Virus record (IMG/VR): IMGVR_UViG_3300048556_000223 | Location: 1 to 35,401 of that record | Direction: 5' to 3' (one strand) | DNA length: 35,401 nt | Source: a virus | Shown: positions 1-35,401 of the stretch, one piece after another | Layout: each line of letters starts with the position of its first letter | Numbering within the stretch: position 1 is the stretch's first letter | Position numbers and translations under genes: made by a program | Notes under the pieces: generated by a model | Database searches by the model: none | What the model saw: the letters and a program-made list of their open reading frames with translations, nothing else | What the model was told of the DNA's origin: nothing

Positions 1-127
1 GGATGGTATACCTACATCAAAGCTAAATGAGGTGTTTAAAAATGCTAGGAAAAATCAACATTCTCGTACGCGGTAGTATCGAAGAAGATGCTGACGATTA
101 CATGGGAGCTATCATCGAAGACTACAA
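1..127. repeat. Terminal overlap of a circular contig (left copy)
   Basis: Bases 1-127 are identical to 35275-35401. The length of exactly 127 matches a common maximum assembler k-mer, so this is most simply the overlap left when a circular or circularly permuted molecule is written as a linear contig. The genes spanning the join stay open, which supports real continuity. A true 127-bp terminal repeat is less likely but is not excluded by sequence alone. Confidence 0.9.
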
Positions 128-356
128 TGAGGCGGAAGGTATCCTACACTTGTTTGTAGATGCCGATGAAATTGAAGCAAGCTTTTTAGCTGAATCAGAA
201 ATAGAACACAGCGAAGCTTGGGGCCAGATGGCATCTCGAGAGATAGTCGACCTTTATATTTTTCTATGTGACTGGAAGGGTCATAGCATCATCAATGATG
301 AAGATGTTGTTTGGGATATTATTAAAACCGATGGAGGACAAAGGACATGGCACTAG
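42..356 (+). CDS. Hypothetical acidic protein, 104 aa
   Basis: I do not recognise the family. The protein is strongly acidic, with many Asp and Glu residues in its first 60 positions, and has no membrane segment or Cys cluster. I chose the ATG at 42 because a GAGGTG Shine-Dalgarno lies 7 bases upstream (29-34); an in-frame ATG at 27 would place the start upstream of that site. On the circle, its 5' end overlaps the 3' end of the gene at 35147-35350 by about 35 bases, and its 3' end overlaps the next gene by 10 bases, as in a tightly packed early operon. The function is unknown. Its acidity would fit a small host-modulating or DNA-mimic protein, but that is only a guess. Confidence 0.8.
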   Translation: MLGKINILVRGSIEEDADDYMGAIIEDYNEAEGILHLFVDADEIEASFLAESEIEHSEAWGQMASREIVDLYIFLCDWKGHSIINDEDVVWDIIKTDGGQRTWH

Positions 357-556
357 ATCCTTTAAAGGCCGTACCTATGATCGACACTGATGCGTGTGGA
401 TGGCACATGCAAGATTACATCAGCCTTATTAAATCTGATTACCGAGCTGGCTGGAACGATGCCATTGAGGGTAGGTCTAACATTAGCTCAAGCATTCATT
501 ACACCTATGGGTTCGATGATGCTACCGAATGGCAATACAGTTTTAGAGATGAGTGA
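347..556 (+). CDS. Hypothetical protein, 69 aa
   Basis: A small soluble protein of no recognised family, rich in aromatic and acidic residues (Trp-His, Tyr-Gly-Phe-Asp-Asp and Trp-Gln-Tyr near the C-terminus). The ATG lies just after an AAAGGAC Shine-Dalgarno and within the 3' end of the preceding gene, so the two are translationally coupled. It is the last gene of the early run before a 250-bp repeat-rich control region. Its pattern resembles small phage proteins that act on host targets, but nothing in the sequence defines a role. Confidence 0.7.
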   Translation: MALDPLKAVPMIDTDACGWHMQDYISLIKSDYRAGWNDAIEGRSNISSSIHYTYGFDDATEWQYSFRDE

Positions 557-644
557 TACACTGCTCTAGTCCAGGGCGAGTTCTCTTCCCCGGTAGTTGG
601 TTGGCGGCGTACCAATGGACAAAAACGCCGCACCTTCTTTCCAG

Positions 645-793
645 TGGCACAATCTAAAAGCCTGCGGTGGCACAAGTCTTGCAGGATGCTGGCACTTGAC
701 ATGCTCGCGCACTATGCCACCCTGTCTAACCAAATGCCACCGAACTATCAGCAAAAGAAAACTCTCTAAGAGATCAAATCCTGCGGTGGCACA
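645..793. repeat. Cluster of GTGGCA repeats in both orientations (operator or origin candidate)
   Basis: TGGCAC occurs at 645, 668, 690 and 787, and the inverted form ATGCCACC at 714-721 and 734-741. The 14-mer CCTGCGGTGGCACA is present twice, exactly, at 661-674 and 780-793. CGGTGGCA (665-672) and TGCCACCG (735-742) form an inverted pair. The second 14-mer ends 15 bases before the start of the HTH-phosphoesterase gene. This spacing suggests binding sites for a regulator, perhaps the HTH protein itself. The cluster fills the gap at 557-808, in which I see no credible gene. Confidence 0.6.
668..683 (+). promoter_or_regulatory. Candidate sigma-54 (-24/-12) promoter
   Basis: TGGCAC, five bases, then TTGCA reproduces the sigma-54 consensus, with GG and GC elements ten bases apart. 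A weaker copy (TGGCAC, five bases, ATGCT) follows at 690-705. Both point toward the gene at 809. The first sits inside an inverted repeat (CCTGC 661-665, GCAGG 681-685). Because TGGCAC also recurs as a repeat unit here, the match may be a by-product of binding sites for something else. Confidence 0.35.
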
Positions 794-808
794 TGCCGGG
801 GGAATGCA

Positions 809-1960
809 ATGTCATTACTTAAATACTGTAACACCGACCGACAACGACAGATTGTAGAGCTTCACGAACAGGGCTTGGGGTATACCAGAATTAGCCAGCA
901 AGTAGGCATTACCCGATTTTCTGTTAGAGATTCTCTTCAAACCATAAAATCTAGGGCCGCCGCTCAAGGCTATTCGCCACAGCATGATATGACTCGCACT
1001 GTACCCGATGCATTTACAGTCAAGGGAGTGTCTACCTACTACAATCAGGACGGGAACCCTATTGGCCAGTGGGTGAAATCTGTCGCTGACAAAGAAGCTC
1101 AGTTCCGTACGATGATTGAGCGGATTGAGTTGGCTTGCGAAGGCATAAAGCCTTGGGAGCCAATTGAACAACCGAAGGTCACACAAGACGATTTACTTTC
1201 CTTGCTCGTCATCACGGATTTTCATCTTGGTAGCTACTGTTGGGGTCAGGAGACTAGCGAGGACTATGACACCAACATGGCTCGTGATTTATTCCTATCA
1301 AGTATTAAAGAGATGATCGACAGTACGCCTAACAGCAAGATCGGAATGCTTTGTAATCTCGGTGACTTTTTGCACTGGGACGGACTGGAGCAATTGACTC
1401 CGAGCGGCAAAAATTTGCTTGAGGGCGACTCAAGATACTCGCGCATCGTAGACATAGCCATGACGGTTATGAACGAAGCTGTTCGCATGATGCTGGAGAA
1501 ATACGAAAAGGTTGTCTTTGTTTGCGCCGAGGGTAACCATGATATTGCTGGCTCTATATGGCTACGCAAGTTCATTAGGAAGCTATACGCAAACGAGCCA
1601 AGGCTTGAGGTTATTGATAACGACTTCCCGTATTACGCTTACCGACATGGCGAAGTCATGCTGTGCTTCCACCACGGGCACAAAGCTAAGATGGGTAGCC
1701 TTCCCAAAGTGTTTTCAAGCGAGCCGCGTTTCAGGCAAGACTGGGGCAAATCGAAGATAGCCTATATACACAGCGGCCATTATCACAGCGAGCGAGTATT
1801 AGAAGATGCGGGGGCCATTACAGAACAGCACCCCACATTAGCATCAAGAGATTCTTACGCAACAAGGCTTGGCCTTATGTCCCAAAGGGGCGCAAAGGTT
1901 ATTACCTATGACAAGACGGAAGGCGAAGTTAGTCGGATCACTATTCGCCCCGGCAATTAA
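809..1960 (+). CDS. HTH-containing calcineurin-like metallophosphoesterase
   Basis: The 383-aa protein has an N-terminal helix-turn-helix (about residues 8-50, resembling homeodomain/resolvase-type HTHs) followed by a binuclear-metal phosphoesterase domain (about 128-375). The metal-site motifs are visible in order: D137-F-H139, G-D186, G-N-H-D at 242-245, a His-His-Gly-His motif near 295 and H-S-G-H-Y-H near 325. Such enzymes hydrolyse phosphodiester or phosphomonoester bonds; SbcD and Mre11 nucleases belong to the same superfamily. The HTH suggests it acts on DNA, possibly in replication or recombination, and may bind the GTGGCA repeats just upstream. The ATG at 809 follows a GGGGGA Shine-Dalgarno. 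It is convergent with the small gene at 1957-2133, overlapping by 4 bases. The superfamily is secure; the substrate is unknown. Confidence 0.85.
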   Translation: MSLLKYCNTDRQRQIVELHEQGLGYTRISQQVGITRFSVRDSLQTIKSRAAAQGYSPQHDMTRTVPDAFTVKGVSTYYNQDGNPIGQWVKSVADKEAQFRTMIERIELACEGIKPWEPIEQPKVTQDDLLSLLVITDFHLGSYCWGQETSEDYDTNMARDLFLSSIKEMIDSTPNSKIGMLCNLGDFLHWDGLEQLTPSGKNLLEGDSRYSRIVDIAMTVMNEAVRMMLEKYEKVVFVCAEGNHDIAGSIWLRKFIRKLYANEPRLEVIDNDFPYYAYRHGEVMLCFHHGHKAKMGSLPKVFSSEPRFRQDWGKSKIAYIHSGHYHSERVLEDAGAITEQHPTLASRDSYATRLGLMSQRGAKVITYDKTEGEVSRITIRPGN

Positions 1961-2133
1961 GTCTCAGCATTTTCTCCTAAGACATCTTCAATGGTGGCCC
2001 TTGTAGTAAAGGGCTTACCTTTTGCGTCAATTAGATACTTGATATTTTGAGACTCTAGCACCTTGATTAACTTCGGCGTTGTATAAGCCTTGAAAATTTC
2101 AAATAGCTCTCGATAGTAAACATATTCAGTCAT
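1957..2133 (-). CDS. Small 58-aa protein, DUF4224-like
   Basis: A 58-codon frame with an excellent AGGAGA Shine-Dalgarno five bases before its ATG at 2133. The core, with Lys-Leu-Ile-Lys-Val-Leu-Glu then Ile-Lys-Tyr-Leu-Ile-Asp-Ala-Lys-Gly-Lys-Pro, resembles the DUF4224 group of small phage proteins often found beside integrases or excisionases; I recall this by pattern only. It lies directly downstream of an intrinsic terminator (2147-2169), so it would be expressed by readthrough or from its own promoter. Its stop overlaps the stop region of the convergent phosphoesterase gene. No integrase is present, so an excisionase role is doubtful. Confidence 0.75.
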   Translation of the reverse strand: MTEYVYYRELFEIFKAYTTPKLIKVLESQNIKYLIDAKGKPFTTRATIEDVLGENAET

Positions 2134-2146
2134 CAAACTCTCCTAT

Positions 2147-2169
2147 AAAAAAGCCCCGGAGTACGGGGC
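2147..2169 (-). terminator. Rho-independent terminator of the annealase operon
   Basis: Read on the minus strand: GCCCCG, a five-base loop and CGGGGC (2169-2153), followed by a run of six T residues (2152-2147). It lies 40 bases after the stop of the SSB-like gene. Confidence 0.85.
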
Positions 2170-2208
2170 AAGGGTGCGGGGAAAGGAACCAAAACCCCAC
2201 ACTGGAAG

Positions 2209-2505
2209 TTACCAAGGGATGTCGTCGTTTGGCACTGACTTTGGTGGGCCACTGCGAGCAGGCTGACGAGCTGGCTCCTGCGGTGTTGGCTTAAACGTAT
2301 CACGCTCAGCATACCACTTGCCAGATCGGCCTTCTTTAATCTCGACATTGATCCACTCAAGCGATGGATCGCCAGCTTTTTGTGCTCCTATCCACGAGCC
2401 AAACTCATCAAGCTTGAACGACAGCTTTAGCTTTACAAAGTCCGGCGCTGTATCTGGTGGTAGCTTGACGATCATGCCGTCTACAAATTTCTTTTCTTCA
2501 CTCAT
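2209..2505 (-). CDS. SSB-like single-stranded DNA-binding protein candidate
   Basis: 98 aa. The clearest feature is the end: a Pro/Arg-rich low-complexity linker (about residues 72-90) followed by Asn-Asp-Asp-Ile-Pro-Trp. Bacterial SSB ends in a near-identical acidic Asp-Asp-Ile-Pro-Phe tip that docks replication and recombination proteins. The first 70 residues are beta-rich with several aromatics (Phe-Gly-Ser-Trp-Ile-Gly), compatible with a small OB fold, but I do not see a canonical SSB signature. It starts at an ATGA overlap with the preceding gene and is the last gene before the terminator of an operon led by an ERF annealase, which fits a role in coating single strands. Known: the tail motif. 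Inferred: the function. Confidence 0.7.
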   Translation of the reverse strand: MSEEKKFVDGMIVKLPPDTAPDFVKLKLSFKLDEFGSWIGAQKAGDPSLEWINVEIKEGRSGKWYAERDTFKPTPQEPARQPARSGPPKSVPNDDIPW

Positions 2506-2741
2506 AGTGTTCTCCTTAATGGATTGATTTTCATTGCTTGGTTTTCAAGGGTAGTAAACACACCACCCTTTGATTGCGCCAGATTCAAAGCCTCCTTTAC
2601 CTCATTCGGCGTCTCTTCTACGATATAACGCAGTGTTTCCCACTCTTCATTAGCTACTGCGCTTTTAACTTGCTGGATAAAATCGAACTCCTCGCGTATC
2701 ACTTTCATGTACGCAAGGAACTCTTCTTCGTTGGTTACCAT
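2502..2741 (-). CDS. Hypothetical protein of the annealase operon, 79 aa
   Basis: A small, predicted all-helical acidic protein with no Cys cluster or membrane segment. It is sandwiched between the ERF gene (7-base overlap at its start) and the SSB-like gene (ATGA overlap at its end). Its position predicts involvement in the same single-strand annealing step, for instance as a partner of one of the two, but I do not recognise a family. The internal Glu-Glu-Trp-Glu-Thr-Leu segment and a Lys/Arg-rich C-terminus are the only notable features. Confidence 0.7.
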   Translation of the reverse strand: MVTNEEEFLAYMKVIREEFDFIQQVKSAVANEEWETLRYIVEETPNEVKEALNLAQSKGGVFTTLENQAMKINPLRRTL

Positions 2742-3127
2742 CCTCGTTTTGCGCCGGTTGTTGCATTGTTGGCGTCGTCGTCTTTGTCAGCTCCAATGCC
2801 TAGCGCCATTGATAGGCTGTACCTTTTTGCATAAGTAACTGCACTGCCGAACGCTTGAGCTGTTGGCTTATCTGCTCGGACAATCATCTTGCCAGTTGAT
2901 AGCGAATCACCATGGCCGTACAGCACAGTCTCAATGCAAGCCCCTACTTCACACTCATGGCTTAACTGCTGAATTAATATTCCCTTACTATTTAAAGCTT
3001 CCTTTGCGTAGTCCCAAAGATCTTCAAACTTAACGTAGCTACTTTTAAAGTGAGGGTTTACTGCATCTGCCTTGGCGTGGTCTAACTCTTTCTGAACTTC
3101 TAACAAGGCTTCAATTAGCTTGCTCAT
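2735..3127 (-). CDS. erf: ERF-superfamily single-strand annealing protein
   Basis: 130 aa. The N-terminus carries hallmarks of the ERF family: an initial helix (Leu-Ile-Glu-Ala-Leu-Leu-Glu-Val-Gln), then Asn-Pro-His-Phe-Lys-Ser-Ser-Tyr, then Leu-Trp-Asp-Tyr-Ala-Lys, followed by a glycine-containing beta segment and Ala-Val-Thr-Tyr-Ala-Lys-Arg-Tyr near residue 100. ERF proteins anneal complementary strands and promote recombination and genome circularisation. It is shorter than P22 Erf (about 200 aa) and lacks its C-terminal domain, which is common in small phages. It is the first gene of a three-gene minus-strand operon transcribed from the divergent region 3128-3273. The identification is firm; the mechanistic details are inferred from the family. 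Confidence 0.85.
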   Translation of the reverse strand: MSKLIEALLEVQKELDHAKADAVNPHFKSSYVKFEDLWDYAKEALNSKGILIQQLSHECEVGACIETVLYGHGDSLSTGKMIVRADKPTAQAFGSAVTYAKRYSLSMALGIGADKDDDANNATTGAKRGW

Positions 3128-3155
3128 ATCAGTCTCCTTTTTGGTAGGTCAGGCC

Positions 3156-3184
3156 ATACTATCGAAGTTTAAAAGAGTTGTAAA
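3156..3184 (-). promoter_or_regulatory. Candidate sigma-70 promoter for the annealase operon
   Basis: On the minus strand, TTTACA (3184-3179) and TAGTAT (3161-3156) are separated by 17 bases, about 25 bases upstream of the erf start. Overlapping 10-bp direct repeats (AAAGAGTTgt/AAAGAGTTtc, about 3172-3190) lie across the -35 box. On the opposite strand a TTGACA at 3209-3214 could serve the ATPase gene, but it lacks a good -10. Confidence 0.45.
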
Positions 3185-3192
3185 GAGTTTCA

Positions 3193-3207
3193 AACCTTTT
3201 AAAGGTT
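3193..3207. promoter_or_regulatory. Palindromic operator candidate between divergent genes
   Basis: AACCTTT, one base, AAAGGTT is a perfect inverted repeat. It sits between the minus-strand -35 box and a plus-strand TTGACA, where a repressor could control both the erf operon and the ATPase gene. Confidence 0.4.
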
Positions 3208-3273
3208 GTTGACAAGATTGGCTAGGTCGGTCACAGTTAAAGACTTTTCAGACCAAAACAGAGGAGACAGTAA

Positions 3274-4413
3274 ATGACTGATGAGTGGTCAATATACTGC
3301 GATGAGCAGAACCAAATAACAGCACCAACATCAATGTTAAAACCAATAATGGCAGGGCAAAATGGGAGATCTGCCCTAGACCGATTACGCAGTGCGGCAC
3401 TTAATGACCGCATTGAAGAGCTTGAGAGCCGGCTGGCCAAAGAAAGAGACGTTATCCCCGGCATGATTACCACTGGAACTGTAACGCTCGTGTACGCCCC
3501 GTCAGGAGCTGGTAAGACAGTATGGATTCTGGGCAACTTATTCCAATCTATCCGCAACAACCTTATCAAAGGCTCGGATGTTATTTATTTCAATGAAGAT
3601 GATGGGGCCAGGGGAGCTTTGCAGAAAGCCAAACTTGGCAAGCGCCACGGCATGACAATGGTTACGCTAGCAAATAGTAATGACCCCTCACTCCGAAATA
3701 CTAACCAAGCACTCGAGCTACTTAACGCTATTCGCGAAGAAGGCGAAGCAGACGGCAAGATCGTTATTTGCGACACCCTCAAGAAGTTTGTAGGCGTAAT
3801 GAACAAGGGTGAAATGCGTGATGTGCTTCATGTGTTTAGAGAGTTTGCGGCGGCAGGCGGCACAGTCGTATTGCTGGGGCATTGCAACAAGCATCGGAGC
3901 ATGGATGGGAGGCTTATCTTTGAAGGTGTTGGAGACCTCAAGGCTGATGTAGACAATATGTTTGGGCTTGATCCTCTCAATGATAAGTTTTCATTTCACC
4001 AAGAGTTGTTAGTAATCAATGAAAAAGATAGAAGCCAGATCAGCTTCGAGGGTGGATTCAAGTACAAGCAAACAAGCGAGACAGTGGGCTACGAAGAATC
4101 CGTAGATTCTGTTGAGTTTATGAGTCCTGATGACATCAGCGACATGAAAGCTAAACAGTCTGCGCAGATCAAGATTGGCAAAGCCATTGCTAAATACGAA
4201 GACGAGTACATATTTCTTAGCAGTTCAATGAAAGCTCACAAGCTTTACTCACAGGCAGACTTGTTTGACATGCTTAACGACAGCGAAATTAATCCAAACG
4301 GTGTGACGAAGAAGATGCTCCGCACTTGTATGGAGTTACTTAAAGGCAACAACCTCAAGCTGGAGCGCAGAGGAGCGCACGGCAAAAAATATTATCGCTG
4401 GATACCAATGTAA
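3274..4413 (+). CDS. RepA-like RecA-fold ATPase, probable replicative helicase or initiator
   Basis: 379 aa. Walker A is Ala-Pro-Ser-Gly-Ala-Gly-Lys-Thr at residues 75-82; an acidic pair follows beta-2 (E108-D109); Walker B is Ile-Val-Ile-Cys-Asp at 163-167; a conserved Gly-His near 202-203 fits sensor motif 3. This arrangement is that of RepA/AAA_25-type hexameric ATPases encoded by plasmids and phages that open or unwind origins. Residues about 290-379 look like a basic winged-helix domain, suggesting DNA binding. Directly downstream of the stop is an array of 9-bp iterons, a common partner of such proteins. The ATG at 3274 follows an AGAGGAGA Shine-Dalgarno. With no phage polymerase or primase, this is the main candidate for the core replication protein. 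Helicase versus initiator cannot be settled from sequence. Confidence 0.8.
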   Translation: MTDEWSIYCDEQNQITAPTSMLKPIMAGQNGRSALDRLRSAALNDRIEELESRLAKERDVIPGMITTGTVTLVYAPSGAGKTVWILGNLFQSIRNNLIKGSDVIYFNEDDGARGALQKAKLGKRHGMTMVTLANSNDPSLRNTNQALELLNAIREEGEADGKIVICDTLKKFVGVMNKGEMRDVLHVFREFAAAGGTVVLLGHCNKHRSMDGRLIFEGVGDLKADVDNMFGLDPLNDKFSFHQELLVINEKDRSQISFEGGFKYKQTSETVGYEESVDSVEFMSPDDISDMKAKQSAQIKIGKAIAKYEDEYIFLSSSMKAHKLYSQADLFDMLNDSEINPNGVTKKMLRTCMELLKGNNLKLERRGAHGKKYYRWIPM

Positions 4414-4414
4414 T

Positions 4415-4587
4415 CAGAATGCCCAGAATGCCTAGAATGCCCAGAATGCCCCAAAACCTCCAGAATGCCCCTAATGCCCACGTTTAGCGTGCCCGTCGCG
4501 TCGCATTAAGGGGGCTTACGGCGACAAGTAGGGGGGTAAAACTAGGGCATTAGAGGCCAGCTGGGCAAACTGGGCAAACTGGGCAAA
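4415..4587 (+). repeat. Iteron array A (9-bp repeats), origin candidate
   Basis: Four head-to-tail 9-mers (CAGAATGCC or TAGAATGCC) occupy 4415-4450 with exact 9-bp spacing. A fifth lies at 4461-4469, followed by CTAATGCCC (4471-4479). An inverted copy, GGGCATTAG, is at 4545-4553, and three head-to-tail CTGGGCAAA units at 4561-4587 are the inverse of TTTGCCCAG. The array begins 2 bases after the ATPase stop codon and fills the gap to NinB. The same units recur at 30302-30365, with 25 of 27 bases shared between 4461-4487 and 30339-30365. Confidence 0.85.
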
Positions 4588-4609
4588 CTGAATACCAAAG
4601 GAGATTAAC

Positions 4610-5035
4610 ATGATAGAACCATCACATCGCTGGCTAGTAGACAGCAAAGACAAGGCTAACTTTTTTATTAACTTCATCCTTGATCAATGGCAGGAAGGCA
4701 AGACAATCCTGTACTACATCAAAGACACTACGCGCAGTGATCGACAGAACAATGCAATGCACCTATGGTTTAGACAGGTAGCTAGCGAGCTAAATGACGC
4801 AGGCCATTACGTGCGACACCCGTTTAGTGATAGCTTTGAGATACCCTTTACTGAGGTGCTAGTTAAAGAGACCCTGTACAAGCCCGTTATAAAGGCCATG
4901 CACGGCAAGTCTTCAACAGCTAAGCTAACCCCTATCCAACTATCGGAAGCCGCTGAAGTGCTAATTAGGTGGCTCTCAGAGCATAAGCAGGTATATGTAC
5001 CATTCCCTCAACAACTAAAGGATCAATTGCAATGA
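4610..5035 (+). CDS. ninB: NinB-like recombination protein (lambda Orf family)
   Basis: 141 aa, the usual size of NinB. The pattern of an early Lys-rich segment, Arg-Ser-Asp-Arg-Gln-Asn-Asn-Ala-Met-His near residues 44-53 (family hallmark), then Leu near-C-terminal repeats and Trp-Leu-Ser-Glu at about 127, matches lambda NinB/Orf. That protein binds single-stranded DNA and SSB and can stand in for RecFOR mediators. A strong GGAG Shine-Dalgarno precedes the ATG, and the gene overlaps ninG by 4 bases, reproducing the ninB-ninG pairing of lambdoid phages. It probably helps load annealing or recombination proteins during replication. I am confident of the family. Confidence 0.85.
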   Translation: MIEPSHRWLVDSKDKANFFINFILDQWQEGKTILYYIKDTTRSDRQNNAMHLWFRQVASELNDAGHYVRHPFSDSFEIPFTEVLVKETLYKPVIKAMHGKSSTAKLTPIQLSEAAEVLIRWLSEHKQVYVPFPQQLKDQLQ

Positions 5036-5457
5036 AGTTAAAAAGAACGGCGGCGGATCATTGGTTCAGTAGGTGCATTCGCATACGCAACGAGTTCAAG
5101 TGCCAAGGCTGTGGCACACAATACGAATCAAATAGCACGGGACTGCACTGCTCTCATTACTTTAGCCGCGCTAAGAAGGGCATTCGGTACGACAAGATGA
5201 ACGCATTTGCTCACTGCTATGGATGCCACCAGCGATTTGGTAGTAGCCCGGACTACTTCGTGCGTCATTATATTGACACCTACGGCGAAGGTGCCCTTGA
5301 GTTACTTAGAGAAAAAGCAGAAGACATCGACTTAGCTAAGCGAGCACATAAAGAAGTTAAAGAGATAGCTAGGCATTACAAAGCAGAAGCCGCCCGTATG
5401 GAGAATGACAGGGCGGCAGGGGTAAGGGGTTGGTTGGAGTTTGTTAGTTGGGACTAA
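5032..5457 (+). CDS. ninG: NinG/Rap-like recombination endonuclease
   Basis: 141 aa. Zinc-binding and HNH-like features are clear: C24-x2-C27, then Leu-His-Cys-Ser-His near 38-42, then H61-C62-x2-C65-His. Lambda NinG (Rap) is a structure-specific endonuclease that cuts D-loops and Holliday junctions in recombination. A basic helical tail follows. It is shorter than lambda NinG (about 200 aa), mainly at the N-terminus. It starts inside the ninB stop region (ATGA-type overlap), so the two are coupled, and its stop overlaps by 4 bases that of the convergent late operon's last gene, leaving no room for a terminator between the two operons. Confidence 0.85.
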   Translation: MKLKRTAADHWFSRCIRIRNEFKCQGCGTQYESNSTGLHCSHYFSRAKKGIRYDKMNAFAHCYGCHQRFGSSPDYFVRHYIDTYGEGALELLREKAEDIDLAKRAHKEVKEIARHYKAEAARMENDRAAGVRGWLEFVSWD

Positions 5458-8180
5458 GGCTCTGGATTGCGCTGGCGCAGTGCTTCATCAGTTATCTGCT
5501 GTAGCTGAACGTTATCAGTGCCTTCCCCTATATTAGAAAGCATTCTCGTCATTTGTTTAACAGCAGGAGATACCTCCATTAGCAATGCCTGCGGAGGTCT
5601 TTCCTGATCTATTACTTCAACAGTAGTGCTTATAATATCTCTAGCTCTGGCAGTGGCTAAGGGTTCCATCCCCATAATGATGGTGGGGATAAAGCCATTT
5701 TGCTGTATCTGGCCGTATTGATAGTCGTTAAGACCAAGCGTATTGGCCGTTAACAAACTTGCCCAGGCATCGCCGTATCCACGTAATAAACCACCAGCAC
5801 TAACCTCGCCATCGCCAAAAATAAACTGACGCCCTTCGTTAATTACTGCATAGCCACCAGCTCCGTACAAAGCATAACGCCCTAAAAACTGCTTGGCTTT
5901 ATCTGGCCTGCCTGCCTTAATGTTGCCAACCACTTCTCGCAAAGCAAGGGCCTGTTGCTTAACCACGAAGCCGCGCAATGCCCAGAGTGGGCGAAGGTTG
6001 GGGTTTCTAGCCCACGCCGCAGGACGACCTGCTGAACTGATTAACTGCTGTTGACCCAAGCCAGCAAACATTAACTCCTCTGCAAGCTCGCCACCTTTGC
6101 CAGCGTACTTAGTATGATCTGCGCCATGCCGCTTAAACTGATCGGCAATAAGCTCCAGCTCTTTCTTGCTGAAGTAAAAGCCCCAGTTATCAGCTAATCG
6201 CCCTGCGTTAGCATCTTCTACAGCACTGCTTAGAACGCCCCGAAGCACACCCTTTTTGCCAATTTGATCCATAGCCGCAAAGCCCGAACCTTTCATTACA
6301 AGGTCAGTGCCTTTACGTACGCTACTAGCAAGAGACTTTAAGAACCCTTGGGTGCCGTCGCGCATCTCATCATTTAGAACATTAGTAAATTCACCCATGA
6401 CTTGGTTATCAAGTCCGGCTTTTTTAAGGTCAACACTAGGTATCTTTTTAAATGGGGTTAAAGCTTTGAAGCCTTCAAGAACAGCACGGCCACCATATTT
6501 AGCCCCAAGCAAAGGAATGTCGGCAATGTTAAGTACGGCAGACATGGGGCCAGCAAGAGTGGTGGCGTAGGCCGCAGAGTTTACGGCTTGAATCAACGGA
6601 TGTGGTGCGCTGTTAGCGCCAATAATTGAGTCTGTAATTTTCTTGACTGCATAGTCAGCACCATCGTTGGTGATGCCACGCTTTACCAGAGTGTTAAAAA
6701 ACGAGTCCATAAATTCTGTAGGTGTAATCCCAACGGACTGTAATTGTTCGTCACCTACAACCTCACCTGCGCCAGCTCGCTCCCGTTGAGACCTAACTAC
6801 CTCTCTTTTAACTCTTAACGTATCCTTTATGTCTACACCAAATATGCGCTGAACCTGCCCAAACTTTTCCATCTGAAAAATACGTTGCATATCAGACATA
6901 AGAGGATTGTCATAGTCAGCAACATTAGGCGTAGCCCCGCCTTCTTCAAGGTAAGAACCTCGACTTCTGGCTTCCCGGCCTTTGTCGGTAAATACAATCT
7001 CCTCAATGTCTTTGTCAGACGTGCCTTTGTCTTTGAGCTTTTTAGTAAAGGCATTGTTTCTAGTGTGAAGATAAGTTGGAAACTGAAAAACACTACCAAA
7101 TACTTTTTGGTTTAGCTCATCGTTTTTACGTGCACTGTATCGAAGGTATTTTTCTAATGCGCTAAGATTTTCTTCGCTCATATGTTTAGCAAAGTCTTTC
7201 TTTAAAAAAGATATGGCGTCATCTATTTTGCCTAATCGACCAGCGCCATAGTCTAGTAGCGCACCTTTGATTCTTTCGTTTTCATTTATGATTCGCATGA
7301 CAGGAATTAGTTGATCTGCAAATCCACCAATGTCTTTGTTGATTTGACGAAGAGCAGTCTCGTCTGATCGTTGCCAGCGAAATCCAACCTGCGGCATACG
7401 TCGAGCAATGTCATCAGATACGCCAGTAATCTTATCGTTGTAGAATTCTTTAAATGCAGTCTTGGTGCCTTCCCAAAACTCCCCAACTGTTTGCGCATCA
7501 CGCAAAGGTTTGCGAGTGTACTTAGGTGTATCTACCTCAATAAACTTTTCTTCTTCTATAGATCGCTGTAGTGCAATGTCATCAATGTCGGATGCTTCTG
7601 TTGCGGCATTATCTGCTTGAGTCTTAAAGCCTCCTGCATTAGCAGGTCGTGTAGCCGCCTGAACTGCCGCGCCTAAAGAATATCCAGTAAGCGCCCCTAC
7701 TCCACCTAAAACAACTCGCTCTTCAAAAGTTTCTCCAGATCCAACTCCATAAGCGCCACCTTCAATTGCACCTATAGTGCCTAAAGATTCAATGCCTATC
7801 TTTCCTAAACCTTTTGCAAGACCAACCCCCGTAGGAATTGACGCAACAGCCTCAAGCAGAAACGCCTCATCTGCAAGATCGGGATTTTTTTGTTTAAAAA
7901 GTCTACGTTTAGCTTCGTACCTTTCTTTTGCTTCTTTGTATGTTTTATCTGTTGTTGCCGCTTCAATTGCAGAAGATATTTCTCCAGCAAAACCAAACGT
8001 CAAGCCCTCTATTAGCTCTTGGCCTAAACCTTCAGTTCTGGCTCTTTGCCTTTCTACAATCTGCCTGGCAATTGCGCTAGATTTTTTTGTTTGAGTTAGC
8101 GGAGCTTCTTGTTTTTCAATAGATCCCGCTCCAGCTCTAAGCTCGGCAATTTGTTTTGCTAATGATTTTTTTTCTGACAT
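5454..8180 (-). CDS. Large internal virion or DNA-ejection protein candidate, 908 aa
   Basis: The last and second longest protein of the structural run downstream of the tail genes. The N-terminus (1-80) is charged and coiled-coil-like. Residues about 85-190 contain glycine/alanine-rich hydrophobic stretches (Gly-Val-Gly-Leu-Ala-Lys-Gly-Leu-Gly), and the C-terminal third has further Gly/Ala-rich amphipathic segments. This composition and position match ejection proteins of podoviruses (P22 gp16, T7 gp16 and marine counterparts) that insert into the host envelope during DNA entry. I see no lysozyme or transglycosylase motif. The ATG at 8180 overlaps the upstream stop (TAATG). The structural role is inferred from position and composition, not from a recognised domain. 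Confidence 0.7.
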   Translation of the reverse strand: MSEKKSLAKQIAELRAGAGSIEKQEAPLTQTKKSSAIARQIVERQRARTEGLGQELIEGLTFGFAGEISSAIEAATTDKTYKEAKERYEAKRRLFKQKNPDLADEAFLLEAVASIPTGVGLAKGLGKIGIESLGTIGAIEGGAYGVGSGETFEERVVLGGVGALTGYSLGAAVQAATRPANAGGFKTQADNAATEASDIDDIALQRSIEEEKFIEVDTPKYTRKPLRDAQTVGEFWEGTKTAFKEFYNDKITGVSDDIARRMPQVGFRWQRSDETALRQINKDIGGFADQLIPVMRIINENERIKGALLDYGAGRLGKIDDAISFLKKDFAKHMSEENLSALEKYLRYSARKNDELNQKVFGSVFQFPTYLHTRNNAFTKKLKDKGTSDKDIEEIVFTDKGREARSRGSYLEEGGATPNVADYDNPLMSDMQRIFQMEKFGQVQRIFGVDIKDTLRVKREVVRSQRERAGAGEVVGDEQLQSVGITPTEFMDSFFNTLVKRGITNDGADYAVKKITDSIIGANSAPHPLIQAVNSAAYATTLAGPMSAVLNIADIPLLGAKYGGRAVLEGFKALTPFKKIPSVDLKKAGLDNQVMGEFTNVLNDEMRDGTQGFLKSLASSVRKGTDLVMKGSGFAAMDQIGKKGVLRGVLSSAVEDANAGRLADNWGFYFSKKELELIADQFKRHGADHTKYAGKGGELAEELMFAGLGQQQLISSAGRPAAWARNPNLRPLWALRGFVVKQQALALREVVGNIKAGRPDKAKQFLGRYALYGAGGYAVINEGRQFIFGDGEVSAGGLLRGYGDAWASLLTANTLGLNDYQYGQIQQNGFIPTIIMGMEPLATARARDIISTTVEVIDQERPPQALLMEVSPAVKQMTRMLSNIGEGTDNVQLQQITDEALRQRNPEP

Positions 8181-9556
8181 TAGTACATACCAAACGTTGG
8201 TGGAACATATCCTGTTTCTGTAATTTCACTAATTTCTGCGCCAGTTACTTTTTTAGTTTCTAATGCAATTTCATCATCTGCTCTTTTTTGAGCAATTATT
8301 TGGTCAAGCTCATCGTTTGGATCAAGAGTTTTATCTTTTTCAAATTGTTGTTGTACAAGTTGATCCATTAATTGCTGATCTACTGCTTTGCGTTTTTGAT
8401 TTGTTTGATACTTTGCATATTCAGAAGGAAACTTCTCTTTAATGTAGCTTAAAATTTCATTACGAATTTCAATGCCTGACAAGCCAGAAACAAGACCTTG
8501 AACAGTTTGAAGCTCTTCTGGATCTGACAAAAGATTTTCTAGTTTGTCTGACAAGTCTTGGATAAATGGTAGGTATTCAATTTCGCTGTTTTCAGCCATA
8601 AAACTCAGCGTTGTTTTTACTAAAGCGTTTGCTCTAGCTTCACTAGGAACGTCTAAAGGTCGAGTCGCTATATCTACTTTCTTTTGAATTTGAGCGTTAG
8701 CAAATACTGTATAGCGCCTACGGGCCTCAAGGTTAGAAACGCCATCTACTGAAATGTTGGCATCCTTTAACTCTGCTTTCTCTTTTTTGTTTAATGGGGC
8801 GCGCGACGCTTGAGCATCTAATACTTCAAGCCGCTTTAACTCAAGCTCATTAAGCTCTGTAATTACTGAGTTAACTGCCGCGCCAAGATTTTTTTCGCCA
8901 GCCTCTTTAACTAAAGCGTCCCATGCCGGGGTGTTAACAGGAGTGGATTTAAGTCTAGCTACCATGTCATTTTTGCGAGCAGAACGTAATGCTTCATCTT
9001 TAGTAAGCGCCGCAATCTCTCTATCAATTTTTTCGTTATCAGCCGCCGCAACAAGCGCCGGATCAGACCTAAGAGAGTCTACTCTGCTTTGTATTGCTTT
9101 CTTTGCTCTCATTGCCGCATCTAACTTAATTTGACCCTCTGCACTTGCATCGCCTTGCAGGCTTGCAATTTGATCGTCGGCTTCTTTCAAAGATCTTTCA
9201 GCAGTAATTAGTGTATTAATGTCTCGCGTTCTAGCCACAGGCTTTGCAACATCACGCAAGCTTTCAACACGACCTAACTCCCCAAGAATCATGTCTCGAC
9301 TTTGATCGCTAGTTGCACCGCTCAACATGCCGATTAACTTTGTTCGCTGATCTTCTAAGCCTTTTACATTGCCTGTTTCTGCAATGCGGCTATTAGTATT
9401 CATCATCTCAGCAAGAGTCTGCTGAGTACCCATGACTTCACGCTCTTCAGCTAAGCGACCGGGTAGCTCGCCTAAACTCCTAGCCGCGCTAAACAAGCCT
9501 TGCTGGTATGAAGGCTGGGCCATTGATTGTAAAAATGCTTGCGAAAACTTAGCCAT
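8180..9556 (-). CDS. Coiled-coil internal virion protein candidate, 458 aa
   Basis: Almost entirely predicted alpha-helical, rich in Ala, Glu, Lys and Gln, with long heptad-like stretches across about residues 40-330. There is no catalytic motif. It begins with Met-Ala-Lys-Phe-Ser-Gln-Ala-Phe-Leu-Gln, an amphipathic start shared by many minor virion proteins. It lies between two other candidate ejection proteins in the late operon, with a 2-base gap upstream and a TAATG overlap downstream. By analogy with the three ejection proteins of P22 (gp7, gp16, gp20), it may form part of the internal complex released with the DNA. The role is inferred. Confidence 0.65.
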   Translation of the reverse strand: MAKFSQAFLQSMAQPSYQQGLFSAARSLGELPGRLAEEREVMGTQQTLAEMMNTNSRIAETGNVKGLEDQRTKLIGMLSGATSDQSRDMILGELGRVESLRDVAKPVARTRDINTLITAERSLKEADDQIASLQGDASAEGQIKLDAAMRAKKAIQSRVDSLRSDPALVAAADNEKIDREIAALTKDEALRSARKNDMVARLKSTPVNTPAWDALVKEAGEKNLGAAVNSVITELNELELKRLEVLDAQASRAPLNKKEKAELKDANISVDGVSNLEARRRYTVFANAQIQKKVDIATRPLDVPSEARANALVKTTLSFMAENSEIEYLPFIQDLSDKLENLLSDPEELQTVQGLVSGLSGIEIRNEILSYIKEKFPSEYAKYQTNQKRKAVDQQLMDQLVQQQFEKDKTLDPNDELDQIIAQKRADDEIALETKKVTGAEISEITETGYVPPTFGMY

Positions 9557-9558
9557 GA

Positions 9559-10836
9559 TTAGCCTCCCGGATTCAAAATATTTTTAATGCCTGAGCCTAT
9601 GTTGCCAAGGCCACCAGCAATCGTACTAAACAAACCGCCTAAACTTGAACCACCACCGCCGCTTGGAGCCGCTGAAGCCGCACGCTGTTGGTTAATCAAC
9701 CCTGATATCACGTTACTGCCAACACCGCCAAGCAAGTTTGCTCTGGCCTGCTCTGCAATTAACTGAGCCTCAAGACCAGATAGCGCAGTTTCACCAAAGA
9801 GTCCGGTGCCAAACTGCTGTGCTTGTTGTGCAAGCTCTTGCTGAATTAAGCCGGGTCGAGTTGCCTCAATTAACTGTTGTTGTGGTAAGTAGCCAGCACC
9901 CAAGAACTGACCGCCTAGTGTTGCTTGTTGCGCCTGTTCTGCTTGAGCTTGTTGCATAGCAGTCAGCATAGCTCTGTCACGCGCTTCTTGCTGTGCAGTA
10001 GCCATTGCCATAAGCTCTGGTGTAGCCCCACCGTATGCCGCTGAGGATGTCCCTAATCGCCCCTGAGCCGCTAGGCGCTCTTCAAGTGCTAGACGTTGCC
10101 GTTCTTCTTCAGGGCGCTGTGCGGCCCGTATACGCTCGAATACAGCTTGTTCACGATCTACAGTAGGCTGTGCCGCCTGGCCAAAGAAACCGCCAGCACC
10201 ACCAAGCAACTGTTGCTGTAACGCTTGCTCTTGAGGTGACAACTGCATGCCTACCTGAAGACCTTCTTCTCCAGTTCTTGGCATTACAGCTGGCTGTACT
10301 GCTTGATCCATAAGCATTGGACGACCAATCATTTTGCCCGTTTTTTGCATCATTAATTGATCCATTTCTGGAGGAAGCATCATTGATGAAGGGGCTGTTG
10401 GGCTAGGAGTAAAATCACCGGGAATTGGCGCTGGCATTGTTTGCATGGGCTGTTGGCCCATACGAGTAGTAAACATAGCGCCAGTAGGAGTAGTCACGGT
10501 AAATGGCTTGAACTGCGACTCTGATTGACCGCGTTCAGCAATTTCCATAGCGCCAGGCACTCTTTGCCCGTCTATGGTTGTGCCTGTAATCATTTGTTCG
10601 CCAATGTCACTAAGGCGGTCGTAAGCTTCTTTAGTTAACAAGCCGCCAGCCAATCCCATCAACGCATTTGGTGAGCCAAGCACTTGCTGTCCAGCACCCA
10701 TAAGGCCGCTAAAGATGTCTCCTACTCCGCCTGCTATTTGATTAAGGCCGCTTGGAGTAGAAAAATCAGCGGCTTCTATAGCAAGAAACGGATCAGTTTC
10801 TGCTGGTATTAAATTGTTAATAACTGGAAAAGCCAT
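9559..10836 (-). CDS. Gln/Ala/Gly-rich internal virion protein candidate, 425 aa
   Basis: The N-terminal 80 residues contain Gly-rich hydrophobic runs, including Gly-Leu-Met-Gly-Ala-Gly; residues about 110-190 are Pro/Met-rich; 190-360 are very Gln/Ala-rich with coiled-coil character; the C-terminus is again Gly-rich, with Leu-Gly-Gly-Leu-Phe-Ser-Thr-Ile-Ala. Such bipartite low-complexity proteins are common as podovirus ejection proteins (compare P22 gp7). A GGGAGA Shine-Dalgarno lies 4-9 bases before the ATG. It follows the stabilisation-type protein and starts a set of three similar large proteins. No enzymatic domain is visible. I infer a DNA-entry role. Confidence 0.65.
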   Translation of the reverse strand: MAFPVINNLIPAETDPFLAIEAADFSTPSGLNQIAGGVGDIFSGLMGAGQQVLGSPNALMGLAGGLLTKEAYDRLSDIGEQMITGTTIDGQRVPGAMEIAERGQSESQFKPFTVTTPTGAMFTTRMGQQPMQTMPAPIPGDFTPSPTAPSSMMLPPEMDQLMMQKTGKMIGRPMLMDQAVQPAVMPRTGEEGLQVGMQLSPQEQALQQQLLGGAGGFFGQAAQPTVDREQAVFERIRAAQRPEEERQRLALEERLAAQGRLGTSSAAYGGATPELMAMATAQQEARDRAMLTAMQQAQAEQAQQATLGGQFLGAGYLPQQQLIEATRPGLIQQELAQQAQQFGTGLFGETALSGLEAQLIAEQARANLLGGVGSNVISGLINQQRAASAAPSGGGGSSLGGLFSTIAGGLGNIGSGIKNILNPGG

Positions 10837-10849
10837 TGTTATCTCCCGA

Positions 10850-12373
10850 TTAAAGTAGCTTGCCTATCAAAGCCATTACGTTGATTTCTTGTAGTGATAA
10901 GGGCGATCCGTCTATATCGGCTTCGAGACCTACCTGCACACTGGTTCCATATCCTGTGGTGTTTAAGCTACGCTGACTTGTTAACTCGCCACCTGTAAAT
11001 TCGACTGTCGTGTATTCGCTTTCACCGTAGTAACCCGTGATCTGAGTACCTACCGTAAACTCTGCTGTAGCAAACGTCGTATCAAAATCATAAGCCCACT
11101 TAAGAAATACAGTCGCACTGTTTGCACCAACCAGTGTGGGCTTTAGTTTTTTAAGAATCTTAACCCTAGAGCTATCGCCAAACGTTAAGCTTGGGCTGTA
11201 ATACTTAAAGCGGTAAGCCTCGTCATTGTCTGCATAGCCCGTGTACTCGCTAATCCCTTGGTTTGTGCCAATGTACAACTTGCCATTTTCTAGTCGAGCA
11301 AAGGATGTAAAGCCAGTACCCGGCCATCGAGTCACACGATACGAGCCATTCTCCACCGTGCCCCGAACGTCAAAACAAAATGTTGTGCTTTGCCCTGTAA
11401 ACGCCAGCAAGTAAAAGCCTTCTTCTGGGCTATATACCGATCTAAAAAACTCTGTTTCTGCCTGTAACGAGGCAATAATGTCCTTAGTTATGTTTCCTGA
11501 CAGACTGCTAATTGGCATAGATTTTTCTTGGATTGTCCTACCAAAACTCTTGAGACCCGTGTGTGATAGGAACAATACGTCTGTACCCGTGTATTGCACG
11601 GTGTCTCTATCGACACAACCAACACCCGCCACGGTGTCTGCTACCGACATAGTGGCCGGAGCCTCGGCGCCTTGATACGCGACAATGCTGTGCTTACCAA
11701 AGATAATAAGAAGGCCGTTATGTGCGGCTAACGCAACAATCTCGTCATAACCATCAGGCCACACCTTTGAGATATCAATAGAGCCGCTAGTGCCCCCAGA
11801 CCAATCGTGACCGATTAAGAGATCACTCCAGTAAATAGTAGATTTGTTAGAGCTAAAGTCTGCTGTCCATAGCCGACCGTATGCCGCTAAAACTTCGTTG
11901 CCGTACATAGCACTTGCTACGCCTGCGGCACCTGACACAGTGCTTAACTGAATTACTGAGCCGCCAGCATTGTCGTAAACCAAAGGCTCATAGCCACGCT
12001 GAAAGAAATAGATCTTGTCGTTGAAGTTAACCATCTTCCAGTTATCAGCAGTGATTGTGTAACTGCCGGGAGTCTCGTCAACTAACGTAGTTGTTCCACT
12101 AATAATCTTGTTGTTGCCAACAGAAAATATTTTAGTGTTGCCACTGTCATCCCTGAACTCTTTAATTGCACGAATGGACTCCGTGCCAAGTACAGTCTTT
12201 GTAGTCGTAATAACATTGTGGCCCTTACGTGCGGCAATACGTCCTCGCTTGTCGATTACAGCGTTGTCTGCAATCTCAGCAAAAGACGGATCCTGCGCTA
12301 ACGGCGAATCCTCGGTATTAACACCTTTAAAGGCCGGAGCTACAAGATTAATACTTTGCAGTTGTTGAGCCAT
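10850..12373 (-). CDS. Tail stabilisation/needle-connector type protein (P22 gp10-like candidate), 507 aa
   Basis: The sequence opens with a pattern typical of podovirus gp10-like or tubular-B-like proteins: Ala-Pro-Ala-Phe-Lys-Gly-Val-Asn, then Glu-Ile-Ala-Asp-Asn-Ala-Val-Ile-Asp, then Gly-Arg-Ile-Ala-Ala-Arg-Lys-Gly. The rest is beta-rich with repeated Trp/Tyr/Gly segments suggestive of a propeller-like fold. P22 gp10 stabilises packaged DNA and joins the portal/gp4 ring to the tail needle. I chose the ATG at 12373, 1 base past the previous stop (12375), over an upstream in-frame start that would overlap the connector gene. The location directly after the connector agrees with the role. The family is inferred from the N-terminal pattern and gene order. 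Confidence 0.7.
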   Translation of the reverse strand: MAQQLQSINLVAPAFKGVNTEDSPLAQDPSFAEIADNAVIDKRGRIAARKGHNVITTTKTVLGTESIRAIKEFRDDSGNTKIFSVGNNKIISGTTTLVDETPGSYTITADNWKMVNFNDKIYFFQRGYEPLVYDNAGGSVIQLSTVSGAAGVASAMYGNEVLAAYGRLWTADFSSNKSTIYWSDLLIGHDWSGGTSGSIDISKVWPDGYDEIVALAAHNGLLIIFGKHSIVAYQGAEAPATMSVADTVAGVGCVDRDTVQYTGTDVLFLSHTGLKSFGRTIQEKSMPISSLSGNITKDIIASLQAETEFFRSVYSPEEGFYLLAFTGQSTTFCFDVRGTVENGSYRVTRWPGTGFTSFARLENGKLYIGTNQGISEYTGYADNDEAYRFKYYSPSLTFGDSSRVKILKKLKPTLVGANSATVFLKWAYDFDTTFATAEFTVGTQITGYYGESEYTTVEFTGGELTSQRSLNTTGYGTSVQVGLEADIDGSPLSLQEINVMALIGKLL

Positions 12374-12374
12374 A

Positions 12375-13022
12375 TTAGACCGCCCTAAATACCATTTCTT
12401 CTGGATGTTTAGCCGCATCAATTGCTACGGCATCTGACAGGTACTGGTTAGCTATCGTAAAGTATTCGGCTGTAGATGTACCGCCTGTTTCTCCGCGTTC
12501 ACGGGCAAGCAGTGCTATTGCCAAATGAATAACAGGCGCTGAAGGAATAAGTAGTTTGTCAGTGTTAGCCGTTAGATCGCCTTGCCGCTTAACGACATCA
12601 AACCGCAGGCTATACACGCCATCTGGTGTAGGGCCAATTAAGAGTTGAGTATCGCCGTTGCTGTCTAGCCCGTTGTACGTAAAGTATTTTGGAGCGCCTT
12701 CTACTGCGTTAGCAATGTATAGCGCATCGTTAAACCAATCTTTAGTTTGGTATTCCATAAAGCAGTTCTGAGTGTCATTCAGTACTGACATTACTTTTAC
12801 ATTGTCACCGGAGTTAGTTAGTGAGTAAGTATTGTCCGATGCCGCAGTAGTTACCGTGATAGTTTCACGTAACGCAGACCAATCAGCCGCTTGACTAACT
12901 AATGTTTTTGCATCGTTAATAAAGTCACCAACCATCTTGGCGTAGGTAGTGTTAGTAACAGCAGTCACTTCCTCTTCTCGAAGACGACGCAGTACAGCGT
13001 TCATTAGGTTTAGATATGTCAT
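12375..13022 (-). CDS. Head-tail connector/adaptor protein, 215 aa
   Basis: The N-terminal half is helical (Leu-Met-Asn-Ala-Val-Leu-Arg-Arg-Leu-Arg-Glu-Glu) and includes Val-Gly-Asp-Phe-Ile-Asn-Asp-Ala-Lys near residue 31, a pattern seen in podovirus adaptor proteins of the gp4/tubular-A type that form a ring below the portal. A beta-rich middle (65-150) and a helical C-terminus follow. Size and place just upstream of the stabilisation protein match. It overlaps the giant collagen-like gene by 4 bases at its start. Family membership is likely; the exact homology class is uncertain. Confidence 0.7.
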   Translation of the reverse strand: MTYLNLMNAVLRRLREEEVTAVTNTTYAKMVGDFINDAKTLVSQAADWSALRETITVTTAASDNTYSLTNSGDNVKVMSVLNDTQNCFMEYQTKDWFNDALYIANAVEGAPKYFTYNGLDSNGDTQLLIGPTPDGVYSLRFDVVKRQGDLTANTDKLLIPSAPVIHLAIALLARERGETGGTSTAEYFTIANQYLSDAVAIDAAKHPEEMVFRAV

Positions 13023-16000
13023 ACGCTTCTAGCGCCTCCAGTAAACATGCCGATTCGTAAAGGGTCAGCCAACTTACGTCGCGTCAAACCACGTTGGAAC
13101 TTTTCAAACTCAACAGGATCAATTGGTGTAGCCGCCGCTATTTGCCCAGGCAACATCTTTTGCTGTGCCTCAAGACCTAAAAGCCCAGCACCTAAGCCAG
13201 CGCCTAACCCTGCAACGCCTTCACCAAGACCTTCAAGACCGCGACCAATACCGCTAATGTCTGACTGTATTCCGCCAATCTGAGTGCCTAGGTCTCCGAT
13301 CTGCCCACCAATCTCACCGAATTGCTCTTCAGTGCTTTGCTGGAACGCTTGCTGTGCTTCTGCTTGGCTAATTTGACCAGACTGCAATGCTTCAATATCA
13401 ACATTTACATCAGAAAATAAATCATTAACAGTGCCGCCAAACTCTTCAAACTGACGTTGAGTGCTTTCATTAAGGCGGGTTAGATCTCCACCAACAGCAA
13501 TAACAGCTTGTTGAAGATTACGCCTCTCGTCGGTTGCTTGTTGCGCCTGACTTGCCGCATCTGCTTGGTACTGAGCAAAGGCTTCTGCCTGACTAATTTG
13601 GCCTGCCTGTAAACCTTCAATGTCTACGTTAACTCCGGCAAATAATTGATTAACGTCCTCACCAAACTCATTAAATTGTTGGCGTGTCTGTGCGTCTAAA
13701 CGATTAACGTCACCGCCCACTGCAATAAGAGCCTGCTGTAGATTTCTACGCTCTTGCTCTGCGGTCTGTTGGCCTGCCGCAATTCCGGCAATAGATTGCT
13801 CTAGCTGGTTTTGAACGCTATTTATGTTAGTTCCAAGTTGGTTAAGCTGGTTGTTTAACGCGCCTTCTACAGTGGATAGTTGTCGTAGTGTATTGGCTTC
13901 TACGCCTGTAATCTGCGAGAGTAATCTAGCCTCAGCATCTGTTAGTTGACGAGCTTGGCCTTCGGCCTGTGCGGCCAACGCACTCTGAAGGCTGGCCTCT
14001 ACGTCTCTAACTTCTCCGCGAACTCCTGCAATAGAAGACTCCAAATCCGTTTGGACTTGGTTAATATCTGTGCCAATGTTGTTTAATCGGTTGTTTAATG
14101 CACCTTCTACAGTAGACAATTGACGCAACACGCCAGCCTCCACTCCCGTCATTTGAGAAAGCAGTCGAGCTTCGGCTTCAGTTAATTGTCTGGCTTGTCC
14201 CTCGGCTTGCGCCGCTAATGCATTCTGCAAACTAGTTTCTACGTCGCGTACTTCTCCGCGCACACCAGCAATAGACGACTCTAACTCAGTTTGTATATTG
14301 CCAAGATTGGAGCCCATTTGCTCTAGTTGGCGTTGCAATCCACCTTCTACTGCGGATAGTTGCCGTAATGTACTGGCCTCAACACCAGTAATTTGCTCTA
14401 ACAAACGAGATTCGGCTTGCGTTAACTGTCTAGCCTGACCAGCCTGCGCCGACTGCAATGCCTCTTGCAAACTACGTTCTACGCTTTCAACTTCGCCTGC
14501 CGTAGCAAACCCAGCGCCTTGCAAGGCTCGGCTAATATCTTCCGGTGTAGCAAACCCTGCACCAGCTATAGCATTTTCAATGTCTGCCGGAGTAGCAAAG
14601 CCTGATGCCGCCAAAGCATTGCCTAATTGTTCGGGCGTTACATATCCTGCATTAGCTAATGCACTTGCAACATCTTCTGGTGTAGTAAAGCCTGCGTTTG
14701 TTACTGCACGAGTAATGTCTTCTGGCGTGGCAAACCCAGCTTGAGCAAGGGCAGTGCCAATATCTGCTGGTGTTGCATAGCCTGCGCTAGCTACAGCATC
14801 AGCAACTTCTCCGGGCGTAGCAAAAGGTGTGTTTTCTAATACACTTTCTACAATACCGCGTATTGCCTCTGGATCAGCATCTCTTCCGGGTTCACCTCTT
14901 TCGCCTTGTTCACCCCTTTCTCCTTGTTCTCCGCGCTCTCCTTGCTCGCCTTGTTGTCCGTCTACCCCATCTATCCCATCGCGACCATCTGTTCCATCCC
15001 TTCCCGGCGCACCATCAACTCCATCACGACCGGGAGTGCCGTCTACTCCATCTCTGCCGTCTACTCCATCACGACCATCTACGCCATCTACGCCATCTCT
15101 ACCATCTTGACCGGGATCACCTCTTGGCCCTTGAACTGGTTCAGGAGGGAAATACTCGCCAAACATACCCGTTGTAATAGGCGCTTCTTCTTGTGGTGTT
15201 GGAGCGGGTGCAGGCGCCGGAGCAGGCGCTGGTTGAGGAGCAGGCTGAGGAGCAGGTGTTGGGGCAAAACTAGGATCAGGTTGCCGCGTAGGATCAGGCG
15301 ACGGTGATCTAGTGCCAGCATCTCCCGGCGTTTGATTTTCTTGATCTACAGGATCTACGGGCTCTGGCTCAGGCGGTGGCTCCGGTATTAGTTCTGGCTC
15401 TACCTCATACTCAAACGGATCTACTTCTACGTCTAAATCAAGAGGCGTATCCGGAGCTTCTGGAGCCATAGAGCTTTCAAGTGTTGGGTTGTTTACGTCT
15501 TGCCAGCCTTCCTCCATGTTTGCAAGAATTCGATCTGATGTAGAATCTACGCCAGCACCATCAACATCAAGGGTAACATCAAGAAATTGCGCGTTGTTTG
15601 AATCTGTAGGCAAGCCGCCACCAGAAACTAAGTGAGAATCTAGCCAGCTAATTTGCGCGTTGTTGTGTGTTAGATCAGAAGCGCCTTGGTACTCAACAAG
15701 GTTTGTTCCGTCAGATACATACAAACGTCCATTTGAGCCTCTAATTAATGTGTACTCAATACCTGATTCATCTACGTGCTGGGTGTGATATGCCAAATAA
15801 GTATCACCCAACTCCATAGAGCCGTACTCGTAATCTCCTGACCCATCCAGCGTTGTGACTACAGTTGATCCATCTAGAATTTCGGAAACTCTATCTGCTG
15901 GAATAGCTTGGTCATCAACATACATTATTGATTCCATTGGCCCGGCGTCAGCAGTTGTGTCAGCAGTAAAGTCAGCCGTAGTGTCTGCAAGCTCAGAGTC

Positions 16001-17413
16001 TGCATCATCGACTGTACTTGTTGTTAAATCTTCAGGAGTTGTTCTTGTAGGGGCATAAGCATCTTCATAAATAGACTGAAGGTTGCTTGATAAATCTCTT
16101 AGTTGATTAGCAATAGCTTCGTTTTGTTGGTCAGCAATAGCCGTATTAAGAGTGTTATTCATGTTCGAGGTAATTTCCTCAAACGCCTCTTGGTCTAAGC
16201 CATCTCTAAGTTCTGCCTGTCTTCTAGCAAGCTCTTCCATGGCTTCTGGAGAGGCTGTTGTGTTTTCTGAAATAAACTGTTGAATTGGCTCTAAGATAAA
16301 ACTTGCAAGCTCTTGAGCACCAGCAAACAAGCCAGAAGAAACAATCTGATCCATGTCTAACTCGCCATCAAATACTGCTTGGCGAATAGCTGTTTGACCC
16401 ATTGTCTCCAGTACATTGTCTACTTGCTCAATGCCTGTAATGTTAGATATGTCTAAGTTAATAGCATCGCTAATAGCTGGGCCAATAATTTGACTTACGG
16501 CCTGGCCTAAACCAGCAGTAGCCGCAGTTTGAAGTAGTTGTTCAGGGTCAATAGAGCCCGTAGTAATAGCTTGAGTTATAGCACTGCTAACGACGGCAGA
16601 GCCAACACCACCTAAAGCTGGAGCCAAAGCACCGCCTGACATAATGCCAACAGCAGTGACCATGGCCATTTTTACGTAATCACCAAGACCAGCATGATCT
16701 TCGTTTATAGTTTTTACATACGAAGACCCATTCCACTGAAACTTATCGCCTGTTTCACTATAAACCGTAGGATTAACGCCGTACTTTTGGAGTAACGCTG
16801 AGTTAGTCTCAGAGTTAAGCCAATCTTCATAACCTGATCTTTGACCAACTTGTTGGTTTTCTGCGATGTTATAAGAAGGCGCTCCACCTCCTGCTCCTAA
16901 CTCACCTACTTGACCTATATTAATATCAGGTAAATCATAAACTGTACCATCAGGAGCTGTATATTGGCCGCCTTCTGCTACATTACCAAAGTTACCCCAA
17001 TCACCAAGCGTTAACTCACCTGACTGAATTAACTCCTCACGCTCAGTCATATAAGCAAGGTAGTTATCAAATGAGCCAAATACTTCTGGTAGCCTGTTAG
17101 TGCGCTTGGGATCGTTAAAGTAATCTTGCAAATAACTTTCAGTAACTTGTTGTGGCTCTATTGACTGACCATATAATTCACCGGGCCTAGCGTCACCACG
17201 CTCAGAGCCTTCAATAAACGTAAAGGTCCTTTCTGCTGGCGTAGAAGTAGGTGTAGGTGTAGATGTATCTGTAGTAGAGTCTGTAAGCATCCCAGCAGAG
17301 GTAGAATCTGAAGGGGCAGAAGGCGTATTTGTAATTGTTCCACCATTAACTCTTACAAAGTCAATTGCGTCATAAACACTAGGAAACTCTTTTGTACCTA
17401 CATAATATGCCAT
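13019..17413 (-). CDS. Giant collagen-like repeat virion protein, 1464 aa
   Basis: A mosaic of segments, in order: a Ser/Thr-rich N-terminal part (1-200); an Ala/Gly-rich hydrophobic region (about 245-330); helical and acidic regions; a Pro-rich linker with PAPAP repeats (about 675-755); a collagen Gly-X-Y tract (about 760-845) rich in GRDG, GVDG and GERG triplets; eight 15-residue repeats of the type FATPEDI..AL..AG (about 865-973 and just beyond); three 80-residue coiled-coil repeats (about 974-1213); then two repeats of about 74 residues containing RRNLQQA and VAVGGD-like cores; and a short basic C-terminus. Collagen tracts in phages trimerise fibres. The location, between the lysis cassette and the connector, and the 'GKxxKG' free N-terminus give no clear host-receptor domain. 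It could be a fibre, a long internal protein or a whisker-like appendage. The ATG follows GGGAAAAG. Confidence 0.8.
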   Translation of the reverse strand: MAYYVGTKEFPSVYDAIDFVRVNGGTITNTPSAPSDSTSAGMLTDSTTDTSTPTPTSTPAERTFTFIEGSERGDARPGELYGQSIEPQQVTESYLQDYFNDPKRTNRLPEVFGSFDNYLAYMTEREELIQSGELTLGDWGNFGNVAEGGQYTAPDGTVYDLPDINIGQVGELGAGGGAPSYNIAENQQVGQRSGYEDWLNSETNSALLQKYGVNPTVYSETGDKFQWNGSSYVKTINEDHAGLGDYVKMAMVTAVGIMSGGALAPALGGVGSAVVSSAITQAITTGSIDPEQLLQTAATAGLGQAVSQIIGPAISDAINLDISNITGIEQVDNVLETMGQTAIRQAVFDGELDMDQIVSSGLFAGAQELASFILEPIQQFISENTTASPEAMEELARRQAELRDGLDQEAFEEITSNMNNTLNTAIADQQNEAIANQLRDLSSNLQSIYEDAYAPTRTTPEDLTTSTVDDADSELADTTADFTADTTADAGPMESIMYVDDQAIPADRVSEILDGSTVVTTLDGSGDYEYGSMELGDTYLAYHTQHVDESGIEYTLIRGSNGRLYVSDGTNLVEYQGASDLTHNNAQISWLDSHLVSGGGLPTDSNNAQFLDVTLDVDGAGVDSTSDRILANMEEGWQDVNNPTLESSMAPEAPDTPLDLDVEVDPFEYEVEPELIPEPPPEPEPVDPVDQENQTPGDAGTRSPSPDPTRQPDPSFAPTPAPQPAPQPAPAPAPAPAPTPQEEAPITTGMFGEYFPPEPVQGPRGDPGQDGRDGVDGVDGRDGVDGRDGVDGTPGRDGVDGAPGRDGTDGRDGIDGVDGQQGEQGERGEQGERGEQGERGEPGRDADPEAIRGIVESVLENTPFATPGEVADAVASAGYATPADIGTALAQAGFATPEDITRAVTNAGFTTPEDVASALANAGYVTPEQLGNALAASGFATPADIENAIAGAGFATPEDISRALQGAGFATAGEVESVERSLQEALQSAQAGQARQLTQAESRLLEQITGVEASTLRQLSAVEGGLQRQLEQMGSNLGNIQTELESSIAGVRGEVRDVETSLQNALAAQAEGQARQLTEAEARLLSQMTGVEAGVLRQLSTVEGALNNRLNNIGTDINQVQTDLESSIAGVRGEVRDVEASLQSALAAQAEGQARQLTDAEARLLSQITGVEANTLRQLSTVEGALNNQLNQLGTNINSVQNQLEQSIAGIAAGQQTAEQERRNLQQALIAVGGDVNRLDAQTRQQFNEFGEDVNQLFAGVNVDIEGLQAGQISQAEAFAQYQADAASQAQQATDERRNLQQAVIAVGGDLTRLNESTQRQFEEFGGTVNDLFSDVNVDIEALQSGQISQAEAQQAFQQSTEEQFGEIGGQIGDLGTQIGGIQSDISGIGRGLEGLGEGVAGLGAGLGAGLLGLEAQQKMLPGQIAAATPIDPVEFEKFQRGLTRRKLADPLRIGMFTGGARSV

Positions 17414-17812
17414 TTACTTTTCCCTTGATACGCCCTTGGTTTTTTCATAAGAACGCATAGCACCAAGACCAAGCATACCCATCAATACAGGCATCATAGT
17501 CTCTAGGTCAATGAGTGGTATAGTAACTTCAATAGCCAGCAGAGCTAAAACAAAGTTGGTAAACGGTATAACCATAAAGTTGCCCATCATACCTAGTACG
17601 CAACACCAGCCAACAGCAGGCCGCCAACCAGAAACAAACAAGGACTTGTGTGCCGCCTCTACCTTGTTAACCTCTAGTTGTGACTTAGCAAGCTCCTGAG
17701 CGTGTCTCTGAGCCATTGTGGCAACTTCATGGGCTAACCTAGCCTTCTGGTCCTTGTCCTGTACAAACTTGTCCAGAAGCCCTGTAACAGGCCCTATGAG
17801 CGACTCAATCAT
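17414..17812 (-). CDS. Holin of the three-transmembrane GTA type
   Basis: 132 aa. A charged amphipathic N-terminal half (1-58, with coiled-coil character) is followed by Ser-Gly-Trp-Arg-Pro-Ala-Val-Gly-Trp and three hydrophobic segments at about 65-84, 85-101 and 106-119, then a basic tail. This is the architecture of the holin family named for gene transfer agents (GTA_holin_3TM), in which the Trp-Arg-Pro motif before the first membrane segment is characteristic. Holins permeabilise the inner membrane to release the endolysin and set lysis timing. It overlaps the upstream 65-aa gene by 4 bases (ATGA) and lies 12 kb from the endolysin gene within the same late operon. Confidence 0.85.
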   Translation of the reverse strand: MIESLIGPVTGLLDKFVQDKDQKARLAHEVATMAQRHAQELAKSQLEVNKVEAAHKSLFVSGWRPAVGWCCVLGMMGNFMVIPFTNFVLALLAIEVTIPLIDLETMMPVLMGMLGLGAMRSYEKTKGVSREK

Positions 17813-18006
17813 CTAGCAAACTCCAAGATGGCAATAGCCATAGTCACGATAAGAGCAATAGAAGCAAAGCCGCCTGTCATCATCTTTTCTAGTTTGTCAA
17901 AGCGTTGATTGTGTGCATCCAGTTGCATCTGAATCATTTCATAACGAATACTACACTCACGCTCATGAGCTTCTAACCGACTTAATGCTTGCTCTAGGTC
18001 TGACAT
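17809..18006 (-). CDS. Small coiled-coil membrane protein, XhlA-like (lysis-associated)
   Basis: 65 aa: a charged heptad-like helix (residues 1-43) then one C-terminal membrane segment (about 45-63, Gly-Gly-Phe-Ala-Ser-Ile-Ala-Leu-Ile-Val-Thr-Met). This is the layout of haemolysin XhlA-type proteins and of some antiholins or accessory holins. It sits 2 bases downstream of another single-membrane protein and is coupled to the holin by an ATGA overlap, so a lysis role is likely. It contains one Cys (position 18) in the coil region. The precise function is inferred. Confidence 0.75.
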   Translation of the reverse strand: MSDLEQALSRLEAHERECSIRYEMIQMQLDAHNQRFDKLEKMMTGGFASIALIVTMAIAILEFAR

Positions 18007-18008
18007 GA

Positions 18009-18371
18009 CTATTCCTTACCGCTTTGGTGATCCACAGTTATCTGTGCATTTAACTTACCTATTTCTACTTCTATCTTGTTTAGCTGCCTGCGTAACTCGT
18101 GTATCTCTACGTTGCGTTCTTCCAGAGCCATAATCTTAGCGTTCTGTATAAGATCGTCTGGTAACGCACCACGTAGACCTAAAGGCCACTCACGAACAAA
18201 CGCAGAGTTTTCCAGTATGTTCATGTTCTGTATTTCCTGACCGTGTTCAATAGAGATGATACGAGTGTCAAGAGTTACGTAAGCAGTAGTAGCCATAACG
18301 ATGCCAGCACCAAGAGCAACTAAGTTCCTTAGCGGTATAGCTACTCTGGTGTTGTCATCAATCTCAGGCAT
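18009..18371 (-). CDS. Single-pass membrane protein with coiled coil, inner-membrane spanin candidate
   Basis: 120 aa from the ATG at 18371, which overlaps the preceding stop as TAATG; I prefer it to a TTG two codons upstream. A hydrophobic segment at about residues 15-36 is preceded by basic residues, so the long C-terminal part would face the periplasm. Residues 75-115 form a heptad-rich coiled coil. This is the topology of an i-spanin, which with an outer-membrane lipoprotein fuses the envelope membranes at the end of lysis. I find no separate or embedded lipoprotein (o-spanin) with a lipobox, so the spanin call is provisional. It lies next to the holin and XhlA-like genes. Confidence 0.55.
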   Translation of the reverse strand: MPEIDDNTRVAIPLRNLVALGAGIVMATTAYVTLDTRIISIEHGQEIQNMNILENSAFVREWPLGLRGALPDDLIQNAKIMALEERNVEIHELRRQLNKIEVEIGKLNAQITVDHQSGKE

Positions 18372-18688
18372 TACCAAGGCATACCATCAGCAGACACAGG
18401 GTTCTTTTGTGCTTCGATGTTGGCTGTCAATGCCGCCTCAGTAGCGTCCTGGTCTACCTCTGCTTGTACCCAGCCCATAACAACTTCTTCTGTCAGACTG
18501 TCGTAAGCAACAAAGCCGTCAGCGTCAGCGTCAGGTGTAAAGCCTACAGTGCCGTAAGAAGATGCAGAGTAAGTCACAGCGTCGTCGCCAGTACCTACAG
18601 TTTCAGATTCAGTAACACGCCAGTGTGCAACGGTTACACCGCCGTCTGCCAAGTTACGCTCAAGGTTTGCGATAGTCCATGTAGCCAT
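18371..18688 (-). CDS. Small conserved fibre-adjacent protein, 105 aa
   Basis: The opening Met-Ala-Thr-Trp-Thr-Ile-Ala-Asn-Leu-Glu-Arg, the Val-Ala-His-Trp-Arg-Val-Thr-Glu-Ser-Glu motif and the ending Gln-Lys-Asn-Pro-Val-Ser-Ala-Asp-Gly-Met-Pro-Trp match a small family that I recall, from memory only, as widespread in cyanophages and other marine phages next to tail fibres (possibly listed as DUF7936). No enzymatic motif is visible. It begins with TAATG, overlapping the fibre stop, behind an AAGGAG Shine-Dalgarno located in the fibre's own 3' end. A role in fibre assembly or as a minor virion protein is plausible but unproven. Confidence 0.75.
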   Translation of the reverse strand: MATWTIANLERNLADGGVTVAHWRVTESETVGTGDDAVTYSASSYGTVGFTPDADADGFVAYDSLTEEVVMGWVQAEVDQDATEAALTANIEAQKNPVSADGMPW

Positions 18689-21600
18689 TAGTTTTCTCCT
18701 TCAAGTTGTGCAACTCTGGCACGTAGGTCATTAATAATTTCGTTTTGCTCTTGGATGGCTTTTACAAGCGACGGAATCATGTCACCCATTTTTAAACCAA
18801 GTTTTGTTTCTTCATCGTTGTACTTATACTCGTGTATAAGCTCTGGCATTACTTCTTCGACTTCTTGAGCTACAAAACCCATGATGTCGTTACCATCACC
18901 GTTTTTCCAATCAAAGCGCCGTGGCTGTAAGGCAAGTACGCTTTCTAAACCTTTGTCTAAATCACGAATATTTTGTTTTAGTGATTGGTCTGATATAGCA
19001 GTAATACTTGTGTTAGTAGCGTGTATTTGACCTCCACCACTAACGTAAAAACGGAAAGCACTGTTTGTTATGTCATAAACATGTAGTGTGTTTAGACTGT
19101 TTGCAATTGTGCTAAATACTTCGCCGTTGCCTTGTAAAATATTTCCATCTGCTGTGTTATAAGCTGTAGTACCAACCAGCAAGTTGCCAGAGCCGTCTAC
19201 TCTCATCGCTTCTGCTGGCGTTGAACCTGTCTTAACAACAAAAACACCGGGCGTACTAACTTCTGCACCACTTACATTATTCTCTGGCGTTATAAAAGCC
19301 GTTGAAGAATACTCAATACCTTTAGAGGCGGCAGGTACCTTCACTGAGCCTGACAGGTAAAGGTCTTTGAAGCGTCTATTAGTTCCTCCACTGCTATACC
19401 CAATATCAATACTAGCGTCTACGTTTGCGCCAGTGCTAATGTTGTGCGGCATGATAGCGTCAACGTCTGCATTAAACTGAACGCCTACGTCGCCAGTTCC
19501 CATTGTTAAAGCAGAAGATAAAGTACCAATACTACCGACTACAGCCGTCCCTTTTTGGAACTGCAAGAGTGTCCCGTTTGAGTTAAGTCTGTTTACATAA
19601 AGTGGCGGATTGCCATCACGAGTTATAGTTGTAGAGCCTGAGTTTCTTGCTCTAAATCCTTTAGCTGACTCCCATGTTGATTCTGACGTAGTCCCAACCA
19701 ACAAGCTGGCAGAAGCATCAAACCTAGCGGCTTCACCACCAGCAATATCAAAGCTAATGTGTGTATTGTTGTTGACTTGAATATTTGACGTTCCTGCCTT
19801 CATGCGAACAGGATTACCAGAGCCGTCTAATTCAAAACGACTTGAGTTAGTTGCAATACTACCGACTGTTAAGCCGTCTTTGCGGAATCTGATTAGCTCA
19901 TCATCAGAACCTGTGTTATTTAAATCAACTATAGGTTGACCTGTGCCATCACTTTGTCTTGCGATACGCAAAGAGCTATCAGGTGCATAACAGAAGCCAC
20001 CGCCAGATGTAAGAGTTTGAGGCAGGGTGTTTGTATTCCCAACCAACAAGTTGCCGCTTTCGTCTACCCTTAAACTTTCGTCAGGAGTAGCGCCTGTTCG
20101 TATACTAAATCTATAGCCGCTTAATGTAGGGCCAACACCAGACTTGTTATAAAAGTACGCGTTTGTGTTTGTAGGGTCTGAAGTAATACTGCTGACAGCT
20201 TGTATTAAGCCTGCTGAGTCGATGCGCATGGCTTCAGCGCCACCGGTCTTAAACTGTATAGACTCAGTACCAAACTCAGCACCGCTATCTGCCGTCAAAA
20301 CTAAAGAGCCGCTTAATCCTTGTATCGTTGCGTCGAAGTTGTTGTCGGTGTCGGTGAACTTAAGAGTTGGTGTTGCGTTTGAAATTTGAACAACGCCGCT
20401 AGAGTCGATGCGGAGGCGTTCTGTGGCTGACGAACCAGTCTGAACAACAAGATTATTACCTGTCGCACCTATAGCTGGCGCGCTAGTCGTGGAGTTGTCT
20501 TTAAACTCAATTAAAGAATCTGCATCGCCACTTTCTATCAAAGCTGGTCTATTTGTTGTGCCGTTATAGACATGCAGGTTTTTACTAGGCGAATCTGTAC
20601 CAATACCGACGTTGCCAGAGCTATCAATTATAAGTCTGTTAGCGCCTGCAGTACTGTCTCTTACGATAAATTCAGAGCTAGTAGTCGAACGTAAACGAAA
20701 TACTTTTCCTGCAGTACAGTTTAAATCTAAAGCCGCCTCTGATGAGCTTTCTATATCTAGATTTACGCTCGGAGAAGTTGTACCCAGCCCAAGTCGCTCC
20801 GCAGACGCATCCCAGAACAACTTCGCAGTCGTGCCAGTGTCTTCGTAGAAGCTGATGTCGCCGTTATTGTCTAGTTTGACATGACTTACACTTGTTCCAC
20901 TGTCTGTAGAACCTAGATATAAACTATTTGTTCCAGCCTCTTGAAATGACCAATGGTCTGTTGAAGATGCGCCCAACCTTAAAACAGCAAAATCTGTCGA
21001 GCGGTAAATGCTAACTTCTTCCCCTGCGCCCAGATTAAATGCCGAACTTCCATCAACAGTCAAACCGTCGCTGACGACACTTCCAGTTACGTCGATGCCT
21101 GTGGAGGTTGTGGCTAGTTTAGGTGAGCCATTGTGGTACGCGGTTACTGCGCCGTTGTTTGCGGCTGTCAGATAAAGTTCCGTACTGCTTTGCAGGCTTA
21201 CCTGAGCGCCGTTGCTTTGTAAAATAAGGTTGCCTGTTCCAGCATCCTCAATGACGCTATGCGTACCATCATGATAAATCTGTAGGTCAGAGCCAGCACC
21301 GAAGATAGCCTTGTCGTTGTCGCCAAACAGAATGTCATTGCCATTAGACGCAAGATCACCACCCAGTTGTGGCGTAGTGTCTTCTACTACGTTCTGCAAT
21401 GCAGAGTCAGCAGTAGAGCCTTGTGCGGCTGTAGCGTAATCAGAAGAGTCAAACGCCTTAACCTGTGCAAGGTTAGTAACCTCTGAGTCCATCAAGGCAC
21501 CAGCGGCTGTAACGTTAGCTGTATCTGTTACGTCTGCTGAAGCTTCAATGCCGTCCAGCTTAGTGTGGTCAGCATCGGTAAATACATTGGAGTCTGTAGC

Positions 21601-22344
21601 GGCTTCTACTGCGGCTCTAATCTCAGCATCTGTTTGATCTGCTGTAGCACTAGCCTCAATGCCGCCTAGCTTACTGTGATCTGCGTCAGTAAAGACGTTA
21701 GAGTCTGTGGCTGATTCAACCAGTGTACGAATCTCTGCGGCTGTTTGGTCAGCAGTAGCGCCTGCTTCTATGCCATCTAACTTAGCACCGTCTGTAGCAA
21801 CGTCACGGCCATCAATAGTTCCGTCTGTAGTTAGGTTGCCAGAAATAACAGGAGCAGTAAGTGTTTTGTTAGTAAGCGTCTGTGTGCCAGTCAGAGTGGC
21901 AACGGTAGAGTCAATATCAAAGGTAACAGCATTACCTGAGCCAGACGTGTCAATACCAGTACCGCCTGTAAGTGTTAGCGCCTCAGAGTCTAAATCAATG
22001 CTTAACGCACCGCCTGAGTCTGCTTGAAAGTCTAGGTCTTGTGCAGTGACTTGTGAGTCAACGTACGCTTTTACGGACTGCTGTGTGGGAACCAAAGTTG
22101 CACTGTCGGATGCCATGTTGTCTTCGTCGACAAAGGCAGTAACGCTGATAGTTCCATCAGAAAGCGTTTCAAAAGAAGTCGTGCCAGTAAGTGTTGCGCC
22201 TGCGGCATCGGCCTTAGTCGCAATAGCTGTAGAGATTGCATCGAACTCTGTTTCAAACTCAGCGCCTTTAATAATCTTGCCGCTGTCCCCAGAGGGTAAC
22301 GAATCCTTGGCTTCAAAGTCTGTGGTCTTAGTGTAGTTAGACAT
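18688..22344 (-). CDS. Tail fibre with C-terminal S74 intramolecular chaperone, 1218 aa
   Basis: The N-terminus (Lys-Gly-Ala-Glu-Phe-Glu-Thr-Glu-Phe near residue 25) and repeated Asp-Gly-Ile-Glu-Ala-Gly/Ser, Thr-Asp-Ala-Asp-His-Thr/Ser-Lys-Leu blocks (about 190-270) are typical of aquatic phage fibres. A long beta-rich shaft follows, with many repeated Leu-Arg-Ile-Asp-Ser-Ser-Gly and Leu-Leu-Val-Gly-x-Thr units. At the end lies a Peptidase_S74 domain: Ser1118-Asp1119-x-x-Leu-Lys-x-Asn marks the self-cleavage site and catalytic dyad region, followed by a helical coiled-coil stalk (about 1190-1218). Such domains trimerise the fibre and are then cut off. It recognises the host surface. It starts after the coat-gene terminator, behind an AGGAATC Shine-Dalgarno. 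Confidence 0.9.
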   Translation of the reverse strand: MSNYTKTTDFEAKDSLPSGDSGKIIKGAEFETEFDAISTAIATKADAAGATLTGTTSFETLSDGTISVTAFVDEDNMASDSATLVPTQQSVKAYVDSQVTAQDLDFQADSGGALSIDLDSEALTLTGGTGIDTSGSGNAVTFDIDSTVATLTGTQTLTNKTLTAPVISGNLTTDGTIDGRDVATDGAKLDGIEAGATADQTAAEIRTLVESATDSNVFTDADHSKLGGIEASATADQTDAEIRAAVEAATDSNVFTDADHTKLDGIEASADVTDTANVTAAGALMDSEVTNLAQVKAFDSSDYATAAQGSTADSALQNVVEDTTPQLGGDLASNGNDILFGDNDKAIFGAGSDLQIYHDGTHSVIEDAGTGNLILQSNGAQVSLQSSTELYLTAANNGAVTAYHNGSPKLATTSTGIDVTGSVVSDGLTVDGSSAFNLGAGEEVSIYRSTDFAVLRLGASSTDHWSFQEAGTNSLYLGSTDSGTSVSHVKLDNNGDISFYEDTGTTAKLFWDASAERLGLGTTSPSVNLDIESSSEAALDLNCTAGKVFRLRSTTSSEFIVRDSTAGANRLIIDSSGNVGIGTDSPSKNLHVYNGTTNRPALIESGDADSLIEFKDNSTTSAPAIGATGNNLVVQTGSSATERLRIDSSGVVQISNATPTLKFTDTDNNFDATIQGLSGSLVLTADSGAEFGTESIQFKTGGAEAMRIDSAGLIQAVSSITSDPTNTNAYFYNKSGVGPTLSGYRFSIRTGATPDESLRVDESGNLLVGNTNTLPQTLTSGGGFCYAPDSSLRIARQSDGTGQPIVDLNNTGSDDELIRFRKDGLTVGSIATNSSRFELDGSGNPVRMKAGTSNIQVNNNTHISFDIAGGEAARFDASASLLVGTTSESTWESAKGFRARNSGSTTITRDGNPPLYVNRLNSNGTLLQFQKGTAVVGSIGTLSSALTMGTGDVGVQFNADVDAIMPHNISTGANVDASIDIGYSSGGTNRRFKDLYLSGSVKVPAASKGIEYSSTAFITPENNVSGAEVSTPGVFVVKTGSTPAEAMRVDGSGNLLVGTTAYNTADGNILQGNGEVFSTIANSLNTLHVYDITNSAFRFYVSGGGQIHATNTSITAISDQSLKQNIRDLDKGLESVLALQPRRFDWKNGDGNDIMGFVAQEVEEVMPELIHEYKYNDEETKLGLKMGDMIPSLVKAIQEQNEIINDLRARVAQLEGEN

Positions 22345-22360
22345 CTGAGATTCCTATTAC

Positions 22361-22399
22361 AAATTGGGGTACAAAAAAGAAAAGCCCCCCGAAGGGGGC
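22361..22399 (-). terminator. Rho-independent terminator after the coat gene
   Basis: On the minus strand, GCCCCC, a UUCG-type loop and GGGGGC (22399-22384) is followed by a T-rich tract (22383-22364). It lies 10 bases after the coat stop and before the fibre gene, so it probably reduces transcription between the abundant coat protein and the downstream fibre. Confidence 0.85.
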
Positions 22400-22408
22400 C
22401 AGGCATCA

Positions 22409-23383
22409 TTACTCAGCGACTGCGAGTACGAAACCAGCTTCAGGACGATATACCTGAACACCGTACAGGCAATCAGCTGTGTACAGAGTTGAGAGGTATT
22501 CCTGCTTGTACTGAGTCTGCGAACGAACTGCTTGCTGTTCAGCCATGACGATAGCGTCAGAGTGGAACAAAAGAGCCGCACGAGTATCAGCAGATCCAGC
22601 AGTGTTGTCTCCAGCCGCCTCAATAGTACGGCAGTTAGCTGAGACATAAACGTCTACACCGTAAAGGTTACCGATCAAGCCAGAGTTAACAGCTTGGCCC
22701 GATACGAAGTCAGAAGACACGTAGCGGTCGATACCCATGATAGTGTTACGAACAGAAGGTGGGATGATGAGTGAACGTCCGTCCATAGGTACGTTGTTGT
22801 CATCAAGCTTCTGGATCATGTCACGGAAGAACGCATCGGTAAATACGTCAGCAGGAACGATAGTATCGTCAGTGTACTGAGTAGTTGTACCGCCGTCGTT
22901 GAAGAAACAACCAGTGTGCTGGTAGTCAGTAGCCGCTGGGCTGAATACAACAGCACCACCGTCACCAAAACCAGTACCCGCCGCGTGAAGGTCATTGTCA
23001 ACCTGGACTGAAAGCGCGTAACCCGCATCTTCAGTGTAGAACTGACGGAGGCTAGAAAGAGCCTGAACTTCTACGATGTCTTCGATTAGACGTGAGTATT
23101 CAAAGTGACGGTCGATATCAACAGTCAATTCGCCTTCGGTGTTTGCGATAATTGTTACCGCAGTGTCAGCCGCTTTCGCATTCGCATCACCACGTACGGG
23201 CTTTGGAATGTGAAGCTTGTCGCCTTTCTTACCTGACATAGCAAGCTTTTTAACAAGCGGAGCCATCTTCAGGTTCTTTTGGTAAGCGGCAATAATTTCA
23301 TCACTCCAGATTTCTGGGATAAAAGTACTCGCTTCCGTCTTCGCGGTATTACCCGCCGCGCCGGGGTATGTTGCAGTAGCCAT
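22409..23383 (-). CDS. Major capsid protein, 324 aa
   Basis: The location directly after the scaffold gene, the length, and the sequence identify it: an N-terminal arm (Thr-Phe-Ile-Pro-Glu-Ile-Trp-Ser-Asp-Glu, typical of HK97-fold coat proteins of small podoviruses), then a long helix-like segment ending in Leu-His-Ile-Pro-Lys-Pro-Val-Arg-Gly (about residues 54-65), then Arg-His-Phe-Glu-Tyr-Ser-Arg-Leu-Ile-Glu-Asp near 92-103, and a beta-rich C-terminal domain. The strong GGAGATTGAC context before the ATG, and a terminator just behind the gene, fit high expression. The protein forms the icosahedral shell around a scaffold core. Confidence 0.88.
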   Translation of the reverse strand: MATATYPGAAGNTAKTEASTFIPEIWSDEIIAAYQKNLKMAPLVKKLAMSGKKGDKLHIPKPVRGDANAKAADTAVTIIANTEGELTVDIDRHFEYSRLIEDIVEVQALSSLRQFYTEDAGYALSVQVDNDLHAAGTGFGDGGAVVFSPAATDYQHTGCFFNDGGTTTQYTDDTIVPADVFTDAFFRDMIQKLDDNNVPMDGRSLIIPPSVRNTIMGIDRYVSSDFVSGQAVNSGLIGNLYGVDVYVSANCRTIEAAGDNTAGSADTRAALLFHSDAIVMAEQQAVRSQTQYKQEYLSTLYTADCLYGVQVYRPEAGFVLAVAE

Positions 23384-23400
23384 GTCAATCTCCTATTGGA

Positions 23401-24216
23401 TTATCTGACTCGACCCTCTGCGTATGCTTGCAGGATTTCACCTGACAAGGATTGGTAACGCGCGGGGTCATCGTTCATTAGTTTAATAATGTCGGCCCTG
23501 CGATACATCTTCTTTGTGGAACTCTCGGCGCTACCCTTGGCTTTACCTGTATTAGCCGCCCTCAGTTGTTGCTTACGCACCTGTTTTTCAACATTAGCGG
23601 TTTGCTGTGCCACTACCTTTCTTTCTTTCCAGAGAGAAAAGAGTTCGTCAGCCGCGTCAGCATTGTACTGTTGGTCAGCTTCTACAAATAATTGAGTCCG
23701 GATTTTGGATGCTTTGATCCACTCTGCAAACTTAGGATCACCAAGAATTGTTTGCATATCTGGGTGTTTGTTACCCAGAGATGATAACGCCGCTTGTTTC
23801 CTATAGTCTTCAGTGTATTTCGCCGCCTCTCTAATCTTAGGATGGTTCTCAATTGCCCTATTAACAGCGCCTTGAGGATCCGTAAAGTAATCAATATCAC
23901 TTTCAGGTTCGACAATTTGCTCAGGTGCTTGTGGTGGTGTCTGATTACTAATGTATTCATCCACTACCTTACGAAGCTCACCGACTTCAGAAGAGTGTCG
24001 ACTCATCACCTTTTCAACTTCTTGGTGCATCTGAACAACGTCTTTCAGAGATTTACCACGGTAACGCTCTGGGATGTCGTCGTCAGTGTCTTGCTCTACT
24101 TTATCTTGAGGTTGCTCAACAGCCTCTTCAGGCTCCTGAATCTCGTTTGCTTCAGTTTCAATCTTGTCCTCATTCTCCTCTTCGAGGTGGGGATCAAGCA
24201 TTGTTGCTCGTGACAT
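23401..24216 (-). CDS. Capsid scaffolding protein, 271 aa
   Basis: Highly acidic N-terminus (residues 8-60, rich in Glu, Asp and Gln), long charged helices, and a basic C-terminal helix (about 225-271) that ends in Ala-Tyr-Ala-Glu-Gly-Arg-Val-Arg. This composition (acidic coiled N-terminus, positively charged coat-binding C-terminus) and its position immediately upstream of the coat gene (17-base gap) identify a scaffold that directs procapsid assembly and leaves the shell before packaging completes. No protease motif is visible, so it likely exits intact. Confidence is high on context. Confidence 0.85.
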   Translation of the reverse strand: MSRATMLDPHLEEENEDKIETEANEIQEPEEAVEQPQDKVEQDTDDDIPERYRGKSLKDVVQMHQEVEKVMSRHSSEVGELRKVVDEYISNQTPPQAPEQIVEPESDIDYFTDPQGAVNRAIENHPKIREAAKYTEDYRKQAALSSLGNKHPDMQTILGDPKFAEWIKASKIRTQLFVEADQQYNADAADELFSLWKERKVVAQQTANVEKQVRKQQLRAANTGKAKGSAESSTKKMYRRADIIKLMNDDPARYQSLSGEILQAYAEGRVR

Positions 24217-24217
24217 A

Positions 24218-24451
24218 TTAAACTCCGTCAGTTGGAGATTTACGTTTCCTGCCAGCGGCTTCGTGTTCCCGTACCCATTTCATATGACGCCCCGGAAAGT
24301 CTCCGGAATGCCCATCGAGTACGCACTTAGGCGCTGACAGCATCTTAGTAGCAGTCAAGCCACAGTCGCACCTACTGACTGTCTCTCCACTACGTACCAT
24401 CTTTTCAAATATACGACCGCAATCACAGCGAAAGTCATATATTTTATACAT
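24218..24451 (-). CDS. Small zinc-ribbon protein, FmdB-like, 77 aa
   Basis: The segment from residue 4 reads Ile-Tyr-Asp-Phe-Arg-Cys-Asp-Cys-Gly, then Cys28-Asp-Cys30-Gly-Leu-Thr-Ala, giving two Cys-x-Cys pairs (9/11 and 28/30), the signature of small FmdB-type zinc ribbons. The second half is basic and His-rich. Such proteins are found in many phage structural operons with unknown role; they may act as transcriptional or assembly factors. I chose the ATG at 24451, coupled to the previous stop, because the longer frame begins 20 codons upstream with a poor, overlapping sequence. Confidence 0.75.
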   Translation of the reverse strand: MYKIYDFRCDCGRIFEKMVRSGETVSRCDCGLTATKMLSAPKCVLDGHSGDFPGRHMKWVREHEAAGRKRKSPTDGV

Positions 24452-24698
24452 CAAGCTCTTCCTGAGCTTCCGCTTCGGCTTGGTCTCGCGCCGCAGAAAT
24501 CGTCCCCTCAAGGTTGATAACTGTAGCTAATGCGGCAACTTGGCCTTTGCGATAAAACAATTCTTCCTGATCTTTGACGGTTTGAAGGTCTGCTAGCTGT
24601 TTAGCGTTGTTACTTAACTCTTCAATCAACTGCTTAAAACCCGGATGGCTAAAAAGCATATTGTAGTTGTCAAAGTACTCCTCAAGTTCAGGTGTCAT
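24444..24698 (-). CDS. Hypothetical acidic helical protein, 84 aa
   Basis: Predicted all-helical, acidic at both ends (Glu-Leu-Glu-Glu-Tyr-Phe-Asp at the start, Glu-Glu-Leu-Asp-Val at the end), with a central Phe-Tyr-Arg-Lys-Gly-Gln. No Cys or membrane segment. I associate similar 80-90-aa proteins with the portal-scaffold interval of short-tailed phages but cannot name a family. It overlaps the zinc-ribbon gene by 8 bases and is separated by 54 bases from the basic protein upstream. It may be a minor assembly factor. Confidence 0.7.
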   Translation of the reverse strand: MTPELEEYFDNYNMLFSHPGFKQLIEELSNNAKQLADLQTVKDQEELFYRKGQVAALATVINLEGTISAARDQAEAEAQEELDV

Positions 24699-24752
24699 AT
24701 CTCATTCTCTCTTTGGTTGTTTTGTGCGTTTTAGCACGGTTTTTAAAAAATG

Positions 24753-25007
24753 TCAGGCTTTTTTAGTAGCCTTACGTCTCCGACCAGAAGCCGTAACAGC
24801 ATGTTTAATCTTGGCTGGCCCAGTCTTTCGCTTTGCCGAAGACTTCTTTTCTGCCGCAGTCATCTTTGCCGCAACAGCTTTAGGACGACAAGAAGGGTAG
24901 GGGCGTTTGCTTTTCTTGGCTGACTTACGACCACAAGACTTACCCGTCTTAACGTCCACCCAATCCTCTTTAAACCACTTGGTTAGCCCGCCTTTTGTTT
25001 TAGCCAT
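24753..25007 (-). CDS. Small basic Lys/Arg-rich protein, DUF5872-like, 84 aa
   Basis: Starts at the ATG at 25007, which overlaps the preceding stop by 8 bases. Motifs: Gly-Gly-Leu-Thr-Lys-Trp-Phe-Lys-Glu-Asp-Trp-Val-Asp, a Cys-Gly-Arg, Arg-Pro-Tyr-Pro-Ser-Cys-Arg-Pro, then a long basic C-terminus with Lys-Lys-Ser-Ser-Ala-Lys-Arg-Lys-Thr and Ala-Ser-Gly-Arg-Arg-Arg-Lys. I recall related sequences, labelled DUF5872, from marine phages and large algal viruses. Two Cys (near 27 and 44) may bind a metal. The strong positive charge suggests a DNA-associated virion component or packaging aid. Confidence 0.8.
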   Translation of the reverse strand: MAKTKGGLTKWFKEDWVDVKTGKSCGRKSAKKSKRPYPSCRPKAVAAKMTAAEKKSSAKRKTGPAKIKHAVTASGRRRKATKKA

Positions 25008-25179
25008 AAGTCCCACCACGTTTTTTGTAGGTCTTAACTAGCCATGCGTTAGCGTACGCACTGGGGTAAACGTCAAACTTACGCTTGGCCTCAGACTTAA
25101 CCCGAGAGTAAAGAGCTTTGTTCTTTACGTTGTCAGGTATGGCGCTTTTCTTTTTAGGCTTTGCCTTTGCTTTAGGCAT
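25000..25179 (-). CDS. Small basic protein, 59 aa
   Basis: The core Ser-Arg-Val-Lys-Ser-Glu-Ala-Lys-Arg-Lys-Phe-Asp-Val-Tyr-Pro-Ser-Ala-Tyr-Ala-Asn then Ala-Trp-Leu-Val-Lys-Thr-Tyr-Lys-Lys-Arg-Gly-Gly is a recognisable conserved motif of small basic proteins in aquatic phages (same broad group as the next gene). The N-terminus is Lys/Pro-rich. Its stop overlaps the next start by 8 bases, and its start follows 2 bases after the previous stop. The protein may accompany DNA in the virion. The frame is too small for common ORF length cut-offs but is clearly protein-like. Confidence 0.8.
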   Translation of the reverse strand: MPKAKAKPKKKSAIPDNVKNKALYSRVKSEAKRKFDVYPSAYANAWLVKTYKKRGGTYG

Positions 25180-25181
25180 GA

Positions 25182-25286
25182 CTACTTCTTCTTTTTGTTC
25201 TTCTTGTTAGTCAGCATACGACCATTACGCTTAGGCATAGCAGGCCTCTTCTTTGGCTTGGTTGTCTTCATTCCGTAACCGGGCAT
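25182..25286 (-). CDS. Very small highly basic protein, 34 aa
   Basis: 34 residues, of which about 15 are Lys or Arg, ending in Lys-Lys-Asn-Lys-Lys-Lys-Lys. It has a strong AGGAGA Shine-Dalgarno 6 bases before the ATG at 25286, and the next gene begins 2 bases after its stop. This combination of ideal ribosome site, tight spacing and position supports a real gene. It is a probable polycationic DNA-binding or scaffold-binding peptide. Confidence 0.75.
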   Translation of the reverse strand: MPGYGMKTTKPKKRPAMPKRNGRMLTNKKNKKKK

Positions 25287-25296
25287 AACACTCTCC

Positions 25297-25443
25297 TTAC
25301 CTTTTGTGCACTTTCTCAATAGCAAAGTCTGCTGATTTAGATGCACCCTTGTGCGGCTTATAGCCTTCGGATGGATCTTTCATCAACTTGTACTCTTTGC
25401 CTTTTTTCATCCAGTGATAACCGTCAGGTGCTTTAACTTTCAT
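25297..25443 (-). CDS. Small basic protein, 48 aa
   Basis: Begins Met-Lys-Val-Lys-Ala-Pro-Asp-Gly-Tyr-His-Trp-Met-Lys-Lys-Gly-Lys and contains Lys-Gly-Ala-Ser-Lys-Ser-Ala. It lies 5 bases downstream of the 94-aa basic protein and its stop is 10 bases before the next gene. The family is unknown; similar His/Trp-Met-Lys-x-Gly starts occur in small phage virion-associated proteins. It completes a run of five short basic genes. Confidence 0.7.
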   Translation of the reverse strand: MKVKAPDGYHWMKKGKEYKLMKDPSEGYKPHKGASKSADFAIEKVHKR

Positions 25444-25448
25444 AGCTC

Positions 25449-25733
25449 TTACCACTTGACCTTATGCGACCAATAACGCGCAGATAGTTTACTGGGATTT
25501 GAGTCTTGGGCATTGTGCCGGGCGTAGTAACTCTTTTTTCGCGCTTTGTCCTTTGCGCTCTTAGGGTTCTTACCTGCACCTTTTACTCCCTGCTGACCAA
25601 ACCGTATGGTCTTGATCTTATCACCCTCTTTCGCAACTACAACATGCGATTTAGTGGGATGGCTGGGGGTTTTCTTCGGCTTGTTGTACCCGCTTACGCC
25701 TACGCGGGCTAGGCGCGGATCCTTCTTGCTCAT
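25449..25733 (-). CDS. Conserved basic protein downstream of the portal, 94 aa
   Basis: A lysine/arginine-rich protein with a recognisable core: Asp-Pro-Arg-Leu-Ala-Arg-Val-Gly-Val-Ser-Gly-Tyr-Asn-Lys-Pro-Lys, then Thr-Pro-Ser-His-Pro-Thr-Lys-Ser-His and Thr-Ile-Arg-Phe-Gly-Gln-Gln-Gly-Val, ending in a basic Tyr-Trp region. I recall near relatives, without a function, encoded beside portals in many podoviruses. It starts by ATGA overlap with the portal stop. Its charge and position suggest DNA packaging or an internal virion role; none is proven. Confidence 0.85.
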   Translation of the reverse strand: MSKKDPRLARVGVSGYNKPKKTPSHPTKSHVVVAKEGDKIKTIRFGQQGVKGAGKNPKSAKDKARKKSYYARHNAQDSNPSKLSARYWSHKVKW

Positions 25734-27742
25734 TGGTTAAAGCCTCCACCTTGGCCTGGAGTTCCTGCACTTGGCGCTGGAGTGGCTCCATTTGGCCTTG
25801 GAATCTCTGGAATATCATTTGGAGTTCTCTGTCGGTTAGCATTCTCTTTTCCTTTGATTTGTTTCTCTTTAATTAAGCGATCAGCAATCTGCATACGACG
25901 CTCAAACTCTTTGTCGTCTTGATCGCCTTCACGCAAGTTTCGGGTAACAGCGTTGATTCTGTCAATCTCTAGCTCTTGCGGAACTACTGCCGCTTCAGCC
26001 GCAAGCTTCTGTGCTCTAGCCGCAGACTCTTGTGCCTGTGCAGATAGTGCCGCTGTCTGAGATTGCTGGAACTCCATCTGCGCCTGCTGGGCTTGTGCCT
26101 GCATTTGCTGTGCCTGTGGGTTCGGTTGCATTGCTTGTTGCATTGCCGCAATGAGTTCCTCACGGTTCGACAAGTTCATATTGTCTACTACCGATTGGAT
26201 AAGCGTTGTATACAAAGGAGAGTCTTTGCCCATCGTCTGCAACAACTGTACTAGCTGAGTAACTTCGTACTCACGAGCAATAATACCCAGAGTACTGCTA
26301 GCGTTAAACTTGTAGTCTGCAACCGGGTAAGATTCGGGATCAAACTGCATATACCTATGTGCGGCCTTCTTAACAAACGGAATCAAGAAAGACTGTTGGA
26401 AGTTAATCAATGTACGCTTGTGGCGCTTAATCAGCGCACCCAGCGACATGCTAATACCTGCCGCTGTAGATTCACCGTTAACCTGCCCTGCAATACCTGC
26501 TGAGTCCACTGCGCCTGTAGCCTGCTGAACCATCTGCTGTAACGCCCCAGCCTGCGCAAAAGTAATCTGATTGACTTGACCAAAGTTAAACGGTTGGAGC
26601 ACCTCTCTAGGATCTCCGTTGGTCAAGATCATCTTGCCGGGACGTACTTCTGGTTTAGCGCCACGAGGTAAGCGAGTGGCATCAATAGCCATCATCGGGT
26701 GAATAGTAAGGCTTAGTGCGTCGATTCTAGCCCGAAGCTCGGTATCAAGTGCTTTTTGTGAGTTGTAACCTTTTTCGCAAACGCCTCTTCCCCAGAATCG
26801 CCCAGGCACTACATCCCATGGGAATGCCACAACCGGACGATCTTGCATCATGTAGGGATTGGCCTCTGCTTTAAGAAGTATTCCGCCGTTAGCAATAACA
26901 ACAATTGCTTCGACATACTTACCTTCTTCTTCAACTTCCTCATCCATTGCGTCAATAAGAAGCTCGCGAGGAACAAGACCGTAGTATTTAGTAAGACGTA
27001 CTTTGTCGTCGTTGTAGATTGTAATGTCCTGATCGGGCTCAAGATCTGTATCAGACGCCGCCGGCCCTACGTACTCATCACGATAAACGCCTTGCTCTTG
27101 AAGAAGTTCTACTTGGTGGCGGCTAACAAACTCATCAATACAAACACCTAATGCCTCATCAACACTTGTAGCAACAGGGTCAATCAAGAAGTTTTGAGGA
27201 AGTACGGGTCTAAGTTTAACCTTTACTTTGTCTTGGATGTTAACGCCTACTGCTTGAAGGTCACCGTCCATTAACGGTTGAGTAGCAGGAGACATCTCCT
27301 TCATTTCTTCAATGACAATTTCGCCAATGCCTGTACCAAACACGGCGGCATTAATAAGGCATTCCGCAACAGACTTACGAATCATGCAGTCTTCAAAGTC
27401 TTCGGTAAGTTTGTTTCTTAGAAAAAGAACGTCTTCTTTTGAAGTGTCCCCAAAGTTATCAGAGACATCAAACCACTTGCCACGCCCAAACGTTGCTTCT
27501 TCTAACTCAGCAACATTGGACTCAACAGCCTGTTGTAAAGCAGGAGAGATAATACGGCTACGCTCACTTCGGCGCTCGCTATCAGAGGGATCCCAAATGC
27601 CACGCCATAACCGATAGTATTCTTCAAAGCGGTCTTCATAGTTAGATTCATAGTAATCACGCCAGTTTTCGCACTTTGTTATAACCCAATCTTCTAAGGA
27701 TTCTTGAATCATTAAAGGATCTTGTTCGTACAGGTCGCTCAT
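25730..27742 (-). CDS. Portal protein, 670 aa
   Basis: Located directly after TerL and of the right size for P22/podovirus-type portals (about 700 aa). The N-terminus includes Tyr-Glu-Asp-Arg-Phe-Glu-Glu-Tyr-Tyr-Arg-Leu-Trp-Arg-Gly (residues about 35-48), then Ser-Arg-Ile-Ile-Ser-Pro-Ala, a typical portal wing start; Gly-Arg-Phe-Trp-Gly-Arg-Gly near 325 and Leu-Arg-Ala-Arg-Ile-Asp-Ala are also typical. Residues about 540-590 form a Gln/Ala-rich helix (barrel region), and the C-terminus is Pro/Gly-rich. The dodecameric ring is the motor's docking point and DNA channel. Its stop overlaps the start of the next gene. The assignment is firm. Confidence 0.9.
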   Translation of the reverse strand: MSDLYEQDPLMIQESLEDWVITKCENWRDYYESNYEDRFEEYYRLWRGIWDPSDSERRSERSRIISPALQQAVESNVAELEEATFGRGKWFDVSDNFGDTSKEDVLFLRNKLTEDFEDCMIRKSVAECLINAAVFGTGIGEIVIEEMKEMSPATQPLMDGDLQAVGVNIQDKVKVKLRPVLPQNFLIDPVATSVDEALGVCIDEFVSRHQVELLQEQGVYRDEYVGPAASDTDLEPDQDITIYNDDKVRLTKYYGLVPRELLIDAMDEEVEEEGKYVEAIVVIANGGILLKAEANPYMMQDRPVVAFPWDVVPGRFWGRGVCEKGYNSQKALDTELRARIDALSLTIHPMMAIDATRLPRGAKPEVRPGKMILTNGDPREVLQPFNFGQVNQITFAQAGALQQMVQQATGAVDSAGIAGQVNGESTAAGISMSLGALIKRHKRTLINFQQSFLIPFVKKAAHRYMQFDPESYPVADYKFNASSTLGIIAREYEVTQLVQLLQTMGKDSPLYTTLIQSVVDNMNLSNREELIAAMQQAMQPNPQAQQMQAQAQQAQMEFQQSQTAALSAQAQESAARAQKLAAEAAVVPQELEIDRINAVTRNLREGDQDDKEFERRMQIADRLIKEKQIKGKENANRQRTPNDIPEIPRPNGATPAPSAGTPGQGGGFNQ

Positions 27743-27743
27743 A

Positions 27744-28997
27744 TTAGTATCCCGCCACTATGTCTAAGATGTCGTGGTCGTCTATTTCGTATTCATAGTC
27801 ATAAGCCACTTTGGCTAGTTGGTCAATGTAAGCCAATGCGTCTATTAAGTCATCATGGGTCAAAGGATCAGGGAATTGGAACAGTTGGTCAAGGAATCTT
27901 GAGTTCCATTCACCTTTGTTTAGGGTGATGTACCCATTCTCAAAGCGGCCCTGCAATGCCCACATGACCCTATCTACTTTCTTTTTGTTGCCGTGGGTTA
28001 GTTCTTCTACTCGGAAAAACGTACCGTATTTCTTTTGTAAGTCAACAAGAGGAGACATAACCGCTTGTTTGGCTATGCCCCTCTCAATACCCACAGATAC
28101 CGGCCTGTAGTCTCTTACGGCTTGGAAGATTTTGATGGCCGTTTCGTCGAGCGTCCACCTACCGTAGATGATGTTTTCGACGTACCAGCCTTCTTCCGAG
28201 ACGTCGACGACGGCGATTGCGGTTTCGTCGAGCTTCGCGTTTTTGGTGCGTTTTTTGTTGACTTCTTCAAAGCCTGCGAGGTCGATGGCGATGTAATAGT
28301 CTCCACGAGGCTCTTGATCCTCTTTGACCCGAACCCAATCTTCCTTAAACATTTCCGAGCCGCGAGCTTCAAACGACGCCATAAATTCTTGACGGAACGC
28401 ATAACTAGACATACTCCTTTTAGCAGTGTTGATTTCATCTTTATCAAGCAGAGGATTATCGTAAGAAGTAAAATGGTAGGCCGCGTAAGTTTCATCATCA
28501 CCTAGCTCCGCATACTTATACAATTCGTAAAAATGATTTCTTCCCATGGGCGTCCCAATAAACATGGCACAGCCCTTTTGATCCGCAAGTGCTGGTCTCA
28601 GGATCTGCTCGAATACATCAGGTTTCATGTCTGCGTATTCATCGAGAACTAAGAACTTGAGGCTAACACCTCGCATGGTTTCTGGTCTATCAGCACCCTT
28701 GAGGCTAATGGTAGCTCCATTAATGAGCTTGATTTGTAGATTATTAATATGACTTCCAGCGATAACAGGATGACCCAACTCCAAAAGAGTTTGCCACATG
28801 ATGTCTCTCGCCTGTCCCTGCGTCGGTGCAACGTAGAATACATGTCCCCTATCGGCCTGCAAAGCATTTACTATCAACATCCATGCGGCAAGGCGGGACT
28901 TACCCGTACGTCTGCCAGCCGCTACAATTTTAAATCGGGTATCGTCTGCCCAGACTTCTTGTTGCCAAGGCAGTAGCTCTATATTGAGATCACTCAT
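27744..28997 (-). CDS. terL: Terminase large subunit (ATPase-nuclease)
   Basis: 417 aa. Residues 28-34 (Gly-Arg-Arg-Thr-Gly-Lys-Ser) form Walker A; Phe-Leu-Val-Leu-Asp-Glu (115-120) forms Walker B with the catalytic Glu120; Gly-Thr-Pro-Met-Gly fits the coupling motif; in the C-terminal half Ala-Ile-Asp-Leu-Ala-Gly and Asp-Asp-Leu-Ile-Asp-Ala-Leu give RNase H-like nuclease aspartates. It translocates DNA into the procapsid and cuts concatemers. The gene starts 6 bases after the previous stop and ends 1 base before portal. It is a firm identification; the packaging type (cos, pac or permuted) cannot be told from the sequence. Confidence 0.93.
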   Translation of the reverse strand: MSDLNIELLPWQQEVWADDTRFKIVAAGRRTGKSRLAAWMLIVNALQADRGHVFYVAPTQGQARDIMWQTLLELGHPVIAGSHINNLQIKLINGATISLKGADRPETMRGVSLKFLVLDEYADMKPDVFEQILRPALADQKGCAMFIGTPMGRNHFYELYKYAELGDDETYAAYHFTSYDNPLLDKDEINTAKRSMSSYAFRQEFMASFEARGSEMFKEDWVRVKEDQEPRGDYYIAIDLAGFEEVNKKRTKNAKLDETAIAVVDVSEEGWYVENIIYGRWTLDETAIKIFQAVRDYRPVSVGIERGIAKQAVMSPLVDLQKKYGTFFRVEELTHGNKKKVDRVMWALQGRFENGYITLNKGEWNSRFLDQLFQFPDPLTHDDLIDALAYIDQLAKVAYDYEYEIDDHDILDIVAGY

Positions 28998-29003
28998 AGA
29001 AAG

Positions 29004-29357
29004 CTATGATCCATTAAAGTTATTAAAGACTGGGGACGCCTCTATTAAATCAAAGGTAACAACTACCTCTACGTTACCTGCACTACCACTAGAAGCCTTA
29101 ATAATGTCTCCGGGCTGTAGAACAAACACGGCATTACCATCAATCATCAAGTTTTCCTTCGAGGATATGTTAGTGCCATTGTAGATATACACGTCTGTAG
29201 TAGGGCTAGGCTTGTCTACAAATAATGTAATGCTATTAGTAGAGTTATGCAGGTTAGCAATAAACGCCATATTCCAGTGAGCTACGTAACCAGCAGGGAT
29301 TTCTACAATTGTCTGCGTAGAAGTATCCGTTAGGTTCTTGTTTTTGGTGTACAGCAT
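29004..29357 (-). CDS. Small beta-rich protein, 117 aa
   Basis: Begins by TAATG overlap with the endolysin stop; a GTG at 29372 behind an AAGGAA sequence is an alternative start adding five residues. The composition is Thr/Asn/Ser-rich with alternating hydrophobics, typical of a small beta-sandwich, with Gly-Tyr-Val-Ala-His-Trp and Val-Leu-Gln-Pro-Gly-Asp-Ile. I recall similar short proteins in marine phage structural regions as minor virion or decoration proteins, without a family name. It is placed between endolysin and terL. Confidence 0.7.
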   Translation of the reverse strand: MLYTKNKNLTDTSTQTIVEIPAGYVAHWNMAFIANLHNSTNSITLFVDKPSPTTDVYIYNGTNISSKENLMIDGNAVFVLQPGDIIKASSGSAGNVEVVVTFDLIEASPVFNNFNGS

Positions 29358-29701
29358 TAGGAATATGTCCACATAACAGGGGTTTCCTTCCGGGAATCTA
29401 CATGCACAAAGGTTTTGGCTACTCCAATCCCGCCAAACCCCATCTTAAGCGCGTTATGCACAATGTTCATACGCTCAAATCCGTTGGATACGGCAATATC
29501 AGCCGCAATTCCTTGGTTGTGGGTGCCAGGCTTTTCTTTTTTTACTTCGTTTGGGTGTGTTTCGTCCCGATACCCAGAGGTGATTCGGAAGGGAAAGCCA
29601 CACGCCTCTCGCAAAAAGTCTAATTGCTCCAAAAATTCTGGATTCATTTCGTTTTTGTTCGTATGCGTACAGTTGAACTCTTCTAGCCTAAAGTATTTCA
29701 C
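29357..29701 (-). CDS. Endolysin, M15-family zinc peptidase
   Basis: 114 aa. The family signature is complete: Ile-Thr-Ser-Gly-Tyr-Arg-Asp at residues 40-46, H61-x6-D68 (His-Asn-Gln-Gly-Ile-Ala-Ala-Asp) and H100-Val-Asp, giving two His and one Asp zinc ligands as in D-Ala-D-Ala carboxypeptidase-like Peptidase_M15_3 enzymes. These cleave peptide cross-links of peptidoglycan. It starts with GTG at 29701 inside the terS stop region; no later start would preserve the fold. There is no signal peptide, so it needs the holin encoded at 17.4-17.8 kb. It is the second gene of the late operon, unusually early for a lysis gene. Confidence 0.85.
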   Translation of the reverse strand: MKYFRLEEFNCTHTNKNEMNPEFLEQLDFLREACGFPFRITSGYRDETHPNEVKKEKPGTHNQGIAADIAVSNGFERMNIVHNALKMGFGGIGVAKTFVHVDSRKETPVMWTYS

Positions 29702-30143
29702 CGTTGTCCCCGTTAATCACCGTAGGTTGGATAGTGTTGGGATCGAATTCGCTGGAGTCCATGCCAACATCCTTGACCTCTGCTGTACCCACACCCGTAA
29801 TGTTGATCTGAATAGCAGATTTCCCGCCATTTTGCACGACATCTTTTTCAAATGCCGCCACAGGTAGGATTCTATCCATCACTAACTTCCATGCCGCCGC
29901 CTGATTCTTGTGGTCATGGTCTAATGCCGCATCAAAGATAGTATCAAGTACACGCTTGGACTTCGGAGAAGCCAGCATACGCGACTTATACTCATTGATT
30001 ATCGTAGCATCACCCTTTGGTCGACCGGGCTTGCCCCTACCACCGGGTGAATTAGCCGCCAAATCCTTTTTGGATGGCCTGCCGGACTCCTGCTTTCTCT
30101 TCTTGATCTCAGCTTTGCGCTGTTTGACGTACTCTGATGCCAT
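29688..30143 (-). CDS. terS: Putative terminase small subunit, 151 aa
   Basis: A very basic N-terminus (Arg-Lys-Ala-Glu-Ile-Lys-Lys-Arg-Lys), then Gly-Arg-Gly-Lys-Pro-Gly-Arg-Pro-Lys-Gly, a charged linker followed by helices with Ala-Ala-Ala-Trp-Lys-Leu-Val-Met-Asp-Arg-Ile-Leu-Pro-Val (about residues 80-98) and an acidic C-terminus. This Gly-Arg-Pro-Lys-Gly start and internal Trp-Lys-Leu-Val motif recall phage small terminases, which bind packaging sites and load TerL. It is the first gene of the late operon, two genes before terL. Its start lacks a clear Shine-Dalgarno; a short hairpin GTTGG/CCAAC lies just upstream. Assigned by position and pattern. Confidence 0.6.
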   Translation of the reverse strand: MASEYVKQRKAEIKKRKQESGRPSKKDLAANSPGGRGKPGRPKGDATIINEYKSRMLASPKSKRVLDTIFDAALDHDHKNQAAAWKLVMDRILPVAAFEKDVVQNGGKSAIQINITGVGTAEVKDVGMDSSEFDPNTIQPTVINGDNGEIL

Positions 30144-30181
30144 AAATTTTAAGTTGGCTATTTAACCAACCCACCCTCCCT

Positions 30182-30210
30182 ATCCTATATATGTCTTTAG
30201 TGCTAATCAA
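30182..30210 (-). promoter_or_regulatory. Candidate late promoter
   Basis: On the minus strand, TTGATT (30210-30205) and TAGGAT (30187-30182) are spaced by 17 bases; transcription would begin about 30 bases before the terS start. As the late operon has no other obvious promoter upstream, this could drive the whole 25-kb run. The adjacent AT-rich tract offers weaker alternatives. Confidence 0.4.
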
Positions 30211-30301
30211 CACTCTTTATACCTTATAACTTAACGGAATAAAAACCTCTTCATTATTCCTTTAGTAATCAGGGAGTTAAATCAACCGCAAAAACCCAGT
30301 T

Positions 30302-30365
30302 TAGAATGCCCAGTTTGCCCAGAATGCCCGGAAAAGGTCAGAATGCCCGTAATGCCCAAGTTTAG
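30302..30365 (+). repeat. Iteron array B, a second copy of the 9-bp repeat set
   Basis: TAGAATGCC (30302-30310), CAGTTTGCC (30311-30319) and CAGAATGCC (30320-30328) run head to tail at 9-bp spacing. CAGAATGCC recurs at 30339-30347 and is followed by GTAATGCCC (30349-30357), then GTTTAG at 30360-30365. The last 27 bases match 4461-4487 at all but two positions. Array A has the same two unit types (AGAATGCC and GTTTGCC in inverse). Downstream, TTAGA and TCTAA flank six C residues, and a run of nine C follows at about 30441. Confidence 0.85.
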
Positions 30366-30593
30366 ACCCCCCTCTAAGGTTCCAAAATCCGCTTTTTTTG
30401 TATCTGGGTGGGAACTATATATACACGCTAAGTCGAGTTACCCCCCCCCGGTGTCAATCATTCCTCTATTTAACCTGAAAGACCTGGCAGATTTGATATA
30501 GACCAAGCTAAACCATACAGGTGCATTCGATATATAACTGGATATACGATTAGTGGTGCCAATGAGTGTGAGTCTGCGAAGGACCCCCCTGAA

Positions 30594-31147
30594 GTGGTTA
30601 TCACTAGCTAACAGGTTAACCACCGCGCATTGATATCTACCGCATCGGGAATGATATTCCCTCTGGCTCGGCTCTGCCTCGCGGTAATGCCACCACCGTT
30701 GGCTCGCTGTAAGGCTACGGTTTACCTTGGTAATCCCCTATGCGGGGATTCCCCGCGGCCGGCTACTCGCCTAAACCGTTTTACAGCCGCTCGCGCACGC
30801 GCGCTGTTTACATGCCCGGTTAATCGGTTGACAAGGAAATCCTATCGGATTTGCGACAGCCTCCGGCTGGTAAAGTGCACGCAACCTTGTCAAGGCCACC
30901 GATTACCCATCCATGTTGCGCGTGCAGTCAATAGCATGGGAGGGGAACAGTTCAAGACCACCCGCTAAAGCGGGCGCAAGAACCGATAGCTAAAAATCCT
31001 CTGGGATTTTTTCGGTTGTCTTGACCATCAGATTTGTCCGAGTCCGCATCATTACCGGAAAAGGACATATCCGGAAATGATCCGGGTCGGCCAGAGCTAA
31101 TCTGATCCCCTCTGATCCATGCTGTTCATGAAGTGTCCCTTCGGGAC
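30594..31147 (+). ncRNA. Candidate large structured RNA (about 550 nt), unclassified
   Basis: A gene-free stretch with nested, mutually compatible inverted repeats. Helices: 30594-30600/30617-30623; 30638-30643/30681-30686 enclosing hairpin 30647-30652/30656-30661; 30706-30712/30781-30787 continued by 30717-30724/30772-30779 and enclosing 30732-30738/30744-30750; 30795-30802/30918-30925 enclosing 30821-30836/30885-30905 (16 pairs, 5-nt bulge) that caps hairpins 30837-30852 and 30857-30869; a three-way junction of 30952-30958/31018-31024, hairpin 30961-30974 and 30981-30986/31012-31017 with 30992-30999/31004-31011; then 31027-31034/31099-31106 enclosing CCGA/TCGG, ATCATT/AATGAT and CCGGA/TCCGG helices; and hairpin 31135-31147. 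The 31135 hairpin lies 33 bases before the next start. It matches no RNA family I can name. It could also act at DNA level. Confidence 0.6.
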
Positions 31148-31179
31148 TCTTCAATCATATAGAGAAAAGGAATCTCAAG

Positions 31180-31536
31180 ATGAAAACTTCTAACGAAATG
31201 AAAAACAAAATCAAGTCAATCTCAATTGCTGGCTGGACTAATCAGTTCCATCAAGGCAAGCGTCCAACACACGCAGGCAGTGTCGCCATTGAGTTTGAGG
31301 ATGGTTCAAGCTTACGTCTACCGTACTCGTTCTGGGCGGACGTTAGCCCGGAGGGGAGACGCCCAAACATCACAGGCACTATCGACCTGTACAAGTTAGG
31401 CCAGCAAGTCGAGATGTCTTCTAACTTTCACGACGAAGAGGAGTTTATCAACCCACATTTACTAAAGCAGACACAGCCTTCGGCAGTAACGGACTCCAAA
31501 AAGGTCGTGAAACCGAAGACTCGCAAGATCGCTTAA
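31180..31536 (+). CDS. Hypothetical protein, first early gene, 118 aa
   Basis: The first coding gene of the early operon, behind an AAAGGAA Shine-Dalgarno. The N-terminal two thirds alternates hydrophobic and polar residues (Ala-Ile-Glu-Phe-Glu-Asp-Gly-Ser-Ser-Leu-Arg-Leu-Pro-Tyr), suggesting a small beta fold; residues about 95-118 are a basic tail (Lys-Lys-Val-Val-Lys-Pro-Lys-Thr-Arg-Lys-Ile-Ala). No recognised domain. A GC-rich hairpin follows. Being first after the long structured leader suggests it is made early and may be abundant. Confidence 0.75.
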   Translation: MKTSNEMKNKIKSISIAGWTNQFHQGKRPTHAGSVAIEFEDGSSLRLPYSFWADVSPEGRRPNITGTIDLYKLGQQVEMSSNFHDEEEFINPHLLKQTQPSAVTDSKKVVKPKTRKIA

Positions 31537-31544
31537 ATCCATTC

Positions 31545-31560
31545 GGGGGCTTCGGCCCCC
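31545..31560 (+). terminator. Stable UUCG hairpin between early genes
   Basis: GGGGGC, TTCG, GCCCCC forms an exceptionally stable tetraloop hairpin 9 bases after the stop of the preceding gene. The following TT is too short for a full intrinsic terminator, so it more likely stabilises or processes the mRNA, or causes partial termination. Confidence 0.6.
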
Positions 31561-31581
31561 TTCATACAAAGGAGTTCTATC

Positions 31582-31824
31582 ATGACTATGAGTAACAAAA
31601 CTAGAGCAAAGCGTTATCGAATCAGGAAGAATGGATTAAAGCTACGCGTCTCCGTTAGAGAGGCAGACATCCTTCTTCGTTTGCTCAAGGACCATCCGTA
31701 TGAGTCACTGCGAAATAAAATAGACGAGCAAGCAACGGCCCAGTTGCGTGAGTCGTTTATCGAGTACATGGATGGTCTGCGTGAGCAAGACGAACTTACA
31801 TACGACTCAATCGAGGAGGCTTAG
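31582..31824 (+). CDS. Hypothetical basic-to-acidic protein, 80 aa
   Basis: The N-terminal 25 residues are strongly basic (Lys-Thr-Arg-Ala-Lys-Arg-Tyr-Arg-Ile-Arg-Lys-Asn), while the rest is acidic and helical, ending Asp-Ser-Ile-Glu-Glu-Ala. A clear AAAGGAG Shine-Dalgarno precedes the ATG. A terminator overlaps its stop codon. It could be a small nucleic-acid-binding or host-interaction protein; no family is recognised. Confidence 0.75.
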   Translation: MTMSNKTRAKRYRIRKNGLKLRVSVREADILLRLLKDHPYESLRNKIDEQATAQLRESFIEYMDGLREQDELTYDSIEEA

Positions 31825-31837
31825 GCCTCCTTTTTTT
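31815..31837 (+). terminator. Rho-independent terminator overlapping a stop codon
   Basis: GGAGGC, TTAG, GCCTCC (31815-31830) followed by seven T residues. The TAG stop of the preceding gene lies in the loop. It would end the first early transcription unit, so the genes from 32132 onward need readthrough, antitermination or their own promoter. Confidence 0.85.
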
Positions 31838-31862
31838 ATGTTGGTCTCCAATCTTGAGGGCC

Positions 31863-32100
31863 AGGTCACGCGGTAGCCGCGGCAAGCCGCGCTATTTACC
31901 GCTACGGCTGAAGCCTCCGCTTTCCGCGTGCCTGTCCCGGATCGCATTACTTAATAGTTTTAGTTGTTATGGCTGTTATCCATGGTGCGATGGTGGCTAG
32001 CGCATCACGCCAGCTTTGACGCCAGACACGCCGAGTCGGGCGACCGACGATTATACCGGCTGGACAGCGCCGGTGTCGGGTCGCGCCGCCGAACGGCGGT
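31863..32100 (+). ncRNA. Structured intergenic RNA candidate with competing hairpins
   Basis: The 307-bp gap between the terminator and the next gene holds several inverted repeats: AGG-CACGCGG/CCGCGTG-CCT (31863-31873/31924-31933); a hairpin 31878-31891 with CAAG loop; GGTGCGATG/CATCACGCC (31984-31992/32003-32011, one mismatch, one G-T pair); GTCGG-GCGA-CCGAC (32035-32048); ACCGGC/GCCGGT (32055-32060/32069-32074); CCGCC-GAAC-GGCGG (32086-32099). CCGAC at 32044-32048 can instead pair with GTCGG at 32075-32079, so two folds compete. The last hairpin lies 20 bases before the AAAAGGAA ribosome site. I see no gene in this stretch. Confidence 0.5.
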
Positions 32101-32131
32101 CTGTTAATTTAATTTATAAAAGGAATTAGTT

Positions 32132-32323
32132 ATGGAATACATAGTTACATTGATAGAAACAACGGTTCACACAGTCGTTGTGCAATCAAATGAAGTTGGC
32201 ATAAAGCTAGATGATGATGCCCGTCGGCAATGGATAAATGGCTATGCAGTTGATAGTGATCCACGGTTATTGTCGCTTGAAGTAACAGATGTAACAGCGG
32301 TACCAATGGAGGATGTTGCATGA
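32132..32323 (+). CDS. Hypothetical protein, 63 aa
   Basis: A small soluble protein with a hydrophobic beta-strand-like start (Tyr-Ile-Val-Thr-Leu-Ile-Glu-Thr-Thr-Val) and acidic C-terminus. Good AAAAGGAAT Shine-Dalgarno. It overlaps the next gene by 4 bases (ATGA) and is translationally coupled to it. No family recognised. It shares its opening pattern loosely with the 70-aa protein at 33016, another short gene starting after a structured gap. Confidence 0.7.
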   Translation: MEYIVTLIETTVHTVVVQSNEVGIKLDDDARRQWINGYAVDSDPRLLSLEVTDVTAVPMEDVA

Positions 32324-32742
32324 AAGATAATCTAATCAAAGACCTCGAAGGTCTATTCCACGATCTAGTCGACTATCGCAGTCGGCTACTTCACCACCTT
32401 AACGATGCATCTGTAACTGAAGAGTTAAGTGACGATGCAATTGAAGACTTGCGACAAATAAGAATGTCATTGAGTTACACCGAAGATCGAATCATGGAAC
32501 TCAAAGAGTCCATAGACAAACGCGTTTACTGCGTTGAAGTAACTACCTTTTTAACCTCAATTGTTAAGGTGCTTGCTAAGAATGAAGACGATGCCATCGA
32601 ATGGGCGACTGACGTTGCCGATAAACGCATTGATCTTTGCATGGCACAGTACGATGAAGAGCATTACAGCGAAGGTCATTCATTAGGTGACGAGTCAACA
32701 GAAGATGATGAAGCAGAAGTGGAGTATCCATACGATGACTGA
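32320..32742 (+). CDS. Hypothetical acidic helical protein, 140 aa
   Basis: Strongly acidic, with helical coiled-coil-like segments (residues 1-66, with a heptad pattern) and an Asp/Glu-rich tail (about 115-140). The ATG overlaps the preceding stop. No domain recognised. Acidic small early proteins of phages frequently imitate DNA or bind host enzymes, but this is not shown here. Its last bases overlap the next start. Confidence 0.75.
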   Translation: MKDNLIKDLEGLFHDLVDYRSRLLHHLNDASVTEELSDDAIEDLRQIRMSLSYTEDRIMELKESIDKRVYCVEVTTFLTSIVKVLAKNEDDAIEWATDVADKRIDLCMAQYDEEHYSEGHSLGDESTEDDEAEVEYPYDD

Positions 32743-32905
32743 TAACCATACTTTCCGAATCTACAATGCTGAAGGTAAAACCTTAGCGTTAGTAGAGGTG
32801 CCGTACGATCCAAGCGTGGATGAAATGACTGACGTGCTTGAGTTAGTTGGTGAGTTTTATACAGACATGGTGGGCTATGAACATGTTGGTCCGTCTGACA
32901 AATGA
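32735..32905 (+). CDS. Hypothetical protein, 56 aa
   Basis: I start it at the ATG at 32735, inside the preceding stop region (ATGACTGA arrangement). The sequence, Thr-Phe-Arg-Ile-Tyr-Asn-Ala-Glu-Gly-Lys-Thr then acidic helices, is soluble and acidic. A longer in-frame start at 32687 would lie inside the previous gene without a ribosome site. Family unknown. Confidence 0.65.
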   Translation: MTDNHTFRIYNAEGKTLALVEVPYDPSVDEMTDVLELVGEFYTDMVGYEHVGPSDK

Positions 32906-32915
32906 TGGCGATGCC

Positions 32916-32976
32916 TGGGCGATAGCCCAAGCTGAGCCGCTCACGCTCTTGCGCCCCCGGTTTGTGCGGGGCGCAA
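32916..32976 (+). other. Paired hairpins in the gap between early genes
   Basis: TGGGC-GATA-GCCCA (32916-32929) and a nine-pair stem TTGCGCCCC/GGGGCGCAA (32949-32957/32968-32976, ten-base loop). There is no T run directly after either, so they are not standard terminators. They lie between the 56-aa gene and the next Shine-Dalgarno. Confidence 0.6.
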
Positions 32977-33015
32977 AGAACTTTCGCTTTATTAATTAAC
33001 TAAAAGGAACTAGTT

Positions 33016-33228
33016 ATGTATTACATCAGTCAAGAAGGTCAATCGTATCCTATTCGACACGTTAAGCGATTAGGTGACTTTGTTAAGAGAAGCGGCGCTA
33101 AAAATGGCAGTCGTTGGTGCATCAGAAAGAAAAAGAAACTTAAGTTTATGGACTTCATTGATGTTTATGAAGTTGTTGATGGCAAACTCAAGAAAGACCC
33201 AACAGTTTCACATGGAGGATGGTTTTAA
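33016..33228 (+). CDS. Hypothetical basic protein, 70 aa
   Basis: Basic and aromatic: Tyr-Tyr-Ile-Ser, Arg-His-Val-Lys-Arg-Leu-Gly, and a Cys-Ile-Arg-Lys-Lys-Lys-Lys-Leu-Lys run (about 36-44). Good AAAAGGAAC Shine-Dalgarno. TAATG overlap couples it to the following gene. The lysine run suggests nucleic-acid or membrane-surface contact. No known family. Confidence 0.7.
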   Translation: MYYISQEGQSYPIRHVKRLGDFVKRSGAKNGSRWCIRKKKKLKFMDFIDVYEVVDGKLKKDPTVSHGGWF

Positions 33229-33443
33229 TGGATAACTTACGAAGCTTAGATCCCAAGTGGTACACCAAAGGGATGATCGGCGAGACTGTGTTAATGAACC
33301 TTGAACATTACGTTTATAGCAAAGCTCAACCCAACTGGTCGGGCTTTACGATGTGGGCATTTGAGTTCGGACTCAATAAAAGCGAAGTTATTTCTATCAT
33401 CAAAGAGGCAATGATGACAGAAACTTTGGATAACAATGCATAA
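33228..33443 (+). CDS. Hypothetical protein, 71 aa
   Basis: Starts at the ATG overlapping the previous stop (TAATG), behind a GGAGG site inside the upstream gene. It has a Trp/Tyr-rich helical core (Pro-Lys-Trp-Tyr-Thr-Lys-Gly; Phe-Thr-Met-Trp-Ala-Phe-Glu-Phe-Gly) and an acidic C-terminus. No family recognised. Confidence 0.7.
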   Translation: MDNLRSLDPKWYTKGMIGETVLMNLEHYVYSKAQPNWSGFTMWAFEFGLNKSEVISIIKEAMMTETLDNNA

Positions 33444-33484
33444 CTTTGATAAAGTTTACTAACCAAAACCAAAAGGGAACTGTT

Positions 33485-34318
33485 ATGAAATATGATCGAA
33501 TCGTTGAACTCGTTGAGTCTGCTATGGCGGACGAGACTACATGGCGCAAGACATGGGAGTCACAGTCTTGCCTCCACCAAAACTGGGTGACTAAGCGCCC
33601 ATACAATGGCACGAACCAGCTGATGACGATGATTGCTAGCTGGAAGTATGGCTACACTAAACCTTACTGGCTTACATGGAACCAAGTGCAACAGCTTGGC
33701 GGTAGTGTCAAAGGTCAGAAGGCAACACCTGCAATCTTTTTTAGCAAAGCTAAGGACAAGAAAGATCCTGAAAAAGAGTTTGCTTTTGCAAAGGTATACA
33801 ACCTATTCAACATTGACCAAACAGGCATCGAGTTGCCTGAGATCCCAATACGAGAAAGCAGGCTCGACAATCCCAACGAGATTGCCGATGCACTGCAAGT
33901 CAAAGTGAGTAATGCAGAGCACCACAATCCATGCTACTCACCTTCGGCTGACCAGATTCGGATGCCTATGCCAGGGCAATTTGAGTCTGACGATGCTTAT
34001 CAATCCACCTTTTATCACGAGTGCATTCACTCTACTGGTCACAGCAAACGACTAGATCGTGATCTGACTGGCGCATTTGGACATGAAGACTATGCCAAAG
34101 AAGAGTTAGTTGCAGAGTTGGGATCTATCTTCTTATGCGCTCAACTGGGTGTGACCTATGACATCAGCCAACATGCCAGCTATATCAAGTCATGGCAGAA
34201 GGCTATCAAGTCTGACCCTCGATACATTACGACAGCGGCAAAGGATGCACAGAAAGCATTCGAGTATTGCATGTCGCAATTTGAACTCATGCGAAAGTAT
34301 GAAAACGAAGCGGCATAG
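33485..34318 (+). CDS. ardC: ArdC-like antirestriction protein, 277 aa
   Basis: The N-terminal half (about residues 1-125) matches the ArdC ssDNA-binding domain, with Thr-Lys-Arg-Pro-Tyr-Asn-Gly-Thr-Asn-Gln near 36-45, Trp-Leu-Thr-Trp-Asn-Gln-Val near 62-68, Gly-Gly-Ser-Val-Lys-Gly-Gln-Lys-Ala and Val-Tyr-Asn-Leu-Phe-Asn-Ile-Asp-Gln. The C-terminal half has the zincin motif His178-Glu179-Cys-Ile-His182 and Glu-Glu-Leu-Val-Ala-Glu-Leu-Gly near 206-213, giving the third ligand. ArdC proteins from conjugative plasmids protect entering DNA from restriction. I chose the ATG at 33485 after AAAGGGAAC; a start 13 codons upstream lacks a ribosome site. Its place in the first-expressed region fits defence against host restriction. 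Confidence 0.9.
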   Translation: MKYDRIVELVESAMADETTWRKTWESQSCLHQNWVTKRPYNGTNQLMTMIASWKYGYTKPYWLTWNQVQQLGGSVKGQKATPAIFFSKAKDKKDPEKEFAFAKVYNLFNIDQTGIELPEIPIRESRLDNPNEIADALQVKVSNAEHHNPCYSPSADQIRMPMPGQFESDDAYQSTFYHECIHSTGHSKRLDRDLTGAFGHEDYAKEELVAELGSIFLCAQLGVTYDISQHASYIKSWQKAIKSDPRYITTAAKDAQKAFEYCMSQFELMRKYENEAA

Positions 34319-34325
34319 CCGTTCA

Positions 34326-34365
34326 GGATTCCGCACCCCGGCTTTGGCGGGGGCTGCGGAAATCC
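34326..34365 (+). other. Long GC-rich hairpin after ardC
   Basis: TTCCGCA/TGCGGAA (34329-34335/34355-34361) with CCCC/GGGG inside (34336-34339/34350-34353) and GGA/TCC outside. It follows the ardC stop by 7 bases and precedes a new AAAGGAG site. There is no T run, so attenuation or mRNA processing is more likely than full termination. Confidence 0.6.
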
Positions 34366-34394
34366 CTCACTTCTATTTACCAAAGGAGAAAACA

Positions 34395-34577
34395 ATGGAC
34401 TTACGTAACTGCATGCACGAAGGCGAAGACTCTTGGTGGGAGCATGATGCAAGAGGCATACCACTGTGTAAGGTGTGCGACAAATGCGAAGAAACAAAGC
34501 TTTCGATGTACCGACCAGAGGTACTAACTAATTCTAATTACACGGCTGATGAGCCAATCGAACCGGAGACTTACTAA
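34395..34577 (+). CDS. Small Cys-containing protein, 60 aa
   Basis: Excellent AAAGGAGAAAAC leader before the ATG. The protein has Asn-Cys-Met-His near its start and Cys-Lys-Val-Cys-Asp-Lys-Cys near residues 26-32, a possible zinc-binding centre, and a Pro/Glu-rich end. I recall short proteins with this Trp-Trp-Glu/Asp-Ala-Arg-Gly-Ile-Pro-Leu-Cys pattern next to ArdC-type genes in plasmids and phages, but cannot cite a family. The longer in-frame reading upstream is an artefact of the ardC frame. Confidence 0.75.
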   Translation: MDLRNCMHEGEDSWWEHDARGIPLCKVCDKCEETKLSMYRPEVLTNSNYTADEPIEPETY

Positions 34578-34939
34578 TGGACTTAACTAGAACTTATTTT
34601 GAGCAGATCTGCCCTGAGTTGTTGGAGTCAGAGATCAAGATTCTTATCGACAACGTGCTTGACTTATACAAGCCTGAAAATGTCTACCCGCAAGCTGTTC
34701 GTGTGGTAGCTAAGAGTTTGTTTCCCGACATCATCAAAGACGAAAAGGTCGTGCACATCGACGGACGGGACAAGCTAAAGAAAGCCATTGAGCATTTGCG
34801 TATTGCACATGCAGAGTTAGACAAGATCCCTCAGTCAAAGCTAACCGATGGCACTGGCATGACTATGCTTGATATCAATTCATCTATTCATTACCTACGC
34901 GAAGAGCTAGGAAAGATAGAAAGCAAGGAGGCGTTCTAA
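34577..34939 (+). CDS. Hypothetical protein, 120 aa
   Basis: Predicted helical and slightly acidic. TAATG overlap with the upstream stop, and another TAATG overlap downstream, put it in a coupled trio. Its Leu-Leu-Glu-Ser-Glu-Ile-Lys-Ile-Leu-Ile-Asp helix and Lys-Lys-Ala-Ile-Glu-His-Leu-Arg-Ile-Ala-His-Ala motif do not match a family I know. Confidence 0.75.
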   Translation: MDLTRTYFEQICPELLESEIKILIDNVLDLYKPENVYPQAVRVVAKSLFPDIIKDEKVVHIDGRDKLKKAIEHLRIAHAELDKIPQSKLTDGTGMTMLDINSSIHYLREELGKIESKEAF

Positions 34940-35154
34940 TGGATATCCGATTGGCGGTTGAGGTTTATGCAATGAAGTATCGCGCCTATCACGATGCGCT
35001 TGATGTCTACATCGACCATCAGGATTGGGAGTCGCTTCATAATCTTGATATTGCAAGAGATCACTTAGCAGATTCCGTAAAGCGATTGCACGATATGGAT
35101 ATCAAAGTAACTCTTGGCGTTATAGAGAGAGAGCCGGAGAAAAATTGTGCCTGA
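34939..35154 (+). CDS. Hypothetical protein, 71 aa
   Basis: Helical with many Asp, Tyr and His residues (Val-Tyr-Ile-Asp-His-Gln-Asp-Trp-Glu-Ser-Leu-His-Asn). The start overlaps the upstream stop; the stop lies within the start of the next gene. No family recognised. One terminal Cys. Confidence 0.7.
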   Translation: MDIRLAVEVYAMKYRAYHDALDVYIDHQDWESLHNLDIARDHLADSVKRLHDMDIKVTLGVIEREPEKNCA

Positions 35155-35350
35155 TCGTTATTACCCGGAGTCACTGCTCCGGGTTTACTTTAGTGTATGC
35201 CGGGTACATAACCGTGAGCCCAGCTTTTCAGACATGCAACAGTTTGTCTTTGAAGTCTTGGGCAATGGCCACTCGGATGGTATACCTACATCAAAGCTAA
35301 ATGAGGTGTTTAAAAATGCTAGGAAAAATCAACATTCTCGTACGCGGTAG
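35147..35350 (+). CDS. Hypothetical protein, 67 aa, crosses the contig junction
   Basis: Starts with GTG at 35147 behind GGAGA, overlapping the previous stop by 8 bases. The basic, aromatic sequence includes Arg-Val-Tyr-Phe-Ser-Val-Cys-Arg-Val-His-Asn-Arg. On the circle its 3' end (35350, equal to base 76) overlaps the gene at 42-356. It is read through the repeated end, so its stop is real and not a contig-edge effect. Confidence 0.75.
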   Translation: MPDRYYPESLLRVYFSVCRVHNREPSFSDMQQFVFEVLGNGHSDGIPTSKLNEVFKNARKNQHSRTR

Positions 35351-35401
35351 TATCGAAGAAGATGCTGACGATTACATGGGAGCTATCATCGAAGACTACA
35401 A
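35275..35401. repeat. Terminal overlap of a circular contig (right copy)
   Basis: Identical over all 127 bases to 1-127. See the left copy. Removing it leaves a 35,274-bp circle. Confidence 0.9.
35316..35401 (+). CDS. Duplicate 5' fragment of the gene at 42-356
   Basis: The ATG at 35316 corresponds to base 42 and the frame stays open to the end of the window. It is the second reading of the same gene produced by the 127-base terminal overlap, not a second gene. Confidence 0.85.
   Translation, partial: MLGKINILVRGSIEEDADDYMGAIIEDY

Follow-up and report, generated by a model that had tools for sequence, protein, structure and literature searches.

The gap between the late and early genes of an uncultured marine phage holds a structure that selection maintains at the RNA level and that is built of modular helical domains. 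We tentatively assign it to a new family of large structured phage leader RNAs, which probably acts as an RNA-protein unit with the product of the first early gene, ORF118. The window, that is the whole stretch of 35,401 nt analysed, ends in a sequence (35275-35401) that duplicates positions 1-127. These 127 nt equal the assembly k-mer length, and this terminal repeat marks the window as a complete, circular phage genome. By its TerL, portal and major capsid protein the phage is tailed; the TerL is less than 60% identical to all matches among cultured phage records, and at least 599 stretches in IMG/VR encode a relative. The - strand carries the late genes and the + strand the early ones, and the gap at 30144-31179 separates the two groups. 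A 1464-aa protein is encoded at 13019-17413, residues ~723-931 of which match tail-fibre and collagen-like PHROG families.

Within this gap the region 30594-31147 (554 nt) folds on the + strand with a minimum free energy of -214 kcal/mol (z -4.6), and none of 100 shuffles was as good. The dense folding described for it in the preliminary description is thus borne out, and is stronger still for 30680-31180 (501 nt, + strand), with a z of -6.8 against shuffled sequence. The - strand of 30594-31147 gives z -5.5, whereas the neighbouring control 30144-30590, the upstream half of the gap, shows no excess folding (z +0.8). Two elements singled out in that description, a 16-pair helix that carries a 5-nt bulge and caps two hairpins, and a three-way junction in which 30952-30958/31018-31024, 30961-30974 and 30981-31017 meet, were both found in the predicted fold. 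The parts of the RNA and the features that follow it, with the basis for each, are:

30594-30685, + strand: 5' hairpins, poorly conserved, with ~30645-30685 absent in L111, L006, L099 and L007 (alignment)
30686-31147, + strand: type I core of three domains and a 3' hairpin (fold z -6.8, homologues, compensatory pairs)
30704-30792, + strand: domain 1, a long hairpin with a conserved GUAAUCCC-loop-GGGAUUCC tip (fold, alignment)
30796-30924, + strand: domain 2, closed by helix 30796-30802/30918-30924 (helix table, alignment)
30827-30895, + strand: exchangeable domain 2 insert, comprising the 16-pair helix, its 5-nt bulge and two hairpins (fold, alignment)
30927-31127, + strand: domain 3, with closing helices 30931-30939/31117-31125 and 30940-30945/31107-31112 (alignment, RNAalifold, model R1)
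30952-31024, + strand: three-way junction with arms 30961-30974 and 30981-31017 (fold, alignment, helix table, covariation counts)
31028-31105, + strand: arm C, with base 31028-31034/31099-31105 (helix table, RNAalifold)
31135-31147, + strand: 3' hairpin GUCCC-UUC-GGGAC, with a start codon 32 nt downstream (sequence, fold)
31180-31536, + strand: first early gene ORF118, 118 aa, with basic C-terminal tail KKVVKPKTRKIA (proteins, relatives)
31813-31840, + strand: intrinsic terminator ending the putative RNA-ORF118-ORF80 unit (sequence, relatives)
31841-32105, + strand: second structured region (fold z -2.65; two-sided changes in 7 of 40 consensus pairs)

Relatives were searched for via TerL, two neighbouring proteins and DNA patterns, using BLAST and a covariance model. 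Ten IMG/VR relatives carry the region (L083/L003, L084, L111, L006, L099, L122, L100, L007/L173, L031 and L119), and this type I family is small, at roughly four or five independent lineages. The covariance model R1, built on the 3' domain (30927-31147), recovers all ten at E 1e-28 to 1e-66 and, among related loci and pattern matches totalling ~1.7 Mb, turned up no additional full-length member. BLAST of the region against phage and plasmid records gave no match. The covariance model showed that the loci drawn by the short pattern GCTRATCCATGCTGT, like a pattern match from an Opitutales MAG (L253), were due to chance; most loci from a further search were judged on inspection to be chance as well. 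We rejected a protein-coding reading of the region because the many insertions among the relatives do not come in multiples of three.

Alignment of these relatives narrows the region as it was originally delimited. The core at 30686-31147 is conserved, but the hairpins at 30594-30685 are partly absent even in the close relatives L111 and L006. Similarly, the 16-pair helix, though predicted in the window, sits in an insert (~30827-30895) that is common to L083, L007 and L031 and is exchanged for unrelated sequence in L084, L099, L111, L122 and L119. Both this insert and the 5' stretch are therefore dispensable or swapped among relatives. Domain 3 can be aligned in all of them and its closing helices are constant, while the 5' modules are exchanged.

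Many helices keep their pairing as their sequence changes. The composition of the domain 1 outer helix varies among relatives. The domain 2 closing helix is CACGCGC/GCGCGUG in the window and CCCGCGC/GCGCGGG in L119; it encloses helices 30810-30814/30912-30916 and then 30818-30825/30901-30907, one pair of which occurs as UA, CG, GC or AU across relatives (a hand-chosen, illustrative case). The two closing helices of domain 3 are separated by a 4-nt bulge, and the inner one is found as GAGGGG/CCCCUC, GCGAGG/CCUCGC or GAGGAG/CUCCUC. At the three-way junction the arms differ among relatives and the stem 30954-30958/31018-31022 reads AAGAC/GUCUU, AAGAG/CUCUU or AAAAG/CUUUU. For the base of arm C the variants are UCAGAUU/AAUCUGA, CCAGACU/AGUCUGG and GCAAACU/AGUUUGC; an invariant U/C mismatch follows it, and arm C contains more covarying helices. 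The hand-made table of helices in domain 2 and the arms was selected for pairing, and serves as illustration, not as a test.

For an independent assessment, eight relatives were aligned on sequence only and RNAalifold was run without input from the window's fold. It predicted 48 pairs in the 3' domain (30927-31147), 11 of them with two-sided compensatory changes, and one pair occurs as UA, GC and CG types. When the window's own fold was placed on this alignment, there were 22 double-change cells, a count reached by none of 500 shuffles (9.8), and 12 covarying pairs, compared with 8.0 in shuffles (2 of 500), in a test that ignores relatedness. Slid controls, which keep relatedness and favour any structure derived from one aligned sequence for that reason alone, gave just 2-4 covarying pairs. 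On a measure of further pair types the window's fold was not above shuffles in the eight-sequence alignment. All eight sequences conserve a U-G wobble pair; read from the opposite strand it would become an A-C mismatch, which points to the + strand. These compensatory changes and the U-G pair favour an RNA structure over palindromes in the DNA.

No match was obtained to any of the 4227 families of Rfam 15, and permissive thresholds yielded nothing credible for the window or for either RNA type. The GOLLD model gave no hit at the gathering threshold or up to E 10, and the phi29 pRNA covariance model from Rfam was likewise unmatched. ARAGORN and Rfam revealed no tmRNA, and the genome contains no tRNA. 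The preliminary description had been unable to match the region to group I and II introns, RNase P or tmRNA, and these searches agree. Caution over GOLLD and ROOL was also justified, and we do not claim membership of either since their covariance models are unmatched and tRNA is absent. The RNA resembles GOLLD in being large and phage-borne, and in pairing a constant 3' region with a variable 5' region (PMC12286853), here domain 3 and the 5' modules. In contrast, GOLLD exceeds 800 nt, compared with ~460 nt here, and often lies near tRNA genes, whereas this RNA stands directly before a protein gene with no tRNA array. ROOL is similarly a large ornate phage RNA of many domains, but there is no tRNA island here. 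Among leaders, that of T4 gene 32 mediates autogenous control, gp32 exerting feedback on its own mRNA. The likeness is that of a structured leader to a possible single-strand-binding protein gene, although the RNA here is much larger and modular and ORF118 is only a candidate for such a protein. A folded early leader is also shared with HK022 put RNA, described in PMC9378689, and with lambda nut-N, the latter being alike in its adjoining small basic protein gene and terminator.

As the preliminary description stated, the region ends just upstream of the first early gene. Type I loci on long enough contigs all have an ORF118 relative downstream of the RNA, and distant ORF118 relatives lie downstream of the RNA in L156, L162 and L275. 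ORF118 itself has no significant match and its AlphaFold model (pLDDT 53) was too poor for use. Of four other first-gene proteins, three have hits to single-strand-binding proteins in PHROG (E 4e-6 to 2e-5). Iterated profiles connect ORF118 with first genes of other phages; however, this link may be drift, since hhalign, comparing the profiles directly, gives a weak match (E 0.011, probability 4%). Across 29 distinct first-gene proteins, leader folding is stronger before tailed than before tail-less proteins (20 vs 9; Mann-Whitney p 3e-4, a statistic that ignores relatedness). The exceptions are L163, with a folded leader and no tail, and L105, with a tail and a weak leader. Relatives that were examined, whether or not they have the RNA, carry an intrinsic terminator after the first gene or genes. 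We looked for a terminator-like site between RNA and ORF118 and found none, and a promoter search for the RNA gave none that was convincing. The second structured region occurs in relatives with the RNA and is absent from six aligned relatives without it.

Several other repeats and hairpins were observed in the genome. A conserved DNA complex that does not fold occupies 30394-30422, 30442-30450 and 30564-30587, running from TTTTTTTGTATCTGGGTGGGAAC through a C tract to AGTGTGAGTC-GAAGGACCC. It is single-copy in the genome, is found in most relatives whether or not they have the RNA, and is possibly a packaging or replication site. Repeats of the AGAATGCCC type occur at two distant intergenic spots, 30303-30365 and 4425-4487, which are 83% alike. 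The latter precedes a NinB-like gene and has a GGGCAAACT tandem nearby at 4561-4591. More G+C-rich hairpins lie between early genes at 32905-32960 and 34318-34380.

Our preferred reading is that the first early transcript would carry the + strand RNA in its 5' portion and run on through ORF118 and ORF80 to the terminator. The RNA adjoins the ribosome-binding site of the first gene and a terminator comes soon after the gene or genes, so a leader, or a transcript of RNA plus gene, fits better than a free-standing RNA gene. The suggestion of a new class is partly supported, by the compensatory changes and the lack of an Rfam match. We further favour a unit with the adjacent small protein, of nucleic-acid-binding type, whose basic tail occurs mostly together with strongly folded leaders. 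By binding the RNA the protein could control its own transcript; alternatively, the RNA may be excised and work in trans. A leader acting only in cis, which would regulate the first early gene at the level of translation or transcription through product feedback or the sensing of a signal, is possible but somewhat doubtful. It would account for the position of the RNA, whose end lies beside the ribosome-binding site and 32 nt upstream of the start codon, with no terminator-like site in between, and for the resemblance of first-gene relatives to single-strand-binding proteins. However, the RNA is very large for a cis regulator, and relatives without it retain the first gene and the terminator. 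A second RNA at the same site, described below, is also found before first genes of two different kinds.

If the RNA were instead processed from the transcript as a free-standing molecule, it might form an RNA-only assembly like those of GOLLD and ROOL. Its size, phage origin and modular inserts are consistent with this, as is the division into a constant 3' half and a variable 5' half seen in GOLLD (PMC12286853). The missing Rfam match and tRNA, the tight coupling to a protein gene and the lack of a terminator of its own make this improbable. We consider it less probable again that the RNA acts on RNA polymerase as an antitermination element, as HK022 put and lambda nut with N do, allowing passage through the terminator after the first genes. 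The order of structured RNA, small basic-tailed protein and terminator suits this role, but put and nut elements are far smaller than this RNA, and the same terminator is present in relatives without it. Palindromes that serve the DNA itself, as a packaging site or an origin of replication, with RNA playing no part, are the least credible explanation. While the - strand folds well too and the conserved complex at 30394-30587 lies just upstream, compensatory changes are seen in helices spanning up to ~190 nt whose bulges and mismatches are kept, and the U-G pair is conserved.

The second RNA, type II, was found in L156, L150, L143, L159 and L275. It is longer (500-580 nt), carries optional hairpin modules and lies directly upstream of the first early gene, as type I does. 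RNAalifold predicted 156 pairs, 16 of them double-changed, with a covariation term near zero, and comparison with Rfam gave no credible match. Types I and II have three short, collinear stretches in common at the three-way junction; as the BLAST E is only 0.62, we do not claim homology of the whole. A broader reading, which we think unlikely, is that such RNAs are fast-evolving and modular, 400-700 nt long, with modules swapped between phages by recombination, and would form obligate RNA-protein particles with an early protein of single-strand-binding type that acquired its basic tail to this end, a second partner RNA lying downstream.

To our knowledge few large structured phage RNAs have been described, and none has a settled function. 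The RNA described here appears to have a protein as candidate partner, and among close relatives there appear to be natural pairs with and without the RNA; with these its function would be directly testable.
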